The position numbers and the translations under genes were made by a program. Of a stretch of 64,000 nucleotides of DNA, positions 1 to 64,000 are shown piece after piece; within the stretch, counting starts at the first letter, position 1, and each line of letters begins with the position of its first letter. A model generated the notes under the pieces. It did not search any database. It saw nothing but the letters and a program-made list of their open reading frames with translations, and was not told the origin of the DNA. The DNA comes from Acidisarcina polymorpha (GTDB lineage: Bacteria; Acidobacteriota; Terriglobia; Terriglobales; Acidobacteriaceae). The DNA lies in the NCBI RefSeq assembly GCF_003330725.1, contig NZ_CP030840.1:2914001-2978000 (forward strand), in the 5' to 3' direction.

Positions 1-87
1 TGCCAAGCCTACTGTTTCCGGCTGGATCATCGACCGTCGTGTACGAAGGAATCTCGCCAACTCGACCTTCCGGGCGTTGTCGTCCAC
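1..87 (-). CDS. XRE/MmyB-type transcriptional regulator, 5' end only (copy A)
   Basis: Reading leftward from a GTG at position 87, the frame stays open to the window edge and encodes 29 residues (MDDNARKVELARFLRTRR and onward). They match the N-terminus of the full-length regulator at 60072-60908 in 27 of 29 positions, so this is the start of a second copy whose body lies outside the window. It is divergent from the LysR gene at 229, exactly as in the other copy. The start codon is GTG here and ATG in copy B, with GGAG about nine bases upstream. The family carries an N-terminal helix-turn-helix and a C-terminal MmyB-like ligand-binding domain; only the start of the first is visible here. Confidence 0.8.
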   Translation of the reverse strand, partial: MDDNARKVELARFLRTRRSMIQPETVGLA

Positions 88-97
88 TGCCAGATAC

Positions 98-111
98 TCC
101 TAGTACTAGGA
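98..111. promoter_or_regulatory. Perfect palindrome between divergent MmyB-type and LysR genes (copy A)
   Basis: TCCTAGTACTAGGA is its own reverse complement and lies just upstream of the MmyB-type start (GTG at 87). It is a good candidate operator for autoregulation by a dimeric helix-turn-helix protein. In copy B the equivalent site (60046-60064) keeps only one intact half. Confidence 0.5.
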
Positions 112-228
112 TACGCCATACTCTTGTCGTGGGATGAAGTTCTGCAATACGGTAGTAGAGGTCCTTGGGTGAGGGAATTTGCCTCACCGAACAACGGATC
201 AAGCCGAAACCCACCAGTGAAGGTCTTA

Positions 229-1164
229 ATGCTAGACCTTAATGATGTGCGGGTGTTCACGGTCGTAGCGCGCAAGGGAACGTTTAGCGCCGCGGGCAGA
301 GAGCTACGCCTTCCGACATCGACCATCGCACGTGCGACAACCAGATTGGAAAAGCATTTGGAGGTGCTTCTCCTGAGGAGAAGTCCAAAGGGGGTTTCGC
401 TCACGGATGCAGGCACAGAGTTTCTTGTCAGCTGTAATCAAGCCCTTCGGACGATCAGGATTGGAAGCGAAACGTTACAGGAACGGCGCGTCAATCCCCG
501 CGGTCTCATCAGGGTATGTAGTCCCATCGTTTTAGCTAATGGTCTGCTAGTCCAGATACTCCCTGACTTCTTGCACAAGTTCCCAGAAATCCGTATTGCG
601 ATCGAGACGTACACAGATGACTTCGAGCGAGAGCCAAGGGATGACGTGGACGTATTCTTCAAGATCGTGCCGCCGAGAGACTCAGTGAGGCGTATGCGGA
701 AGTTTCCCAGTACCCTGCGAGGTTTGTTCGCGAGTAGGGAGTATGTTCAGCGTGTTGGGAAGCCGGATCGCCCCGGCGAACTGCTCGCACATGCTTGCAT
801 TGGCGCAGAGACGTGGCAATTGACGAACGGCTCGTCTCAAGTTACCGAAGTAGCCCCGACATTCCGGGTCACTACTTGCGATCCAGTCGTCATGTGCGAT
901 CTGGTGTTACGGGGTCTGGGCATTGCGATCCTACCGCTCTATATGGCTAGACAACCAGCAATTTTTCGGCGGCTCGTTCCGCTATTGCCTCAGTGGCATC
1001 CGAGACCTGCCATAATCTCGGCCCTATACTTCGGTCCAGCTGCGTTGGCGCCTAAGATCAAAGTCTTCTTGGACTTCGTGGGAGAGATCCTTGGTACAGA
1101 CCGGGATCCACGTGTCAGAGATGCGCCCTTTGAGGGATTGTTCGGAAAACCCGACGAAGCGTAG
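229..1164 (+). CDS. LysR-family transcriptional regulator (copy A)
   Basis: This is a 311-residue LysR-type regulator. The N-terminus (MLDLNDVRVFTVVARKGTFS) is the classic winged helix-turn-helix start, residues about 20-60 hold the recognition helix and dimerisation helix, and the rest is the LysR substrate-binding domain. I chose the ATG at 229 because family alignments begin there; the frame stays open upstream to a TTG at 124, but that extension does not resemble the family. It is divergent from the MmyB-type gene. Copy B (58995-59930) differs at about 34 of 311 positions by eye, mostly in the effector domain, so the two proteins may answer different ligands. The target is unknown; the neighbouring oxidoreductase and hydrolase genes suggest control of aromatic or detoxification genes (inference). 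Confidence 0.9.
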   Translation: MLDLNDVRVFTVVARKGTFSAAGRELRLPTSTIARATTRLEKHLEVLLLRRSPKGVSLTDAGTEFLVSCNQALRTIRIGSETLQERRVNPRGLIRVCSPIVLANGLLVQILPDFLHKFPEIRIAIETYTDDFEREPRDDVDVFFKIVPPRDSVRRMRKFPSTLRGLFASREYVQRVGKPDRPGELLAHACIGAETWQLTNGSSQVTEVAPTFRVTTCDPVVMCDLVLRGLGIAILPLYMARQPAIFRRLVPLLPQWHPRPAIISALYFGPAALAPKIKVFLDFVGEILGTDRDPRVRDAPFEGLFGKPDEA

Positions 1165-1174
1165 CCCTGTGCCA

Positions 1175-2234
1175 TCAGCTGGCCACAGTATACGTTTCAT
1201 GCGTTGCTGTAGGGGAGTAAACGCCGGGCATGCCGTCCGATTGGAACCTCCCTCCGACCACGTGCAATGTCTCGCCAATAAATCCGGCAGCGAATCCATG
1301 ACGGGTGATCTGTACGTGTGGGAGAGTCGCCCACGTTTGTGCAGAGGGGTCGTATAACTCAAATGCCCAGAATGACTCCTTAATCTTTGCTGTCTCGTAC
1401 TCACCACCCGTGACATAGATGCGCCCGTTATAGGCAGCTCCATTTACGTCCCCACGGTTAGTGGGCGCGCGGCCCACGAGACTCCAGATGTCTTGTTCGG
1501 GATCGTACATCTCGATCAGATCAGTGATGGAAGCCATATTCACGAAGACTAAACCGATTCTGCCGTTGAGAGCATAAATTTTTCCTCCGACAGCAGCCGC
1601 CAAGTAGTGATTTCGAGGCGTCGGCATAGATTCCCTTTGTCTCCATGTGTCGGTTCTAGGATTGTATTCGTCGACGAATCCCGTAACGGTCTGGCCGCCG
1701 GGAGTCGCGAGGGGGATCGGCTTTGCAGTGCTGCCATCCACACTTGAACTGACTCCACCAACAACGTAGATTTTGTCCCCTACTGTCACCGCATAGCCGG
1801 CGCCATGTGGACGTGGTAGGGGGAGCAAGACGCTTGTATGTGTTGGCGCCGGGAGTGTACTCCCATGAACCATCCGTTGGTTGCCACGACATCTTTGGTT
1901 GGCCGCCGAGAGTAAATCCTCCGAAGATGTAAATCTTCCCGTCGTGCGCGGATGCCATGAGGTGATGTGCAGGCATGGGCATGTCACGCAGCGTTGACCA
2001 GTGTGAACCTTCAGAGTCGAATCGAAACGCGGCTCCATATGGGACTTCCCCAGCAGCATCGTTCAGACCGCCAAACACATACAAGCTCCGGTCCACAGTA
2101 ACGCCTGCCACTTCCCCCATTGCCTTGGGCATGGGAGGGGCCATCTGCCACTTTTCCTCCAGTAGCCATTTGGCTTCGCGCCACGTCAGGTAGTGAAGCA
2201 TAGAGACCCGCGCAGACTCCCGTAAACAGAGCAC
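1175..2234 (-). pseudogene. Kelch-repeat beta-propeller protein, frameshifted
   Basis: Two overlapping frames together encode one kelch protein. The 5' part (2234 to about 1820) contains the motif RSLYVFGG and a second blade with GKIYIFGG; the 3' part (about 1820 to 1175) continues with DKIYVVGG, GKIYALNG, GRIYVTGG and ETLHVVGG. The switch falls at a run of five G on the plus strand, 1819-1823 (five C in the gene); removing one base restores a continuous frame. Kelch propellers bind proteins or sugars and are often secreted; no signal peptide is visible, and the true start may have been lost. The last codon lies 11 bases from the end of the convergent LysR gene. A shorter, internally deleted copy lies at 58829-58994. 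A sequencing error in the homopolymer is an alternative to real decay. Confidence 0.8.
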
Positions 2235-2299
2235 CGGCGGCGTGTGTATCTCGTCATCTGCGAACCCATCCCTCTGTTCTGAGTAAAGATGAAAGCGAG

Positions 2300-3334
2300 C
2301 TATTTGCGGCTGCCATCGCGGAGTGAATCGGGGAGGGCAACGGCTTGCATTCCTACCCTTTGAAACAAAGCCGTCATCTGCTGATCAGTCCCCGATTGCT
2401 TGAGGTCTGCAGGCGGGAGCACTCGAGACTTCGCAGGGACTCCGAATTCGGTAATGACGCGCTCGAAGCCTCCTGGTAGGTAAAAATTGAGAAGTCTTGC
2501 TTGATGCGAGTCCACTCGAAAACTATGAACACACCTAGCAGGAATGTATGCGAGAGCTCCGGCCTTAGCATTCAATCTCGTTCCTCCTGCGATCATCGTG
2601 AGTTCGCCCTCGATTACATAGATCACCTCATCCTGCTCATGAGTATGTGGCGGTGGGCCCGCGTCCTTCGGGCAAAATTCTTCCATCAGTGAGTAGGAGC
2701 CTCCCGTCTGTTCGGCTGTCGCGAGAATGGTCCACAGAACGCCCTGTGACCAGTAGGCCCGAGCGTTGTTCACATTGACCCCGTAAGGCTTGATTGGATT
2801 GACGGTGCTCGGCTTCGTCACCATGTTCTCTTTGGTTGGGGGATCCGCAAACGGCAGGGCCACGCCAGCGATTTGGCCGAATTCGCGCGAGCACTCCTCA
2901 ACCATCCATCGAGGAGGCATTGGAGTCGATCCTGGTACCGGCGGTTTACGCTCTGCTGCAGGCATAGCAAGGCTCATGAGCAGCATTTCGAATCCACCAG
3001 GAGTGTAGAAATTTAGAAGACGCGAGTTGGGGGCATCCACAGTGAAGCTGTGTTCGACAAGCCGGGGCACCGAAACCAGAGTACCCGGCCCGGCTTTTAC
3101 CGTCTCGCCACCGGCATTGAACGTGCAATGACCTTCAAGAACGTAGAGCCCCTCGTCCGAAGGGTGACTGTGAGTAGGAGGACCACCAATACCTGTTCCG
3201 CACACCTGCTCCATGAAGCAGAAGTTGCCATTTGTCAGGAAACTGCCCGCCAAGGGCATCCAGAGATTATCGATGAGCCAAAAAGCTGGGCTGTTTTCAT
3301 TGGTGAGTACATATGGTGAAATCGGCTCGTTCAC
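2300..3334 (-). CDS. Bicupin protein, quercetin 2,3-dioxygenase-like
   Basis: 344 residues with two cupin domains. Domain 1 (about 45-120) has GGPPTHSHPSDEGLYVLEG and domain 2 (about 220-295) has GPPPHTHEQDEVIYVIEG; both supply the HxH...E metal ligands plus the second-motif histidine (EHSF, VHSF), so both sites look metal-competent. Each domain ends in a similar NFYTPGGFE / NFYLPGGFE segment, showing internal duplication. Family members are mononuclear metal dioxygenases or isomerases, and the substrate cannot be read from the sequence. The start is GTG at 3334 with AAAGGA just upstream; there is no signal peptide, so it is probably cytoplasmic. It lies in the same orientation as, and upstream of, the kelch pseudogene. 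Confidence 0.85.
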   Translation of the reverse strand: MNEPISPYVLTNENSPAFWLIDNLWMPLAGSFLTNGNFCFMEQVCGTGIGGPPTHSHPSDEGLYVLEGHCTFNAGGETVKAGPGTLVSVPRLVEHSFTVDAPNSRLLNFYTPGGFEMLLMSLAMPAAERKPPVPGSTPMPPRWMVEECSREFGQIAGVALPFADPPTKENMVTKPSTVNPIKPYGVNVNNARAYWSQGVLWTILATAEQTGGSYSLMEEFCPKDAGPPPHTHEQDEVIYVIEGELTMIAGGTRLNAKAGALAYIPARCVHSFRVDSHQARLLNFYLPGGFERVITEFGVPAKSRVLPPADLKQSGTDQQMTALFQRVGMQAVALPDSLRDGSRK

Positions 3335-4173
3335 TCGGTCCTTTCGTACCCACCTTCAGGATTCGTCTCAATTAGCAGCCAAATGTGGCGCTTAGGCGAG
3401 CTCATGGATAATCACTTGAAGTGCAACATAGGTTGCTAAAAACTAGAGTCGCGCTCACTGGAATACGTAATTCATCTTACATCCCAATGCTGGACAGTAG
3501 GAGAAGCAAGTTGACGCCACCACCGGTGACCTAGGTGAGAACATGAAGAAACTGAGGACTCTCAGGAAGCTCTTTTCTTGCGAAACAGATTTGCGGGCAC
3601 GCAACAGCGGGTGAACTACCCAGCAAATCGCAATGGATGATGTGCCCGTCGCGTTGCGCATAGGCGCCTTACTTTCGCTTTTGTTGAGCGATCTGGTCGG
3701 CTGCATTTCCCTGCGCGCCTGGGCAGGAACAATTAGGTGGAATTGGCTGAAGGCCCCGCATCCTTATCCTGGGCAGAGCAACCATACGAGTTTAAGGATC
3801 ATCTTTATGACGACCGTCTGTTCACGCCTCCAGATGGGCGCGCGCCTTTGCGATCTCTGAACTTGTGGATGACACCAGTCTAGAGAAGATCATGCATTGG
3901 AACGCGGATCGGCTTTTTCAAAGCTTACCTACAATTAGCCGATCTTAACCCAATGTTGGGATAGATCGTCGCCCGTCCACCAGCACAGTGAAGACGCTTC
4001 TTTCAATCGAGCCTTTCTGGAGATAAGCCGATGACATAGCAGTGTTCCACGATCACGAGGCGACATTGCTCTGCCCCGAGGATTGTCAGTGAATTTGCAA
4101 CATCGCGAAATTGGGATAAGCTTCCACGATGTATAGTTCCTGACCATGCGTCGAGCTCAATTAGGGAAGCTGT
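3335..4173. other. Intergenic, probable decayed coding remnant
   Basis: No intact gene is recognised. Around 3742-3870 the plus strand has a short open stretch with coding-like composition (ELAEGPASLSWAEQPYEF and onward, then a stop) whose family I cannot name. The last 60 bases before 4174 should hold the promoter of the regulator gene. Confidence 0.4.
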
Positions 4174-5979
4174 ATGAATAGTGCCAAAGAAGAAGTATCC
4201 AGTCAGGCAATAGCCACCGAGTTGGAGCGGCTCTGCGAGAGCGCGACCTTTAGAAACTCCCCTCGCCTATGCCGCTTCCTGCGTTATACAGTTGAATCGG
4301 CGATGCGGGGCGAAGGCGAGAAGCTCAAGGAATATGTGATCGGGACGGACGTCTACGATCGTCGCCATCCGTATTATCCAAGCCAGGACTCGATCGTACG
4401 TACCGAAGCAAAGCGGCTCCGCAATAAACTCAAAGAATATTACGATACCGAGGGATTAGAGGACGAGGTCCTCATCTACTATCGCACCGGAAACTACCAG
4501 CCGATCTTTCGGCGGAGCGAACGTCGTTCAGACACGACCAAAATGCCAGCCGAAAAGACGGCGGCAGCCCCGAACGAAACGTCTCCGGGCGTCACCATTG
4601 CGGTTCTCCCTTTTAGGCATCAAAAAGGGGATAGTGAAGCCGCGGCTATCGCTGCCGGCATCACGGATGATCTCATCTTTCTCATTACCTCGACGGATGG
4701 GTGTCGCGTCATGGCCTCGCAATCTGTTGCTCTGGTACATTCGCGCACTTCAGACGTGGCGCTCTTGAGCAGCGTTCTCAACGTTGATCAGGTCATCACC
4801 GGCAGCGTTCGCAAAGATGCAACGCATGTTCGGGTTTCCGTAACAGGTGTTCATCCCTCCGGGCTTGAAACCTGGTCAGAAAGGTTCGACTTTACCACCA
4901 ACAAGAACGACCTTATGATTTTGGAAGAGCAGACCGCGTCGGCCATTATGGCACGAATTGGACCCCACGAATCTGTCTTGCGCCATATGCAGGCGAGAGT
5001 CCCGACAGTCTGTCTCTCAACCTTCCCTGAGATACTCAGCGCGGAAGCAGCGATGGATCAAGGTACATCTGCGTCGCTGCGGAGCGCAATCTTCAAGTTT
5101 AAGAACTTAGCTGCGCGCCAGCCTCAATCTGCGCGTATTCAATGTGGGATGACTCAGTGCTACTACTCTTTGGCTCTACTTGGAGAGAGATTAACACCAG
5201 AGGAATTGCAAGAAGCAAAGATCGCAGCCGTAAGGGCCCTGCAGCTCGATCCAGAAATGGGAGAAGCTCATGCTGCGATGGGTTGCTCTCACCTCCTGGA
5301 GCTCAACGGCGAGGGGGCAGAAGAAGCATTTCGACATGCCCTCACCTTGAGAGAAAGTCCGAACATCCGCCAAGCGTATGCCGACCAGCTAATGACCCTC
5401 GGTCGATTCGAAGATGCTGCGATCCAGCTTACAAATTCCCGTCGTGTGGATCCATTCTCCCATCGTCAGCGAGTTTCGACAGCGCGGTTGCGCTATTTGA
5501 CTTGGCATCCGAACGACGAACCCGATGTTCTTCGAGAAGAGATTCAGTACGGCCCTGCTCCTACGCAGGTGCTTCTTTTCGAGGCGGAACTGTTGCTTCG
5601 CAAGGGGAGGGAGGCCGATGCAGCTAATTTGGCTGACACGATCCTGCGGAACTCAGATCCAAGCTCCGCCATGCTGTCAGACTTAGCCGCAATCCTGGCC
5701 CTTGCGGGGTTAACAGACAAAGCTCGAGAACTGGTTGATCGTTTTCAGCTACTGAGCCAAGATGCCTTGGTGAGCAGTACGTATCAGGCTCGGCTTTGCA
5801 TGGCCCTCCGTGACCGGGAAGCCTGCCGCAGTTTTCTCAAAGTTGCTGTCGCTCAACAGGAGCCGCAACTTTGCTGGCTGGCAATTGACCCTAAACTCCA
5901 AGACCTTCGAGGCGATTCCATCATTAGCCACGCCAACCAAGTTTCGCGAGGGCCAGGCACCGGCTGGGCTAACAGTTAG
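4174..5979 (+). CDS. Regulatory protein with FlgO/TolB-like domain and TPR repeats
   Basis: 601 residues in three parts. Residues 1-115 form a domain widespread in Acidobacteriota (ATFRNSPRLCRFLRY, then KEYVIGTDVYDR and SIVRTEAKRLRNKLKEYY), probably a DNA- or protein-binding helical module. Residues about 140-270 (VTIAVLPFRHQKGDSEAAAI, GITDDLIFLI, VITGSVRKD) match the FlgO/TolB N-terminal-like domain found in adenylate-cyclase and TPR regulators. Residues about 320-480 hold TPR-like helices. No membrane segment is visible. It ends 39 bases before an EmrA-EmrB-TolC set on the same strand, so it is probably its regulator or first gene (inference). The same N-terminal domain recurs in the protein at 36799-38130, also next to a transport gene. 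Its last 11 bases are the palindrome CTAACAGTTAG. Confidence 0.75.
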   Translation: MNSAKEEVSSQAIATELERLCESATFRNSPRLCRFLRYTVESAMRGEGEKLKEYVIGTDVYDRRHPYYPSQDSIVRTEAKRLRNKLKEYYDTEGLEDEVLIYYRTGNYQPIFRRSERRSDTTKMPAEKTAAAPNETSPGVTIAVLPFRHQKGDSEAAAIAAGITDDLIFLITSTDGCRVMASQSVALVHSRTSDVALLSSVLNVDQVITGSVRKDATHVRVSVTGVHPSGLETWSERFDFTTNKNDLMILEEQTASAIMARIGPHESVLRHMQARVPTVCLSTFPEILSAEAAMDQGTSASLRSAIFKFKNLAARQPQSARIQCGMTQCYYSLALLGERLTPEELQEAKIAAVRALQLDPEMGEAHAAMGCSHLLELNGEGAEEAFRHALTLRESPNIRQAYADQLMTLGRFEDAAIQLTNSRRVDPFSHRQRVSTARLRYLTWHPNDEPDVLREEIQYGPAPTQVLLFEAELLLRKGREADAANLADTILRNSDPSSAMLSDLAAILALAGLTDKARELVDRFQLLSQDALVSSTYQARLCMALRDREACRSFLKVAVAQQEPQLCWLAIDPKLQDLRGDSIISHANQVSRGPGTGWANS

Positions 5980-6018
5980 CTAGCCTTACCTCACTCCATT
6001 GATGCACTAGGAAATGAC

Positions 6019-7185
6019 ATGATCCTTGGTAAGCAAGGGGGATTGCCATCTGTGAGCGTAAAGCCGCGAAGCTTCATTATCCCAGTGTTGATCTTAGTTG
6101 CGGCTGGCGCTCTGTTCGCGATCATCGCGCGGCGTTGGGTGTATTGGCAGTCGAGCGCGGCGACCGAGAAGACCGACGATGCGTATGTGCGGGCCAACAT
6201 CGTGCCATTGAGCACACGCATCTCTGACACGTTGCACGATTTGAACGTTAATGACTATCAGACCGTTCGTGCCGGTCAATTGGTGGCAAAACTCGACGAT
6301 AAAGATTACCGGTCTGAGCTTGACCAAGCTGAGTCGAGTCTCGACGCCGCTAACGCCGCCCTGCAGGACAATCAAGTCCAGAAGCAGGTGCAGAGAGCTT
6401 CAATCGCTGCCGCTCAGCAACAGGTGGAGGAGGCTGTCAGCGCCGAGTCTACGGCAGCGGCCAACGTCGCAACTGCCAATTCGGAGGTAGTTCGAGCCGA
6501 TGAGGAGCGTCAGCGGCAGGAGGCTCTCTACGCGGAGAACGCGGCAACACGCCAGACGCTTGAAAAGGCAGTCGCAGACAGCCGCCGCGCCCACGCGAAT
6601 TTGGATGGGGCGGAAAGCGACCGGATGAAAGCGGCTGCGACGGTTCAGCAAGCTCGTGCGACGGTGCTGGGAGATGAACGAACCTTGAAACTGCTGAACA
6701 GCAAGGATGAAGACTATAGGGCTAGCATCCGCGAAAGGGCGGCTGCAGTTGACACAGCGCAGGTGCAGTTGAATTATACGAAAATCTACGCGCCGGCAGA
6801 CGGGCGGGTGGGGGAACGAAAAGTCTTCCCGGGCCAGCTCGTTTCACCCGGACTTGAAGTGATCTCGCTCGTGGAAGGGGTCACATGGATTGAAGCTAAC
6901 TACCAAGAGACACAGTTGGCCGGCATGCGTGTTGGCGACGCGGCAGACATTCACATCGATGCGATGCCTTCTTACTCCTTCCATGGCCATGTGATGGAGA
7001 TTGCCCCCACCAGTGGTGCGGCTGGGTCGCTACTTCCCCCTGAAAACGCGACAGGAAACTTCACCAAGGTAGTGCAGCGGCTACCGGTTAAGGTGGCAAT
7101 CGATTCGGGAAGCGTTTCGGCAAACCAGCTGCAGCCCGGCCTGTCAGCAGAGGTCTACATACACGCTTCTGGGGCAAGACATTGA
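6019..7185 (+). CDS. emrA: HlyD/EmrA-family periplasmic adaptor of a tripartite efflux pump
   Basis: 388 residues. One membrane anchor (about 16-38) is followed by the first half of the lipoyl domain (EKTDDAYVRANIVPLSTRIS), a long alanine/glutamine-rich coiled-coil hairpin (about 90-240), the second lipoyl half (NYTKIYAPADGRVGERKVFP) and a beta-barrel domain with VTWIEANYQETQLAGMRVG, a signature of the EmrA subgroup. It links an inner-membrane MFS exporter to an outer-membrane channel. The next gene overlaps its stop codon by 4 bases (TTGA), indicating translational coupling, and a TolC-like gene follows. The substrate is unknown; relatives export hydrophobic uncouplers, antibiotics or fatty acids. 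Confidence 0.92.
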   Translation: MILGKQGGLPSVSVKPRSFIIPVLILVAAGALFAIIARRWVYWQSSAATEKTDDAYVRANIVPLSTRISDTLHDLNVNDYQTVRAGQLVAKLDDKDYRSELDQAESSLDAANAALQDNQVQKQVQRASIAAAQQQVEEAVSAESTAAANVATANSEVVRADEERQRQEALYAENAATRQTLEKAVADSRRAHANLDGAESDRMKAAATVQQARATVLGDERTLKLLNSKDEDYRASIRERAAAVDTAQVQLNYTKIYAPADGRVGERKVFPGQLVSPGLEVISLVEGVTWIEANYQETQLAGMRVGDAADIHIDAMPSYSFHGHVMEIAPTSGAAGSLLPPENATGNFTKVVQRLPVKVAIDSGSVSANQLQPGLSAEVYIHASGARH

Positions 7186-8906
7186 GCACGTCGCGCAGCG
7201 GGAACAATCCGGCGGAGGATGTACCGGAGGCAACTGCGTCGCGGCAAGCGGCGGAAGATCGCCACGCACAGTCAGAAAGATCACAGCCACAGCAGGATAC
7301 GGAGCCGAAGCAGGGCGATGAGCAGTCTCAGGAGCAGAAACGGGTTCCATGGCTTGGTATCGCCGCGGTTATGCTCGGCCTGAGCACCTCTGTCCTTCTA
7401 GGACAATTTATAAGCATAGGCCTGGCGGATATTGAAGGAGCTCAGCACCTGAGCAAAGATCAGGGTGCTTGGCTTGCGGCGGTCTACAACGCGGGGCAGA
7501 TGTTCATTGGACCCATGACGGTCTACATTGGCGGGCTTCTGGGTCCTCGAAAGGTGCTGCTGGTCGCAGCGCCGACCGTGGCAATCTCAGCTTTGTTACT
7601 CGGTCTGACAACGTCTTATCCGATTATGCTCACGCTCTTAGCCATTGCAGGCCTGGGCTGTGGCAGCTTCTATCCACTCACCCTGACCTTTGTAGCGAGA
7701 AGCCTTCCGAGGCCCTTGTTTCTCTTCGGCATCGCCGCGTATGGCTTCGACGTGGTGAGTTCTCTCCACGTCGCCGCCCTGCTGGAAGGTTGGTACATGC
7801 AGTATCTTTCGTGGCATTGGATCTACTGGCAGCCGGCTCTTATGGCGCTGGGTATGTGGGCCCTGGTACAAGCCGGAATTCCGTCCGATCCTACGTCCAG
7901 CGTCGACACTGCAAAGCTTCGGCCCTCATGGCAAAGCTTCGTTTATGCAAGTCTTGGATTGGTGTGTCTATTTCTTCTTCTCAGTCAAGGGGTACGACTG
8001 AACTGGGGGACCTCAGGCGGAGTAGCTGCGCTAGCGGCGGCGGGCGCGTTTCTGCTGCTTGCGTCCCTGATCAGCCATCTCTTGCAGCCAAACCCGCTCG
8101 TTGATCTTCGTTTCATTTTCCGGCGCAATATCCTGCTGCTCAGCATCTGCCTGTGCGTCCTCCGGTTCAGTCTGCTGTCTTCCGCGCAGCTTGTACCGAC
8201 GTTCCTTTCCACCGCGCAACACTTTATTCCTTTACAGACCGGGTCGGTGTTGGCCTGGGTCGCCTTGCCTTCGCTTCTCTGCGGAGTGCTGGCCGCCGTC
8301 TTCATGAAGTATGTGGACCCACGCCTCTTGCTGGCCTTTGGTTTTCTGCTCACCGGTTCAGCTTGCCTTTGGGATAACGAACTCACCTCGCTATGGTCGC
8401 GGCAAAACTTTTTCCCAACCGAGCTTCTCATCGGAGTGGGCGCAGCCATCTCGGTCGTCAGCCTGGTGGGCTGCATCGTGTTGGAAATTGTGAATTCCGG
8501 TGCGGTCAAGCAACCGATCGATACGTTGACCTTCGTGGCATGGTTCCATACCGTTCGGCTGTTCGGTGGTGAGATCGTATCGACGCTTATGGGATACCTC
8601 CTCTTCGCGCGCTTTCGCTTTCATTTCAGCAGGCTGGCCGACCTCGTCAATACGAGTCGTGCCGCGACAGCGACGCAGTTGCTTGGCATGACCAGGACCA
8701 TTGCCATGCAGAGTCCGAGCGCAGGATCGTCCCTGGCGCTAACCGGGGCGCTGTTGGCGAACCGCGCTGAGAGGCAAACCGTAACCCTTACGATTGAAGA
8801 CGCCTACATCCTCGAAGCCCTGGTGATTGCGATAGCCCTGGTATTAGTAGCGTTGATCGGACGCGAGCCGCTTCAATTTAAGGACTTGCTGAAGGATGAG
8901 CAATAG
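7182..8906 (+). CDS. emrB: MFS drug:H+ antiporter, DHA2 (EmrB/QacA) family
   Basis: 574 residues. A charged N-terminal tail of about 55 residues (rich in Q, E and R) precedes some 14 hydrophobic segments, the number expected for DHA2 transporters. The translation start is a TTG inside the stop of the adaptor gene, so expression is likely coupled to it. The long polar N-terminus is unusual for EmrB. The family uses the proton gradient to expel drugs or lipophilic compounds into the adaptor/channel conduit. The TolC-like gene begins 3 bases after the stop. The GC-rich reading frame is clean, with no sign of decay. Confidence 0.9.
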   Translation: MSTSRSGNNPAEDVPEATASRQAAEDRHAQSERSQPQQDTEPKQGDEQSQEQKRVPWLGIAAVMLGLSTSVLLGQFISIGLADIEGAQHLSKDQGAWLAAVYNAGQMFIGPMTVYIGGLLGPRKVLLVAAPTVAISALLLGLTTSYPIMLTLLAIAGLGCGSFYPLTLTFVARSLPRPLFLFGIAAYGFDVVSSLHVAALLEGWYMQYLSWHWIYWQPALMALGMWALVQAGIPSDPTSSVDTAKLRPSWQSFVYASLGLVCLFLLLSQGVRLNWGTSGGVAALAAAGAFLLLASLISHLLQPNPLVDLRFIFRRNILLLSICLCVLRFSLLSSAQLVPTFLSTAQHFIPLQTGSVLAWVALPSLLCGVLAAVFMKYVDPRLLLAFGFLLTGSACLWDNELTSLWSRQNFFPTELLIGVGAAISVVSLVGCIVLEIVNSGAVKQPIDTLTFVAWFHTVRLFGGEIVSTLMGYLLFARFRFHFSRLADLVNTSRAATATQLLGMTRTIAMQSPSAGSSLALTGALLANRAERQTVTLTIEDAYILEALVIAIALVLVALIGREPLQFKDLLKDEQ

Positions 8907-8908
8907 AG

Positions 8909-10375
8909 ATGCCTATGCTGCCGGAGAACGGATGGATGTATCAACTGAAGGAATTCACTTGCAGGCCTGTGCCTTGCTTGTCCCTCACTCTCTGCTGTTT
9001 GGGCCTCGTAGGGCTCCTACTGCTGTCTCCTCCTGCCGACGGACAATCGAAGGCGATCAATCCGGAAAACATACCGGCCGCTCAGGCCCCCGCGGCAGAG
9101 CGTGAGCTTACGCTGAATCAAGCGATCGACCTTGCCCTGGAACACAACGGCGAACTCGAAGTGGCGAAGCTCGACGTGCAACACTTCGAAGCACTGAAAG
9201 CGAAAGCTCGAGCACAGTACCTGCCAAAGTTGACCAATAACTCTGATGCCACGTATCTCACCGAACGGGAGGGAGTGGTTTTGCCACGCGCGTCGCTCGG
9301 AGTCTTCCCGGCTACAGGACCTATACCAGCAGAGACCATAATCATCGATCAGGGGGCGCATCTCACCTATGCCAGCCGAACCTATCTCAACCAGCCAACT
9401 CTGCAGCTCTTTGCAACGCACGCCATGAACCACTCGGCAAAGATGGATGTCGAAACAGCGCGGCTCAACGTCGAGGATAAAAGCGAGAACACAGCCATCC
9501 AGGTCCGCCAACTGTACTATCAGGTCCTAGACGCAGAGTCTCAGGTTCGAGCCGCTGAGGAGGAAGTCGCTACTTTTCAGAAGAGCGACCAGGAAGCAGG
9601 GGCCGAGGTTCGAGAAGGCTCCGCGTTGCCAGTCAAAGAACTCGTCGTTCTTGCCAACCTGCTGCAAGCAGAAAGTGCGGCGTTGAAGACTCGCAACGCA
9701 GAAAGGGACGATCGGCTTGAGTTAAACAACGTCATGGGAGTTCCGCTTAATAGCCGTTTCCGGCTGGTCAATCTAAAAGCGGCCGAGCTCAGCGTCGACG
9801 CGCTTCCAACCCGTGACGAAGCTGTACGACTAGCGTTTGCTGGACAACCTGAGGTGCTTATCGCCGAGAAGAAAGTCGAGAAAGCTAAGGCTGAGGTGCG
9901 AGTAGCTGAGGACGCGTTTATCCCGGACCTGACTATCAGCACGCATCACAGTTACCAAGTCGGAATTGCGCTCCTCGTGCGCAACTACGGGGTCTTTCAG
10001 GGTGAGTTTAGCTACAACCTCTTTAACGGCGGAGCCACGCGAGCGCAAGTGCGCAGCCAGAAGTCACTGCTCGCTGAAGCACAGCAGAATCTCGCCAACG
10101 TGCGCGCGTCAACGACAGTCTCCATCGAGACAGCTTACGACAATGTAGAGAATGCGCAGCTTGATCTCACGGCTAAGCAACAGGCTGTCCTCGCGCGTGG
10201 TGAAGGGGTGCGAGTCGCCGATTCGAGCTATGCACATGGCGAGATATTGGCCTCTGAGCGGGACATGACACACGCTCAGCTTGCAGAGGCGGAGGTGTCT
10301 GAGCGTGAGGCAGAGTTGAACCTTTCATTGGCGCGCAGCCAGGTAAAACGAGTTCTAGGTGAAATACCACGGTAG
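8909..10375 (+). CDS. TolC-family outer-membrane efflux channel
   Basis: Up to 488 residues. After a hydrophobic signal sequence (PCLSLTLCCLGLVGLLLLSP, cleaved before about residue 47) the mature protein opens with ELTLNQAIDLALEHNGELEV, the typical first repeat of OEP channels. The second repeat starts near LPTRDEAVRLAFAGQPEVLI. Long amphipathic helices (about 170-290 and 370-480) build the periplasmic tunnel. The start could be ATG 8909, 8915 or 8936; the last gives a more standard signal peptide. It completes the efflux operon 6019-10375. Confidence 0.9.
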   Translation: MPMLPENGWMYQLKEFTCRPVPCLSLTLCCLGLVGLLLLSPPADGQSKAINPENIPAAQAPAAERELTLNQAIDLALEHNGELEVAKLDVQHFEALKAKARAQYLPKLTNNSDATYLTEREGVVLPRASLGVFPATGPIPAETIIIDQGAHLTYASRTYLNQPTLQLFATHAMNHSAKMDVETARLNVEDKSENTAIQVRQLYYQVLDAESQVRAAEEEVATFQKSDQEAGAEVREGSALPVKELVVLANLLQAESAALKTRNAERDDRLELNNVMGVPLNSRFRLVNLKAAELSVDALPTRDEAVRLAFAGQPEVLIAEKKVEKAKAEVRVAEDAFIPDLTISTHHSYQVGIALLVRNYGVFQGEFSYNLFNGGATRAQVRSQKSLLAEAQQNLANVRASTTVSIETAYDNVENAQLDLTAKQQAVLARGEGVRVADSSYAHGEILASERDMTHAQLAEAEVSEREAELNLSLARSQVKRVLGEIPR

Positions 10376-10522
10376 GTAGGAGCCGGGTGCCGCATTGAGG
10401 CGGATGCCTACAGAGAAGGTTCGAAAGGAAGTGTATTGCATGAGCAACCGGCAGAACGGTCCATCATCGAGAAGACTAAACGTATTCGATTCTGAATCTG
10501 TCTGCTTCAGAGGAACAGCACG

Positions 10523-10921
10523 ATGGTAGATCTTAAGAAGATCAGGGTCATAGCATTGGCAGAGATAGTCGCCCAAGGAGATCTGGTTGGCCTTCTACAT
10601 TCGTTAGAGGTGAAGGTTTACCTGGCGGAGAAACTTACCGACCTTCCGAGGGTGCCACCTGCGCCTGGGTTCAGAGACATCATCTTGCTTCCAGCTGAAT
10701 GCCCTGATGGGGAGGCCTGGATCATAAATGGTGTCTTAAGCCAGTACATGAGTCGTCCGGCATTTCTTGTGTATGGGCGAACTGTTGACTTCGCTCGATG
10801 GTCCGGTGTACTCGATTCCGGAGGAACAGACCTCATCACATTCCCCTTCAATGCCGAAACTCTGAGGACAGCCCTTGAACGTGCCGCAGAAAAGACTGCC
10901 ACTGTCGTCGCGCAAGAGTAG
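10523..10921 (+). CDS. Degenerate response-regulator receiver-like protein
   Basis: 132 residues, no recognised close relative. The order of secondary elements resembles a CheY receiver: a hydrophobic strand RVIALAEIV, then DIILLPAECPDGEAWIINGV where an active receiver has its phospho-Asp (here LLPAEC, no Asp), a strand PAFLVYGRT, DSGGTDLITFPF in the position of the usual (A/G)ADDFLTKPF with Phe in place of the invariant Lys, and a final helix. If the fold call is right, this is a pseudo-receiver that cannot be phosphorylated. It lies 147 bases after the TolC-like gene on the same strand and may share its regulation or may be independent. Start ATG with weak spacing to GGAAC. Confidence 0.5.
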   Translation: MVDLKKIRVIALAEIVAQGDLVGLLHSLEVKVYLAEKLTDLPRVPPAPGFRDIILLPAECPDGEAWIINGVLSQYMSRPAFLVYGRTVDFARWSGVLDSGGTDLITFPFNAETLRTALERAAEKTATVVAQE

Positions 10922-11529
10922 CCGCTGATCCTCAGCTGAGTTCTTCCGCTTGAGCAGTTTGGCTAATCCAGGGATCTCGTTGGTAAGAGCAATCGGTTAC
11001 GAAGGTCGTCTGGTGCTAACAGTTAGATAACCCACATGATGTGGAATAGACAGGAACTCCGTGGCATCATAGGTTAAATTCGTGATGGCTGAACCATGCA
11101 TGCTTTTCCAAATGTGCTGTTTTGTAGCTAACTACGAGCTTGCGCCTAAGACGCTACAGAAGTATTGCGGCAAGACAAATAGAGCCTGAGGATCCTATGC
11201 GTGACCAAGCACGCTTGACAACGGAGCGGTCGTCATTGTTGAGGGCATGATTGGAGCAGAATTCCTTGAATTCGCTCCAGATCTGGTAGCGCACTTCAAA
11301 CATCGAAGCTCAAATATTTCGCCTGGATCCGCACAAACCAACTGAGATGACCGTCTCTAAGAAAACCGACTGATGATCAATGACGCTAGGAGCGGCGTCC
11401 GAGCGTTGGCATCATAATCCTCGTGAAGCGCACGATCGCATGGAGAGCCTTTAGGCGAAAGCTCACCGCGAAGTAACAACTGGAAAACTCGGTCTATGAC
11501 ATTGATGACCCCGTCCTAGATGAACTTGT
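10922..11529. other. Intergenic, no gene recognised
   Basis: No open frame with coding character was found. It contains the 11-base palindrome CTAACAGTTAG at 11016-11026, also present at 5969 and 17899. The stretch 11380-11525 has scattered stop codons and may be a decayed gene end, family not recognised. It separates two converging transcription units. Confidence 0.4.
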
Positions 11530-12897
11530 TCATTTAAGTTTGGCGAGGACCACAATACAAGCGCCCGACCAAGAACTCTTGCCGGAGGTCACCGATGGAG
11601 TGGACTGTAAACCGATCATCCCGACACTCTTTGAGCTGAGATGAAAGTGTTTTTCGATATAGTCCCTCACTTGAATAGCCCGCTCACGCGATTCAATAAC
11701 CTGATCGGACGATGACTGTGCCTTTGAATAGCCTTCGACCACAATGGGCGAGTTTAGGATGGTCGCTCCTTCTTGCCCCACAAAGGCGTCGATCTGTTGC
11801 CGCCCAGCCCCAGTCAGCACTTGCCGTCCACCCGAGTCAATCGCAAAAGCATCCGCTTCTGGAAGCCAGGCGCGGGCTTTCGTCTGAACCCGAAAGTAAG
11901 CGCTATTTCTGTAGTCTTCGGGGGTCAGATCTTCAAGCGAATAGAAGCCACGCTTTTTGAAGAACCCGCGAAAGAAGAACTCATGTTTCAGAGCCTCAGT
12001 GTCGTCGGCCATATTGCTGGTAGCCGTGTTGACGTTTGCGAGTGTCCCCTGGAGATTCTCGCCTGCTGTACGGCCTGCGGCATCGGGTCCCAGGGCCTCA
12101 CTCAAGTTGATGTTGAGCTGCTTGGACGACTCATCGATTTGCGCCGATGCATCGCGAATGTTGTCCATGGACTGATCTGCTTTGCCGACCAGGTCGCGCG
12201 ACTGGAGATCAGTGACCATCTGACTTGCCCGGACAGACACTCCTTCCAGGGTGGCCGTTGCCTGACGTGTGTTGGCCATCGTTCCCTTTAGGTCGTCGGT
12301 GATATGCTGGTCCGTGATTAAGGCGCCCACCGGGCCATGCCCCTCCCGTATGCCGGTCACGATCCCATTCGTGTTGTTGACGGTATGGGTGATCGCGTCG
12401 AGCGCATTATCCAGGCGAGCACGGACGTCTCCCATGGTCGCATCAGCCTGATCTATCGTGCCGCTTACTTTCTGCATAATGGCAGAGAGTTCGAGTGGCT
12501 CTCTGCTCTGCAACGTTGCACCCTCGGCGACCGCACTTGCGCCATCGGTTCCGTTATGTACGAGCAGGAACTTGTCTCCAACAAGCCCGTCCGTCTCAAC
12601 CGTCACCATGGAATCAGTGCGGATAAGCGCTTTTAGCTTGTCGTCAATGTGTAGTCTCAGGCGAAACTTGCCGTTGGGATGACTCGGAACTTCAATCTGC
12701 GTGATCTGGCCGGCTTCATAACCGGATACACGAACGTGCGCACCCGAGATGAGGCCATTCACATTCGCCAATTCCGTGTAGAGGTTCATCTGATGGCCGA
12801 ACGCCTTATGATGATCTCCGATTAAAAAAAGGCCGAGTCCAAATAAGAGTGTGCCCAGAATGACAAAAGCCGCAACCGCGGCACGGTAAGGTTTCAT
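11530..12897 (-). CDS. mlaD: MCE (MlaD-like) lipid-transport substrate-binding protein with OmpA-like tail
   Basis: 455 residues from ATG 12897, two bases after the MlaF stop; an upstream in-frame start at 12924 would overlap that gene. A single N-terminal membrane helix (AAVAAFVILGTLLFGLGLFL) is followed by the MCE domain (about 35-115: NVNGLISGAHVRVSGYEAGQ and TDGLVGDKFLLV). Then comes a long helical, Asn/Asp/Ala-rich stretch (about 125-290) and a C-terminal domain of about 110 residues with IDSGGRQVLTGAGRQQID and ESRERAIQVRDYI, which resembles the OmpA/MotB peptidoglycan-binding domain. E. coli MlaD is 183 residues, so this version could bridge to the cell wall or outer membrane (inference). 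It is the last gene of the mlaE-mlaF-mlaD operon. Confidence 0.85.
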   Translation of the reverse strand: MKPYRAAVAAFVILGTLLFGLGLFLIGDHHKAFGHQMNLYTELANVNGLISGAHVRVSGYEAGQITQIEVPSHPNGKFRLRLHIDDKLKALIRTDSMVTVETDGLVGDKFLLVHNGTDGASAVAEGATLQSREPLELSAIMQKVSGTIDQADATMGDVRARLDNALDAITHTVNNTNGIVTGIREGHGPVGALITDQHITDDLKGTMANTRQATATLEGVSVRASQMVTDLQSRDLVGKADQSMDNIRDASAQIDESSKQLNINLSEALGPDAAGRTAGENLQGTLANVNTATSNMADDTEALKHEFFFRGFFKKRGFYSLEDLTPEDYRNSAYFRVQTKARAWLPEADAFAIDSGGRQVLTGAGRQQIDAFVGQEGATILNSPIVVEGYSKAQSSSDQVIESRERAIQVRDYIEKHFHLSSKSVGMIGLQSTPSVTSGKSSWSGACIVVLAKLK

Positions 12898-12899
12898 GA

Positions 12900-13640
12900 T
12901 CAGGACTCCGAAAGTAGCTTGCAAACCGTGTCGTTCTCGTTGTGCTCCAAATCCGCGAAGGAACCAAAGCCGACCAACGCACCCTCATCGAGTACGGCCA
13001 CTTTATCGGCAACACGCCTAGCTCCTCGAACATCATGCGTCACGATAATCATGGTGGTATGCCGTTCCTGCTTAATCTTTAGAAGCAGATCGTCGATTTC
13101 GGAAGCTGTGATCGGATCAAGTCCGCTACTTGGCTCATCGATCAACAAGATGCGCGGATTGAGGACAAGAGCGCGGGCTAGTCCTGCGCGTTTCCGCATG
13201 CCTCCCGAGAGTTCCACCGGCATTTTCTCTTTATCGGACGCCAAGCCCACCTGCTGCAAAGCTTCATCGACCCGTCTCTTGATCTCGTCCGCTGACTTGT
13301 TTTTCTCTAACCGCTGGAGGGGAAGAGCCAGATTATTTGCAACGCTGAAGGAATCGAAAAGAGCGGCACTTTGGAATAGAAAGCCCATCTTTCGACGAAC
13401 TCTGGTGAGGTCTTCCTCATTGAACTGCACGATGCTTTCTGACTCGATGAACACATCACCCATGTCTGGCTTCAGAAGCCCGATGATGAGCTTCAGGGTC
13501 ACGCTCTTGCCCACGCCGCTTCGTCCCAGAATGCAAAGGGCTTCACCGTTCCCTACCTGGAACGATACGTCACATAGAATATTCCTTCGACCAAACCGCT
13601 TCGACACGTGACAGAATTCAACAACTGGGCCTTCGCTCAT
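12900..13640 (-). CDS. mlaF: ABC transporter ATPase, MlaF-like
   Basis: 246 residues with all ATPase motifs: Walker A GRSGVGKS (39-46), Q-loop Gln at about 90, signature LSGGMRKR (144-151), Walker B ILLIDEP (164-170) and the H-loop in IIVTHD. The signature with MRKR is characteristic of MCE/Mla ATPases. It powers phospholipid movement between the membranes together with the permease encoded immediately upstream; the two genes overlap by 4 bases (ATGA). No MlaB-like STAS or MlaC-like gene is seen nearby. Confidence 0.92.
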   Translation of the reverse strand: MSEGPVVEFCHVSKRFGRRNILCDVSFQVGNGEALCILGRSGVGKSVTLKLIIGLLKPDMGDVFIESESIVQFNEEDLTRVRRKMGFLFQSAALFDSFSVANNLALPLQRLEKNKSADEIKRRVDEALQQVGLASDKEKMPVELSGGMRKRAGLARALVLNPRILLIDEPSSGLDPITASEIDDLLLKIKQERHTTMIIVTHDVRGARRVADKVAVLDEGALVGFGSFADLEHNENDTVCKLLSES

Positions 13641-14404
13641 ATGGCATGCTCCGGAAAAAGAAAGAAGATCAGCTTTACCAGGATCACGTCGCTTAAGATG
13701 ATCAGCAAAGAAGAGACAACGACGCTTGTGGTTGCAGCTCGTCGAACGCCAGCGGAGCCCTCATTGATGGTATAGCCAAAGAAGCAGGAGACGATTCCGA
13801 TCAGCAGCCCGAAGACAGTCGTCTTTAAGGTAGGCGGAACGAAGTTTGCCATCTCAACGGACTTGAACGCCTCGCTCAGATAAAGTTTCGCAGAGATGTG
13901 AGAGCGGAAGACCTCAGCCACATATCCGCCGGCCAGACCTGCGGCATTCTCGAATGTTGTGAGTAGAGGCATCGCCATAGCACACGCCACGATCCGCGGA
14001 ACTACGAGGAATTTAACCGAGTCAACGGAGAGCGTTTCGATCGCGTCTATCTGCTCAGTAACCCGCATGTTTGCGAGCTCCGCTCCAATACCAGCCCCCA
14101 CTCTTCCCGCGAGGAGTAAACCTGTTACAAGTGGTCCAAGCTCGTTGAAGAACGACATCGATTGCAGACCCGGTATCATCGCTTCCGCACCAAATTGAAC
14201 GAGCGTGCTCCGCGTGTGCAGGGTCGTGACCACACCGATCGCGAAGCCAGATGCGACTACCAGCGGCAATGAGCGCCAGCCGATCTCCGCAATCTGTACC
14301 GCCAGCTGACGCCACTCGTAGGGCGGCCGCAACCCGCTACGGAGGGAAGCGACGGCAAAAAATATCAGGTCGCCAGCGACTTCCAGGAATTCCTTCACAA
14401 TCAC
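13637..14404 (-). CDS. mlaE: MlaE-family ABC permease
   Basis: 255 residues with five to six hydrophobic segments and family landmarks: LPLVVASGFAIGVVTTLHTR, a GLLLAGRVGAGIGAELANMR segment (the conserved coupling region of MlaE proteins) and a C-terminal GCFFGY-like motif (SCFFGYTINEGSAGVRRAAT). It is the inner-membrane channel of a lipid transporter. It is first in an operon with the ATPase (4-base overlap) and MCE protein. The start is GTG 14404 with GAGG upstream; a second GTG two codons later is possible. Confidence 0.92.
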   Translation of the reverse strand: MIVKEFLEVAGDLIFFAVASLRSGLRPPYEWRQLAVQIAEIGWRSLPLVVASGFAIGVVTTLHTRSTLVQFGAEAMIPGLQSMSFFNELGPLVTGLLLAGRVGAGIGAELANMRVTEQIDAIETLSVDSVKFLVVPRIVACAMAMPLLTTFENAAGLAGGYVAEVFRSHISAKLYLSEAFKSVEMANFVPPTLKTTVFGLLIGIVSCFFGYTINEGSAGVRRAATTSVVVSSLLIILSDVILVKLIFFLFPEHAI

Positions 14405-15245
14405 CTCATCGGCTTCACGAGTCGGTTGCGGGTCATCTCGTTGCAGAATCGAGTCACGGATTACGACTGCATTTTGCGATCGCAGTGTCTTACGGGACGG
14501 TCATCAGCTGTGACGACTTACACAGGTCCGTGTGAGCAACACATAGAGCTATCTGCCTTCGGAACTAATCTCGCGAAAACATCTTAAGAGAAGCGAGGTG
14601 ACACATCGATGGGATTGCCTAAGCCTAGATACGTCGTTATGAAGCAAGCGGTTGCCCTACTTATCCGAAGGCCGCCATGGGCACTGCGTGAAGAGAAAGC
14701 AATGCCGCCGTGGCGGTTGATTTCTATTTCGTCATCCTCTTCCACTGAATAATCGATACGTCTTGAGTGTTCCCTACCGTCTCAGCTCAGAAACTGTTTA
14801 TAGGGCTCTTTTGATTACGAAAGGCGGTAAGGCTGCTTCTTCCGCCTTCACTGTCCCTTCCATCCTGTCTCCTTCAGTGAAGGCTCGAGCACATCAGCTC
14901 TCACAAGCCATTTGGGATCAAGGAAGACAATCCCGAGATCCTCAACAAACGCCGATGCTCGTTCTCCGCAGCAGCTTAGTTCGAAATCATCTTTGGCACA
15001 CACTATTTCGCTTCTCGCAAGAACTCCGCCGTATAAAGATCCGCCTCGGGTAGGCGTCGCCACACGTATAGGGAACCTCCTAAAAGCGTCACGTATCTTT
15101 GCCAATAGGCTTCCGGTTTTTGCATACCGGTACTCCTCAGTCTCTTGGGCACTTCAGGTATCAGGTACGAACTGTGTCTACATGGCTGCCGCACAACATC
15201 TCTCATCACGGTTTTACGCCCGACTTGCTTTGAAGCTCTGGTCGA
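14405..15245. other. Intergenic, no convincing gene
   Basis: The upstream end should contain the mla promoter. A 47-codon plus-strand frame at 14609 (MGLPKPRYVVMKQAVALL) has a passable ribosome site but no recognised relatives. A minus-strand frame at 15003-15209 (MQKPEAYWQRYVTLLGG part) looks mildly coding-like; I cannot assign it. Otherwise both strands are full of stops. Confidence 0.35.
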
Positions 15246-15614
15246 CTAGAACGGAGATCGGGAATAAGCCGGAGAACGATGGCTTTCGCGATCACATCTC
15301 TCTGCACCATGATGTTGGAGAATTGCGAACACTTGGGGGTGTTGCGCTGATTTGGCAAAAGTTACCGCGACTCTTCGGTGTTTCGCGTGATGTGTAGACC
15401 CGCTTGGCTCAACAAAATGATCGTGAATACGGCTCCAGACTGAGGAATGCTCGACCGGTATAGGTGAAGGCCGCATCTGCTCTCCCCAATCCACATAAAC
15501 ATCGCTCAAAGGCACACCGAGATCGATCAACTCCTTCAGTGCGAGTGACGCACTCTTGTCATCAGGAAAACAGGCTGTAACTTCATCGATCTTTGATGAA
15601 GAAGCTGAGGCCAT
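15246..15614 (-). CDS. Small stress protein with YflT-like (general stress protein 17M) domain
   Basis: 122 residues. After a short Ala/Ser-rich start, VTACFPDDKSASLALKELID followed by LGVPLSDVYVDWGE resembles the domain in which a strand and helix recognise inter-subunit contacts in YflT/general-stress-protein-17M relatives; the end VFAILQHHGAERCDR fits the family's final helix. The same domain opens the YsnF-like protein at 23945. An ideal AAGGAGGA lies eight bases before the ATG. It is probably cytosolic and stress induced by analogy only; the biochemical role of the family is unknown. Confidence 0.55.
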   Translation of the reverse strand: MASASSSKIDEVTACFPDDKSASLALKELIDLGVPLSDVYVDWGEQMRPSPIPVEHSSVWSRIHDHFVEPSGSTHHAKHRRVAVTFAKSAQHPQVFAILQHHGAERCDRESHRSPAYSRSPF

Positions 15615-15694
15615 GTGGGGTGTCCTCCTTCTCGTTCTTATTCATGATCAAGCGTAAAATTGTTACCAGCGAATAGCTGCAAGGCGATCTGGGG

Positions 15695-17620
15695 CTACTC
15701 TTCCTTTGACGACGGTTCAGGATGTGCCGTGTTGCTAAGCCCTTGAGCTTCCCTAAGAACCAGACCGGCAGCTTTGCGACGTCCTTTGAGCCGTACTGCT
15801 GTCGAAGGCTTTAGACCAGTGTTCCTGGCGACACTTGCTTGCTGACGTTGTTTCCCAGCATCCGCTAGATGGTAGGCTGCTCCGACAAGAGCGATATGAC
15901 TAAACGCCTGCGGGAAGTTGCCCACCAGACGCTTGCGTGCAGTGTCATACTCCTCTGAAAGCAGGCCTGTTTCGTTAGCAAGCTTCAGCAAGTTCTCAAA
16001 CAACTTCCGCGCATCTTCATCGCGGCCAATTAGCTTAAGGTTGCTGACCAACCAGAAGCTACAGGCGAGGAACTTGCCTTCTTCGTCAGGAAGTCCATCA
16101 TTCGACTCTCGATTGTCGTAGCGCATTACCAAGCCGCCTTCCATTAACTTTCCCTCGATGGCCGAAATGGTTCCAAGGACTCGAGGGTCCTGCGGAGGAA
16201 GAAAGCCGACAAGTGCAATGAGGAGAGCAGAGGCGTCTAGCTGCTTCGTTTCATAATGCTGCACGAAGCTATTTTGACTTGGATCGAATTCCCGCGTGCA
16301 CACTTCCGCGTGGATGGTATCCCTTATTTGTCTCCAACGCTTTACGGGCGTCTCAAAGCTCACCTTTTCGGCAATCTTAATCGCCCGATCAAAGGCCACC
16401 CATGTCATGACCTTGGAGTAAGTGAAGTGCTGAGGACCACCGCGAACCTCCCATATCCCCTCATCCGCTTGCTCCCAGAGAGTCTCGAGATGTTCGACGA
16501 TACGACGAAGCAGGCGGAAGTCCCTAGATCGATTGCGATCTCCGAGCGAAGCGTAGGTCCAGAAGAATGCATCCAGGACCTCACCATAAGTATCTAGTTG
16601 TAATTGCTGGGCGGCGGCGTTGCCGATGCGAACCGGCGCAGAATTCTCATAGCCTGGTAAAGAGACCTCGTACTCGAGCAGCGTGCGCTCACCGGAGATT
16701 CCATACATGATTTGAATCTGTTCGGGGCTTCCTGCTACGCTTCGTTGGAGCCAATCCATCCAATCGCGTGCCTCCTGTTTGTACCCACTATTGATGAGCA
16801 CAAGCAGCGTGAAAGTTGTGTCTCTCAGCCAGCAATATCGGTAATCCCAATTTCGTGTGCCGCCCATTGCCTCCGGCAGAGAGGTCGTGGGGGCCGCCAC
16901 AATCGCGCCAGTCGGACGATAGATTAGAGCTTTCAATGTAATCAGCGAGCGCACCACCATCTCACGATGCGGTCCGTCATAGGCGCACTTCTCCGCCCAC
17001 GTCGTCCAGAGTCGCCGGGTCTCATCATAGGCTTTTTGCACGTGCACCGGAGCACCGCTAGACCTTGCACGGTATCCATCAAAACCTTTGTAAGTAAGCA
17101 CAAAGTCTACAGACTCACCCTGCCCGACGATGAATTCACTAGCTGTTCGAAGCGATTTCCCCTCCAACGGAGCGTTGGTCTGAAGCTCTACCGCGTCGGG
17201 CCCGGCTACTGCGCGCATACCTAGCTTTGTCCGAGTGACCCACGGCACGGCGCTTCCATTGTCGAATCGCAAGGCCAACACACCGAGCATCTTAACCCGG
17301 CCACTCAAACCTTTCACAGTGCGGATTATCTGCGAATGGGCACTCCGTACGGGCATGTAATCCAGCACTTGCACAGAGCCGGTGCTAGTCTCGAAGCAGG
17401 TTTCTAATATTAGTGTGTGCGGTTGGTAGCGACGCGCAACCTTCCATTTAGGGTTCGTAGGGGCCAGCTTCCAGAAGCCGTTTTGTTCGGAACCTAGAAG
17501 CTTCGCGAAGCAAGCTGCCGAAGCAAAAGTGGGCCAGCAAAGCCAGTCGATGGATCCATCGCGTCCAACAAGTGCAGCCGTTCTTCCGTCTCCGATTAAC
17601 GCATACTCTTCTATAAGCAC
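15695..17620 (-). CDS. GH15 family glycosidase (glucoamylase/trehalase-like)
   Basis: 641 residues, close to the usual 600-650 of bacterial cytosolic GH15 proteins. It starts with the characteristic IEEYALIGDGRTAALVGRDG and SIDWLCWP (N-terminal beta-sandwich) and then enters the (alpha/alpha)6 barrel with GGTRNWDYRYCWLRD (253-267), which carries the sugar-binding residues around the catalytic site. SEEYD near residue 575 is expected to supply the second catalytic acid. There is no signal peptide, so it is probably cytoplasmic and acts on trehalose or short alpha-glucans. The start is GTG 17620 with GGAGAG upstream. The stress-type gene downstream fits a trehalose or osmotic theme (inference). 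Confidence 0.9.
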   Translation of the reverse strand: MLIEEYALIGDGRTAALVGRDGSIDWLCWPTFASAACFAKLLGSEQNGFWKLAPTNPKWKVARRYQPHTLILETCFETSTGSVQVLDYMPVRSAHSQIIRTVKGLSGRVKMLGVLALRFDNGSAVPWVTRTKLGMRAVAGPDAVELQTNAPLEGKSLRTASEFIVGQGESVDFVLTYKGFDGYRARSSGAPVHVQKAYDETRRLWTTWAEKCAYDGPHREMVVRSLITLKALIYRPTGAIVAAPTTSLPEAMGGTRNWDYRYCWLRDTTFTLLVLINSGYKQEARDWMDWLQRSVAGSPEQIQIMYGISGERTLLEYEVSLPGYENSAPVRIGNAAAQQLQLDTYGEVLDAFFWTYASLGDRNRSRDFRLLRRIVEHLETLWEQADEGIWEVRGGPQHFTYSKVMTWVAFDRAIKIAEKVSFETPVKRWRQIRDTIHAEVCTREFDPSQNSFVQHYETKQLDASALLIALVGFLPPQDPRVLGTISAIEGKLMEGGLVMRYDNRESNDGLPDEEGKFLACSFWLVSNLKLIGRDEDARKLFENLLKLANETGLLSEEYDTARKRLVGNFPQAFSHIALVGAAYHLADAGKQRQQASVARNTGLKPSTAVRLKGRRKAAGLVLREAQGLSNTAHPEPSSKEE

Positions 17621-18372
17621 TGACTCTCCGCTGTTTTGCAGTGAGCGGAGAAGCTGCCGCAGGCTGCAAGTCCGTTTCCTTGTTAGTGCCCGACGAGTCC
17701 AGGGGTAACTCTGGTGCCTCTTCTAAGCGTCCGTTATAGGTCTGTGCCGACACTCATCAGAGTTCGGGAAGGACCTATGAGGTACAGCCTAGTAAGCTCA
17801 ATCGAAGCCCGCTTCATAGAGCTGCCCTGCACACCGTCGGTTTGGCATGAAGGGATGATAATGGCAGGTTGAAAGTAGGTGAAGCGTTGCGAGGTGATCT
17901 AACAGTTAGTTCCTGTTATGTCTGGTCGAATCTTTCGCTTCTGGATGCCCGGGTCGTCTTGGCGATCCGCTGCTTCGGACGGGCTTGAGAGACTTTCAAC
18001 TTCTCACAAGTTCTTCCCGGGATGGCTTTCCAACTCGCATATCAGAGCAAGATGTGGTCCGGTGATCGTTGGGCCCTCTGCGACGAATCGCTATGCAGGG
18101 CGGAGACAGTGGCAAGTGGGCCCAGACGCACTCTTTAATCTTTACAGGTGTGAAGAACCTTGTGCTCGGTCAAATCCTTGACAATCTAATTACGGTAACG
18201 GGAGAACGCAGCCGCCCTCGGTTGAGCTTGCCTTCGAATGTCTGCACAATCTTTTCCAGTCGGCATAGCAGAGTGGTCCATCCTCAAGACGCCGTTCGCG
18301 TCCTTCAGAAAGCCGATTCCGGCTCGGAGCATCGTTCGGCGGCTTAGGCCATGATATGTGACTTTCCGTTCT
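17621..18372. other. Intergenic, no gene recognised
   Basis: Promoter side of the GH15 gene, then about 600 bases without a recognisable coding frame. The 11-base palindrome CTAACAGTTAG lies at 17899-17909. Overlapping plus-strand frames at 17918-18347 have poor coding character. Confidence 0.4.
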
Positions 18373-19602
18373 CTATGAAGGGGTCCTGTTCAGTACAACT
18401 GGCAGGACGAGTTTGCGAAAGTCGCGAAGATCTTTGATGAGAAGATCAGGTGCTTCGTAGAAGGGAAAGTGACCCCCAGAGGACATTTCGGTGTACTGCA
18501 TCACATTGTGCGATCGCTGCGCAACCTGACGAGGAGGCATAGGGAATACAGGATCGGGAAACGCTGCCAGCCCTGTAGGCACGTTCACCCTCTGGCCGGG
18601 TGGAAGCGTCGTTATCTCGTGCCGCTTCGCCGCGCCATAGATCCATATCGAGGTTGGAAAAGCGTCCGTCACGAGGTAGAGCATGACCTCGGTCAGCAAC
18701 TGATCAAACGTGAACAGCTCGGCAAAGCTGCGCTTATTGCGGTCGGACCAAGCGTGAAACGCCTCGACGATCCAGGCAGCCAAGCCGACTGGACTGTCCA
18801 TCATCGCGTAGCTGAGCTTAGCGGGTTTGGTCGCGTGCAACTGCGAATAGGCCCCTTCCCGCTTCCAGATCGCGTACTCCATGGCCACGAAAGCCTGCTC
18901 CTCCTCACTGGCATCGTTGGGCACCTCACCCGTGAGCTGCTGAGCGCCCGCTTCGCGCAAAACCAGTGCGGTGGAGTGGATGCCCACTACGTGGTCGGAA
19001 AGATGAAAGCCCAGGAGGCTTGTAATGTGGGCTCCCCAGTCGCCGCCGTGCACGATGTAGCGGTCATATTCGAGCCGTCCTATCAGCTTGTCGAACAGAA
19101 AGGCGATGGCGAGCGGTTCCATCGGTTCCTGGGGCCGGCTCGAGAAATCGTATCCCGGATAGGACGGAATGACGACGCTGAACGCGTCTTCAGCACGCCC
19201 TCCGTGTCGCTCGGGATGCGCGAGCTGATCGACGATGCCATCGTACGAGTGGAACGAGTATGGCCAGCCATGCGCAATGAGCAGAGGGGCAGGGTTTGAA
19301 CCCGACCCTCGTTCATAGATGAAGTGGATATCAACCTCGTCGATACGAGTGATGAATTGAGGTGACGCATTCATGGCGCGCTCCTGCTGGCGCCAATCGT
19401 AATGGTTGAGCCAGTAGGTGCAGAGCTCACGCATGAACGCTATGGGTGGACCATACCGCCAGTCTCCCGCGTCGGCGGGCTCACACCAGGCATCCCACCG
19501 AAACGCGCGAACGCGGTCACGAATGTTGTCGAGTCTAGCCGTGGCGACATCGATTTTGTACGGGAGGATGCTGGACCCTGGGGATATTTCTGATCTTGTC
19601 AT
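18373..19602 (-). CDS. Epoxide hydrolase, EHN-domain alpha/beta hydrolase (paralogue 1)
   Basis: 409 residues. An N-terminal EHN domain (about 12-115) wraps the lid, followed by an alpha/beta-hydrolase core: oxyanion motif HGWPYS (111-116), nucleophile Asp188 in HGGDWGAH, lid tyrosines including SIWIYGAAKRH, and the general-base His in SSGGHFPFYEAP. It hydrolyses epoxides to diols through an alkyl-enzyme ester, probably in the cytosol or, if exported, without a classical signal peptide. The paralogue at 56211-57425 lies on the same strand and shares most residues; the catalytic motifs are identical. There is no operon partner here, unlike paralogue 2, which lies near another hydrolase. Confidence 0.9.
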   Translation of the reverse strand: MTRSEISPGSSILPYKIDVATARLDNIRDRVRAFRWDAWCEPADAGDWRYGPPIAFMRELCTYWLNHYDWRQQERAMNASPQFITRIDEVDIHFIYERGSGSNPAPLLIAHGWPYSFHSYDGIVDQLAHPERHGGRAEDAFSVVIPSYPGYDFSSRPQEPMEPLAIAFLFDKLIGRLEYDRYIVHGGDWGAHITSLLGFHLSDHVVGIHSTALVLREAGAQQLTGEVPNDASEEEQAFVAMEYAIWKREGAYSQLHATKPAKLSYAMMDSPVGLAAWIVEAFHAWSDRNKRSFAELFTFDQLLTEVMLYLVTDAFPTSIWIYGAAKRHEITTLPPGQRVNVPTGLAAFPDPVFPMPPRQVAQRSHNVMQYTEMSSGGHFPFYEAPDLLIKDLRDFRKLVLPVVLNRTPS

Positions 19603-20498
19603 GCCGTTCCTCGGACCTGCCTAAATCTATCCTCTGCGGCCCGATAGCGAAATAGAAGCGCTGCAGCGAATTCGAGGTCATCGCCAAACGTCGCCAGATT
19701 ATAGCTCAGGTTCCAGGCGGCCCTCGTCGGGAGCGCATACTCTGGATTTTGATTCTCGACTTCAGGCCGAGGCACTCATCAAACCTCGCTCGGGGCTGGT
19801 GTAGTGAGTACTTTCACTCCAAGACGACGAAACCGTTGTCGCACTCCTCAGCTATTCAGCATGGATGCTTAGGGGTGAAGTGGGCGATCCAATTCGGCGA
19901 ATATGGATAACCTTGGACGATCACCGGGTCGCCCTTCTTCAAACGGGGCCGAGGGCCATTCGGCGCATCCACCTCGGTAGAACCTTACAACCAAACGGTG
20001 CGGCCTTTAACCCACTTCAACAGCCATTCCCCAAAGCTTGGCAACCTATGTTGACGCAGATTTCTATGCTGTCCGAGGCTGCTGTATCGAGATAGGCACT
20101 TTCAACTGGAGCATGACCACCTTTTCCGCGTCCCACCACTTGGCCCTCCATGGGGTGTAAGAACAGCTCACGCCGCTGCGCCGCGGGAAACAGCGAACAC
20201 GTTCGTTCTTCGATGGACTCTCGACCGCCTCCTCTCCCGAGGCAATGTATGGTCCGCCGCCTAATTGCAAGCATAAAGCCCAGATGAGATGAAGTGGCCT
20301 GCGGCAATGTATTCGGCCTATAGGTGAAGCTTTCGCTTCTGGCCATGATGTACTCCGCGCCCCTCTCTACCTTACAAGCTCGCCGGCATTAAAATGCCTT
20401 GCCTTGGGACAGGTTACGAGCGGGCCGGTTTGACCTGTTCTCTCATCAGTTCTTCTGCGCGCAATACCGAGGGGAAAATTAAATACAGTAGCAGCCGT
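19603..20498. other. Intergenic, no gene recognised
   Basis: About 900 bases between the epoxide hydrolase and the IS110 element. Several mid-length frames on both strands overlap one another and none has family motifs. It may include remains of whatever IS110 inserted beside. Confidence 0.4.
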
Positions 20499-20547
20499 GT
20501 GGTGGGAATGTGTGAATCGCGCTAGCGATTTGCATCATTTCCACCAC
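20499..20547. other. Strong hairpin immediately downstream of the IS110 transposase
   Basis: Arms GTGGTGGGAATG (20499-20510) and CATTTCCACCAC (20536-20547) pair over 12 positions with one G:U, and inside them AATCGC-GCTA-GCGATT forms a perfect six-pair stem. The structure ends two bases before the transposase stop codon region (20550). It could be a terminator, a subterminal recombination structure, or part of the non-coding bridge RNA known from IS110-family elements. Confidence 0.6.
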
Positions 20548-20549
20548 TT

Positions 20550-21566
20550 CTACGCAGCGGGACGGTACTGCTGACCGGTTGTCAGAATGGCCCATGCGAT
20601 ACGAGCCAGCTTGTTGGCCAGTGCCACAACAGCCACATTGGAATGCTTCCTTACTGCAAGCTCGTCCATCCAGGGACCGAAGCTATGCTGAGATCGGTTT
20701 AGTCGTGCGAATGCGGCTCGAGCGCCCTCAACCAGCATTTTCCGCAAGTACTGATTTCCCCGCTTGCTTATACCCAGCAACTTCGCCTTACCACCTGAGG
20801 AGTGCTGCCGCGGAACAAGCCCCAGCCAAGAGGCCATATCACGGCCTGTCCGGAAAGCTGCTGCATTGCCCACTGCTGCGACAAGAGCGGTGGAGATGAT
20901 CGGGCCGATCCCGGGAATACCCGTCAAACGTTTGCACGATTCGTTCGATCGGGAGATACGGCCGATCTCCTCCGTCACATTGCCAATCTTTGCCTCTAGC
21001 TCTTCCCACTCTTCTCGGAGTGCTGACAGAATCGTGCGTGAACGGTCGCTCAGTCCATTCTCCGCATCCTCCAAGACCGCCGGCAAATTCTTTCGAAGAT
21101 GTTCGGATCCAACCCGTATCGGAAGACCGCGTTCAAGCAGAAATCCACGGATCTGATTGGTGAGCGCCACCCTGCGTTGAATCCAACGCTCGCGCACGCG
21201 GTGAAGCGCCTGCAGATCGAGCTGCTCTTCCGTCTTCATTGGAACGAAGCGCATGGTAGGCCGCAACACCGCCTCAGCAATCGCCTCTGCATCGATGAAG
21301 TCGTTCTTGTTCGACTTCACATACGGGCGCACGTACTCCGCCGGCATGAGCCTGACATCGTGGCCTTGGCTGGCAAGAATGCGAGCCAGATAGTGTGATC
21401 CGGAGCAAGCCTCCATCCCAATCACCTCCGCCCTCAGGTTCGCCGTGTACACCAGCAACTGAGGTCGCGAGAACTTCTTCTTCACTACCACGGAGCCCTT
21501 CTCATTAAGAGCGACGAGGTGAAAGACGGATTTTGCAACATCGATTCCAACGGTACGAATAGCCAT
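20550..21566 (-). CDS. IS110-family transposase (DEDD type)
   Basis: 338 residues, full length. The N-terminal RuvC-like domain has GIDVAKSVFHL with the first catalytic Asp, VIGMEACSGSHYLARIL with Glu, and KSNKNDFIDAEAIAEA with the last two Asp residues (DEDD set). The C-terminal transposase_20 domain has LTGIPGIGPIISTALVAAVG and DMASWLGLVPRQHSSGGKAK with the conserved serine of the recombination reaction. A strong ribosome site (AGGAGGA) precedes the ATG. The upstream non-coding DNA is short because an HNH fragment begins within 30 bases, while the downstream side holds a large hairpin; that arrangement is closer to the IS1111 subgroup. The reading frame is intact, so the element may be active. 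Confidence 0.93.
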   Translation of the reverse strand: MAIRTVGIDVAKSVFHLVALNEKGSVVVKKKFSRPQLLVYTANLRAEVIGMEACSGSHYLARILASQGHDVRLMPAEYVRPYVKSNKNDFIDAEAIAEAVLRPTMRFVPMKTEEQLDLQALHRVRERWIQRRVALTNQIRGFLLERGLPIRVGSEHLRKNLPAVLEDAENGLSDRSRTILSALREEWEELEAKIGNVTEEIGRISRSNESCKRLTGIPGIGPIISTALVAAVGNAAAFRTGRDMASWLGLVPRQHSSGGKAKLLGISKRGNQYLRKMLVEGARAAFARLNRSQHSFGPWMDELAVRKHSNVAVVALANKLARIAWAILTTGQQYRPAA

Positions 21567-21590
21567 AACGGTCTCCTCCTGAACGCAACT

Positions 21591-21893
21591 TCAGAGTGTA
21601 GCGAGCGGCGGACCATTACATAAGCTCGGGCCCCTCGCCGCCGGATGGAGCTCCCGCCAGAGGCGCCGGAGAAGTTCGGGCACATCGCGAAAGAGCACTT
21701 GGGTGCGTTCGACTAAGGCATGGCAGGCCGGACAGAGGGTGACCAGAAGTTCAAGTGAGGAGACCCCCGGCTGGCGATGATGGACGGCGAGGACGGTCGA
21801 GATCGACGTCGCCTGGCAGCCCTGGCAGGTATGACGGTCCCGGGCGAGCACCCGATCGCGTAGTCCGGCAAAGTGTCTTTCATCGGCCCGCAC
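21591..21893 (-). CDS. HNH endonuclease, possibly truncated by IS110
   Basis: 100 residues. The HNH fold is clear: CQGCQ (first Cys pair), LAVHHRQPG with the double His, and LCPACHALVE with the second Cys pair and final His. Residues 1-25 (MRADERHFAGLRDRVLARDR) are typical of stand-alone HNH proteins found beside mobile elements. The start is GTG; a stop lies seven codons upstream, so an N-terminal extension is excluded in this sequence. The last 15 residues look like read-through into the IS110 end, so the natural C-terminus may have been replaced. It could be a homing-type or restriction nuclease; the target is unknown. Confidence 0.7.
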   Translation of the reverse strand: MRADERHFAGLRDRVLARDRHTCQGCQATSISTVLAVHHRQPGVSSLELLVTLCPACHALVERTQVLFRDVPELLRRLWRELHPAARGPSLCNGPPLATL

Positions 21894-22499
21894 CCGGCTG
21901 TAACCCGCGAGTTACACTCGGTGTTCTGGGAGGTGAACGGCGACTTGATCGCATTCTTGGACTCATCCAAAGCTGCCGATATTCAATCCACGACCTCTCC
22001 CGCGTTGAGGTCTCACGAAGAACTCCACGGATCCCCAGATTTAACATGCCGTTTGAGCTTGGCCTGACTGTCACCTGGGCTAAACTCAATCCAACTCTTC
22101 ACACATGGTTTGTCTGTGAAACTGAGCGCCCTCGGGTCGACCGATCCCTTAGCGACCTCGGCGGAACAGATCCGAACATTCATGATGGGACCGTCTCTGG
22201 GGTGATGCGTGAATTGTGCAACGCATTTTGTCCGCCGTAATGGTCCACGTCCTACAGTCCCTCAGATGGTGCAGAGCTACCGGATGGTGGCGCGGAGAAA
22301 ACAAGAGATCATGATCGATGCTGGGGCAGATAGCTTGTTCGAAGCGAGAGTCTTCGAAGACCTCGTCTTTGCTGCGAAAGCACTCGTTGAGGTGACCTGC
22401 CCCGTTTTTCTCAACCAGTCATAACTGGAGATTCGGTTTAGGTTTGGCTTTGGAAAAACTCCGTAGCCGCCGTGGTGGCTGTGTAAATGTGGGAGGCGT
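21894..22499. other. Intergenic, degraded DNA
   Basis: No gene recognised. Frames on either strand are short and interrupted. It lies between the HNH gene and an IS3-type fragment, in a stretch rich in mobile-element wreckage. Confidence 0.4.
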
Positions 22500-22612
22500 G
22501 GTTGGCCTTCCACATTTGCATAGCCTGCTCTCTGCCGGAACTGCTCCGGCGTTTGGTAGCCCAGCGAACTGTGTTCGGGTAAGGAGGATCGAGAGGTCAA
22601 TCGCAGGCGCAA
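22500..22612 (-). mobile_element. IS3-family transposase OrfB, 3'-terminal fragment
   Basis: Reading leftward, LPEHSSLGYQTPEQFRQRAG matches the (R)PHSSLGYxTPxEF motif at the very end of IS3-type OrfB transposases. Only this tail remains. The 8-base inverted repeat AAATGTGG/CCACATTT directly downstream (about 22484-22523) could be part of the element end. Confidence 0.65.
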
Positions 22613-22889
22613 CAGATTTTGCCGGTGATTCTCTGCCGTGTGGTTGAGCTGCGTTCGCCTCCCATTGCTCGCCTCCTGACTTTGAGACAGGATAGGCGAA
22701 TAAAAGGGGAACTATGTTAGTGGACCCACTTAAGCGTTTAGCAGTTTAAGTGTTTAACATTATATTCGGGCAGCTGGTCGAAGATGGGGCCTAGCCAAGC
22801 CGGCCTAAACGTTGCGGAACGGAGCCGGGATGGCTACGCTTAAGAACGGCCGGCCGCTACAGCCGCCAACCCTTTAAGGAACAAACGCC

Positions 22890-23377
22890 GTGGCGACCAA
22901 GGCCTTGATAAAACCCGAACTGCTCGTCTGGACTCGAAACCGCGCCAAGGTGACGGTTGCGGACGCCGCCAAGGCCGCGAACGTACGGCCGGGGATATCG
23001 AGGCGTGGGAAGCTGGGGACGGCGCGCCGTCGCTCAATCAGCTGCGGTGCCTCGCGGCGAAATATCATTTTCCCCTCGCTGTCTTCTACCTGCCGGAGCG
23101 GCGGGCGATGTTCCAGGAACTCGATGACGCCGTGCAGATCGAGGCGGCGCAGGTCCTCGCCCAATTGCCGCGCCTGGTCGGCGAACGCAAGCTGCGCACC
23201 TCGGCCGATCCGTTCGTCATCGCTCTGGCGCGGGTCGAGGGCCTTCAGCTGGTGACGGATGAAAAGCCGACCGGCTCGATGTCGAGGCCGAATATCCCGG
23301 ACGTGTGTAACGAGCTGGGCATGACCGCGATCGGCGTCCTCGATCTCATCCGCCGGGAAAAATGGATGGTCGGCTAG
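22890..23377 (+). pseudogene. XRE-type antitoxin fused to the end of a DUF4411 (PIN-like) toxin, frameshifted
   Basis: The frame from ATG 22890 (KPELLVWTRNRAKVTVADAA) is the start of an XRE-type helix-turn-helix. Near 22995 it shifts by one base and continues as DIEAWEAGDGAPSLNQLRCL then AAKYHFPLAVFYLPE, the rest of that HTH domain. It then runs without a break into MFQELDD and on to TSADPFVIALARVEGLQLVT and PNIPDVCNELGM, the C-terminal half of DUF4411, a PIN-like family that pairs with such HTH proteins in toxin-antitoxin modules. The middle of both genes is missing. GC content is higher than in the flanks, suggesting a foreign origin. It is not functional as it stands. Confidence 0.7.
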
Positions 23378-23490
23378 ACCTCAAAGCGCTTTTGCTTCAA
23401 GCTAGAAAATACGAACTCTTGGCCAATTTCCTAGCGGCTCTGTCTTAAGCGAAATTCATCGATAAGATGTGGTCGCGCTGCCAACAATTT

Positions 23491-23720
23491 TTAGAGATGA
23501 CTGTCTGACCACATGTGAATATGCAAGGCGCGGTCGGCTTGGTTATGCTGCTCAACAAGAGAGATAGCATCCACTGTGAAGCGCCATGTCGTCGCAATGA
23601 TTAGGTCATCGACACGCGGCGGCTGCCAAAGCTCCATCTGACTCCGCACATCGCTCACGTCGCCAGGGCCGACGCTTTTCGACAGCCAGTGCTTGCACTG
23701 AATGATGACCCGATGCCGCC
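23491..23720 (-). pseudogene. Mrr-like restriction endonuclease fragment
   Basis: On the minus strand, VIIQCKHWLSKSVGPGDVSD continues through VRSQMELWQPPRVDDLIIAT to HIHMWSDSHL and then a stop. This matches the catalytic core and following helix of Mrr-type nucleases, in which Q-x-K is the active-site motif. The usual N-terminus is missing and the C-terminus stops early (family members continue after SHLERLL), so it is a relic of a defence gene. Confidence 0.65.
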
Positions 23721-23944
23721 GCACGCCGCCTAATAGTCGATGCAACCTTTCATTTGGAAGGACGCACATAGTATAAGTACTTGATTGCGTGCAGGCAGTG
23801 CGAAGAATACCACGGAAGGTAGCCCATTCTGCAAGTTGTGCTGTCGACCTAATCTTAAGACAACTTCCCGCTTTGTTTCCATCATCTCCGCAGTAGCGCA
23901 GCTCCGGGCTTCCACGCCCATATCGCCACCGAGAGGATTTTTCT

Positions 23945-24892
23945 ATGCCAGATACGAGTAGCCCCAATATTGTGGCCGCTTTTTTCGACACCGAATCCGT
24001 CGCCGAATCCGCTGTCGGCGCGCTGCTAAACGCAGGCTTTACTTCCAACCAAATCGGTGTGGCCTCGCGCGCCAGCAGTGCGGCCGATTCTTCAGCCCCC
24101 GCCGATCAAAAGCTTGATCCCGTAGGCTCCAGCGACAACACCGCGCACACCACCGGACATGCCGTCGGTGCAGCCGCCGGCAGCGCCTGGGACAAGGTAA
24201 AAAACTTTTTCAGCTCAGACGCCGTTGAGCCCTGCGCGGACGAGAAGAGCAAGGGTGATTTCGCCAGCCATGAAATCACCTCTGATTACGGCGACTACTC
24301 TTCTGAAGACATTCATTCTTCACTCTCCGGAATGTCAGTTCCCGAGGAGCGGTCGAGATACTTCGGGTCGCGCTTTGGCAGGGGCAACCAGGGAGCCATC
24401 GTCACCGTCTCGGCTGCAGGTCGCGAAGCAGAAGCTGAACAGATCCTCGAAGCTAGTGGTGGCGATCTGGGCAACAATTCCTCGAGCTACGACTACGCTG
24501 AAGCCGATAGCGCACCAATCTCAGGACAACAGCGCATTCAGCTCCTTGGAGAAGTCCTGCGTGTCCACAAAGATCGCATTAGCCGCGGCGAAGTCCGTAT
24601 CCGCAAGGAAGTGATCACCGAAACTCAAACCATCGAAGTGCCGGTTACCCGCGACGAGCTGGTCATCGAACGCTTTTCGCCAACCAGCTCCACCACAGCG
24701 CAGGGTCAGGTCGGAGAATGCTCCGAAATCCGCATTCCGCTGACCGAAGAAGTGGCCTCTGCTGATAAGCACACTATCGTCCGCGAAGAGGTCGCGGTCG
24801 GCAAGCGCACCGTAGAAGGCGTCCGCAGCGTCGGCGATAGTGTCAGCCACGAAGAACTTGTCGTCGAGGATGAGACCAAGCGCAGCACCTAA
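23945..24892 (+). CDS. YsnF/AvaK-type stress protein with DUF2382 domain
   Basis: 315 residues. Residues 1-45 (VAAFFDTESVAESAVGALLN, AGFTSNQIGVASR) form the YflT-like N-terminal domain. The middle is a low-complexity Ser/Asp/Ala linker. Residues about 195-310 are DUF2382, recognisable by LGEVLRVHKDRISRGEVRIR, TIEVPVTRDELVIERF, EIRIPLTEEV and VSHEELVVED. DUF2382 proteins are tied to general stress, desiccation and membrane damage; the molecular role is not established. The protein is strongly acidic. AGAGGA precedes the ATG. It stands alone, downstream of the Mrr relic on the opposite strand. Confidence 0.85.
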   Translation: MPDTSSPNIVAAFFDTESVAESAVGALLNAGFTSNQIGVASRASSAADSSAPADQKLDPVGSSDNTAHTTGHAVGAAAGSAWDKVKNFFSSDAVEPCADEKSKGDFASHEITSDYGDYSSEDIHSSLSGMSVPEERSRYFGSRFGRGNQGAIVTVSAAGREAEAEQILEASGGDLGNNSSSYDYAEADSAPISGQQRIQLLGEVLRVHKDRISRGEVRIRKEVITETQTIEVPVTRDELVIERFSPTSSTTAQGQVGECSEIRIPLTEEVASADKHTIVREEVAVGKRTVEGVRSVGDSVSHEELVVEDETKRST

Positions 24893-25287
24893 CGCTTGGG
24901 ATTGACAGCCAAAAAGGGTGCCCCCTCAGGTGCCCGTTGTATCAACTGGAGTTAATCGAGGCGCGCTTCGTGTGGCCGGTCTAATCTGTCGGTCACCGAT
25001 CTGCCGGACGCGACCCCTCATGGGCAAGGCGACATTGTGTGCCGAGCGCCTCTTCGATTTTCCACCGATAGGTGCACTAGATCCAGAGTGAGATAGTTGA
25101 GCAGACTCGAGGCTAACCCGTATTTTCTTCAAAAATGGGACAAACACTATGCAGGCCTGATTCAGTTCGTGCAAAAGGTTAGCTCGATGTGCCGGGGCAA
25201 GGCCTACTTCACCACCCCGGACACGCTCGGCGAGTATCTGCTGATGGACTACATGCAGCGGAAGATGAAAAGCATCCACTAGGAAAT
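24893..25287. other. Intergenic with unassigned coding remnant
   Basis: A 61-codon plus-strand frame (25097-25282) ends with GKAYFTTPDTLGEYLLMDYM and then QRKMKSIH; the composition looks like the C-terminus of a real protein, but I do not recognise the family. The preceding part is scattered with stops, so the gene is probably a relic. Confidence 0.4.
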
Positions 25288-27000
25288 CTAGGCTGGGAAG
25301 GGACTCGCGCCGCCGGCTTCGAGCCATTCATAGCGTGCGCTCGCGGATCCAGCGCCTTTCGGTTGTGTCCACTCTTCCGGGGTGCGCGAGTTCAGCCAGT
25401 CGATGGGGGTTGCTCCTGTCCCAGCTTTGGCCGCGATCGCAAAGGCTCTGCGTACAGCCTCTTTCTGCGGGGCGCCCATGGTGCCTGCGCGGGGCGAGAT
25501 CACGACGGATGCGCCGGCCGCCGCGACCGCGTCGAGCCAGCGTTCGGTCAACGTCCAGGGAATGGCCTCGGTAATCGGGATGCAGTCCGGGTCCATGGCG
25601 AAGAAAGTCGTGTGCTGGGGGAGGCGGAAGGCCAGCGTGTTCACGCCCATGCGGCGCGTACGCTCCCAGGCTTTCCCGCTGACATCGTCGCCGGTGCGCT
25701 GGAGTTCGAAGATCCCGGCGCTGAGATGGCCGACAACATTGCAGCCGACGAGGATGGTCTGGTCTCCGGCAACCTTGCGGATGTCTTCATAGAGATCACG
25801 AATAATCTCCGCGTTGGTCTGGGAGCGGTCGTGGAAGCTCCAGCCATGCACTGTGGGCGAGGCCCCCATGTCGTTGCCCCATTGACCGAGCAGGTCGTAG
25901 GTGGAGAAGTCATGCTTTACCAGTTCGTATTTCCATTCAGCCGCCAGCCGAATGGTCTCGAGCGTTTTTCGTCTTGCCTCAGGGATGGTCGGGTCATAGG
26001 CGAGATCGGTAGAATGATCTTTGAATCGGCTTGCGGGTAGCAACAGGGAAGCGTCTTTTTCGCCGCGAGCGCGAAGGGGGCGGACCCAGATCCCGGGACG
26101 AACACCTTTGCGAACGATCTCTGCCGCCAGTCCGGGCATAGAAGGAAACTTCGGGCTGTGCTCCCATCCCTCATCGGTGACAACGAAGGGTCTCGGCCCA
26201 GAGGCGGGCGCGAGCTCCGCGACCAGGTCGGCATCGCGCAGAATGTCTTGCGCGGAACTGTCTCCGTAGGCGTAATACCAATCATTGCTGCCGTAGACCG
26301 GCTCCTTGGAGAGACGCGGCGTCGGCGAAAGAATTCGGCAGAACGCTTGCGCTGCTGCAAAGGGACTCTCGTCCGCATGACCCAGGCGGGCGACGACTGT
26401 TGCGAGTGCGATCTGCCGTTGACCGAGCAGAACGCCCTTGCCGCCGTTGCGCACGTCGAGCCATAGGGAGACGCCTTCGCGGTCGCACTGCCAGAAGGCC
26501 AGAGCGCCCGCTCCGGTTTTGACTCCATACCCGTGGGTAGTTTTGCCGTCAAAGATAAGGAAGTACCAGGGAAGTGCTCGCTCGGGAACGATCGGCATCC
26601 ATCCCATGTCGCCGTAGCTGCGTTCCCAGGCATCGGCGAGCAGCTTTACATCGGCCGGTACGGGAGAATTCCAGCGCAGATGGAGGCGGACCATTGGAGT
26701 GGTGGGAGCAGTCAGCGTTAGTTCCAGGCTGGTCTCTTTTTGTCCGCAAACCAGGCTTATGTCCCGGCCGGTCCATGACGAGCCTGACCGGTCCAGTGAA
26801 ATCGGAGAAAGCTCTTCGGCAAATGCTGTCGCAGTATCCGGCTGTCGGAGCAAAGGAAAAAAGCGGCTTGAAGTCTTTTCTGGCGAAGAAGCTTCGGCGA
26901 GGTGAGTGTGCCCAGCTGCTATTCCGACGATGCCGGCGGCACCAAGGTTGCGCAAGATGGTCCGCCGAGTCGGCAGCGGGAAAGCCTGTTGATCTTCCAA
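25288..27000 (-). CDS. Tat-exported GH-D clan glycosidase (alpha-galactosidase-like)
   Basis: 570 residues. The twin-arginine signal TRRTILRNLGAAGIVGIAAG (11-30) predicts export. The central domain is a (beta/alpha)8 barrel of the GH27/GH36 clan: PVYGSNDWYYAYGDSS begins it, FVVTDEGWE follows, and YELVKHDFSTYD contains the K-x-D nucleophile motif (Lys362, Asp364). An N-terminal beta-sandwich precedes it. The likely reaction is release of terminal alpha-galactose from oligosaccharides, but clan members also include other activities, so substrate specificity is uncertain. Start is TTG 27000 with AAAGGAG eight bases upstream. No transporter or regulator is adjacent. Confidence 0.75.
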   Translation of the reverse strand: MEDQQAFPLPTRRTILRNLGAAGIVGIAAGHTHLAEASSPEKTSSRFFPLLRQPDTATAFAEELSPISLDRSGSSWTGRDISLVCGQKETSLELTLTAPTTPMVRLHLRWNSPVPADVKLLADAWERSYGDMGWMPIVPERALPWYFLIFDGKTTHGYGVKTGAGALAFWQCDREGVSLWLDVRNGGKGVLLGQRQIALATVVARLGHADESPFAAAQAFCRILSPTPRLSKEPVYGSNDWYYAYGDSSAQDILRDADLVAELAPASGPRPFVVTDEGWEHSPKFPSMPGLAAEIVRKGVRPGIWVRPLRARGEKDASLLLPASRFKDHSTDLAYDPTIPEARRKTLETIRLAAEWKYELVKHDFSTYDLLGQWGNDMGASPTVHGWSFHDRSQTNAEIIRDLYEDIRKVAGDQTILVGCNVVGHLSAGIFELQRTGDDVSGKAWERTRRMGVNTLAFRLPQHTTFFAMDPDCIPITEAIPWTLTERWLDAVAAAGASVVISPRAGTMGAPQKEAVRRAFAIAAKAGTGATPIDWLNSRTPEEWTQPKGAGSASARYEWLEAGGASPFPA

Positions 27001-27123
27001 GCTCTATTCTCCTTTGCTGGATCTACTGCAGAGGTACCAGAATAGAGTCTCAAAGCGGCCGTGCTCCCTTCACTTCAATGATTGTCTGCAGCCATGATGC
27101 CTCGCTCGCAGCAGAACTGGCCA

Positions 27124-28317
27124 TCAAAGGCCCGTTGGGAGCGGCGTAGTCCCTTCGTTCAGGATACGGAGGTAGGCGGTGTAGCCAAACACCCTTCCTC
27201 GCTTCTTTCCAGTCATCTCCGCCACGATGCCAAGTTTCTCGAGGTCTGCGAGTGCAACATTCACTGTGGGGGCACTCAGTCCGGTCTCTTGCCCGAGCCG
27301 GTTGGCGGTCACAAGTGGATTACGCTGGAGAAAGTCATGGAGTCGCAGAGCCGATCCAACGCGCTCGCCCCGCTCGGTGACGCGTTCCCTGTCCTGGCGG
27401 AAAAGGTCGGCTATCCTCATTGCCGCGTCAAAGGCCTGATTCGCGGTCTGCTCAACGCCCTCTAGAAAGAACTGGAGCCAAGCCTCCCACGCGCCTTCTT
27501 CACGAACGGCCTGGAGTAGTCGGTAATACTCCGCTCGGTATGTCTTCAGGTACAGGCTCAGGTAAAGCAGCGGCTTGTGGAGGACTCCCCGCGTGCAGAG
27601 ATACAGCGTCACCAAAAGCCGCCCAATACGGCCGTTTCCGTCCAGAAATGGGTGGATAGTCTCGAACTGAACATGAATCAGGCCGGCTTTGATCAGTGCA
27701 GGGAGGTGCGAGGTCTCCTCGTGCAGGAATTGCTCAAGGGCAGCCAGCACCCCGTTGAGCTCGTGCACAGGCGGGGGTACGTAGAGTGCATTGCCAGGCC
27801 GCGTTCCGCCGATCCAGTTTTGAGAACGCCGGAACTCCCCAGGACTCATGGCCGCACCTCGGCCGCTCTGGAGCAGACGCTCGTGCATCTCGCGGACCAG
27901 GCGGAGCGATAGGGGTAGCTCCTTCATTCTTTCGAGTCCAAACATCATGGCATCGACGTAGTTCGACACCTCACGAACGTCATCAATAGGCTGCCCTGCC
28001 TCAGCATCGGTTTCGAAGCGGAGTAGATCCGTCAGGGTAGATTGTGTTCCCTCGATCTGCGAGGATAAAACGGCCTCTTTCCGCACGTACATGTACAGGA
28101 AAAGTTCGTGGGAGGGCAGCAGAACTGTGATGCCGTCCAGGCGTCCCAGTGCTCGCTCCGCTGCGCTCAGGCGCTCTAAAAGCGGCAAGAGGTCAATCGG
28201 GGGAGAGGGTGGAAGCGCTGGAGGAATATACGCGCGGACATTCTCGCCGCCTGTCGAGGTCTCTACATAACGACCTAAACGCGTGTTCACGGGGGCAGTC
28301 TGGTCCACGCCATCCAT
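27124..28317 (-). CDS. Fic-family AMP-transferase with C-terminal winged helix
   Basis: 397 residues. The catalytic Fic motif is complete: HPFLDGNGRIGR at 222-233. An inhibitory-helix motif SSQIEG lies at 85-90 ((S/T)xxxE(G/N) type), so the enzyme is probably a class II, self-inhibited Fic protein. The N-terminal Fic_N-like region contains the SQIEGT loop, and the C-terminus (about 320-390: LVTANRLGQETGLSAPTVNV, ADLEKLGIVAEMTGKKRGRV) is a winged helix. Such proteins transfer AMP from ATP to target-protein hydroxyls; the target is unknown. It is a single gene followed by the Tat glycosidase on the same strand. Confidence 0.92.
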   Translation of the reverse strand: MDGVDQTAPVNTRLGRYVETSTGGENVRAYIPPALPPSPPIDLLPLLERLSAAERALGRLDGITVLLPSHELFLYMYVRKEAVLSSQIEGTQSTLTDLLRFETDAEAGQPIDDVREVSNYVDAMMFGLERMKELPLSLRLVREMHERLLQSGRGAAMSPGEFRRSQNWIGGTRPGNALYVPPPVHELNGVLAALEQFLHEETSHLPALIKAGLIHVQFETIHPFLDGNGRIGRLLVTLYLCTRGVLHKPLLYLSLYLKTYRAEYYRLLQAVREEGAWEAWLQFFLEGVEQTANQAFDAAMRIADLFRQDRERVTERGERVGSALRLHDFLQRNPLVTANRLGQETGLSAPTVNVALADLEKLGIVAEMTGKKRGRVFGYTAYLRILNEGTTPLPTGL

Positions 28318-28399
28318 TGTACCGACTAATTAGGTGCTAGGCGAACGTCTTAAATAACGGCTCGTCTTAGTAAAAGTCTCCTTAATAAGGGAGGGCTCC

Positions 28400-28930
28400 C
28401 CAAGGGACTAGTAGAAGCTGATCGGCAAGCGCGACCATGCTCATCTGGCCCTCCTGCTCGGCTGCGGACTACGTCGTCAGGAGCTGGCCGAGCCCAAATT
28501 TGAGGACATCGTCGAGCGCGAGGGTCGGGCGGTGATCGTCGACCTGGTAGAGAAGGGAAGGCGCGTCCGCACGGTGGCCGTGCCTTTCTGGGTGAAGCAA
28601 AGCATCGACCGCTGGACAGCCGCCGCTGACATTCAGATGGGCCTGGTCGGCCGGTCTCGAAGTCCGGCAAGCCGGGCAAAGTGGCACTCGGGGATTGGTC
28701 AGTCTGGTCGGTCGTCGAACGGTGCGCCAAGGAAATAGGCATCCAGAACTTTGGGGGGCTCATGACCTGCACCGGACCTGCCCGAAGTTATGCCGGAAGT
28801 CGGGCAGCGATCTAGAGCAGATCAAGTTCCTGCTCGGCCACTCGTCAATTCAGACGACCGAACGTATCTCAGGTCCGACCAAGAGATTGCCGTCGCCGTC
28901 AATGACACGCGCAGTCTGTGAATCAAAATT
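28400..28930 (+). pseudogene. Tyrosine recombinase (phage-type integrase), catalytic-domain relic
   Basis: Pieces in several frames follow an integrase catalytic domain: HLALLLGCGLRRQELAE (first catalytic Arg), VIVDLVEKGRRVRTVAVPFW, then after a frame change HDLHRTCPKLCRKSGSDLEQ (H-x-x-R box, with His where the family often has Arg) and IKFLLGHSSIQTTER (last catalytic His box). A further shift destroys the tyrosine region. The N-terminal DNA-binding domain is missing. It marks the edge of a former integrated element. Confidence 0.8.
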
Positions 28931-29055
28931 AGCAGGCAGGTAGTGTTAAGCCTTAAAGTGACCCTCGCGGGGCCACACCCTAAAGCCTTTACCGAGGCCC
29001 CTCCTGCAAATATCGGTAAAATTGTGCCGAAAAGCTTGGGCTGAGAAAAATAGTG

Positions 29056-29089
29056 GCAAAAAAGATTAACAAGACCGCTCGCGGGCGGT
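29056..29089 (-). terminator. Terminator-like hairpin downstream of the 39-codon gene
   Basis: On the minus strand ACCGC-CCGCGA-GCGGT is followed by CTTGTTAATCTTTTTT, a five-pair GC-rich stem with a T-rich tail. It lies about 80 bases beyond the stop codon of the small gene at 29167-29286. Confidence 0.5.
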
Positions 29090-29166
29090 GTATGTTGTTC
29101 GCAAGGACGAAACACCCGGCTTGCGACAGAAAAGCCACAAACCGGATGGTGACCGTCCTAACAATT

Positions 29167-29286
29167 TCAGTGCTGTGGCGCTTGGTAAACGTGGACCAGT
29201 TTGACCAGGTCACTTACGACCAGGCCGAAGACGACCAAGATCGGCATTGCTTTTGTAAACAAAGAAGTGGATCGTGGCGCTTTCAT
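29167..29286 (-). CDS. 39-residue single-span membrane peptide, unknown family
   Basis: A minus-strand frame of 39 codons begins at ATG 29286, preceded by a perfect AAGGAGG seven bases upstream. The peptide has a polar, basic start (MKAPRSTSLFTK), then a hydrophobic segment AMPILVVFGLVVSDLVKLVH long enough to cross a membrane, and a short polar tail YQAPQH. It is bounded by a GC-rich hairpin upstream (29318-29337) and a terminator-like hairpin downstream (29056-29089). I do not recognise it; it could be a type I toxin-like peptide, a small membrane regulator, or a spurious frame. The strong ribosome site argues against the last. Confidence 0.5.
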   Translation of the reverse strand: MKAPRSTSLFTKAMPILVVFGLVVSDLVKLVHVYQAPQH

Positions 29287-29317
29287 GTGGCACCTCCTTT
29301 CCTTCTTTAATCACGAG

Positions 29318-29337
29318 CCCGGTGTTGGCGCACCGGG
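29318..29337. promoter_or_regulatory. GC-rich hairpin in the leader of the 39-codon gene
   Basis: CCCGGTG-TTGGCG-CACCGGG is a perfect seven-pair stem. On the plus strand it is followed by TTTCGTGTTTTT, so it could terminate plus-strand transcription; on the minus strand it lies 31 bases before the ATG of the small gene and would form in its leader. Confidence 0.55.
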
Positions 29338-29753
29338 TTTCGTGTTTTTAGCAGTTTTTCCAATTGGGCAAACGGCTAATATGCCCGCAGAGTAGCGCTC
29401 ATGGATTGCATCGTCAACTGCTATTCGATGAATTCGTGACAAATCTGTTAATCCATTCTGTTTTTTGGAACGTTATGCTTCCGAGCCGCCACCGGTCTAG
29501 GGGTCACCACACCAAACATCAAAACCGTACCGTAAGACGTGTTGCGCACACCTGTCGCCCTAAATGCTGATACTGCTCCCGGCAAGACAGCCTTGCACAA
29601 GCGGCGCTGAGCGGGGAAGCCGGTCACAGGACCGACCGGCGGGGACTGCGCGGGAATGCAACGGAGGAGGGCCGGAGATACCCGCCGGACGCAGCGTCCA
29701 GCCCTGACCGGCCGCGGCGTCAAGCCCCTGCTCTCTTGCGTGAGGGATCATTA
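29338..29753. other. Intergenic, no gene recognised
   Basis: GC-rich in its second half (29560-29750) with mid-length minus-strand frames that lack family motifs. It ends at an IS6-type terminal sequence at 29754. Confidence 0.35.
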
Positions 29754-29913
29754 GGCTCTGTTGCATTAACTTCACTGGTCGCAGTTCACTCGGTGCGCCG
29801 CTCGATCAGGCAGCGACAGCGAAGATGTCGAACAGCTTGTTTACGAAACGGATCTCCTCTTTGACGCGCGGCTTACAGGTGATCACTTCAAAGCCCTTGA
29901 TCGTAGCGGCCAT
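29754..29913 (-). mobile_element. IS6-family element, terminal fragment with transposase tail
   Basis: The minus strand encodes MAATIKGFEVITCKPRVKEE and then IRFVNKLFDIFAVAA before a stop at 29806, matching the extreme C-terminus of IS6-type DDE transposases (xxTIKGxEVM...RLVxxxF). About 45 bases further is GGCTCTGTTGCA (29754-29765), the typical IS6-type terminal inverted repeat. The rest of the element is gone. Confidence 0.7.
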
Positions 29914-30037
29914 GCTAATTTCGCCGGGTAGGTAGTGGGCGACGCTTGACCATGTCTGAGCAGACCACTCTGATGTGTGAATACCTCTTACGCCTTGCCG
30001 CGCCAGCCTGCCTACTTGTAGATGAAGGGAGTTTACA

Positions 30038-30481
30038 GTGGGCAAAATTGACAACATGAGGCAGGAAGTGAGGCTCATAAAGACGCAACTCAAGTTGAAG
30101 ATGGAGCAGCTCCACGCCGCGCAGTCTGCTGAATTTCGCCTGAAGGTCGGAGACCTTCTACTGAAAAAGGAAGGCGAGTATGGGAATCCAACATGTAAGG
30201 TGTACATGATAAGTAAGCTGGTGTTTCACGCTGACCAAACACCCATAATTTACGGAAGACAACGCTTAAAGGATGGGATCTCATTTCACGCGACACAGAC
30301 AGTTCTGTGCTTCCGCGCCGATGAAGTACCAATGGCAATTGGCCATGTGGATCATTGGCAGAACATACTCCAAGTAAAATCTAGGACTTCCCGACGTAGC
30401 TGGATCACTCCCCCGGCTGTACGCTCACCCTATCTGGTATGCAACCCTTTCAACAGATGGGTAATTCAGCTCAGCGATTAG
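30038..30481 (+). CDS. Hypothetical protein
   Basis: 147 residues from GTG 30038 with GGGAG six bases upstream. The N-terminus is a charged helix (IDNMRQEVRLIKTQLKLKME). It is followed by a beta-rich part (FRLKVGDLLLKKEGEYGNPT, KVYMISKLVFHADQTPIIYG, RQRLKDGISFHATQTVLCF). The composition and hydrophobic pattern look genuinely coding over about 100 residues; the last 40 are less convincing. No relatives recognised. It lies between an IS6 relic and padR in an accessory segment. Confidence 0.45.
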   Translation: MGKIDNMRQEVRLIKTQLKLKMEQLHAAQSAEFRLKVGDLLLKKEGEYGNPTCKVYMISKLVFHADQTPIIYGRQRLKDGISFHATQTVLCFRADEVPMAIGHVDHWQNILQVKSRTSRRSWITPPAVRSPYLVCNPFNRWVIQLSD

Positions 30482-30537
30482 AACACACGGCTAGGATCCT
30501 CTAAGAAGCGGAGAGGACCACATGCGGTTTGCCCCCT

Positions 30538-30870
30538 TTATGTCGTCTTCAACGCGTGGCCGATAGCTCGGGAGATGGTCGTCCATTGTTCCGTTTCGAC
30601 TCCGAGCTGACGCTCGCCGGCTTTTGTGCGCCGGTAATATTTGGCACGTCGGTTATTTTCCGACGCGCCCCAGAAGGATTTCAGCCATCCGGCTTCTTCC
30701 ATGCGATGAAGGGCGGGAAAGAGTGACCCAGGCCTGACCTTGAATGTGTCCCCGGTGATCTGCTCGACACGCCGGGCAATGCCCAGGCCGTGAAATTCTC
30801 CGTCGCCAATGGCCTTAAGGATGAGCAGGTCCAGCGTGCCCTGCAGAAGATTTCCCTGATTTCGCTCCAC
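30538..30870 (-). CDS. PadR-family transcriptional regulator
   Basis: 110 residues, the normal size of the short PadR subfamily. QGTLDLLILKAIGDGEFHGL opens the winged helix, then VRPGSLFPALHRMEEAGWLK gives the recognition helix, and RRAKYYRRTKAGERQLGVE the wing and start of the dimerisation helix. In Acidobacteriota these genes often precede ABC-transport permeases of the MacB type; none is present downstream, so the target gene may have been lost. A 23-base site with CTCCTAT/ATAGGAG arms lies directly upstream of its start. Confidence 0.9.
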   Translation of the reverse strand: MERNQGNLLQGTLDLLILKAIGDGEFHGLGIARRVEQITGDTFKVRPGSLFPALHRMEEAGWLKSFWGASENNRRAKYYRRTKAGERQLGVETEQWTTISRAIGHALKTT

Positions 30871-30878
30871 TCACCACG

Positions 30879-30901
30879 CTCCTATTGAATGACGATAGGA
30901 G
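30879..30901. promoter_or_regulatory. Inverted repeat upstream of padR, candidate operator
   Basis: CTCCTAT and ATAGGAG form perfect 7-base arms around a 9-base centre, 9 bases before the padR start (30870). A further ATAGGAG lies at 30929-30935. The position suits autorepression. Confidence 0.5.
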
Positions 30902-30987
30902 TTTAGAAGACGTTCATAAAGAATGTCAATAGGAGCGATAACCAGCAACGGATCACTTCCACTTCAGAAAACGGATACCATCGTACC

Positions 30988-31160
30988 TTACGGCTGACGC
31001 AAAGGCCTGAATTTGCTTTTGCCGAGTCTTGCAGTGTTTCGCCACTGGTAGTCACCGGTAAGCTTGATGTGCCCCCAGCCGAGCGGAGACAAGTGCTTCC
31101 GGAGCACCGGGTCCGCGAAGCCAACCGCCGACCTAGCAATCGCGTTTTCGACCAGGGCCG
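30988..31160 (-). mobile_element. Tn3-family transposase, C-terminal fragment
   Basis: The minus strand reads [20 protein letters not shown], then [20 protein letters not shown] and a stop at 30988. This is the highly conserved end of Tn3-family TnpA proteins (LSPLGWxHIxLTGDYxW...FRPLR). Upstream the frame runs back to [13 protein letters not shown] before homology stops, where it meets the broken DUF5615 gene in another frame. Confidence 0.85.
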
Positions 31161-31494
31161 CGTGGGCGGCGGCGATGGAATGTTACCTCTTGAAAACTTC
31201 CGGGCATGGCTGCATTGAGCGCAGCACTCACCGGCGCGGCTTCGTGTTTAAGGATGTTCCAATCGGTTTCTTCCAGTACGACTAGCGCCAGCTTGCGGCC
31301 CGTCAGATTTTGCTGATATGAGAGGTTCTTATCCCCCCGTCACCCACGCACTCGAAGCCATTGGCCTCGGCAGCGGCCAACAGATCGCCGTTTTGGAGCG
31401 CATCCCGGCGCAATTCACGCGAGGTCGTGATGACGTGGCCGGGCAACAGCACCCGAAGCTTTTTCGGCACGTTGTGATCGAACAAAACTTTCAC
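31133..31494 (-). pseudogene. DUF5615 (PIN-like) toxin, frameshifted
   Basis: The first 52 codons (MKVLFDHNVPKKLRVLLPGH through DALQNGDLLAAAEANGFE) are a normal DUF5615 start with the catalytic Asp in FDHN. A six-C run at 31333-31338 on the plus strand then throws the frame; deleting one base restores VTGDKNLSYQQNLTGRKLAL, VVLEETDW and onward to [10 protein letters not shown], the usual DUF5615 C-terminal half. The restored frame ends at 31133 inside Tn3-derived sequence. The family is a PIN-like RNase toxin paired with DUF433. The start overlaps the DUF433 stop by 4 bases, so the pair was an operon. It could be phase-variable at the homopolymer, or simply dead. Confidence 0.75.
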
Positions 31495-31736
31495 GGGTGA
31501 GCATGTTTCTCATGGCTTGCCGCGTAGCTCAGAATCTCTCGGATCGTTGTTTCCGACACGTCGAAGTCCTCAGCAATTTCTTCAACGGGCGACCCGCCTT
31601 CGTAGTTTTCGAGAATCGTATCGGCGGGCAGCCGTGTTCCCTTGAGCAAGGGGACGCCGCTTACCTTACCGGGAACGACCTCGACTAGCGGATAGTCTGT
31701 CCAGTCCATGACGGTGCTTTCGGGTAAGTGGGCCAT
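31491..31736 (-). CDS. DUF433 antitoxin
   Basis: 81 residues, a full-length DUF433 protein: PLVEVVPGKVSGVPLLKGTR then LPADTILENYEGGSPVEEIA and a helix-turn-helix-like DVSETTIREILSYA. DUF433 proteins act as antitoxins for DUF5615 PIN-like toxins and are presumed DNA-binding autorepressors. Its partner overlaps by 4 bases but is frameshifted, so the antitoxin may be an orphan. Confidence 0.88.
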   Translation of the reverse strand: MAHLPESTVMDWTDYPLVEVVPGKVSGVPLLKGTRLPADTILENYEGGSPVEEIAEDFDVSETTIREILSYAASHEKHAHP

Positions 31737-31830
31737 GCTCTAAGGATACTCCCGCGCAGACTGACAATCAACGTGAAAACGTCAGAACTAATTGGCCATT
31801 GTGATGGCCGATAGGTGCGCGGGCTTTCCT

Positions 31831-32478
31831 TTACTGAACGTCAGAGACCTTGCCGTTGGCGAAGATGACTTTCATGTCCGGATAGACGAATACCTGCTTC
31901 GCGCCCAGATCGATCGCCTTGGGGGGATCGCCCAGGGACTTCTTCACTTCGTCGGTGGTCATCCCCAGTTTCACCGTCTTGCTTTGGGCGGTCGAGACGG
32001 TCGCCGGATTGGCGACGACAGTGTCGATCGCTTTCTTTACGTCATCGGCGCTCAATGATTCGAGGCCGGGGAGCTTCACATTGAGTTCGGCCCTGTACCT
32101 GGTTCCCTGGCCGTCGCCCAACGTCGTGGTGTCCACGGTTAGTAGCTCGACCTGTACGGCGTCCTTCTTCACGAAGATCTGGGTCACGTAGACCTTTTCG
32201 TCGGGCTTGAGGGTGCGCGAATTTCCGGTGCTGCCGGAGGTGGCGGCCCAAAAGCCGCTTGCCTGGGTCACCTGTCCATCGGCGACATTGGTGTTGATGA
32301 TTTCTTTTTCCGTGTTCGCCATATCGGCATAGATGCCGGGGACGCGCACGGCCAGGAGAAAGAGTGCAGCGAGCGAGGGCTTTTTCCCCTTCTTGGGCAA
32401 AGGCGACGTAGCCGCCTTGCGGGTAGTGGATCTAGGCCATGGTCCGTAGCCGGCCCAGATTCTTCGCGTAAGAGCCAC
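31831..32478 (-). CDS. Putative exported protein with SmpA/OmlA (BamE-like) C-terminal domain
   Basis: Up to 215 residues. The end VKLGMTTDEVKKSLGDPPKA, followed by IDLGAKQVFVYPDMKVIFAN and GKVSDVQ, is a BamE/SmpA-like fold in which GMT..EV..LG.P is the signature. The middle (about 70-165) contains beta-rich segments (DEKVYVTQIFVKKDAVQVEL) seen in acidobacterial relatives. A hydrophobic stretch LAALFLLAVRVPGIYAD near residue 37 could be a damaged signal peptide; the upstream 35 residues look non-native, so the 5' end may have been altered. Function unknown; probably envelope-associated. Confidence 0.6.
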   Translation of the reverse strand: MALTRRIWAGYGPWPRSTTRKAATSPLPKKGKKPSLAALFLLAVRVPGIYADMANTEKEIINTNVADGQVTQASGFWAATSGSTGNSRTLKPDEKVYVTQIFVKKDAVQVELLTVDTTTLGDGQGTRYRAELNVKLPGLESLSADDVKKAIDTVVANPATVSTAQSKTVKLGMTTDEVKKSLGDPPKAIDLGAKQVFVYPDMKVIFANGKVSDVQ

Positions 32479-32780
32479 TGTTCGAGGATACGCCGGCGAT
32501 AGCCCGCGAGTTGCGTCTTGTGCAAGTTGTCGAGACCCAGAGACATTAGTGTCGCCATCGCATCAAGGATGCGTCGTTGCGGCTGGGTCACGCCATCGAG
32601 GGATGGCCCTTTGGTGCTATTAACGGCTTCGTCCGACTATGGTTCGCTAGCTTTGAAGCTAACGGATACGGGTTCGGCGCACCTCGCTCGATCCGATAAA
32701 CAGCATGCACTTCCCCAAGGCGGCCACATGCGTGACACACGGCGTCCATCCGTTGCACCCAGCTCTTTAATTCAGAGGTC

Positions 32781-33212
32781 TCAGGATGCAAAGCCCAGCA
32801 GTTCGGAGTGAAAACGGGCATTCTCCGGAATTTTACGGGTGACAGCTTCAAGCATGGGAGAAAAATTCACTTCGTGAGGACCTTTGCTGTCGATCCACCA
32901 ATAACCGTCAAGACAACCGCCGCCGTTTCCAGTATCTGGGTCATAGCTACCTAAGACGGCATCCGATCCCGATCCAAACACCTGCGCTGTTGTCTCGTGG
33001 ATCAGCCCACCGCCGTCATAATGCAACGCGTAGATTTCGACGTACAAGCCTTCCCTCCCCGAAGATACAAGCAAATCTTGCAAGGCACAGTGCGCGCCTG
33101 GATCGAGAAGGAAGGGAGGACATTCGGTTTTCGGTTGCGAAGTGGATAGAATCGGGTTTGATTTCGGCCGACCCCGGGCGACGACGCCCGAGGTGTTTAA
33201 GGAGAATATCAT
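32781..33212 (-). CDS. Hypothetical protein, probably 5'-truncated
   Basis: 143 residues, of which about 30-143 look genuinely coding: PPFLLDPGAHCALQDLLVSS, GREGLYVEIYALHYDGGGLI, DTGNGGGCLDGYWWIDSKGP and KIPENARFHSELLGF. I do not recognise the family. The first 25 residues overlap the opposite-strand phosphatase gene and are probably not native, suggesting that the real start was lost or lies near 33130. Confidence 0.45.
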   Translation of the reverse strand: MIFSLNTSGVVARGRPKSNPILSTSQPKTECPPFLLDPGAHCALQDLLVSSGREGLYVEIYALHYDGGGLIHETTAQVFGSGSDAVLGSYDPDTGNGGGCLDGYWWIDSKGPHEVNFSPMLEAVTRKIPENARFHSELLGFAS

Positions 33213-34641
33213 TCCTTTGTCCGCACAGATCGGCTCCGACCGGGGCGCAGACGCCGTCTTGCGTGTGTTTCGCGCTGATGAGCTACGCCTTTTTGTTGCA
33301 GCGGCCTCGATTGCGCTCGGATTCGTGATTCTCGGCTTTTCGCTGGTTCGGCAACGATTCGATCGGCTACTTTCCTTTCTAGCCTGGTTCGCCGTCGTGT
33401 ACGGCGCTCGCCTCTGGTTGCAGTCGGGAATTCATCACCTGATGATGCCCGCGTCCGTCGCTGCCAACAGATTGCAGATGGTGCTTAATTTCTTCGTCGC
33501 AATACCCGCGTTCCTATTCTTCGGGGAGACCGGAACTGGAGGCCGGGTAGGGCGCGTGTTGGTGAACACAGTTTGTATCTCTGCTTTGTTGCTCATGGCG
33601 GCGGTGCTGCTTGGATTCTCGTTGTTGGCACTTGATCGGGCGAACAGCTTATTGATCATTGCAGGATCAGCGTCGCTCTTGTTCTTTGCCTTCCGGCAAT
33701 CTCCGGCGACCAAGGATGAGTTTGTGTTCCGCGCGGGGTTGATTGTGTTCGTCGCCCTGGTGCTGTGGACGAACGTTTCAGAGTTGCTGGGACATGCAGC
33801 CACGTTCGAGTTCTACGGTTTTGCCATACTTTTATGCTGTCTCGGCTATGTTGCCGCTCGGCGGACGCTCGACCGCGATGAACGGTGGAGTGCCATCCAG
33901 CAGGAACTCGATATCGCACGGCGGATTCAGATGTCGATCCTTCCCGCCGCTTCCCCGAACTCAGATAATTTTTGTGTCGCCACTCGATACAGGGCCATGA
34001 CCTCGGTGGCCGGCGACTTCTACGAATTCCTGCTGGCCGAAGACGGAGGCTTGGGGATGCTGGTGGCCGATGTGTCAGGTCACGGTGTGCCGGCGGCCCT
34101 GATTGCTTCTATGGTCAAGGTAGCTGTTCAATCTCAGCGCCATATGCAGGGTGATCCCGCTTCGCTACTTGCTGGTGTGAATCAAGCGTTGTGCGGAAAT
34201 GCCCAGAACCAGCTCGTAACTGCGGCATACGTTTACCTCGATGCGAGAAAAGCCGAGCTTCGTTATGCAGGCGCCGGGCATCCGCCAATGCTCCTGTTGC
34301 GTGACGGCGAGGTGATCTCGATTGAAGAAAACGGTCTGGTCATGGCATTGATGCCACACGCCATCTATACCTCCAGGGTGATGGGGTTACAGCGGGGTGA
34401 CCGCATCCTGCTGTACACGGACGGGATACTGGAACCTATCAACGCCAACGAAGAAGAGTTCGGTTATGAGCGGCTCGTTAGCCTTGTGAAGGCAAGCGCA
34501 ATCTACTCTCCGGACGAAGCGGCCGATAGCATTCTCGGCGCCGTGAGCGCCTGGTCTGCGAGTCAGCAGGATGACCTCACTATCATGATCTGCGACTACA
34601 AGCCGGCCCTGCAATCCCGAACCAGCGCGGTTCCGGGATAG
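33142..34641 (+). CDS. Membrane-anchored PP2C-type serine phosphatase (SpoIIE/RsbU family)
   Basis: 499 residues from a GTG. The N-terminal part (about 45-235) holds six or seven hydrophobic segments resembling a 7TM sensor module (ELRLFVAAASIALGFVILGF first). After a linker with LDIARRIQMSILP, the SpoIIE catalytic domain (about 260-485) has VAGDFYEF (metal Asp), VADVSGHGVPAALIASMVKV, YAGAGHPPMLLL, LLYTDGILEP and QQDDLTIMI with the final metal Asp. It dephosphorylates anti-anti-sigma factors in partner-switching pathways. No anti-sigma or STAS gene is adjacent. Relatives often have a longer N-terminal sensor, so the 5' end may be truncated; the start is uncertain. Confidence 0.85.
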   Translation: MDRIGFDFGRPRATTPEVFKENIIPLSAQIGSDRGADAVLRVFRADELRLFVAAASIALGFVILGFSLVRQRFDRLLSFLAWFAVVYGARLWLQSGIHHLMMPASVAANRLQMVLNFFVAIPAFLFFGETGTGGRVGRVLVNTVCISALLLMAAVLLGFSLLALDRANSLLIIAGSASLLFFAFRQSPATKDEFVFRAGLIVFVALVLWTNVSELLGHAATFEFYGFAILLCCLGYVAARRTLDRDERWSAIQQELDIARRIQMSILPAASPNSDNFCVATRYRAMTSVAGDFYEFLLAEDGGLGMLVADVSGHGVPAALIASMVKVAVQSQRHMQGDPASLLAGVNQALCGNAQNQLVTAAYVYLDARKAELRYAGAGHPPMLLLRDGEVISIEENGLVMALMPHAIYTSRVMGLQRGDRILLYTDGILEPINANEEEFGYERLVSLVKASAIYSPDEAADSILGAVSAWSASQQDDLTIMICDYKPALQSRTSAVPG

Positions 34642-34694
34642 TGATTCTTGCGGTCGATCCCGAGAAATCGCAATAGGCCGTGGAAATGAAAAGG

Positions 34695-35110
34695 CGGGAA
34701 GCGCCGACCTCAGTCCATGCTCAGCTCGCAGTGAAAGACGAGTACACCTTCGCGTTCCTTAATCTTGGAAATGAACACAGCGAGCGCGAGTTGGAGCGGG
34801 CAATCACTGACGGGTCGAAGCCTTCCTGGGCGGCATGTTTACTTTCGTCGGGAGCCAGTACAAGATCGAGGTGGGGGCGAGAGTTTTTATTGACCCCTGC
34901 TCTACCATCGTCGCTTGCGCGCCCTAGTCGCTCTTGAATTGAAAGTCGGTGAGTTTGAACCGGAATACGTTGGCAAGATGCAGTTTTATCTCTCAGTCCT
35001 AGACGACACAGTTCGTCTTCCGGAAGAGCAACCTTCCATAAGGATAATTCTCTGCAAGTCGAAGGATAAAGTGGTCGTGGAGTACGCTTTGAAGGAGAGG
35101 CTATGCGTAA
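34695..35110 (+). pseudogene. YhcG/DUF1016 PDDEXK nuclease fragment, frameshifted
   Basis: Three frames together follow a YhcG-type nuclease: VKDEYTFAFLNLGNEHSERE then LERAITDG; GGMFTFVGSQYKIEVG in a second frame; and RALVALELKVGEFEPEYVGK then MQFYLSVLDDTVRLPEEQPS in a third, where E-x-K is the active-site motif. The catalytic Asp region is damaged and the end after ALKE is lost. The N-terminal DUF1016 domain is absent. It is a defence-type relic next to Mrr and HNH relics in the same region. Confidence 0.8.
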
Positions 35111-35437
35111 TGCGAACGTGCAGGGCCGCGAAGCAGCGCGGCACCACCGACTGGAATCGACACATGGCAATCAATACACCCTATGCTGATTGGTTTATCA
35201 GATTATCCATATAGCCGCATAGCTTTTCCCTCTAACTACTTGCAGTGAAGAAAATGCACTTGAAAGGTGGTCTGCCACTGAGATGAAGATGCGAAGGCTT
35301 TCGCGCTATGCTGCCCTATGTGGAAGGGGAGAGGGCGGCCTTCATGGTCTCGTTCTCCAAGAAGACCTTTAGTCCTGCTATTCTTCCGTCCCACGGAGAA
35401 ACCTGGCAAGCCCGATCTTGTAATCTTGGCTGCCGGT

Positions 35438-35863
35438 ATGCTGAGGGAAGAACAAAATATGCTGCTGAACACAGCGCGTGCGTTTTATGAGTTTTGGAAC
35501 ACTAACGACGCCAAAACTCTGAAATCAGTCCTCTCTCCCAAATTTCACAGACCGCGATCTGCCTCCCGGTAGGCCTCAAGGAGCTAACGGGCCTCTCTCT
35601 ATGCCAACACGCAGTTCCGAAAGGCGGTTCCAGACCTCCACTGTGAAGTCACGCAGCAGATCGTTGCCGGCGATCGTGTTGTTTCAAACCTCCGCTTTAC
35701 TGGGCATTTCACAGGCGTCTTCGGCGCGTTGCATGGCTCCGGACAAACAGTGGACTTCATTGCGACCGACATCCTCCGAATCCAGGCCGGAAAGATTACT
35801 GACAACTGGCACCTGGAAGACAACTTAACTTTTCAGCAGCAGATTGCGGCGATGAAGGACTAG
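35438..35863 (+). pseudogene. SnoaL-like (NTF2-fold) polyketide cyclase family protein, frameshifted
   Basis: The first frame gives MLREEQNMLLNTARAFYEFW then NTNDAKTLKSVLSPKFH. After two frame changes (near 35548 and 35595) the protein resumes with LYANTQFRKAVPDLHCEVTQ, DRVVSNLRFTGHFTGVFGAL, and ends ITDNWHLEDNLTFQQQIAAM. The order and motifs fit SnoaL-like ester cyclases of about 140 residues. It lies in degraded DNA without a functional neighbour. Confidence 0.75.
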
Positions 35864-36562
35864 TCTTCTTAATACCCTTGTCTCGTCAGCTGACTGGTCT
35901 CTTTGATAGGAAAATGTCGCATGGCACAGACACCTACACAGACACGCAGATTCGATCGGCAGACTACCTAAACCTGGGGGACCCCAGCGGTATGGATTAT
36001 TGATCCAGGGTCAAGGACCGGGCGCCAGTGTGTCGGCTTATCCTGGATTGCCAGCGAGAGGCTCGAGGTTCCCAACACCGCGATATGGATCAGTCTTTCT
36101 AAGTTGTTCTTTGAACTGGATGATGACTAGCGCTAGGAATGAGGGGCAGGGAAGTGCCTACTGGCGTTATGCTGGGGGGCGCGAAGATCGGCGTTCACCA
36201 CCTGCTGACGACCTCGTCCTGACAAGGGAAGACCAACCAATTTAGACAATGTCACCACCGACTACTCCTATGTAAAGGCCGGAGCGCCCCTTGAAGGCGT
36301 GCTCGGAGATTGGCTTCTAAGGGGACATATCTGGCGCGCAGCCTGGCGCTGCGGGGGTTGAGGATCACTGAGGAATTAACCTAACTTAACTCGAATCGTA
36401 GGCCATCCCTTCACGTCATGTCTGATCCAAAAGGAACACATTGCCGCGCGCTTGCGTTCCGTTTTGCACATGTCCGTCGGCGCTTGCACGACCCAAAGCC
36501 TACGACAAATAGCACCTCAAAGCTACGACAAGTAATTCAAAGCTACGACAAGTAATTCCTCA
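35864..36562. other. Intergenic, degraded DNA
   Basis: No gene recognised across 700 bases. A short tandem repeat sits at 36493-36556, listed separately. Frames are short and interrupted on both strands. Confidence 0.4.
36493..36556. repeat. Short tandem repeat of a 20-base unit
   Basis: TCAAAGCTACGACAAGTAAT occurs twice head to tail (36517-36536, 36537-36556), preceded by a diverged third copy at 36493-36512 with AAAGCCTACGACAAAT. Function unknown. Confidence 0.8.
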
Positions 36563-36797
36563 AACTACACTGCCGGACGTGAGAAGCAGATCGTTGTGCG
36601 CCAGGTCAAGTACCTGAACAACATCGTTCGCTGCGTCCGCATCCTCTCTCCGGCATCGAACTCATGCACATGATCAGCAAAGGGCAAATGATAACCGGCG
36701 GCAGCGGACAAACCCTGCACAGCAGTTCTACTCCTTGGCAGCATAAGCAACCCCCCATCGGCCTTTTGATCGTTCACCACCCTTACTGCGACAGAAC
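36563..36797 (+). mobile_element. IS6-family element remnant with internal deletion
   Basis: The plus strand encodes QIVVRQVKYLNNIV, then after a deletion ASNSCTC / GIELMHMISKGQM in the next frame, matching the end of IS6 transposases (YLNNIVEQDHR...AGIELMHMIRKGQM). The final bases TGCGACAGAAC are the inverted-repeat end. The last 80 bases recur at 42122-42201 and 46293-46374. The end abuts the stop codon of the gene at 36799. Confidence 0.8.
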
Positions 36798-36798
36798 T

Positions 36799-38130
36799 TC
36801 ACCAAATCTGGCTGGCGATCACCTGTGGAGGACCCTGCTGGCCTTCCAGAATCTCGGTGGAGAGCACAATCTCGACGTTCTTCCCCATAGTGACCTTCGC
36901 CTGCGCCAGCCAGGTTGCCAGGTATTTGTCGTTCGTAAGGAATTCTGCTGCTGCCGCAGTACCACTTTTCCCAATGCCGGCCACGATCAGCACCTGCTGC
37001 TGGATTCGTGGGTCAAAAAGGCTCGCGACGATCGCATAATCGCGCGAGTCGCTCACCGCGCTCTGGCCATTATCAAAGCTCCAACGCTGATCAGGATGCT
37101 TGCTGTCGACGATAACGCCCAGGAGGGCTCTTGGATTTTCGAAGCGGTAGCGTAGGGTAGAGGTCAGGCGGAGCGTCCACACATTATCGAAGCCGCCAAT
37201 GAGAACAACCGGGCCCCGCTGTAGTTGTTCAAAGGTAGTCTCGGATGCCCCCTGTGTTTCAAAGCTGTGGTCGCGCCTAGTGAGCAGCCTGGTCAAGTGG
37301 CTATAGCTGACAATGTCACTGACCGGCACCATCTCGGAACGAATCATCGAAGACAGCATATTTTGCTTGTCTTCGGAACCGTAGGCCACGTGCAGCGCCG
37401 GTGAGAGATCGTTGCCGCTTGAATCGAGCGAGTGAACACCGATCACGATCAACGCCGGGCCATCGGCAGCCAGGATCGGCTTCCAGAAGTAATCAATTCC
37501 CTTTTCCCCCGGATAATCCGGCTGCTGGCGGAAGATAAAGCCCGCCCCGGCAATCAGTATTCCCAAAATCAAAATAGCCATCGCGGCGTGCAGGCTCAGA
37601 CTAGGCTTTTGAGTCAGGTGAGCCGGGAGAGAGTCAGAGGCATCCAAGGTCGGCTCATCGCTCGGCACCCCCGAAGAGGGATCCAACACCCGGTCGGAGA
37701 TTTCAGCGGGAGCATCTTCCACATCCGCCGGAAGCACCTCGGTGGGGCTCTCGGGCAGGAGAAATTGCGGTACGTAAGATCCGATCGGCAGTTCGATCCT
37801 CAGCTCATGCCGATGTCCGGCGGCTTGATAATACTGGGCAATGCGTTTTCGGATTTCCCCCGCCGTGACGCGCACCACTGGGTCGGCGCTCGTATCGTAG
37901 TCGTTCAGGCGTCCAAAAACTTCAATCCCCAAAGTTCGCTCTTTGAGCAGGTCAGTTCGCCCAGCCAGCGTATGTTCCACCGCAAACTTGAGCAGATTTG
38001 GATAGCGCTTACTGTTACGAAAATGAGGGCTGCCGATAATCCGCTCCAGCTGCTTAAGTACCTCGATTCGGTTCGGCTCCTCCGGTTGATGGTCGGCTTT
38101 CGATAATAGGGGCGCAGCAAGAGTCGCCAT
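36799..38130 (-). CDS. Membrane-anchored regulator sharing the N-terminal domain of the protein at 4174
   Basis: 443 residues. Residues 20-125 (LERIIGSPHFRNSKRYPNLL, LGIEVFGRLNDYDTSADPVV, RVTAGEIRKRIAQYY) are the same domain as at the start of the 4174-5979 protein. A linker leads to one membrane helix (about 185-205, AAMAILILGILIAGAGFIF). The outer domain (about 215-440) contains GPVVLIGGFDNVWTLRLTST and VAGIGKSGTAAAAEFLTN, a pattern seen in acidobacterial proteins next to TonB receptors. It is divergent from the TonB receptor gene, so it may sense a ligand outside and control that gene (inference). The stop codon touches an IS6 remnant, so the last residues could be altered. Confidence 0.75.
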   Translation of the reverse strand: MATLAAPLLSKADHQPEEPNRIEVLKQLERIIGSPHFRNSKRYPNLLKFAVEHTLAGRTDLLKERTLGIEVFGRLNDYDTSADPVVRVTAGEIRKRIAQYYQAAGHRHELRIELPIGSYVPQFLLPESPTEVLPADVEDAPAEISDRVLDPSSGVPSDEPTLDASDSLPAHLTQKPSLSLHAAMAILILGILIAGAGFIFRQQPDYPGEKGIDYFWKPILAADGPALIVIGVHSLDSSGNDLSPALHVAYGSEDKQNMLSSMIRSEMVPVSDIVSYSHLTRLLTRRDHSFETQGASETTFEQLQRGPVVLIGGFDNVWTLRLTSTLRYRFENPRALLGVIVDSKHPDQRWSFDNGQSAVSDSRDYAIVASLFDPRIQQQVLIVAGIGKSGTAAAAEFLTNDKYLATWLAQAKVTMGKNVEIVLSTEILEGQQGPPQVIASQIW

Positions 38131-38541
38131 GGGTTATAGGCTACCGATAGATTTGGGGCCTTGTGACCCTCCTTTAGGTGGAGGTTTCTTCAGGCCACCC
38201 GGAGAGATCTTCGCTCGATAGTTCGGATTCGGTTTCACTTGGCGTTCCTCACCCATTCTAAGCTTAGAGGTCGCGCGCGCCATATTGGTCTGGTGGGGTA
38301 CTATACGTGACCGGATACGAAGCATAAACCATATTAACCTTAATAATTTAGGACGATACCTCTCTATGCTACCGTATGCGTCTTGCCAGCATCGCAGCCT
38401 AACCCCAAGGATTGCCCGACTGTTCCCCTCACTCACCACCTTTAGTTGAGTGAAAGAGGCAGCCATGTACAAGCGAATCAATGAGAAGGCAAGTCTTGGC
38501 GTATATCACTCAATTGTTCTTTCTTTAGGAGGACCACCATC
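38131..38541. other. Divergent promoter region of regulator and TonB-receptor genes
   Basis: 411 bases upstream of both the membrane-anchored regulator (minus) and the receptor (plus). A strong AGGAGGA at 38527-38533 serves the receptor start. A 26-codon open frame fills the last 80 bases, listed separately. No clear operator was picked out. Confidence 0.5.
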
Positions 38542-38545
38542 ATGA
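38465..38545 (+). CDS. Possible 26-residue leader peptide overlapping the TonB-receptor start
   Basis: ATG 38465, preceded by AAAGAGG, opens a frame MYKRINEKASLGVYHSIVLS followed by LGGPPS and a TGA that overlaps the receptor's ATG (ATGA arrangement). The overlap would couple translation of the two frames. No relatives known; it may be chance, as the frame has to cross the receptor's ribosome site. Confidence 0.3.
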   Translation: MYKRINEKASLGVYHSIVLSLGGPPS

Positions 38546-41500
38546 TGTATTTCATTAGACGCGCGAACTCGCGTCCAGGAGACGATCGGCCCCGTCGGTC
38601 ATTCTTCGCCCGTGCACTCAGCTTCATGCTGCTGGCATTTTCGTTCACCTTGTCCGCATCGGCTCAACTCACCACCGCAGATATTCTCGGTACCGTATCT
38701 GACGCCTCTGGGGCGGTCATTCCCGGCGCCGACGTAAAACTGACGAATCTGGGGACTAACGAGACCCATAGCGCCGTGACAAATGACACCGGCGACTATG
38801 TCTTCACACTTCTTCCCGTTGGTCACTATTCAATCTCCGTGAAGGCAAAGGGTTTCCAGGAGTCGATTGCCAAGGACCTCTCCGTAGAAGCTGGTGATCG
38901 CGCCCGCGCCGATATCCACGTGCAACTCGGGTCGGAGTCAACCGTCGTCGAAGTCACAGCCCAGACCCCCCTTCTCCAGGCCGACAGCGCTACCGTCAGC
39001 TCGACGGTAACTGCAAAAGCGGTTCAGGATCTTCCCTTGAATGGCCGCAACTTCGTCCAGTTGGTCCAACTGGTTCCCGGTGCGAATGAGGGACCTGGCA
39101 ATGGATTGAGCAGCGGCGGACGTCCTGACGACCGTCGGACCAATGCGGCCGGTATCTCGGTGAACGGGCAGGACGACACCCTCAATAATTGGGTGGTCGA
39201 CGGAATCGACGACAACGAACGGATCATCGGCTCGATCGGCGTCAAGCCGAACGTCGAAGGCATCCAGGAAATCACCGTTCAGACCAACAGCTACGCAGCC
39301 GAGGCTGGCCGCACGGCAGGAGGGGTCATCAATATCGTCACCCGCTCTGGGACGAACCAGTTCCATGGCTCGGTCTACGAATATTTCCGCAACGACATCT
39401 TCGACGGCCGCAACTACTTCCAGTCCACCGGCAGAAAGCCCGAACTGCGGCAAAATCAGTACGGCGCAAGCATCGGCGGACCCATCTTCCGCGATCGCAC
39501 CTTCTTCTACTTCGATTTCGAAGGATTGCGCCAGGTGTCGGGCGTGACCGACACCGGCACCGTCCCCACCATGGGGGAATATGACGCCATCAACAGTATC
39601 GGCGGAAGCACGCCGCAAAGCCTTCTGTCAGTAGCAAACGGCACTGCTGGCCTGCCCATCGATCCAATCGCGCTGAACTACCTCAAGCTCTTCCCAGCAC
39701 CGACCAATGGCAATCTTACCAACAACTTCACCATCAGCCCCAACAAGACCCAGAACGGCTTTACATATGACGGGCGCGTCGACCACCGCTTTAATGACAA
39801 GAACCTGTTCTTTGGTCGCTACGCGTATAACAAGGTTGATACCTTCACGCCTCCCAACTTCGGCATCGTGAATGGACTCGAGATCAGCGGCGGTCGCTAC
39901 AACTTCGATGGTCCTGCGACAGATGTTGCCCAGCAATACGCCTTTGGCTACACTCACTTCTTCAATCAGAGCCTCGTGCTCGATCTGCGGGCCGCATACA
40001 CCCGCATCAACAACCTCTCTTTGCCCCTGAACTATGGGCTCAACGCTGATCAAACCATCGGCTTCCCGGCGGGAATGACCTCCTTCAGCCCCTTTGCCAA
40101 CTCCCTTACTCCGATCTCTATTGGGCCGTTCGGCGATATCGGCGATGGCGCATACGTGCCGCTGCAGGACATCGATGGTACCTTCCAGTACGCTGGTACG
40201 GTCAGCTGGACCAAGGGAAACCACAACTTCAAGTTCGGCGCCAGCCTGATCCGCCGCCAGGCGCGGAACGTTCAAAGCGCCTCGGCAGTCGGAGCCTACA
40301 GCTTCAACTTGCCCACTGACAGCAACGCCGATCAGCTCACGCAGCAGAACAACCAGCTCGCCTCGACTTTGGTTGGAGCTTACAACAGCGAGACTCGCAA
40401 CTTTAACCTTTCCCCGCCCGACTATCGCAGCTGGGAACCGAGCGGATTCGCCCAGGATAGCTGGAAGATAAACCCGAAGTTGACCTTGCTCTACGGTCTA
40501 CGCTATGACGTCTTCACGCCATTCACCGAAGCTCATGACCACATCTCCAACTTCGACTTTCCCGAAGCTCTCGGACTCACCGCTGCCAACATCGGCGATG
40601 CGTTGAAGGTCGCTGGAGTGAACGGAGTCGATAAGCAGGTCAACATCCCAACGGATTATTCCAATGTCGCCCCACGGCTTGGATTCTCATACTCTCTTAT
40701 GCCCGGCACCATCCTTCGTGGCGGCTACGGACTGAGCTTCTTCCCCGGCAACTACACCTCCAACGCCGACCTGAAGAATGCTCCGTTCACCTCGATCTTC
40801 AGCCCGTCCTGCCAGTCCGACCTCGCAGTTGCCATTGAAGAAGGTCAAAACGGCGGCGCGCCTCTCCCGGGTCAAAATCCGGCCTGCTCGACTATCGGCG
40901 CGCCCGGTGTCCTGAACGAAGGCCTGCCAACGCCTACCGCGCCAAATCTCACGGCGCTGAATACCGTCACCGGATTGAGCTTTGTGGCAGAGGCCCCGCA
41001 TTTCAAGTCGGCCCTCATTCAACAGTTCAATCTGCAGGTGGAGCAGCAGATCGGTCCCAACGTCTTCACCATTGGCTATGTGGGCAACATCGGTCAGCAC
41101 CTGCCTGAATCCATCAACAACATCAACCAGGCTTTGCCCTACAACCCTCTCGCCCCACTTGGCAGTGCAGCAAATCCAGTCGGCGGAGCCCGCCCTCTGA
41201 ATGCGCAGCTCCCGAATCTAGGCGGAGTGAGCTACATCAACAGCGGCGGCATCTCCAACTACAGCGCCTTGCAGACCTCCTTCCAGCGCCGTTTCACCAA
41301 GGGCCTGGCCTTCGACGCCAACTACACCTGGGGTAAGGCGCTCAGCGACATCACTGGCTTCTCCCAACAGGGCAGCAACCAGGGTTGGAGCAACGCCAAT
41401 CCTCTCAACATCCGTGGCATCGAATATGGTGTTGCGGAAAACGACATCCAGAACCGCTTTGCCATCGGTCTGAATTACGAAATTCAGTATGGCAGAGAGT

Positions 41501-42024
41501 TCACCGGCATCAAGAAAACCGCCTTCTCCGGATGGCAGATCAACCTGATCTCCGCCTGGCAAAGCGGCAAACCCTTCACCGTCATCAACAGCGGCGCCGG
41601 GGTGGACAATCCTGAAGGCTTGGGCTACAGCAATCGCGCCACCCCGCAAAACAGCGGCGGTAACGATCGCCCTGACCAGCTTGGCGACGCGCGACTCGGC
41701 AACCGCAGCATCAACCACTGGTTCGACACCACCAAATTCGCCCCGCAGCCTCTGGGGACGATCGGTACCGCGCAGCGCAACTCGCTCTTCGGACCCGAGT
41801 ATCGCCACGTGGATCTCTCCCTGTTCAAAACTTTTCCCGTCACGGAGCGTGTGAACCTGCAGTTCCGAGTCGAAAGCTTCAACATTGCCAACACGCCGAA
41901 CTTCTATTTGCAGAACGGCCAGCCAGGCGACTCCTTCGGAAACGCAGGTTTCGGAACGATCTCCCAGACCGACCCGAACTACACACCGCGTGAATTTCAG
42001 TTCGCGCTGAAGGCGCAATTCTGA
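38542..42024 (+). CDS. Oar-like TonB-dependent outer-membrane receptor with carboxypeptidase-regulatory-like domain
   Basis: 1160 residues. The signal peptide (RALSFMLLAFSFTLSASAQ, about 24-42) is followed by a carboxypeptidase-regulatory-like beta-sandwich (ILGTVSDASGAVIPGADVKL, about 48-130), the plug (about 140-260, LPLNGRNFVQLVQLVPGANE, GGVINIVTRSGTNQFHGSVY) and a large beta-barrel ending in REFQFALKAQF with the terminal Phe expected for outer-membrane insertion. These receptors take up large ligands such as glycans or peptides and are a hallmark of Acidobacteriota. AGGAGGA lies eight bases before the first of two adjacent ATGs. A divergent membrane regulator lies upstream; a secreted lectin-propeller and an asparaginase-like gene follow. 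Confidence 0.93.
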   Translation: MMYFIRRANSRPGDDRPRRSFFARALSFMLLAFSFTLSASAQLTTADILGTVSDASGAVIPGADVKLTNLGTNETHSAVTNDTGDYVFTLLPVGHYSISVKAKGFQESIAKDLSVEAGDRARADIHVQLGSESTVVEVTAQTPLLQADSATVSSTVTAKAVQDLPLNGRNFVQLVQLVPGANEGPGNGLSSGGRPDDRRTNAAGISVNGQDDTLNNWVVDGIDDNERIIGSIGVKPNVEGIQEITVQTNSYAAEAGRTAGGVINIVTRSGTNQFHGSVYEYFRNDIFDGRNYFQSTGRKPELRQNQYGASIGGPIFRDRTFFYFDFEGLRQVSGVTDTGTVPTMGEYDAINSIGGSTPQSLLSVANGTAGLPIDPIALNYLKLFPAPTNGNLTNNFTISPNKTQNGFTYDGRVDHRFNDKNLFFGRYAYNKVDTFTPPNFGIVNGLEISGGRYNFDGPATDVAQQYAFGYTHFFNQSLVLDLRAAYTRINNLSLPLNYGLNADQTIGFPAGMTSFSPFANSLTPISIGPFGDIGDGAYVPLQDIDGTFQYAGTVSWTKGNHNFKFGASLIRRQARNVQSASAVGAYSFNLPTDSNADQLTQQNNQLASTLVGAYNSETRNFNLSPPDYRSWEPSGFAQDSWKINPKLTLLYGLRYDVFTPFTEAHDHISNFDFPEALGLTAANIGDALKVAGVNGVDKQVNIPTDYSNVAPRLGFSYSLMPGTILRGGYGLSFFPGNYTSNADLKNAPFTSIFSPSCQSDLAVAIEEGQNGGAPLPGQNPACSTIGAPGVLNEGLPTPTAPNLTALNTVTGLSFVAEAPHFKSALIQQFNLQVEQQIGPNVFTIGYVGNIGQHLPESINNINQALPYNPLAPLGSAANPVGGARPLNAQLPNLGGVSYINSGGISNYSALQTSFQRRFTKGLAFDANYTWGKALSDITGFSQQGSNQGWSNANPLNIRGIEYGVAENDIQNRFAIGLNYEIQYGREFTGIKKTAFSGWQINLISAWQSGKPFTVINSGAGVDNPEGLGYSNRATPQNSGGNDRPDQLGDARLGNRSINHWFDTTKFAPQPLGTIGTAQRNSLFGPEYRHVDLSLFKTFPVTERVNLQFRVESFNIANTPNFYLQNGQPGDSFGNAGFGTISQTDPNYTPREFQFALKAQF

Positions 42025-42500
42025 CATTGAAATGACGGGCTCAGCGGCGAGTTGAAGTTAGGTCGCCGGATGAGCCCGCACAGGCGTCCGATCGAGGTAG
42101 CTTTGGCAACCTCATTTCTTGGGTTCTGTCGCAATAAGGATGTATGAACGGTGAAAGGCCGATAGGATCGGGTTGCTTATGCTTCCAAGGAGTAGAACTG
42201 CACTCAAATGGCGGAATTTTGCTCTTCGGCCTCATTTACTGCACTTAAAGACCGGAATTCGAAATGGCTTATGTACTTTAATCCCGAACGAAAGAACGTG
42301 CAGCGGAACGGTGAAGAGCGTAAACGACTGCGTTTGTGATGTCGCCGATGTCAACAGTGTGAAGATTTCCGTGGCCAACAAGGAGTAAGAAAGAAGATGT
42401 ACCATTCACAGGGCGGATCTAGACACCACCTGAACCGCCGTATGTGGCTGCCATTCTGGTTGTCAAGCATATGCAGGTAACGAAAACCATTGGGGGCTCT
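42025..42500. other. Intergenic with IS6-type terminal fragment (42122-42201)
   Basis: Bases 42122-42201, starting GGTTCTGTCGCAATAAGG and ending AGTAGAACTGC, repeat the IS6-derived end seen at 36718-36797 (inverted) and 46293-46374. The rest is presumably the leader of the propeller gene. No other gene is seen. Confidence 0.7.
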
Positions 42501-44471
42501 ATGAGTGGCTTCATCAAATCTACCTGTCAAAATGTCGTCATAACGATTCATGTCTTGATGGTTTTGGCTTGTTTCGGCAATATGGGCCACGCTCAGAACA
42601 GCGTGTTGACACAGCATAATGACAATCTTCGCGACGGCGTGAATGCCACGGAGAGCGTCCTGACCCCCTCGAATGTCAATGCCAATCAGTTTGGACTGCT
42701 GTTCAAGCTAGGGGTAGATGACCAGGTGTACGCACAGCCGCTGGTGGACGACAGCGTTAGCGTTAATGGCGCCACGCACAGCGTGGTCTACATCGCGACG
42801 ACCAACAACAGCGTATACGCCTTCGATGCCAATACGGGCGCTCCTTACTGGCATGTAAACCTGGGCACTGCCTTGAAGGTCAGCGATATTGGGTTTGGCT
42901 GTACGGATGTTCTGAACACGACAGGCATCATGAGTACACCGGTGATCAATCCGAGCAACAACACGATGTACGTGGTGGCCGAGACCTACATCAATGGTAC
43001 GGCCGCGCATAAGTTGCATGCACTTAGCCTGTCCACCGGTGCCGAACAGTCGGGTAGCCCAGTACAGATTCAGGCCAGCGGTTTTAGCTCCGAGGACGCG
43101 CTGCAGCGTCCTGGACTTTTGCTGGCCAACGGAAACATCTACTTCTCATTTGCCTCTCATTGCGATCACGGGTCATGGAAAGGCTTTACTTTTGCTTACA
43201 ACGCGGCCTCTCTGGCACAAGTGGGCGTCTTCGACCCGTCGCCCGACGACAACGGCGCTGGCATTTGGCAATCTGGCAATGGCGATGCGGCGGATTCTGC
43301 CGGATACGTCTACTGGGTGACGGGGAACGGCACCTGGGATGGTGTCAACGATTTTAGCGAGAGCATGATGAAGGGAACACCGAACCTCGGCCTTGCGGAT
43401 TGGTATACGCCCACCAACCCAGCCGGCCTCGACAGCGGGGACATCGACTTGACCTCTTCCGGCCCGCTGCTGCTCGCCAACACGAGCCTAATGATCGCTG
43501 GAGGCAAGCAGGGCGTGCTAAACCTGGTGAATACGGGGAATATGGGCCATCTTGGAGGAGCGGTACAAACCTGGTCGGCCAACAACTCCCACCTTCACTC
43601 GCTGGTGTACTTCAATTCCAATCTCTATGTTTGGGGTCAGGCTGATTATCTGAAAGTTTTTCACTTTAACGGCTCTACATTCGGCATCACTCCAACGTAT
43701 ACCGGGCCGGTTCAAGCGATCGGGCACCCCGGAGGTACACTGTCCATCTCCGCGAATGGCACGTCGAACGGCATCTTGTGGGCGGCAACCAATATGGCCG
43801 GGCCGAGCAGCCCAGACGCGTGGCACTCAACGCAGCCTGGCATCCTCTACGCCTACAGCCTGCCGAACATGACGCAACTATGGACCAACCAGCAGAATGC
43901 GACACGGGATACCTGCAACAACTACGCAAAGTTCACACCGCCAACCATCGTCAATGGCAAAGTTTACCTGGCCAGCTTCGGGACCGCACAGACGAGCAGC
44001 GGACAAGTGTGTGTTTATGGCGCTATCGCTTCTACTAGTCTGATCGCGGACGGCACCTACGTCATCACCAGCGTTCACAGCGGACAAGCCATTGATGATC
44101 CCGCATCTTCGAAGACCAATGGCACGATCATGACCCAGTACACGGTCAATAACGGCACGAACCAACAGTGGACGCTGCACAACTTGGGCAACAATGTCGT
44201 CACTCTGACCAACGTAGCGAGCGGTGAGTTGCTGGATGTCGTGGGGAACTCGACAGCCAATAGCGCCCTTGTCGATCAATGGCCCGCGAACGGCCAAACT
44301 AACCAACAGTGGAATGTCGTTTCCGTGGGTGGAGGCTCCTACGAATTGACTAGCGTCCACAGCGGCGAGGCCCTGGACGTGGATGGTGGGGGAACCACCA
44401 TGGGCGAGAAACTTGACCAATTTCCGTACCAGGGTAAGCCGTGGCAACAGTGGAAGTTCACCTCCAAGTAG
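42501..44471 (+). CDS. Secreted beta-propeller protein with C-terminal ricin-type lectin domain
   Basis: 656 residues from ATG 42501, chosen because it gives a standard signal peptide (VVITIHVLMVLACFGNMGHA); the frame is open upstream to 42444. Residues about 45-510 form a PQQ-like propeller, with VYIATTNNSVYAFDANTGAP and later blades such as GILYAYSLPNMTQLW. Residues about 520-656 are a ricin-type beta-trefoil with three QxW repeats: NQQWTL, NQQWNV and QQWKF. The lectin part should bind sugars such as galactose or GlcNAc. Being secreted and downstream of a TonB receptor, it may present or process a glycan ligand. The PQQ-binding residues cannot be judged. Confidence 0.85.
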   Translation: MSGFIKSTCQNVVITIHVLMVLACFGNMGHAQNSVLTQHNDNLRDGVNATESVLTPSNVNANQFGLLFKLGVDDQVYAQPLVDDSVSVNGATHSVVYIATTNNSVYAFDANTGAPYWHVNLGTALKVSDIGFGCTDVLNTTGIMSTPVINPSNNTMYVVAETYINGTAAHKLHALSLSTGAEQSGSPVQIQASGFSSEDALQRPGLLLANGNIYFSFASHCDHGSWKGFTFAYNAASLAQVGVFDPSPDDNGAGIWQSGNGDAADSAGYVYWVTGNGTWDGVNDFSESMMKGTPNLGLADWYTPTNPAGLDSGDIDLTSSGPLLLANTSLMIAGGKQGVLNLVNTGNMGHLGGAVQTWSANNSHLHSLVYFNSNLYVWGQADYLKVFHFNGSTFGITPTYTGPVQAIGHPGGTLSISANGTSNGILWAATNMAGPSSPDAWHSTQPGILYAYSLPNMTQLWTNQQNATRDTCNNYAKFTPPTIVNGKVYLASFGTAQTSSGQVCVYGAIASTSLIADGTYVITSVHSGQAIDDPASSKTNGTIMTQYTVNNGTNQQWTLHNLGNNVVTLTNVASGELLDVVGNSTANSALVDQWPANGQTNQQWNVVSVGGGSYELTSVHSGEALDVDGGGTTMGEKLDQFPYQGKPWQQWKFTSK

Positions 44472-44538
44472 ACCCAATGACGCGGGTCGGCAAGTCCGTC
44501 GATCCGCGTTGTAAATTCTTTTTCCAGGGAAATCGTTA

Positions 44539-45828
44539 ATGAGCTTTAGCCGCAGGGAATTCTTGACTTCCGCGGTCCTGTCGTCGGCTGCGCTTTCGCT
44601 TGAAGCACAAGGAATCCCCGAAACGGCGACTCCCATGCAGGACCATGCAGGACACGCTCACCCCAAACCTGAACGGCCTAAGGTGGCCCGCGTTCCTGCA
44701 GTGCTCTCGCGAATCACCGGTACTGCGGGATTAGATGCCGCTTATAGTTGTTTAAAGGCCGGTCGGGATACCCTTCAAGCCGCGCTCCAGATCACGCAGG
44801 CGCAGGAAGATTACCAGGACGATGCTACGGCGGGACTAGGCGGTCTGCCCAATGCGAGCGGCGAGGTGCAACTCGATGCCTGCTGCTTTCATGGGCCGAC
44901 ACGTCGAACCGCCGCCGTCGGCGCGGTGCAGGGCATCAAGAACGCTTCTCTGCTAGCCCATACGCTTATGGAACGCACTGCCTACCCGATGCTGGTCGGC
45001 GAAGATGCTCAACGGTTTGCCCTAACGCGAAGTTTCGTGCAGCAGGAGCTGCTCACCCGGCGCACACGAGCGGTTTGGGAGCTTTGGAAGCAGCTCCAAT
45101 TCGTCTTGAGACCGCTCGGTGCAGGCATCTATGACCCGGCTTGGCCAGAGCCGGACAGAGAGACGCATTTTCTTCCCGCGTCACAAGATGAGTTGAACCT
45201 CTTGGTGCGCAAGTTCGAACCGCTCGCAGTCAAGGCTGGAATCGGGCCGCAATGGACCTGGCGTGCGGTATATGACGCACTATTTCCCGCCGCCAATCCT
45301 CTCTACGTCTCTACGGTAAACGAGAAGCAGGAGATCTCCTGCGCGGCTACGACGAGCGGGCTGCCATGGAGAATGCCGGGGGCGACAAGCGACATCGCCA
45401 ACCCTGGAACTGGCTGCTATCTCGATCCGGAAGTCGGATCGGCCGGTGCGAGTGGCAACGCCGCTGCCAATATCAAGATAGGAGGTGCGCGACTAATTGT
45501 GGAAAACATGCGACAAGGCATGACCCCGGAGGAGGCTGGGATGGATGCTTTACGCAAACTCGTGCAATGGTATCGGAATGACATAGCGGCCTTACGCTTT
45601 GTAGAGGTGCTTTACTATGTCCAGCGCAAAGATGGAGCTTATAGCTGTGTTTCGCTTTGGCACGGAGACCGCACGGGGCACGCGCAGCAGTTTGCCATCC
45701 ATGACGGTGTGCGACGCACCGAGGAGTGTCTGTTCTTACTAGAAGGCAATCCCCCGAATGGCCTTTCGACCTCCCTCCATACATCAATTCGTTTCGCCAG
45801 AGCGGCCTTTGAAAGTGGGGCAGCATAA
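44539..45828 (+). CDS. Aspartylglucosaminidase/isoaspartyl-peptidase-like protein lacking the catalytic Thr motif
   Basis: 429 residues with a Tat-type signal (SRREFLTSAVLSSAALS). The alpha-subunit region is clear: GGLPNASGEVQLDACCFHGP, RRTAAVGAVQGIKNASLLAH and MERTAYPMLVGEDAQRFAL. The beta-subunit region is clear from ATTSGLPWRMPGATSDIANP and VGSAGASGNAAANIKIGGAR. In active N-terminal-nucleophile enzymes of this family the junction carries HDT(I/V)(G/S)M; the aligned residues here are NPLYVS (253-258), so the Thr nucleophile and self-cleavage site are missing. The frame is otherwise intact. It may be a secreted pseudoenzyme that binds glycosylated asparagine, or may have a changed activity. 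It follows the propeller-lectin gene by 67 bases. Confidence 0.75.
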   Translation: MSFSRREFLTSAVLSSAALSLEAQGIPETATPMQDHAGHAHPKPERPKVARVPAVLSRITGTAGLDAAYSCLKAGRDTLQAALQITQAQEDYQDDATAGLGGLPNASGEVQLDACCFHGPTRRTAAVGAVQGIKNASLLAHTLMERTAYPMLVGEDAQRFALTRSFVQQELLTRRTRAVWELWKQLQFVLRPLGAGIYDPAWPEPDRETHFLPASQDELNLLVRKFEPLAVKAGIGPQWTWRAVYDALFPAANPLYVSTVNEKQEISCAATTSGLPWRMPGATSDIANPGTGCYLDPEVGSAGASGNAAANIKIGGARLIVENMRQGMTPEEAGMDALRKLVQWYRNDIAALRFVEVLYYVQRKDGAYSCVSLWHGDRTGHAQQFAIHDGVRRTEECLFLLEGNPPNGLSTSLHTSIRFARAAFESGAA

Positions 45829-46086
45829 GCCGAGAGAAGCTCGCGCAGGATCTTCTGTTTGTCTTGGAGTCGCGCGATGAGCGGCGTTGCCGCGCTTGTC
45901 CTAACCAAGAAAGCCGATCCGCGTCAACAATGCGTCCAGGGATGAACGACTTTAGGCCGAGAGTAGCGGGTTCGATGTAACGTTCCTGTAGGATTTTGGG
46001 AAGCGCCCGTGGAGAAAGGGAAAGTTATGTTTGTTTAGGACGCTAGGATTCGCTTGGCTTGCGTTTTGAGATCAAGATGCAGGCTT
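45829..46086. other. Intergenic, no gene recognised
   Basis: The minus strand shows TSAATPLIARLQDKQKILRE, which looks helical and coding-like but is isolated and unassigned. Confidence 0.3.
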
Positions 46087-46205
46087 CAGGATGGCGCGGT
46101 AGAGGGTTGATCGTGCGATGTGGAAGCGCGCCGCGATTCGGACACAGGGATCTCGGCTGACTTGAGCAATGCACGGTTGCGCACGGATTGATCGAAACGA
46201 TCGAA
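46087..46205 (-). pseudogene. Serine-recombinase C-terminal helix-turn-helix relic
   Basis: One minus-strand frame reads CVRIAARFHIARSTLYRAIL and stops, matching the Hin/resolvase C-terminal DNA-binding domain (xxxIAxxFxVSRSTLYRxL). Upstream sequence in other frames does not rebuild the catalytic domain. Confidence 0.5.
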
Positions 46206-46292
46206 GTGCTGCGGGAGATGAACCGCGACGGTTTGCGGAAAGTGCCGCATAACGCCCCCTTGAGCTTCATTCGGAGGCGCTGGGAAGCGTAT

Positions 46293-46586
46293 GGGTTCTG
46301 TCGCAATAAGGGTGTGTGAACGATCAAAGGCCGATAGGATTGGGTTGCTTATGCTGCCAAGGAGTAGAACTGCTGTGCGGGGGTAAAATACACCGATTCC
46401 GCTGATCCGGGTGCGGAGTCCGCCTGGGAGTGAGAACTCCGCGACATCTCCGTCGGCCGGGGTCGATAAGTCGCCATTACGTAAATCGCGCAAAGGGAGT
46501 CTGCTTGTCAACCAGGTGGGGCATCGCATTCACGCACATGATCAGCAAAGGACAAATGAAAATCGGGGGCAGCGGACAAACCCTCC
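46293..46586. mobile_element. Rearranged IS6-family remnant
   Basis: 46293-46374 carries the terminal 80 bases (GGTTCTGTCGCAATAAGG to AGTAGAACTGCTGTGC) and 46535-46586 carries the adjoining internal stretch (CACATGATCAGCAAAGGACA onward), but in opposite orientation relative to the intact order seen at 36666-36797, with 160 unrelated bases between. Two insertions or an inversion are implied. Confidence 0.75.
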
Positions 46587-46707
46587 GGCCGTTGTACTGC
46601 CGACTATGATGGCATGGAGGGAGGCACGGAAGACCATAGAAGTGTATTCGGCTCGGCTTTGCGAGACCTCATCGACGAGAATGACAACCTTGCCCGCATA
46701 GTGGGGT

Positions 46708-47367
46708 TTAGCGGGCGTGAGGACTTCGGGCACGGCCCAATGAAAGGCACATGCTCCACACAAAGCTTAGCTGCCTCAGCAATTTGCCGCTGCCATATTC
46801 CTGCAAGGATTGGGCGAGGCCCGTATCTGGGCTAAAGCTCCAGACTCGTCGCGAAGTCCCGTTCGGCGCGATTACCGTTGCACTAGTATTAATCTGACCA
46901 TTGCCGCCAGCGGCACGCTGAAATGCATGGGTGAGGCCAGTCGTATCCTCGGAAGAAGCGCGCAGCGAACGTGTCACAACTTCGCGAACGGCATTGCCAT
47001 TGGCGAAAGTGGCTGTCTTATATTGCCAAGCCAGGGCAGCACCGAAAGGAAGTTGCACTTCCTCCAATTCTGAATAGGAGTTGTAAGCAAAGCTGTGCTG
47101 GTGCCCGGCTCCGTCTGTGATGCTGGCGAGGGACTGCACGGGTTTTGGTTCAGCAGCATCGCTGAAGGGTGACTCAATCTGCAACTCAAAATAGGTAAAG
47201 CTATAGTTCTCTTTAGCATTTACTCCACTAATGACAGCGAGTAATCGCGGTGAGTTGCCCGCTTCATACTGAAAGCGATAGGTGGCGCCTTCGATCGAAG
47301 AGTAGACGCTCCGTGCGTCGCTGATGCTGAAAAAGACCTCGTGAGTTGAATCGCGCGGGCTGCCCAT
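46708..47367 (-). pseudogene. RHS/YD-repeat protein internal fragment
   Basis: 219 codons open on the minus strand. Segments such as SLASITDGAGHQHSFAYNSY, SELEEVQLPFGAALAWQYKT and RRVWSFSPDTGLAQSLQEYG have the YD-repeat character of RHS proteins. There is no signal sequence, core motif or toxin tip, and both ends run into unrelated DNA (IS6 remnant on one side, primase relic on the other). Full RHS proteins exceed 1000 residues, so this is an internal piece. Confidence 0.65.
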
Positions 47368-47371
47368 TACT

Positions 47372-48340
47372 TCACGCTCGTATCCATTGTTGTTGGGACC
47401 TTACGAAAAATGCGGGTGATATCTCGTGCGCCAGGTCTACAGACTCTTCAATGGCGTTGCTGGTTGGAAGAACGCGGACATTTACTTGTTTCTCTCGCGC
47501 AAGTCGCAGTCCTGCGACGATGCAAGCTCCCAGCTTCGCGAATTTAGGTCGGTTCATGTCGTCGATAAGGATGTGGTGCTTGTTGTCCGAAAGTGGTGTG
47601 TAGTAAATATTTTCGCCTCGACGCTGGAGACGCTGCATCTCCGGGATGCGCTGGGCGATCTCCTCGGGCGTGAAGCCCTTGGTTACGCCGGTCTGCTTGT
47701 CCTTATCGAGAATGAAAATCTTGTTCTGGCCGTCGGGCAGCATCTTGATCGAGGTGACGCGGTAACGCTCGGCCTGCACGGCGTCATGGTATTTCTCGAA
47801 TTGTTGGAGTTCGAGAGAGGCAGCGGTGCCTTGGAATTTGTGATTTGGGACTGCTTGGCTGGGCGTCTCAGCTGGCGCGGGCTGGGGGTGTCTTGGTGAT
47901 TCCCGGACTGGGGTTTCTTGGTTCCTGACCGCTGGGCTATCAGAGATGTAGAGATTGACCTCGCGGCCTTTTCGGGAGAGCACGGCGATCTCCCCGTCGC
48001 CCGGCGCGGTGTCGTGAGTGAAGAGTACTCGCTCCGGAGCTCCGGCCTTAACGCTCTCGATTGCGTAGCCATGTTCGATGTGGCGGGCCTGGTCGGCGGT
48101 GAGCTTCGCGAGCGAACCTTTGTCGAGCCGTACTTCGAGATTGCTCGGGTCGATCGCCGTAACCGTCCCCAGTTCGCCTCTGCGGATGCCAACTCGGCGT
48201 CCGTGCGGGTGAATTGGACGCGGTCGCCTTTGGCGATTTCGCGCTGCTCTTGACGAAAGACGGCGCTCTCGGCGGTCATCGTTCTCGAAAGATGCGGATC
48301 AGGATTTCGCGTGATTCGGGACAACCTTGCTGGCGTCAAC
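47372..48340 (-). pseudogene. MobF-type relaxase end fused to RepB-like primase domain, frameshifted
   Basis: Read leftward, the 5' part gives VFRQEQREIAKGDRVQFTRT and, after a frame change, ELGTVTAIDPSNLEVRLDKG and HIEHGYAIESVKAG, matching the C-terminal region of TraI/TrwC-type conjugative relaxases. After a linker with ETPVRESPRHPQPAPAETPS comes YHDAVQAERYRVTSIKMLPD, KGFTPEEIAQRIPEMQRLQR and RGENIYYTPLSDNKHHILID, the start of a RepB-family primase domain, which then breaks off. The relaxase catalytic and helicase parts are missing. It is direct evidence of a former conjugative or mobilisable element. Confidence 0.75.
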
Positions 48341-48804
48341 CATACGACGCGCGACCGGTTCTGTTGGCGCTTTTACTCGTCTCAGCTTTTGTTCCACTTT
48401 TTACACGCTGGCGAGGATCTCGACCAGAGATACGGAGCATAGCGCAGACCACTATGGTTGGTTGTTTTTCGCCATGACAAGAACTGTAAGCGTTGTACAT
48501 AGTACTTTTCAAGTAGAGCGGCACGAGGATCGTCAGAACTCGGCGCTAGCGGCGCATACAAGTACTTCAGAAAGCGAAGGATGGAGAGGATAAAGACAAA
48601 TTGAGCGGCAGCGGCTTTATGTTCCACTACCTCTCTATCCTTAAAGACGAAGGCTCAAAAAGCCCTACCTCGCCGCGGCAAGAAGCCGCGAAAAGTAGCC
48701 ATTAAGACATAATCAGACTTGAGCAGACATAATCAGACGTTGGCATACTTAAACTTAGAAAAACATACTTATCTCGTTTGCCACCGTAGCCGGAGCGGAG
48801 CACA
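48341..48804. other. Intergenic, no gene recognised
   Basis: No coding frame is credible. Near 48712-48745 the phrase CATAATCAGAC occurs twice (direct repeat, 21 bases apart). The last part should be the leader of the small gene at 48805. Confidence 0.35.
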
Positions 48805-49167
48805 GTGGACCAGCGCTCGTCCCCTCAAGGGTTGGCACCTCAGTTGTCGGCTGTGCGCGCACTAGGCCTGACGTGGAAGGAAATCTGGATGGAACTGGTC
48901 AACTGCGGGTATCGCGGCCGATATCCCCAATTCACGAGAATGACTCACTTGCTATTCGCGCGCAGCTCGGAAAAAGTAGAAGCGAGAACCTCACTCCCCC
49001 TCCCTGTCTCTCTTGCGGCTGATTCTCAAGCAGCACCAATTGTTTCGCGAATCGAAGGGCACGTTGTGCAAGAAAGTATGGACTGGCGAGCCCAGCGGGA
49101 AAGCATTCGGGCCAACCGGTGCTTCTGTATGGCCTGCGCCACGGAAAGTCCTGAAGAAAAGATCTAA
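48805..49167 (+). CDS. Small hypothetical protein, probably from the mobilisation module
   Basis: 120 residues from GTG with GGAG eight bases upstream. Residues 15-55 (LSAVRALGLTWKEIWMELVN, CGYRGRYPQFTRMTHLLFA) read like a helix-turn-helix of the kind found in small plasmid or integrative-element proteins. The C-terminal half is polar and unassigned. It lies directly upstream of the relaxase relic but on the opposite strand, so it may belong to the same lost element. Confidence 0.45.
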   Translation: MDQRSSPQGLAPQLSAVRALGLTWKEIWMELVNCGYRGRYPQFTRMTHLLFARSSEKVEARTSLPLPVSLAADSQAAPIVSRIEGHVVQESMDWRAQRESIRANRCFCMACATESPEEKI

Positions 49168-49215
49168 ATGCCACCGCAGGTGGGCGACTCAATTATGCGG
49201 TGCGTTCATCGTTAC

Positions 49216-49773
49216 TCACTGCTTGGCCCCCAAGCCACGAAAGGCAAGTGCAAGGATTCTCCTGACCCGCGCCTCTCCGGCTGGCGTAGGTGGGATTCGC
49301 CACAACAAACCTATGAATACCAGGAAGTCTTCAGGGTCTGTTCCGGGACGGATCTCGCCCGACACCTCGCATGCGCGCATCAGTTGGCGAACCGCGCCCA
49401 ACATGGGCGTGTAGGTTTCTTGAACGTCTTGCTCCGACTGCGCGGCATGAACGATATCTGCAACACCGTACTTCATCTTTAATGATTGCGCGAACCGATC
49501 GCACCAGGTACGAAATGCCTTGAGCGGCGGCTGCTTGCTCAACAGCGTCGGAGCAAGCGCCACCAACGTGTCGATCTCTTTCCGATACACCCCAAGCACC
49601 AAGGATTCGCGGCTTGGAAAGTGCCGATAGAGCGTACCGGCTCCAACCCCGGCGGCCTTGGCGATGGAGTTGAGGGAAGCCAACGGATCAGCGGCGAGCG
49701 CGTCGCGCGCCATATCCAGGATGCGATCTCTGTTGGCCCGCGCGTCGGCGCGCAGAATTTCGTCGTCGCCCAT
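49216..49773 (-). CDS. TetR-family regulator of the aldo-keto reductase gene
   Basis: 185 residues. The N-terminal helix-turn-helix is typical: RDRILDMARDALAADPLASL, NSIAKAAGVGAGTLYRHFPS and RESLVLGVYRKEIDTL. The C-terminal helical domain (about 80-180) should bind an effector. It is divergent from the aldo-keto reductase gene, with 85 bases between the start codons containing two CGGAGAGTT-type sites. Repression of both genes with relief by the reductase's substrate is the standard arrangement (inference). Confidence 0.9.
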   Translation of the reverse strand: MGDDEILRADARANRDRILDMARDALAADPLASLNSIAKAAGVGAGTLYRHFPSRESLVLGVYRKEIDTLVALAPTLLSKQPPLKAFRTWCDRFAQSLKMKYGVADIVHAAQSEQDVQETYTPMLGAVRQLMRACEVSGEIRPGTDPEDFLVFIGLLWRIPPTPAGEARVRRILALAFRGLGAKQ

Positions 49774-49781
49774 AACCTTCC

Positions 49782-49834
49782 TTGACTAATCGGAGAGTTC
49801 TCCGTTAAGCTCCACGATAACCGGAGAGTTATCC
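49782..49834 (+). promoter_or_regulatory. Aldo-keto reductase promoter with TetR operator between -35 and -10
   Basis: TTGACT (49782-49787) and TAAGCT (49806-49811) are 18 bases apart and could be -35 and -10 elements. The spacer is almost filled by CGGAGAGTTCTCCG (49791-49804), whose CGGAGA/TCTCCG arms are perfect. A second, weaker copy CCGGAGAGTTATCC lies at 49821-49834. Confidence 0.6.
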
Positions 49835-49858
49835 ATTTCTATCCGGTTTGGAGGAACA

Positions 49859-50902
49859 ATGCAATACAGAAAGCTTGGTAACACGGGTCTGGACGTCTCT
49901 CCGATCTGCATCGGCTGTATGGGATTTGGTGAGCCCGGCCGCGCCTACCCCAGTTGGTCACTCGATGAGGAAACGAGCCGTTCGCTGATCCGCCACGCAA
50001 TCGAGGCGGGAATCAACTTCTTCGACACCGCCAATATGTATTCAAACGGGGGGAGCGAGGAGATCCTGGGCAAGGCCCTGAAGGATTTCGCCAACCGCGA
50101 TAGTGTCGTCATCGCCACCAAGGTAGCTTCCGCTACCCACAACGGACCCAACGCGATTGGGTTGTCACGGAAAGCGATCATGAAAGAGATCGACCACAGT
50201 CTGCAGCGGCTTGGCACCGACTATGTCGATCTATATCAAATCCATCGTCGCGATCAGCTCACACCCTGGGAAGAGACCCTGGAAGCGCTTCACGATTTGG
50301 TCAAAATGGGCAAAGTGCGCTACATCGGTGCTTCTTCCATGAAGACATGGGAGTTCAGTAAAGCGTTGCACCTCCAGAAAGCAAATGGCTGGGTACGCTT
50401 CGTATCCTTACAGGACACCTACAATCTCCTCACGCGCGAAGAAGAACGCGAGATGCTTCCGCTGTGCATCGATGAAGGCGTTCAGACTATCGTTTACAGC
50501 CCGCTTGCGCGCGGCCGCCTCCCTCGATCGTGGGGAGAAAGCTCGGCAAGGTCGGAAGCTGAAGCCGCCGCCGGTCATAGCGACGACACAAACGCGGAAA
50601 GCAATCGGAAAATCGTGGAGGCTGTGGGCGCAGTTGCAACAGAACGTGGCGTGAGCCAAGCGAGCGTTGCATTAGCCTGGCTGCGTACCAAGCCTGTAGT
50701 TGCCGCGCCTATCGTAGGCGCACTCAAGGCCAAGCACATCGACGATGCCATCGCGTCGTTTGCGGTCAACTTGACGGATGAAGAGGTAGGCCGGCTGGAG
50801 TCGCCGTATACGCCGCGTGTGGATTACCAGGGTGTATCTGACCCAGCCATGCTTGCCCATGCGATTGAGGCGACGACCGGATTCCGGGCATCCGCCGACT
50901 GA
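49859..50902 (+). CDS. Aldo/keto reductase
   Basis: 347 residues, YajO/YghZ-like subfamily. The catalytic tetrad is complete: Asp56 (FFDTANMY), Tyr61, Lys88 (ATKVAS) and His129 (QIHRRD). The C-terminal NADP-binding part has PIVGALKAKHIDDAI with the expected phosphate-binding residues. It reduces aldehydes or ketones with NADPH in the cytosol; the substrate is unknown. GGAGGA lies just upstream of the ATG. It is controlled by the divergent TetR gene and ends in a convergent arrangement with the SDR gene. Confidence 0.93.
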   Translation: MQYRKLGNTGLDVSPICIGCMGFGEPGRAYPSWSLDEETSRSLIRHAIEAGINFFDTANMYSNGGSEEILGKALKDFANRDSVVIATKVASATHNGPNAIGLSRKAIMKEIDHSLQRLGTDYVDLYQIHRRDQLTPWEETLEALHDLVKMGKVRYIGASSMKTWEFSKALHLQKANGWVRFVSLQDTYNLLTREEEREMLPLCIDEGVQTIVYSPLARGRLPRSWGESSARSEAEAAAGHSDDTNAESNRKIVEAVGAVATERGVSQASVALAWLRTKPVVAAPIVGALKAKHIDDAIASFAVNLTDEEVGRLESPYTPRVDYQGVSDPAMLAHAIEATTGFRASAD

Positions 50903-51009
50903 AACAGCGGTTGGCACGGGTGGTCCTGGAGCAATGTCGCCTTGGGCCCACTATCCGCCTCTCACACTCAATCAGGTCCTCTGTAAAACGTCGACTTAGA
51001 GACTTGGCT

Positions 51010-51037
51010 AAGGGGCTGCTCATCGCGGCAGCCCCTT
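51010..51037. terminator. Hairpin between convergent aldo-keto reductase and SDR genes
   Basis: AAGGGGCTGC (51010-51019) and GCAGCCCCTT (51028-51037) pair perfectly over ten positions with an 8-base loop, five bases from the SDR stop codon. There is no T-run on either side, so if it terminates it may do so weakly, or for both strands. Confidence 0.6.
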
Positions 51038-51041
51038 CACC

Positions 51042-51842
51042 TCAGTTGGTTGTCGGCATCATGCCGCCATCGACGCGGAAGTTGGCACCTGTGACGAAGT
51101 CGGCAAGAGGACTGGATACAAAAGCCACCATGTTCGCGATGTCCATCGGCGAGCCAATCCTGCCAGCGGGAAGACGGGTTTGCTGGACATAGAACTGCTC
51201 GAACAGGTCGAAGTTGTACTCCTGCCCCTGCGAGGTCATCATGTCGCGAGCCCCAGCTTCCATCCCGGGTGTCCGGATGGGGCCTGGGCTGACTGTATTT
51301 GCAGTCACGCCGGTCCCGCCGAGTTCCTTTGCCAAAGACACAGCCTGGGCGATGTTGGCGGCCTTCGTTGTGCCGTAGTTCGCCACAGGCGGACCGGGCA
51401 TGGGACCAAGGAAGCTGCCCAGCATGACGACCCGGCCCCACTTCCGCTCCACCATCGGCGGGACAAGCTGCGTCACCAGGCGCACGACCGAACCCACATT
51501 CGCGTTATACAAATCGAGCCACTCCGATGCAGTCGATAGCAGCCAAGGCTTCATTGGAAATGCCCCTGCGTTGTTGATGAGGATGTCGATACCGCCGAAG
51601 GCCGACAGGGACACTTTCACCACCTCGGCGGTCTCCTCATCGCTTGCAAGATCGCCGATGGCCGCCAGGGCCGTTCCTCCCGCCGCCATGATCTCCTGCA
51701 CCACGCGATCGGCTTCGGCCTTTCGCCTGCCATGAACAACCACCTGAACACCTTCTGCCGCAAGCGTCCTGGCGATCTGTTCCCCAATCCCACTTGTGCT
51801 CCCTGTAACCAGCGCACGCTTCCCGTTCAACCGTAGATCCAT
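51042..51842 (-). CDS. Short-chain dehydrogenase/reductase
   Basis: 266 residues from ATG 51842; the frame is open further upstream but MDLRLNGKRALVTGSTSGIG is the family's start. Classical SDR motifs are present: TGSTSGIG (cofactor binding), NNAGAF, the catalytic Tyr and Lys in YGTTKAAN, and VSPGPIRTPG. VHGRRKAEAD after strand two (VVVHGRRK) suggests NADP preference. It is a cytosolic oxidoreductase of unknown substrate. A divergent TetR gene starts 84 bases away with matching 23-base operators by each start. Confidence 0.93.
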   Translation of the reverse strand: MDLRLNGKRALVTGSTSGIGEQIARTLAAEGVQVVVHGRRKAEADRVVQEIMAAGGTALAAIGDLASDEETAEVVKVSLSAFGGIDILINNAGAFPMKPWLLSTASEWLDLYNANVGSVVRLVTQLVPPMVERKWGRVVMLGSFLGPMPGPPVANYGTTKAANIAQAVSLAKELGGTGVTANTVSPGPIRTPGMEAGARDMMTSQGQEYNFDLFEQFYVQQTRLPAGRIGSPMDIANMVAFVSSPLADFVTGANFRVDGGMMPTTN

Positions 51843-51853
51843 TGACGTCCTCT

Positions 51854-51932
51854 TTTCATAACGAACACTATGGAAAGTGTGGGGGGGGTTGCAGACTTTG
51901 GTCAAGGGATTTCATAATAAGTGTTATGGAAA
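51854..51932. promoter_or_regulatory. Paired TetR operators between SDR and TetR genes
   Basis: Two 23-base sites, 51854-51876 and 51910-51932, both start TTTCATAA and both end TATGGAAA with seven bases between, forming imperfect palindromes. One lies just upstream of the SDR start (51842); the other overlaps the TetR start codon (ATG 51926). This fits a repressor acting on both genes. Confidence 0.7.
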
Positions 51933-52555
51933 CACTGGAGCCTCCGGCAGCGAAGCGTTTAGGACGGCCGCTCTCGTTCGATCGTGACAAGGCGCTGCGA
52001 GCCGCCTTGTTGCAGTTTTGGCAGACAGGTTACGAGACCACAAGCGTCGCAGAGCTCACCCACGCCATGGGCATTACCGCGCCCAGCCTGTACACCGCCT
52101 TCGGAGACAAGCAATCTCTCTTCCTCGAATGCCTGGAGAAATATGCGAACCCAGGACCGAAGACGACTCCTGAGCTAATTGCGGAGGCCCGCTCGGCCCG
52201 GGAGGCTGCACAGCAGCTCCTTGAGCTTTCCGCCCGGTGGTTTACGCAAAAGGACGCACCTGCCGGGTGCCTGGTGGCAAGCGCTGCGTCCAGCGGCTCA
52301 GTGCATGCCCAGCGGGTACGGACAGCCCTGAAGAAGATTCGCGACGCAAACCGGAAGGCTCTTCAAAGAAGAGCGGAACGGGACATCCGCGAGGGGCACC
52401 TGCCTGGAACGGCAAACGCGCACGCTCTCGCGTCCATGACGATGGCTATCGTTCAAGGCATGTCGACTTTGGCGAGGGACGGAGTTGGTCAAAAGGCTCT
52501 ACTGGACTTGGCACGAACTGCAATGCGTGCGTGGCCAACGGATCAGTCCTCGTAA
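51926..52555 (+). CDS. TetR-family regulator of the SDR gene
   Basis: 209 residues from ATG 51926. LGRPLSFDRDKALRAALLQF, then VAELTHAMGITAPSLYTAFG and KQSLFLECLEKYA give the TetR helix-turn-helix (AcrR/YxaF-like). The C-terminal domain (about 85-205) has DAPAGCLVASAASSGSVHAQ, typical of the subgroup that regulates SDR or quinone-type oxidoreductases. A frame extension to 51842 exists but would cross the operators. The start overlaps one of its own presumed operators, consistent with tight autorepression. Confidence 0.9.
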   Translation: METLEPPAAKRLGRPLSFDRDKALRAALLQFWQTGYETTSVAELTHAMGITAPSLYTAFGDKQSLFLECLEKYANPGPKTTPELIAEARSAREAAQQLLELSARWFTQKDAPAGCLVASAASSGSVHAQRVRTALKKIRDANRKALQRRAERDIREGHLPGTANAHALASMTMAIVQGMSTLARDGVGQKALLDLARTAMRAWPTDQSS

Positions 52556-52900
52556 ACGTTAGTACCCTATCAGGGCTGCCCCGCGCACGAAGCTGGACCT
52601 GCTGAGCAGATTGTCGGGGCAGTTTTGATAGGGTCGTTTGAAGGAAGCCGGTGGCGTGGCGGATGCGGTGAGTGGCTGTGGGATTTGAATCAGCGATCCC
52701 GGCCGTGACGGCGTCTTTTGCTGATCTCTGCGAACTTCTGAAAGCATGGGATGTTGAGACGTGGCCACGGCAAGGATCTGTTCGGTAGCTGAAGCGGGCC
52801 GGTTCTGAGGCTGTTTCGATAGGCATGAGCGCGAAGACGCGTTGCGTGCGTGAGCACACCTTGGGTAGACCGGGTTGAGAGCGGGCTTGGTCATGATGGT
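52556..52900. other. Intergenic, probably 3' flank of the IS91-type relic
   Basis: No coding frame recognised. As the IS91 transposase relic ends near 52901 on the minus strand, this segment may contain the element's end. Confidence 0.4.
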
Positions 52901-53385
52901 TCAGGAACTATCGAGCCGGGACTTGATCGGTGCGGTACTCGGCGGCGCAGACAAGAGACTGGAGAAGCGTTCGATCACAAGCATGAGCTCAGAGCAGAGC
53001 GGGCACTTGATCTGAGCGGCGGGCGCGGGCTGTGGTGATGCAGCGGCGGCGTTGAGCAGCAAGCGGCAACGCAGCAGCGAAGCGGACCGCTTGCGGTTGG
53101 CGAAGAGGCCGAAGTGGCGGATGCGGACCAGCCCCTTCGGCAGGACGTGGATCAGGAAGCGTCTGAGGAACTCATCCGCCGAGACGGTCAACACCTTCTG
53201 CTTGCTGGCCTGAGCGTAGTCCTTCCATCGGAAGGAGACTCGATCGTCCTTGAAGCTGACGAGGCGATGGTTGGAGATGGCGACGCGGTGGGTGTAGCGG
53301 GCAAGATAGTTGAGAACGTGTTCGGCTCCACCGAAGGGCGGCTTTGCATAGACGACCCAGTCCTTGGTGAAGAGCGCTTGCCTTC
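52901..53385 (-). pseudogene. IS91-family (Y2) transposase, C-terminal fragment
   Basis: The minus strand reads LFTKDWVVYAKPPFGGAEHV, LNYLARYTHRVAISNHRLVS, FKDDRVSFRWKDYAQASKQK, EFLRRFLIHVLPKGLVRIRH and FGLFANRKRSASL, the conserved second half of IS91/ISCR-type rolling-circle transposases. The zinc-binding N-terminus and catalytic tyrosines are missing. The fragment is joined directly to an integrase fragment. Confidence 0.85.
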
Positions 53386-53874
53386 GTGAATGTGCAGCAC
53401 CATGCGTTCGCTGTCGATGTCGGCGACCTTGAGCCGACACAGCTCGGCCCTGCGAACGCCGGTCGCATAGAGCGTCATCACCATCGCACGATGCATCAGG
53501 TTGCCGCTTGCGTCGATCAGCCGTGCGACCTCTTCCTGGCTGAGCACTGTCGGTAGACGCCTGGAATGCTTGGGAAACGGGAGCGCATCGGGCAGGTAAG
53601 GCCGCCGCAGCGTCTTGACGAACAGGAACCGCAACGCCGCCGTCTGCCCCGCGATGGTCCGCGCCGAAAGCTTGCGGTTGCGAAACAGATGGACCTGGTA
53701 CTCGCGGACGTGATCGGGTCCAAGCTGTTCGGGTGAACGACGGAAGTGCCGGGCAAACTCCTCGACCGCATGCAGGTAAGACCGCACGGTGTTCGGAGAG
53801 TAGTTACGACGCTCGAGTTCGTCGAGCATCAACTGGCGAAGATGGGTCACAGGGGAATCCTCCTTGTGACCCAA
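53386..53874 (-). pseudogene. Tyrosine recombinase, N-terminal part, fused to IS91 transposase relic
   Basis: The first 160 codons are a normal XerC/D-type integrase start: QLMLDELERRNYSPNTVRSY, LHAVEEFARHFRRSPEQLGP (SAM-like domain), then LPTVLSQEEVARLIDASGNL and MVMTLYATGVRRAELCRLKV with the first catalytic Arg. After HIHEGK the sequence passes into the transposase gene in another frame. Such integrase-transposase gene pairs are known for IS91-type elements; here a deletion removed the integrase end and the transposase start. The frame continues to 53188 with nonsense residues. Confidence 0.85.
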
Positions 53875-54528
53875 ACGCTAAACCCAGCCGCCGCCCAGAC
53901 CGCCACCACTGCAGCATCCGCCGCGCCAGCGGCTTAGTTCAAACGCTCTCCTCGTCACTTGCTACAGGTCACTTCCGCCATTGCGCCTAGGAAGCGACTT
54001 CTCAGCACTCCTCCAGTTCCGCACTGCATCACGGTGCCCACCCGCTCGTGTCCTCGGTTCCGCGTCATCAGGCGGATGCAGTGAGAATCCACGGGGAGCA
54101 AAGGTTGCATGTAGCAGATCGCTTCACTGTCACTTTGAGCTAGGGATCAATAAACTCGCTCGCCAGCGAGAAGTCATTCATGAAACGTTGCATGGGCTGC
54201 AAGGTTCTAGCGAGCGGCTGAGTGAAGTCGTCCCAGTGGATAGGTATGACAAGCTCACGAAATAAGTTCCGCGCGTATACACGGTCGGTGCGCGAAGGTT
54301 AGAGTCATGCTTCCAAGCACAGCCTTGACGCCTCAAGTTCAAGATCGATAAAGGAAACGCGGCTCGCTGTTTCAGCTTTCTTGATGAACGCGTCTGCCTC
54401 ATTTGGCCCTGTCGAACTGCTTTACTGCGGAGGATGCGACTTCTGGGGATCGCAGGACCTGGGAGAGAACTTTAGTTCTCCAAATACGTAAACTGCCTGG
54501 CAAGCGTGCTCGTCTTCTGAGGCCAACA
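53875..54528. other. Intergenic, no gene recognised
   Basis: About 650 bases from the IS91-type relic to the S10 peptidase gene. A plus-strand frame ends at 54265 with REVIHETLHGLQGSSERLSE and VVPVDRYDKLTK, which looks coding-like but has no assignable family or start. The remainder appears empty. Confidence 0.35.
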
Positions 54529-56164
54529 ATGATCTTGTCTGACTGCCCTGTTCTATTAATCGCCTTCTTTGCTCTTGCGTCGATCTATGCTCCGCGCCGG
54601 CTAGCGGCGCAAGGCCTGCAAGAGTCTCATGATGACAGCGCGGCGCGTAGCGCCCAGGTGGCCGATCTGAGGCCACCTGGCGACGCAGTGACCAAGGGCA
54701 TGGTGTCGCTCCGGAGCGGACACCCCCTGCCTTTTACCGCGCATGCGGGCATTCTGGTGGTTGGCGGGACCGATGCTGAAGACCTGCAAATCTCTGCTCC
54801 AGACAAGCTGACAGGAACTGTCAGCCTACCGGATGGCAGCGCAATTGCGGCGATGTCCTATGTAGCCTACTTCGCGGATGACGCCGATCAACGCAGGCGG
54901 CCGATCGTCTTTCTCTACGATGGCGGCCCCAGCGTTTCCACCAGGACCATGCTCATGGCCAGTTTCGGTCCCGTCGTGGCAGACCTGCCCGGCCTCCACC
55001 ATTTTGCGGGAGGTCCTTACAACTTCGAGAACAACGCAGACTCGCTGCTCGACGTGGCAGACCTGGTCTTCGTCGATCCTCCGGGTACCGGGTATGGTCA
55101 CATTCAGGGTCGCGATGCAGCCCGAAGCTTTTACGGCATCGACGGAGATGCGGCCGCGTTCGACCGCTTCATCCGCCGATTTCTAAGTAAGTACTCCCGC
55201 TGGGAGTCGCCGAAGTACCTCTTCGGCCACAGCTACGGCACGGTGCGCAACGCCGTGCTTGCCCGCATGCTGGAGGAGAACGGCGTCGATCTGAATGGCA
55301 TCATCGCTGACGGCTGCTTCCTGAACCAGGACGACTTTCCAGATGCCGCGTCGGGTATACCGGACACCGACAACCCATACATCCTGCAACTATCCACCTT
55401 TGCCGCGACCGCCTGGTTTCATCACAAGGTCGTGGGAGCGAGCGGTGACCTCGAGCCATGGTTGCGCACCGTGGAGCGGTATGCGGCAGGACCATATGCG
55501 ACCGCCCTGCTGGCCGGAAGCGATCTGTCGCCAGCCGAGGAGCAGACCGTCGCAACGCAGTTAGGGCAGTTCACTGGACTGCCCGCCCAGGTCTGGGTGA
55601 GGGCACATCTGCGCCTTCAGGCGGCGGAGTTTGAAACTCTGCTCCTGAACGATCAGGCGTTAATTACCGGACGCCAAGACACGCGGTACACCGCCCCTGC
55701 ATTGCATCCTCTCTCGACGAAACCCGGGTATGACGCTTCGAGCGTGAAAAGCTCCCTCATCCTTGCTGTAACCCACACGTACATGCACGGTACGCTCAAA
55801 TTCGGCATGGGGCTGAACTATCAGCCGGACGCCGATGTGCCAGGCCACTGGGATAACTTCCATGCGACCGACGAGACAAAAAGCTGGTTAAGGCGGCTTC
55901 AATGTGCTCCCTGATCTCGCAGCCGTAATGACGCGAAATGCTGCGATGCGCGTTCTCGTGATGGGTGGTTACTTTGACCTTGCAACACCATACGATCTCG
56001 GCCCTTTCGAAATGAAACACCTTCCCATGGAGGCGCAACTGCAAGGGAACTTCGACTACGCGGTGTTTCCTACCGGACACGAACCCTACCTCGATCCCGA
56101 CTCCCGGCGGAAGATGCATGATGCGGTCGCCCTGTTCATCAAGAAGACAAGCCAAAGCCACTGA
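54529..56164 (+). pseudogene. Exported serine carboxypeptidase-like (S10) peptidase, frameshifted near the 3' end
   Basis: From ATG 54529 a signal peptide (PVLLIAFFALASIYAPRRLA) precedes a peptidase S10-like protein: RRPIVFLYDGGPSVSTRTML, DLVFVDPPGTGYGHI and the nucleophile Ser in LFGHSYGTVRNAVLARMLEE. The frame ends at 55914, but another frame continues from about 55901 with LPDLAAVMTRNAAMRVLVMG, GYFDLATPYDLGPF (catalytic Asp) and VFPTGHEPYLD (catalytic His). The shift therefore separates the nucleophile from the rest of the triad. Rejoined, the protein has about 540 residues, normal for the family. Net change is two bases lost or one gained near 55890-55903. Confidence 0.8.
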
Positions 56165-56210
56165 AAGACTCCAAGCCGTCATACACCCGCCGCACTACCA
56201 CGCGGAAGCC

Positions 56211-57425
56211 TTATTCCGTTGGAGGAACTACGAGTTTGCAAAAGTCGCGCAGATCTTTGATCAGAAGATTAGGTGCTTCGTAGAACGGAAAGTGTCCTCC
56301 ACAGGGCATTTCGGTGTACTGCACCACGTTGTGCGACCGTTGCGCAACCTGATGAGGAGGCATCGGGAATACAGGATCGCGAAACGCTGCCAGCCCTGTT
56401 GGCACGTTCACCACCTGGCCGGGTGGAAGCGTCGTTATCTTATGCCGCTTTGCCGCGCCATAAATCCATATCGAAGTTGGAAAAGCATCGGTCACAAGGT
56501 AGAGCATGACCTCGGTCAGCAACTGATCCAACGTGAACAGCTCAGTGAAGCTGCGCTTTTTTCGATCGGACCACGCATGAAACGCCTCAACGATCCAGGC
56601 CGCCAAGCCGACCGGACTGTCCATCATCGCGTAGCCGAGCTTAGCTGGCTTAGTCGCGTGCAGTTGTGAGTAGGCCCCTTCCCGCTGCCAGATCGCATAC
56701 TCTGTTACCACGAAAGCCCGCTCCTCGTCGCTGGCATCGCTCGGCACCTCACCCGTGAGTTGCTGAGCGCCCGCTTCGCGCAGAACCAATGCGGTGGAGT
56801 GAATGCCCATGACACGGTCGGGAAGGTGAAAGCCCAGTAGGCTGGTAATGTGGGCTCCCCAGTCGCCGCCGTGCACGAAGTAGCGGTCGTACCCAAGCCT
56901 CGCCATCAGCTTGTCGAAGAGAAAGGCGATAGCGAGCGGGTCCATGGGTTCATGGGGACGGCCCGAGAAATCGTATCCCGGATAGGATGGAATGACGACG
57001 CTGAAAGCGTCTTCGGCACGTGCTTCATGTCGCTCAGGATGAGCGAGTTGATTGACGATGCCGTCGTACGACTGAAACGAGTAGGGCCAGCCATGCGCAA
57101 TGAGAAGGGGGACCGGGTTTGGACCCGACCCTCGTTCATGAATGAAGTGGATGTCAACCCCGTCGATACGAGTGATGAATTGGGGTAACGCGTTCATGGC
57201 GCGCTCCTGCCGGCGCCAATCGTAGTCGTTAAGCCAGTAGGCGCAGAGCTCACGCATGAAAGCTATAGGTGGACCATACCGCCAGTCGCCCGCGTCGGCG
57301 GGCTCACTCCAGGCGTCCCAGCGAAACGCACGAACGCGATCTCGGATGACGTCGAGTCTAGCCGTGGCGATGTCGATTCTGTACGGGAGAACGCTGGACA
57401 CTATAGGGGTTCCTGATCTTGTCAT
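56211..57425 (-). CDS. Epoxide hydrolase, EHN-domain alpha/beta hydrolase (paralogue 2)
   Basis: 404 residues with the same architecture as the protein at 18373-19602: EHN domain, HGWPYS oxyanion motif, nucleophile Asp in VHGGDWGAH, lid Tyr in SIWIYGAAKRH and base His in PCGGHFPFYEAP. Differences are scattered conservative changes plus divergent ends. It lies on the same strand as paralogue 1, 37 kb away, and next to another alpha/beta hydrolase gene (57525-58550) with 100 bases between. Flanking DNA of the two paralogues does not match, so the duplication is old or was trimmed. Product is a vicinal diol from an epoxide; natural substrate unknown. Confidence 0.9.
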   Translation of the reverse strand: MTRSGTPIVSSVLPYRIDIATARLDVIRDRVRAFRWDAWSEPADAGDWRYGPPIAFMRELCAYWLNDYDWRRQERAMNALPQFITRIDGVDIHFIHERGSGPNPVPLLIAHGWPYSFQSYDGIVNQLAHPERHEARAEDAFSVVIPSYPGYDFSGRPHEPMDPLAIAFLFDKLMARLGYDRYFVHGGDWGAHITSLLGFHLPDRVMGIHSTALVLREAGAQQLTGEVPSDASDEERAFVVTEYAIWQREGAYSQLHATKPAKLGYAMMDSPVGLAAWIVEAFHAWSDRKKRSFTELFTLDQLLTEVMLYLVTDAFPTSIWIYGAAKRHKITTLPPGQVVNVPTGLAAFRDPVFPMPPHQVAQRSHNVVQYTEMPCGGHFPFYEAPNLLIKDLRDFCKLVVPPTE

Positions 57426-57524
57426 GCCGATCCTGGAACTATCATTCCTGAACGGTTCTATGTTGATAGTCTCGCAAAGCGGATGCGCAAGATCTGCGTG
57501 AAGTGCTTGAGGTCGTCACGCTAT

Positions 57525-58550
57525 CTACCCTAACTCCAGGACCGCTGCCGCGAACGCATCGGGATCTTCCTGCGGGAGATTGTGACCTACGTGATCGAGC
57601 GTCGTGAGTCGGCGGAGTGCCGTAAAGTGCGGCTTGATCTCTTCCGGAGCGACCGGTCGGTCTACGCCATCGTCTGCGCCTTGGAGAATGATAGTTGGTA
57701 CAGTAATCTTCGGCTTCGCCGAAAGCTGCTGCTCCATCGCCTCCAAATGCGGGTCGCCGGGCACTGCACCAATCCTGTACCGATACGAGTGCAGGACTAT
57801 TTCCGCGAAATCTGCATTGTCGAAGGAAGCCGCCGTCTGGGCATATGTCACGTCGTTGAACGCCCACGTAGGCGAGAAGTCTTGCCACAGGTAACGGCAA
57901 AAACCGGCACGGTCTTCCCTGAGCGCCGCCTGACCTCGCTCGGAGTTGAGATAAAACCAATACCAGCGCCAGCGTTCCTTTTCTGGTCTGTCAGCTTTCA
58001 GCGCTTCGCTGGAGTTTTGTAGGTTATACCCGGTGCCGCAACTCAAGAGTCCGTTGACCCTCTCTGGCCACAGCGCGGCTACCACGCAGGCGGCTCGACC
58101 GCCCCAATCATAGCCCGCAACTGTCGCCCGTTGGATCGAGAGCGCATCCAGCAGCGAAAGGAGGTCAGAGCCAAGTGCCGCTTGCTGACCCACACGCGGC
58201 GTCCCACGATGCAGGAAGTGCGTTGGACCAAATCCGCGAAGGTAAGGAACAATCACACGCCGGCCTGCCGCACTCAAGCTACGCGCGACTAGATCATAAG
58301 TACGAACGTCATACGGAAATCCATGCAGCAGCACCACCGGCGAACCGTCAGCGGGACCTGATTCTAAGTATCCAACCTGCAGAACGCCTGCATTGACTCG
58401 CTTCACCGTTCCTCCTGTCTCTCTGTCTGCGTCGGGTTCCGCTCTGAGGACCTGCCCAATCCCGGTGCAAGCCGTGACAATTGTTCCCGCCGTCAGACAT
58501 ACAAAGCTACGTCGGCTCTTAGGCAACTGCTCTGCGATTCGTCGATTCAT
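57525..58550 (-). CDS. Exported alpha/beta hydrolase (epoxide hydrolase/haloalkane dehalogenase-like)
   Basis: 341 residues. SRRSFVCLTAGTIVTAC near the start resembles a Tat or lipoprotein-like signal (Cys after a hydrophobic stretch). The core has HGFPYD (oxyanion region), nucleophile Asp in VAGYDWGGRAACVVA, a cap domain (about 170-265) with Trp-rich WRWYWFYLNSERGQ, the acid in LQGADDGVDRP and the base His in LDHVGHNLPQEDP. An Asp nucleophile with this cap favours epoxide hydrolase or dehalogenase activity over esterase. It lies upstream of epoxide hydrolase paralogue 2 on the same strand, so both may be co-transcribed. Confidence 0.85.
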   Translation of the reverse strand: MNRRIAEQLPKSRRSFVCLTAGTIVTACTGIGQVLRAEPDADRETGGTVKRVNAGVLQVGYLESGPADGSPVVLLHGFPYDVRTYDLVARSLSAAGRRVIVPYLRGFGPTHFLHRGTPRVGQQAALGSDLLSLLDALSIQRATVAGYDWGGRAACVVAALWPERVNGLLSCGTGYNLQNSSEALKADRPEKERWRWYWFYLNSERGQAALREDRAGFCRYLWQDFSPTWAFNDVTYAQTAASFDNADFAEIVLHSYRYRIGAVPGDPHLEAMEQQLSAKPKITVPTIILQGADDGVDRPVAPEEIKPHFTALRRLTTLDHVGHNLPQEDPDAFAAAVLELG

Positions 58551-58828
58551 GCTTAGAACTCAGTCTTGATTATCAACGTCCGAAAAGTCTGAACGAGAGA
58601 GGTTATCCGGATTCGAACCGAGGTTAGAAAGCAGCAGCGGTAAGGTTGGGGTCTGCATGTGCCTTCGAAGCACCGATGCGAGGAGCACTCCTGCATTTTT
58701 TGGTTTCCTGCCTTCTTCCGGTCAATTGCGATCTCCGAAGGTGCTTTAAACTGGGCCGGCTAAGAAAGGACATGTGCGGCTTGGGTGTTGTCGTCCGACC
58801 TGAGCTCCTTCGCGCGATTCTGCTCTTA

Positions 58829-58994
58829 GCAGCCAGCCGGAAGATGTCGTGGCAACCAATGGAAGATTTGTGGCAGTGCACTCGTGGCTCCAACACATAC
58901 AAGCGTCTTACTAGCTATCACGTCCACGTGGCGCCGGCTGTGCGGTGACAATTACTCTCCTAAAGCAACGCATGAAAGTACATTGTGGCTAGCG
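58829..58994 (+). pseudogene. Kelch gene remnant, internally deleted (copy B)
   Basis: KMSWQPMEDLWQCTRGSNTY-like sequence here matches KMSWQPTDGSWEYTPGANTY of the kelch pseudogene in copy A. After about 58950 the sequence jumps to the bases corresponding to the final 40 of the copy A gene (about 1216-1177). Some 570 bases are therefore deleted, and the region before 58829 no longer matches kelch. No functional product is possible. Confidence 0.75.
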
Positions 58995-59930
58995 TTACGC
59001 TTCGTCGGGTTTTCCGAACAATCCCTCGAAAGGCGCCTCCTTCACACGCGGATCCCGGTCTGTACCAATGATCTCTTCCACGAAGTCCGAGAAAACCTTG
59101 ATCTTAGGCGCCAATGCAGCCGGACCGAAGTATAGAGCCGAGACTAACGCAGGTTTCGGATGCCACTGAGGCAATATCTGAACGAACCGCGCACAAATTG
59201 CTGGTTGTCTCACCATATAGAGCGGTAGAATAGCAATCCCGAGACCCCTTAGAACCAGATCGCACATCACGACTGGATCGCAAGTAGTAACCCGGAATGT
59301 CGGGGCTATTTCGGTGACTTGAGACGAAACGTTCGTCAATTGCCACGTCTCTGCACCGATGCAAGCATGTGCGAGCAGTTCGTGGGGATCCTCCGGCTTT
59401 CCAACACACTGAACATACTCTTTACTCGCGAACAAACCTCGCAGGGTACAGGGGAACTTTCGCATGCGCCTCACCGAATTTCTCGGCGGCACGATCTTGA
59501 AAAATACGTCCACGTCATTTTTGGGCTCTCGTTCAAAGTCATCTGTGTACGTCTCGATCGCAATACGGATTTCTGGGAACTTGCGCAAGAACTCGGGGAG
59601 TATCTGGACTAGCAGGCCGTTAGCCAAAGCGATGGGACTGCAGACCCTGATGAGACCGCGGGGATTGACGCGCCGTTCCTGTAACCTTTCGCTTCCAATC
59701 CTGATCGTCCGAAGGGCATGATTACAGCTGACAAGAAACTCCGCGCCCGCATCCGTGAGTGAAACGCCCTGTGGACTTCTCCTCAGGAGAAGCACCTCCA
59801 AATGCTTTTCCAATCTGGTTGTTGCACGTGCGACAGTCGATGTCGGAATGCGTAGCTCTCTGCCGGCGGCGCTAAACGTCCCCTTGCGCGCTACGACCGT
59901 GAACACCCGCACATCATTAAGGTCCAGCAT
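58995..59930 (-). CDS. LysR-family transcriptional regulator (copy B)
   Basis: 311 residues from ATG 59930, same start and stop as copy A (229-1164). The helix-turn-helix region is almost identical to copy A (differences Leu/Ile, Ile/Val, Lys/Gln), so both may bind the same DNA. Most of the 34 or so differences lie in the effector-binding domain, with a cluster where copy A has AIFRRLVPLLPQ and copy B AICARFVQILPQ. It is divergent from the MmyB-type gene at 60072 and convergent with a kelch remnant. Confidence 0.9.
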   Translation of the reverse strand: MLDLNDVRVFTVVARKGTFSAAGRELRIPTSTVARATTRLEKHLEVLLLRRSPQGVSLTDAGAEFLVSCNHALRTIRIGSERLQERRVNPRGLIRVCSPIALANGLLVQILPEFLRKFPEIRIAIETYTDDFEREPKNDVDVFFKIVPPRNSVRRMRKFPCTLRGLFASKEYVQCVGKPEDPHELLAHACIGAETWQLTNVSSQVTEIAPTFRVTTCDPVVMCDLVLRGLGIAILPLYMVRQPAICARFVQILPQWHPKPALVSALYFGPAALAPKIKVFSDFVEEIIGTDRDPRVKEAPFEGLFGKPDEA

Positions 59931-60045
59931 TACAGCCTTCACTCGTCGGTTTAGGCTTAATCCGTTGTTCGCGGTGAATAAATCCTCGCTACACGGGCCA
60001 TGAATACCGTATTGCAGAACGTCATCCCTCGACAAGAGTATGGCT

Positions 60046-60064
60046 TATCCTAGTACCGGAGGTA
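60046..60064. promoter_or_regulatory. Degenerate copy of the LysR/MmyB intergenic palindrome (copy B)
   Basis: TATCCTAGTACCGGAGGTA keeps the left half TCCTAGTAC of the perfect palindrome in copy A but the right half has changed to CGGAGG, creating a stronger Shine-Dalgarno (GGAGGT) for the MmyB-type start. Confidence 0.45.
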
Positions 60065-60071
60065 TCTGGCA

Positions 60072-60908
60072 ATGGACGACGACGCCCGGAAGGCCGAGTT
60101 GGCGAGATTTCTTCGTACACGACGGTCGATGATCCAGCCGGAAACAGTAGGTTTGGCAGGAGGACCGCGGCGAAGAACCCCGGGATTGAGGCGAGAGGAA
60201 GTTGCCGCCTTGGCTCAAGTTGGGCTGGCTTGGTATACATGGCTTGAACAAAGCCGGGATATTCAGGTCTCCAAGGAGGTCATAGAGCGCATAGCGAAGG
60301 CGTTGCGTCTATCGCACTCCGATACTGCTTATTTTCGGTCTCTAGCCGGTAAAGAGATCGCGAAGACTGAACAAGGTGGAAGCGAGGAACTCCGAGACGT
60401 ACAGCGTTTGCTCGATGGCTTCACTGCAGGACCAGCGATGCTCTGGAACGAACGCTTCGACTGTCTGGCCTTCAATCACTTGGCCGACGTGATCTACGAC
60501 TGGTCTGAGTCGCCATCACCGTTCGGACGAAATCTAGCTTGGAGGAATTTCATGGACCCCGCGAGACGCGGCTTTTATGACGAACGTACCCTGCGTAGCG
60601 GTGTGGGTTTGCTGCGGGTGCGATATGCCAAACATATCGGTGAGCCGGGATTTGAGTCGTTGGTCGCCACTTTGCTCGAAAGCAGTACTACTTTTCGACG
60701 TTTCTGGAATGAGCAACAGACAGCATCGCTTGACCCTTTGTCGTTCGACATTGCACACCCCAAATTCGGGACTCTCCGAATACGCTCAATCCGGGCACTC
60801 TACCCTGCGCTGCCGGAAAGCACGCTGGCTTTTGTCACACCTGATAACAAAGCAACCGAGGACGTATTTAGGAAGATCGACAGTTTCGGTCGGCGCAGGC
60901 GCGACTGA
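60072..60908 (+). CDS. XRE/MmyB-type transcriptional regulator (copy B, complete)
   Basis: 278 residues. RTPGLRREEVAALAQVGLAW then YTWLEQSRDIQVSKEVIERI is the helix-turn-helix typical of this family (LRREEVA.LA.vs..WYt.LEqGR). The C-terminal MmyB-like ligand-binding domain (about 105-275) includes AMLWNERFDCLAFNHLADVI and NLAWRNFMDP. Actinobacterial relatives bind fatty-acid-like or antibiotic ligands. It is divergent from LysR copy B and points toward two carboxymuconolactone-decarboxylase-like genes on the opposite strand. The ATG has GGAGGT nine bases upstream. Confidence 0.9.
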   Translation: MDDDARKAELARFLRTRRSMIQPETVGLAGGPRRRTPGLRREEVAALAQVGLAWYTWLEQSRDIQVSKEVIERIAKALRLSHSDTAYFRSLAGKEIAKTEQGGSEELRDVQRLLDGFTAGPAMLWNERFDCLAFNHLADVIYDWSESPSPFGRNLAWRNFMDPARRGFYDERTLRSGVGLLRVRYAKHIGEPGFESLVATLLESSTTFRRFWNEQQTASLDPLSFDIAHPKFGTLRIRSIRALYPALPESTLAFVTPDNKATEDVFRKIDSFGRRRRD

Positions 60909-60929
60909 CCCAATTCAAGTGTCCGATGC

Positions 60930-61562
60930 TCATCCGCTCACCTGGGAGGCGATCTGCTTGCCAGGCTCGTTGCCGGGTGCCGGAACAGCAAACGTGTTCA
61001 GCAGGGAGCACACGATCTCATAACACCCTGCAAGGAAAACCATATCGACGAGACCTCGAGTTCCGAACGCCTCCTTGGCTCGATCAAATAGTTCCTGTGT
61101 GACGGTTCGCTCCAGCGCAAGTTGTTTTGTAAACTGCTGCGCCAGTTGTTCTTCTTTCGGCAGACCTGTTGCAACCTCACCCTTCGCAAGCTCCTCAATG
61201 GTACGCTCCGGGAGCCCCACGGTTCGCGCGACAGCAGCATGAGCATACAACTCGTATGGCGCCTTCCAGACAGATCCAACAGTGAGGATCACAATTTGAC
61301 GCACTCGCTCAGTCAAGCTTGTCATGTTCTGTTCTGCATTCTGGAACGATAGAAAAGCACCTCCGAGTTCCGGGCTTTCTAAAACAGTGTTGAAAGGTCC
61401 GATGAGCCGGCCGTCCTCTACCTTCGCCACAAAACCGGAGGCGTCGGCCCAAGGAACAGCAGTTTCGTCGATCACCTTGTAGAGGCTTTGCTGGCTGGCG
61501 GACAGCCCACTTGGTTCTGACAACGCAATGCGGCCACCGAGATCGTCATTCGTCTTAGACAC
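60930..61562 (-). CDS. Carboxymuconolactone decarboxylase-like protein 1
   Basis: 210 residues from GTG 61562 with GGAGAG upstream. The family signature is RVRQIVILTVGSVWKAPYEL followed by YAHAAVARTVGLPERTIEEL; the aligned Cys-x-x-Cys of AhpD-type peroxidase relatives is missing, which points to the decarboxylase/lactonase-like branch. A second copy of the half-motif is in TRGLVDMVFLAGCYEIVCSL. Ten bases separate it from the related gene upstream, so the two likely form a heteromeric pair or act in sequence, perhaps in aromatic-acid degradation (inference). Confidence 0.82.
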   Translation of the reverse strand: MSKTNDDLGGRIALSEPSGLSASQQSLYKVIDETAVPWADASGFVAKVEDGRLIGPFNTVLESPELGGAFLSFQNAEQNMTSLTERVRQIVILTVGSVWKAPYELYAHAAVARTVGLPERTIEELAKGEVATGLPKEEQLAQQFTKQLALERTVTQELFDRAKEAFGTRGLVDMVFLAGCYEIVCSLLNTFAVPAPGNEPGKQIASQVSG

Positions 61563-61571
61563 GCGCTCTCC

Positions 61572-62141
61572 TTACTGATCGATACCGACAGCGTTCGATG
61601 GTACGTCGAAGGCCATCAGAGTTAGAGACACCATCGTGAACCAACCCATGAGAACCGTAACATCGACAATGCCGGCGTCGCCCAGGAGATCCTTGCATCG
61701 CTTATACAGCCCTGTTGGAACGACGCGATGATTAGCAAGCGCTAGAGCGAGTTCACAAATTGACTGCTCTCGCGGATCCGAAAACGATGTCGGCAGGCCT
61801 GCAATTAGAGCCTCGACGCTCTTTGGTTCAAGGTGGCCTTGCTTCTCGCCTATTTGTTCATGTTCATAGTTGCCGTATGCCGCCCGCCACTGACCATTGA
61901 TGATGTTCGTCACGATCTCGATCTCAGCCTTAGTGAGAGTGGACTCCTTCTGGTAGTAATAGCCAGTTGGAACGATCGTCTTGGACAATGCCGGGTTTGC
62001 CAGCCAAATCTTATGAGGACCGGGCACTACACCGCGAAGCTTCATCGTGAAGTCGTAGGCATCTTTCATCTCCGGCGACATCTCACCGACCGGCGTCTCC
62101 TGAAAACGGCCGAAGGTACCAAAATCGCTAATTTCTGCCAT
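61572..62141 (-). CDS. Carboxymuconolactone decarboxylase-like protein 2
   Basis: 189 residues from ATG 62141, chosen because GGAGGA lies four bases upstream; the open frame reaches 62333 but crosses a perfect palindrome. It matches the family over PVGEMSPEMKDAYDFTMKLR, LTKAEIEIVTNIINGQWRAA, YGNYEHEQIGEKQGHLEPKS and DVTVLMGWFTMVSLTLMAFD. It lacks the AhpD Cys pair. First gene of a two-gene operon with the paralogue at 60930-61562. Confidence 0.85.
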   Translation of the reverse strand: MAEISDFGTFGRFQETPVGEMSPEMKDAYDFTMKLRGVVPGPHKIWLANPALSKTIVPTGYYYQKESTLTKAEIEIVTNIINGQWRAAYGNYEHEQIGEKQGHLEPKSVEALIAGLPTSFSDPREQSICELALALANHRVVPTGLYKRCKDLLGDAGIVDVTVLMGWFTMVSLTLMAFDVPSNAVGIDQ

Positions 62142-62166
62142 GTATCCTCCGGTGGTTGCAGCGAGA

Positions 62167-62200
62167 GCGCGGATGAGGTAAATTTTTACCTCATCCGCGC
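62167..62200. promoter_or_regulatory. Perfect 34-base palindrome upstream of the carboxymuconolactone operon
   Basis: GCGCGGATGAGGTAAA (62167-62182), two T, then the exact reverse complement to 62200. It lies 26 bases upstream of the ATG at 62141, in the divergent region shared with the SMP-30-like gene. As RNA it would form a 16-pair hairpin; as DNA it could bind a large dimeric regulator. Confidence 0.85.
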
Positions 62201-62376
62201 CCAAACCGCCCTCTGCGTGTGAGCAAACACAGAGAATAGATGCGTTCGCGACGCCTATACCCGTTGACACAGGGGAAAACGGAGTTGCGCCTATGCTACA
62301 GTGACCGCAAAGCAGCACCACTTCTCGTCGCATCTCATCCCCGAAGCCTTCGCATTCGCTACACGGAGACGCGAGA

Positions 62377-63345
62377 ATGCCGTCAACAAATATACGTCAA
62401 GCCAAGCTCTCAACAGTCGCCCTCTTTCCGCCCAAGTACTTTTTGGAGAATCTTGCGGTGCGCGAGGACAATTCAATTCTGGTAACCGTGGCAAACCATC
62501 ATGAATTATGGTTTGTCCCATCGGCTATTAGAGGGCAAACAGTCGTACCATTGTTGTTGTTTACATTTGCTGAAGTGGCGTGCGGTATCACGGAAGTCGA
62601 GCCGGACGTTTTCTATGTTGCCACAGGAAACTTCTACACATCGCACGAGGCGTATCTTCATCGGTTGGATCTGCGCAACTGGCGCGTTGGTACGTCAATC
62701 CATCCGGAGATGGTGCTGCAACTCCCCCCTCTAGCCCGGGGATTGAATGGTAGCTGTCTGATCGCGCCTGGTGTGTTACTGATAGCAGATTCGTTCGCGA
62801 GCCTAATCTGGCGCATCGACCTGCCCCAGGAAGGGGGCACCCCCAAGGCTCGTGTTTGGACGAAACATGAAAGCATGGGCTATTACCCCGGCCAACTGAA
62901 ACCCGAACAGCCAGGCGTCAATGGCGTACGTTTCGCGAAGAAGACCAATTATCTTTACTACACCGCGACTGCCAAGAAGCTGTTCATGCGTATACCCGTT
63001 GATCCGGAGACGCACGATCCGGCAGGAGAGCCCGAACTTGTGGTCGCCGGTAGGATGGGAGATGATTTCTGCATCGACGAGGATGCTGGATTCGTATACC
63101 TGACAACCCACCGCCAAAACACGATCGACCGCGTCTCGATGAATCCTGCCGAGAACAGCGGATTGACGGAGAGCGTAGCAGGGGATCCCTTCAACGAAGA
63201 ACTCATTGGACCATCCAGCGGTGCCTGGAGCCGAATGCCAGGAGAGTATGGGAAGGTAGCCTTCTTCCTCTCCGATGGCGGCACGGCATCGCCTCCTCCC
63301 GACGGGATCGTGCGACCAGCTAAGCTTCTGCGTGTTGAGTTTTAG
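62377..63345 (+). CDS. SMP-30/gluconolactonase-like beta-propeller protein
   Basis: 322 residues, six-bladed propeller type. It begins FPPKYFLENLAVREDNSILV, a pattern typical of SMP-30-like proteins, and later has GLNGSCLIAPGVLLIADSFA and PGVNGVRFAKKTNYLYYTAT, with the Asn of NGVRF as a likely metal ligand. There is no signal peptide, so it is probably cytosolic. Relatives hydrolyse lactones or act on similar esters, which would suit the neighbouring carboxymuconolactone-type genes. The ribosome site is weak (GAGACG). It is divergent from that operon. Confidence 0.8.
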   Translation: MPSTNIRQAKLSTVALFPPKYFLENLAVREDNSILVTVANHHELWFVPSAIRGQTVVPLLLFTFAEVACGITEVEPDVFYVATGNFYTSHEAYLHRLDLRNWRVGTSIHPEMVLQLPPLARGLNGSCLIAPGVLLIADSFASLIWRIDLPQEGGTPKARVWTKHESMGYYPGQLKPEQPGVNGVRFAKKTNYLYYTATAKKLFMRIPVDPETHDPAGEPELVVAGRMGDDFCIDEDAGFVYLTTHRQNTIDRVSMNPAENSGLTESVAGDPFNEELIGPSSGAWSRMPGEYGKVAFFLSDGGTASPPPDGIVRPAKLLRVEF

Positions 63346-63626
63346 TACGTTTCTGAAGTCCTCAATACGTGAGGTATTCTTCGGACGGAAGGGCTCTGGT
63401 GCTAGCACGCACTGCCGGCCGGACAGACGCCTCCGGCCGTCATCGCTAGCATTTCCGGGGTGTTGGAAGGGGCTGCGCGATCGTGGTGCTGCTAGGCTCT
63501 GTTGCAAGGCAACGGTCGACCGTGCCCCTCGCCGCGGGCACGATGAAGCGTTCGACTCGATCCGCCTTGCCGTAGAATCTGCACTCCCCTTTGAAACTGA
63601 CCACAAATTCAGATTATGAGGCTGAC
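63346..63626. other. Intergenic with IS6-type terminal sequence
   Basis: GGCTCTGTTGCAAGG lies near 63496, resembling the IS6-type end at 29754. No transposase coding sequence accompanies it. The remainder shows no gene. Confidence 0.4.
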
Positions 63627-63992
63627 GTGGAACAAGCGAAGGCACCCCAATGGATCATTCACTTAGTCGACGAGATTGATTCTGTCCGGTTCGGCGAGGC
63701 CTTCCAGAGGTTCGCCCCAGATAGGGAACTATTGTTCGGAAGTCACCGCTCTGATGGGCAGAGGGAGATACAGGAGTAGTTCCGTCGAATGCATATTCCT
63801 ATGGAGACAAAGCATCAGATTAGCGAAGTCTGGGCAGGCAGTCATCGAACTTATGTCCTCGGTGAAGTCAAGATGATTAAGAAGACGGAACCCCGCGAAC
63901 TATCTGTCGAACCATTTCAGTGGATGTTCTATGAGGACGAGGGCGGTGGCGGACTATTGCGGAGATGGCTGGTCACGGCAGGACCGGTATGA
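63627..63992 (+). pseudogene. SnoaL/NTF2-like protein with in-frame stop
   Basis: From GTG 63627 (GAGG upstream) the frame reads APQWIIHLVDEIDSVRFGEA, FQRFAPDRELLFGSHRSDGQ and REIQE, then TAG at 63777, then in the same frame FRRMHIPMETKHQISEVWAG, HRTYVLGEVKMIKKTEPREL, PFQWMFYEDEGG and GLLRRWLVTAGPV. Together these 121 codons make one NTF2-fold protein. Relatives have an aromatic or hydrophobic residue where the stop is, so one substitution could explain it. It is either a fresh pseudogene or an erroneous base. Confidence 0.75.
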
Positions 63993-64000
63993 ACTAGCGG

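What the first reader, a model, noticed from the sequence alone, without database searches (positions are those of the whole stretch)
36799..45828. Candidate secreted-glycan locus: sensor, TonB receptor, lectin-propeller and aspartylglucosaminidase-like protein
The three plus-strand genes encode an outer-membrane receptor, a secreted propeller with a ricin lectin (three QxW repeats) and a Tat-exported homologue of the enzyme that cleaves GlcNAc-Asn links. A divergent membrane-anchored protein with a regulatory domain precedes them. Together they suggest recognition and uptake of glycoprotein or glycan ligands in a combination I do not know as a described system.
Basis: inference. Interest (0 to 1): 0.6.

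Follow-up and report, generated by a model that had tools for sequence, protein, structure and literature searches.

The report
Lectin paired with a dead amidase
In a few soil bacteria, a secreted sugar-binding (lectin) protein sits beside a relative of a glycoprotein-cleaving enzyme whose key catalytic residues have been replaced, next to an outer-membrane uptake receptor, suggesting that an old enzyme was reused as a non-cutting partner in binding or uptake.

Summary
All four genes exist at the stated coordinates, but they are not one conserved four-gene locus, and the last protein should not be an active amidase of the known type. The aspartylglucosaminidase-like protein (44539-45828) has Pro for the catalytic, self-cleaving Thr and Ala for the substrate-binding Arg. 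Both residues are kept in 147 of 147 other homologues read. The loss is stable: five genomes share it. Four form one clade (100/100); the fifth is 83% identical to one of them. Frames are open, and pN/pS is 0.24-0.40 in the four tested. In 5 of 5 the gene directly follows a full-length propeller plus ricin-lectin gene, and a TonB-receptor homologue lies within 1.1 kb, against 1 of 50 control loci. The receptor itself varies: the window's receptor and regulator have their best matches elsewhere in G217; two loci share another receptor in rearranged order. Best reading: a lectin plus pseudoenzyme pair, probably spread by transfer, working with a TonB receptor in ligand binding or uptake, without cleaving GlcNAc-Asn. 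The ligand is unknown. Genome: Acidisarcina polymorpha SBC82 (replicon lengths match).

The parts
44539..45828 (+). Tat-type exported glycosylasparaginase homologue without the catalytic Thr and substrate Arg (429 aa, P0001)
   Evidence: PF01112 6.1e-31; PDB glycosylasparaginases, best 4.9e-31; active-site losses
45298..45300 (+). codon of P254, at the place of the catalytic and self-cleaving Thr
   Evidence: Thr in 147 of 147 other homologues read, P/P/A/P/A in the five; the Thr of a canonical relative aligns here, and the profile puts the first beta-chain residue of solved enzymes at that Thr
45382..45399 (+). codons 282-287 (ATSDIA) in place of R-x-G-D-S-P; substrate Arg lost
   Evidence: Arg282 and Gly284 147 of 147 others; Ser286 145 of 147 others
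44635..44661 (+). Met/His-rich stretch (residues 33-41) between export signal and domain
   Evidence: His counts 3,5,3,7,2 in the linker of the five dead proteins versus 0 in 43 of 62 Tat-type relatives
42444..44471 (+). secreted beta-propeller (residues about 53-531) plus ricin-type lectin; a likelier start is the ATG at 42501 (by eye)
   Evidence: homologues at full length and this similarity only beside the dead AGA in the genomes searched
44049..44462 (+). ricin B-type beta-trefoil lectin domain with three QQW repeats
   Evidence: PF14200/PF00652, QQW positions, ThreeFoil and ricin-type modules of glycoside hydrolases among the nearest PDB chains
44477..44512 (+). hairpin in the 67-base gap between lectin and AGA-like gene, followed by a T-rich run
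   Evidence: terminator-like sites no more common than in shuffles there; fold z = -3.27; weaker in the relatives
38542..42024 (+). TonB-receptor-like outer-membrane protein (PF25183 barrel, carboxypeptidase-regulatory-like domain); neighbour, not a fixed member
36799..38130 (-). divergent protein of a family that often lies divergently beside TonB receptors; not found at the four other pair loci

Best explanation
42444-45828 is a two-gene unit, probably spread by horizontal transfer: a Sec-secreted beta-propeller with a ricin-type lectin, and a Tat-exported glycosylasparaginase fold that has lost the known catalysis and was kept for another job. The pair sits next to a TonB receptor. Most likely working: the lectin-propeller holds a glycan-bearing ligand at the cell surface, the TonB receptor carries a ligand or its fragment across the outer membrane, and the pseudoenzyme, uncleaved and non-hydrolytic, binds (rather than cuts) a ligand or the partner protein in the periplasm or outside. 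Shown: pairing, loss of active-site residues, selection on both genes, receptor adjacency. Inferred: export routes, transfer, binding role, uptake, ligand.
For: Thr254 and Arg282 equivalents in 147 of 147 others and 0 of 5 here; in the related EmAGA, T152A leaves only precursor and 3.14% activity, and R180A 3.87% (PMC13204146 Table 3, passages read). Dead clade of four 100/100, nested among relatives with intact sites; fifth member 83% identical to G067's. Lectin-propeller clade of four 100/100. In 398 family genomes the lectin-propeller matches at E 2.2e-238 or better in 4 genomes, the next at 2.1e-159 (two candidates scored per genome); they are the four that hold the dead AGA. pN/pS 0.24-0.43 for both genes in the four genomes tested. 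TonB-receptor homologue within 1.1 kb in 5 of 5 versus 1 of 50 controls (Fisher p 1.7e-6, optimistic for the reasons given against); one receptor (68% identical) shared by G271 and G779 but upstream in one and downstream in the other.
Against: No expression, binding or localisation data. Receptors differ among loci, so a dedicated three-part machine is not shown; TonB receptors are abundant (123 matches in this genome); the 1.1 kb limit was chosen after seeing the data, the receptor queries came from the pair loci themselves, and the controls are best hits, not random loci. Within 4 kb, 7 of 25 propeller loci without AGA also have a receptor. Identity of the two genes over the ten genome pairs correlates only weakly (Spearman 0.43, p 0.21). 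A strong hairpin lies between the two genes in the window, so co-transcription is not certain. The structure model was poor (mean pLDDT 39.8) and was not used.
Confidence: 0.45

Rival explanations
1. The AGA-like protein is still an enzyme, with a new nucleophile or another chemistry, acting on what the lectin holds.
For: A new set of residues is invariant in the first four dead proteins and rare or absent in 67 relatives (T240-W241-R242, D246, P276, R278, S284, A287, A308), and can be read in the fifth; D285 and G306 of the old site are kept. Such re-coding fits a new function.
Against: No candidate nucleophile at the old place (P or A); Arg lost; T152A and R180A variants of EmAGA are nearly inactive.
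Confidence: 0.2
2. The pseudoenzyme is mainly a metal- or haem-linked part: its His/Met-rich N-terminal segment binds metal, and the pair serves TonB-dependent metal or haem capture.
For: His enrichment (5 versus 62 rows, Mann-Whitney p 1.8e-5; sequences are related, so p is optimistic); the receptor shared by G271 and G779, tested in G271, weakly resembles haem/haemoglobin receptors (TIGR01785 E 3.6e-9, 35.6 bits against a cut-off of 316.85).
Against: The segment is short and variable; the sister sequence L074 has some His/Met as well; the window receptor is of another type.
Confidence: 0.12
3. Ordinary adhesion or matrix proteins: the lectin-propeller is a surface adhesin, the dead AGA a chaperone-like or structural partner, and receptor adjacency is incidental.
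For: TonB receptors are very abundant; 7 of 25 propeller loci without AGA also have one within 4 kb; the organism lives in cellulose-based chambers (title and start of abstract of PMC9693552; that paper's text held none of lectin, proteom, transcriptom or asparaginase).
Against: Receptor adjacency 5 of 5, one receptor shared by two rearranged loci.
Confidence: 0.2
4. One reading: a locus that recognises and cleaves glycoprotein-derived GlcNAc-Asn with an active aspartylglucosaminidase.
For: Fold family and lectin are right.
Against: Catalytic residues gone in all five; four-gene order not conserved.
Confidence: 0.03

Closest known systems
Glycosylasparaginase / aspartylglucosaminidase (PF01112; Elizabethkingia EmAGA, human AGA)
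   Same: Sequence profile over both chains, export signal, Asp of the substrate site and 16 of 26 family-invariant positions kept.
   Different: Thr nucleophile/self-cleavage site, substrate Arg and the G-D-S motif replaced; His/Met-rich N-terminus; paired with a lectin-propeller.
Secreted AGA-like venom proteins of parasitoid wasps (PMC5524358, passages read)
   Same: A secreted AGA homologue recruited outside its usual setting.
   Different: Those keep Thr and the W/R/D substrate residues and are active.
L. casei alf-2 cluster with glycosylasparaginase AsnA2 (PMC6960285, passages read)
   Same: AGA homologue in a gene cluster with a transporter for a glycan-amino acid.
   Different: AsnA2 is intracellular, self-processing and active; no lectin or TonB receptor is named in the passages I saw.
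TonB-receptor glycan loci (SusC/SusD type; recalled)
   Same: TonB receptor beside an exported glycan-binding protein.
   Different: No SusD-like family among the neighbour proteins scanned (G779's neighbours were not scanned); receptors vary between loci; a dead amidase fold is a member.

Membership tests
Glycosylasparaginase (PF01112, EC 3.5.1.26) | Ntn-type sequence profile over alpha and beta parts | tested here: met
   PF01112 108 bits against cut-off 27; a profile of 16 rows including this protein matches solved enzymes at 2.9e-96
Glycosylasparaginase (PF01112, EC 3.5.1.26) | Thr nucleophile / self-cleavage site | tested here: not met
   P254; 147 of 147 others Thr
Glycosylasparaginase (PF01112, EC 3.5.1.26) | substrate-binding Arg | tested here: not met
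   A282; 147 of 147 others Arg
Glycosylasparaginase (PF01112, EC 3.5.1.26) | substrate-binding Asp | tested here: met
   D285 in 5 of 5 and 147 of 147
Glycosylasparaginase (PF01112, EC 3.5.1.26) | self-cleavage and hydrolysis of GlcNAc-Asn | not testable with these tools
   needs protein
Ricin B-type lectin | trefoil domain with three QxW repeats | tested here: met
   Pfam matches in the window and three relatives; three QxW in the lectin part of these four, one of them QEW in G217
Ricin B-type lectin | sugar binding | not testable with these tools
   needs glycan array
SusC/SusD-type TonB glycan locus | TonB receptor next to the binding protein | tested here: met
   within 1.1 kb in 5 of 5
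SusC/SusD-type TonB glycan locus | SusD-like lipoprotein | tested here: not met
   no such Pfam match among 7 window and 10 relative proteins scanned; not every neighbour was scanned, none in G779
   0 of 4 other pair loci have the regulator; their receptors are 27-29% identical to the window's or of another type; in G217 the best matches of both lie far away

The most novel reading that the evidence does not exclude
A new kind of TonB-coupled capture module in which a catalytically dead, His/Met-rich, Tat-exported amidase fold serves as the periplasmic ligand- or metal-binding protein and a propeller-lectin as the surface catcher, moving between genomes as a pair and joining whatever TonB receptor is at hand.
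Probability: 0.22. Interest if true: 0.72.

Novelty: new variant of a known kind. Interest (0 to 1): 0.5.

Why it matters
A family match alone would name this gene an aspartylglucosaminidase or asparaginase (PF01112), which is probably wrong. A pseudoenzyme clade in the glycosylasparaginase family with a fixed gene partner gives a direct handle on what the fold does without catalysis and on how Acidobacteriota, with 45 to 128 TonB-receptor matches in the four genomes searched, match receptors to ligands. In the held open-access library I found no paper with both glycosylasparaginase and pseudoenzyme (0) or glycosylasparaginase and TonB-dependent (0). Searches on aspartylglucosaminidase/inactive homolog (171 papers, 8 listed), on Acidobacteriota/TonB/ricin/propeller (1) and on Ntn-hydrolase/pseudoenzyme (13, 10 listed) showed none on this in the listings. 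Other wordings and subscription papers were not covered.

Tried and rejected
Four-gene conservation: rejected. Canonical AGA neighbourhoods as a source of linkage: 25 fetched loci (L074-L098) held no regulator, propeller or lectin match by tblastn at 1e-6, one (L092) had receptor matches; by the later count 1 of 25 had a TonB receptor within 4 kb. Pseudogene: rejected for the pair (open frames in 5 genomes; pN/pS below 0.45 in the four tested). Sequencing error: rejected (five genomes agree). Intergenic hairpin as a conserved element: z -3.27, -2.43, -1.56, -0.02 in four loci, so not conserved in strength. AlphaFold model of the AGA-like protein from 7 rows: mean pLDDT 39.8, not used and not fold-searched. 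Sigma-70 promoter scan: none found against 4.7 expected in shuffles. Phylum (396 genomes) and order (397) samples with the dead-clade profile: one more genome, G779, scored with the dead clade (1.4e-228; next best 1.5e-152); the draws overlap, few candidates per genome were scored, and not every match was read. Canonical AGA was searched for in 4 of the 5 dead-clade genomes and not found; G779 was not tested, and G779 is not in the two trees. One search translated minus-strand loci on the wrong strand and was replaced; the search step failed on a gapped file and the step was repeated. Rows dropped before counts: L073 (fragment), three duplicate rows; L069 and L071 left out of the structure alignment because of N/X. 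A search on receptor and winged-helix pairs in Acidobacteria gave one paper (passages of PMC3174227 read), not on this pairing.
Full report
The genome. The window lies at 2,914,001-2,978,000 of a 7,112,011-base contig. That length, and a further contig of 108,812 bases, equal those printed for the chromosome and one plasmid of Acidisarcina polymorpha SBC82 (PMC6252331, passages read). It is an acidobacterium from tundra soil.

The genes. The plus-strand three are a TonB-receptor-like barrel (PF25183), a secreted protein with a propeller region and a ricin-type lectin with three QQW triplets, and a protein of the asparaginase_2/glycosylasparaginase family with a twin-arginine start. The minus-strand gene has no Pfam or NCBIfam match. 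Among the best solved relatives of the lectin part are ThreeFoil and ricin-type modules of glycoside hydrolases.

The enzyme site is gone. Aligned with homologues, the window protein has Pro where the N-terminal Thr nucleophile should be, Ala for the substrate Arg, and Ser-Asp-Ile-Ala for Gly-Asp-Ser-Pro. A profile search of solved structures places the first residue of the enzyme's beta chain at that Thr. After reading 80 further family members on purpose, the counts are: Thr254 147 of 147 others and 0 of 5 here; Arg282 147 of 147 and 0 of 5; Gly284 147 of 147 and 0 of 5; Ser286 145 of 147 and 0 of 5; Asp285 kept in all 152. The 147 include this genome's two distant paralogues and three Verrucomicrobiota proteins. 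In the family search 166 of 398 genomes matched; not all of those were read. In EmAGA, T152A leaves only precursor and 3.14% activity, and R180A 3.87% (PMC13204146 Table 3, passages). The two losses together make hydrolysis by the known mechanism very unlikely. The acidobacterial relatives shown also lack the Trp of the substrate site (by eye), so even they may not cut GlcNAc-Asn.

The loss is shared and kept. Four proteins (this genome, G217, G067, G271) form a clade with 100/100 support on a stem of 0.93 changes per column, nested in the family's Tat-type enzymes beside the intact-looking copies of G029 and G117 (98/83). A fifth, in G779, was found later; it is 83% identical to that of G067 and shows the same replacements. 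Eight positions that are invariant in 67 of 67 other rows are changed in all five, while 16 of the 26 invariant positions are kept. pN/pS between the first four is 0.24-0.40. So this is a maintained pseudoenzyme or re-purposed protein, not decay. The four genomes tested hold no canonical Tat-type copy. In the genus of G217, at E up to 1e-60, 2 of 19 genomes have the dead form, 2 the canonical form and 15 neither, and the dead copies of that genus (G217, G271) are not each other's nearest. The spread is patchy, which suggests transfer; differential loss is not excluded.

The pair. In all five genomes the dead gene follows a full-length propeller-lectin gene on the same strand (57-62% identical to the window's over 626-665 residues in three relatives; 62% over 643 in G779). 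The gap is 67, 67, 84 and 78 bases in the first four. Among 398 family genomes four have a lectin-propeller match at E 2.2e-238 or better, and they are the four with the dead AGA; the next best is 2.1e-159 (two candidates scored per genome). Three other genomes (G259, G181, G164) have propellers with lectin domains from another branch and no AGA match in the stretch fetched; in G259 and G181 distant relatives of the regulator (23-24%) and receptor (29%) lie beside them. The lectin-propeller tree puts the first four of the pair together (100/100). Pairwise identities of the two genes over the ten genome pairs correlate only weakly (0.43, p 0.21), which tells against strict co-inheritance or reflects the narrow range.

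The receptor. The best match of the window receptor in G217 (75% identical) is at 1.51 Mb, while the pair is at 3.46 Mb and the regulator's best match (52%) at 0.39 Mb. So regulator, receptor and pair are separable. Yet a TonB-receptor homologue lies within 1.1 kb of the pair in 5 of 5 loci, against 1 of 25 propeller loci without AGA and 0 of 25 canonical AGA loci; within 4 kb the figures are 5 of 5, 7 of 25 and 1 of 25 (Fisher p 1.7e-6 for 5/5 against 1/50, 0.0056 and 4.2e-5 for the two 4-kb comparisons). Distances are between match edges. G271 and G779 share one receptor (68% identical), upstream of the pair in one and directly downstream in the other; the G271 copy weakly resembles haem receptors. 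Cautions: the distance limit was set after seeing the data, the receptor queries were taken from pair loci, the control loci are best hits and not random, some controls have short flanks, and two hold more than one propeller.

Other features. The stretch between the export signal and the domain is His-rich in the five (3, 5, 3, 7, 2 His; 43 of 62 relatives have none). A stable hairpin with a T-rich tail lies between the two genes in the window; it may lower expression of the second gene or end part of the transcripts.

Interpretation. The safest statement is that annotation as an aspartylglucosaminidase is probably wrong for this clade, and that the protein is a partner of the lectin-propeller. 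The most likely use is binding in a TonB-linked capture route; adhesion, metal handling and a new chemistry remain open.

Noticed in passing
36799-38130 (-) and relatives in G000 and G217: This protein family (11 matches in G000, 14 in G217) often lies divergently 0.25-1.1 kb (match edges) from a TonB receptor: at least 6 of 11 matches in G000 and 4 of 14 in G217 by comparing the listed coordinates (the receptor list was cut, so these are minima; two of the 14 lie in one frame). It may be a receptor-pairing regulator family without a Pfam entry.
   Followed up: partly
4174-5979 (+): Another member of that family at its N-terminus (match 4189-4584) with a weak TPR match, followed by HlyD, MFS and outer-membrane efflux genes.
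   Followed up: no
46708-48339 (-): Short frames downstream of the pair, partly overlapping, one with a RepB-primase match (47372-47983) and one that looks like an RHS/YD-repeat piece by eye (no Pfam match); possibly remains of a mobile element 1-2.5 kb from the pair.
   Followed up: partly
G000, 19 matches to the propeller: The genome holds many paralogues of the propeller, several in a row with long C-terminal extensions (L106); none of the four own stretches read with them (L103, L106, L107, L108) holds an AGA match.
   Followed up: partly
L152 and L153 (G259, G181): Propeller-lectin genes of another branch beside distant regulator and receptor relatives, without AGA: a possible related arrangement.
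   Followed up: partly
44477-44512: Strong hairpin between the paired genes (z -3.27), weaker or absent in relatives.
   Followed up: yes
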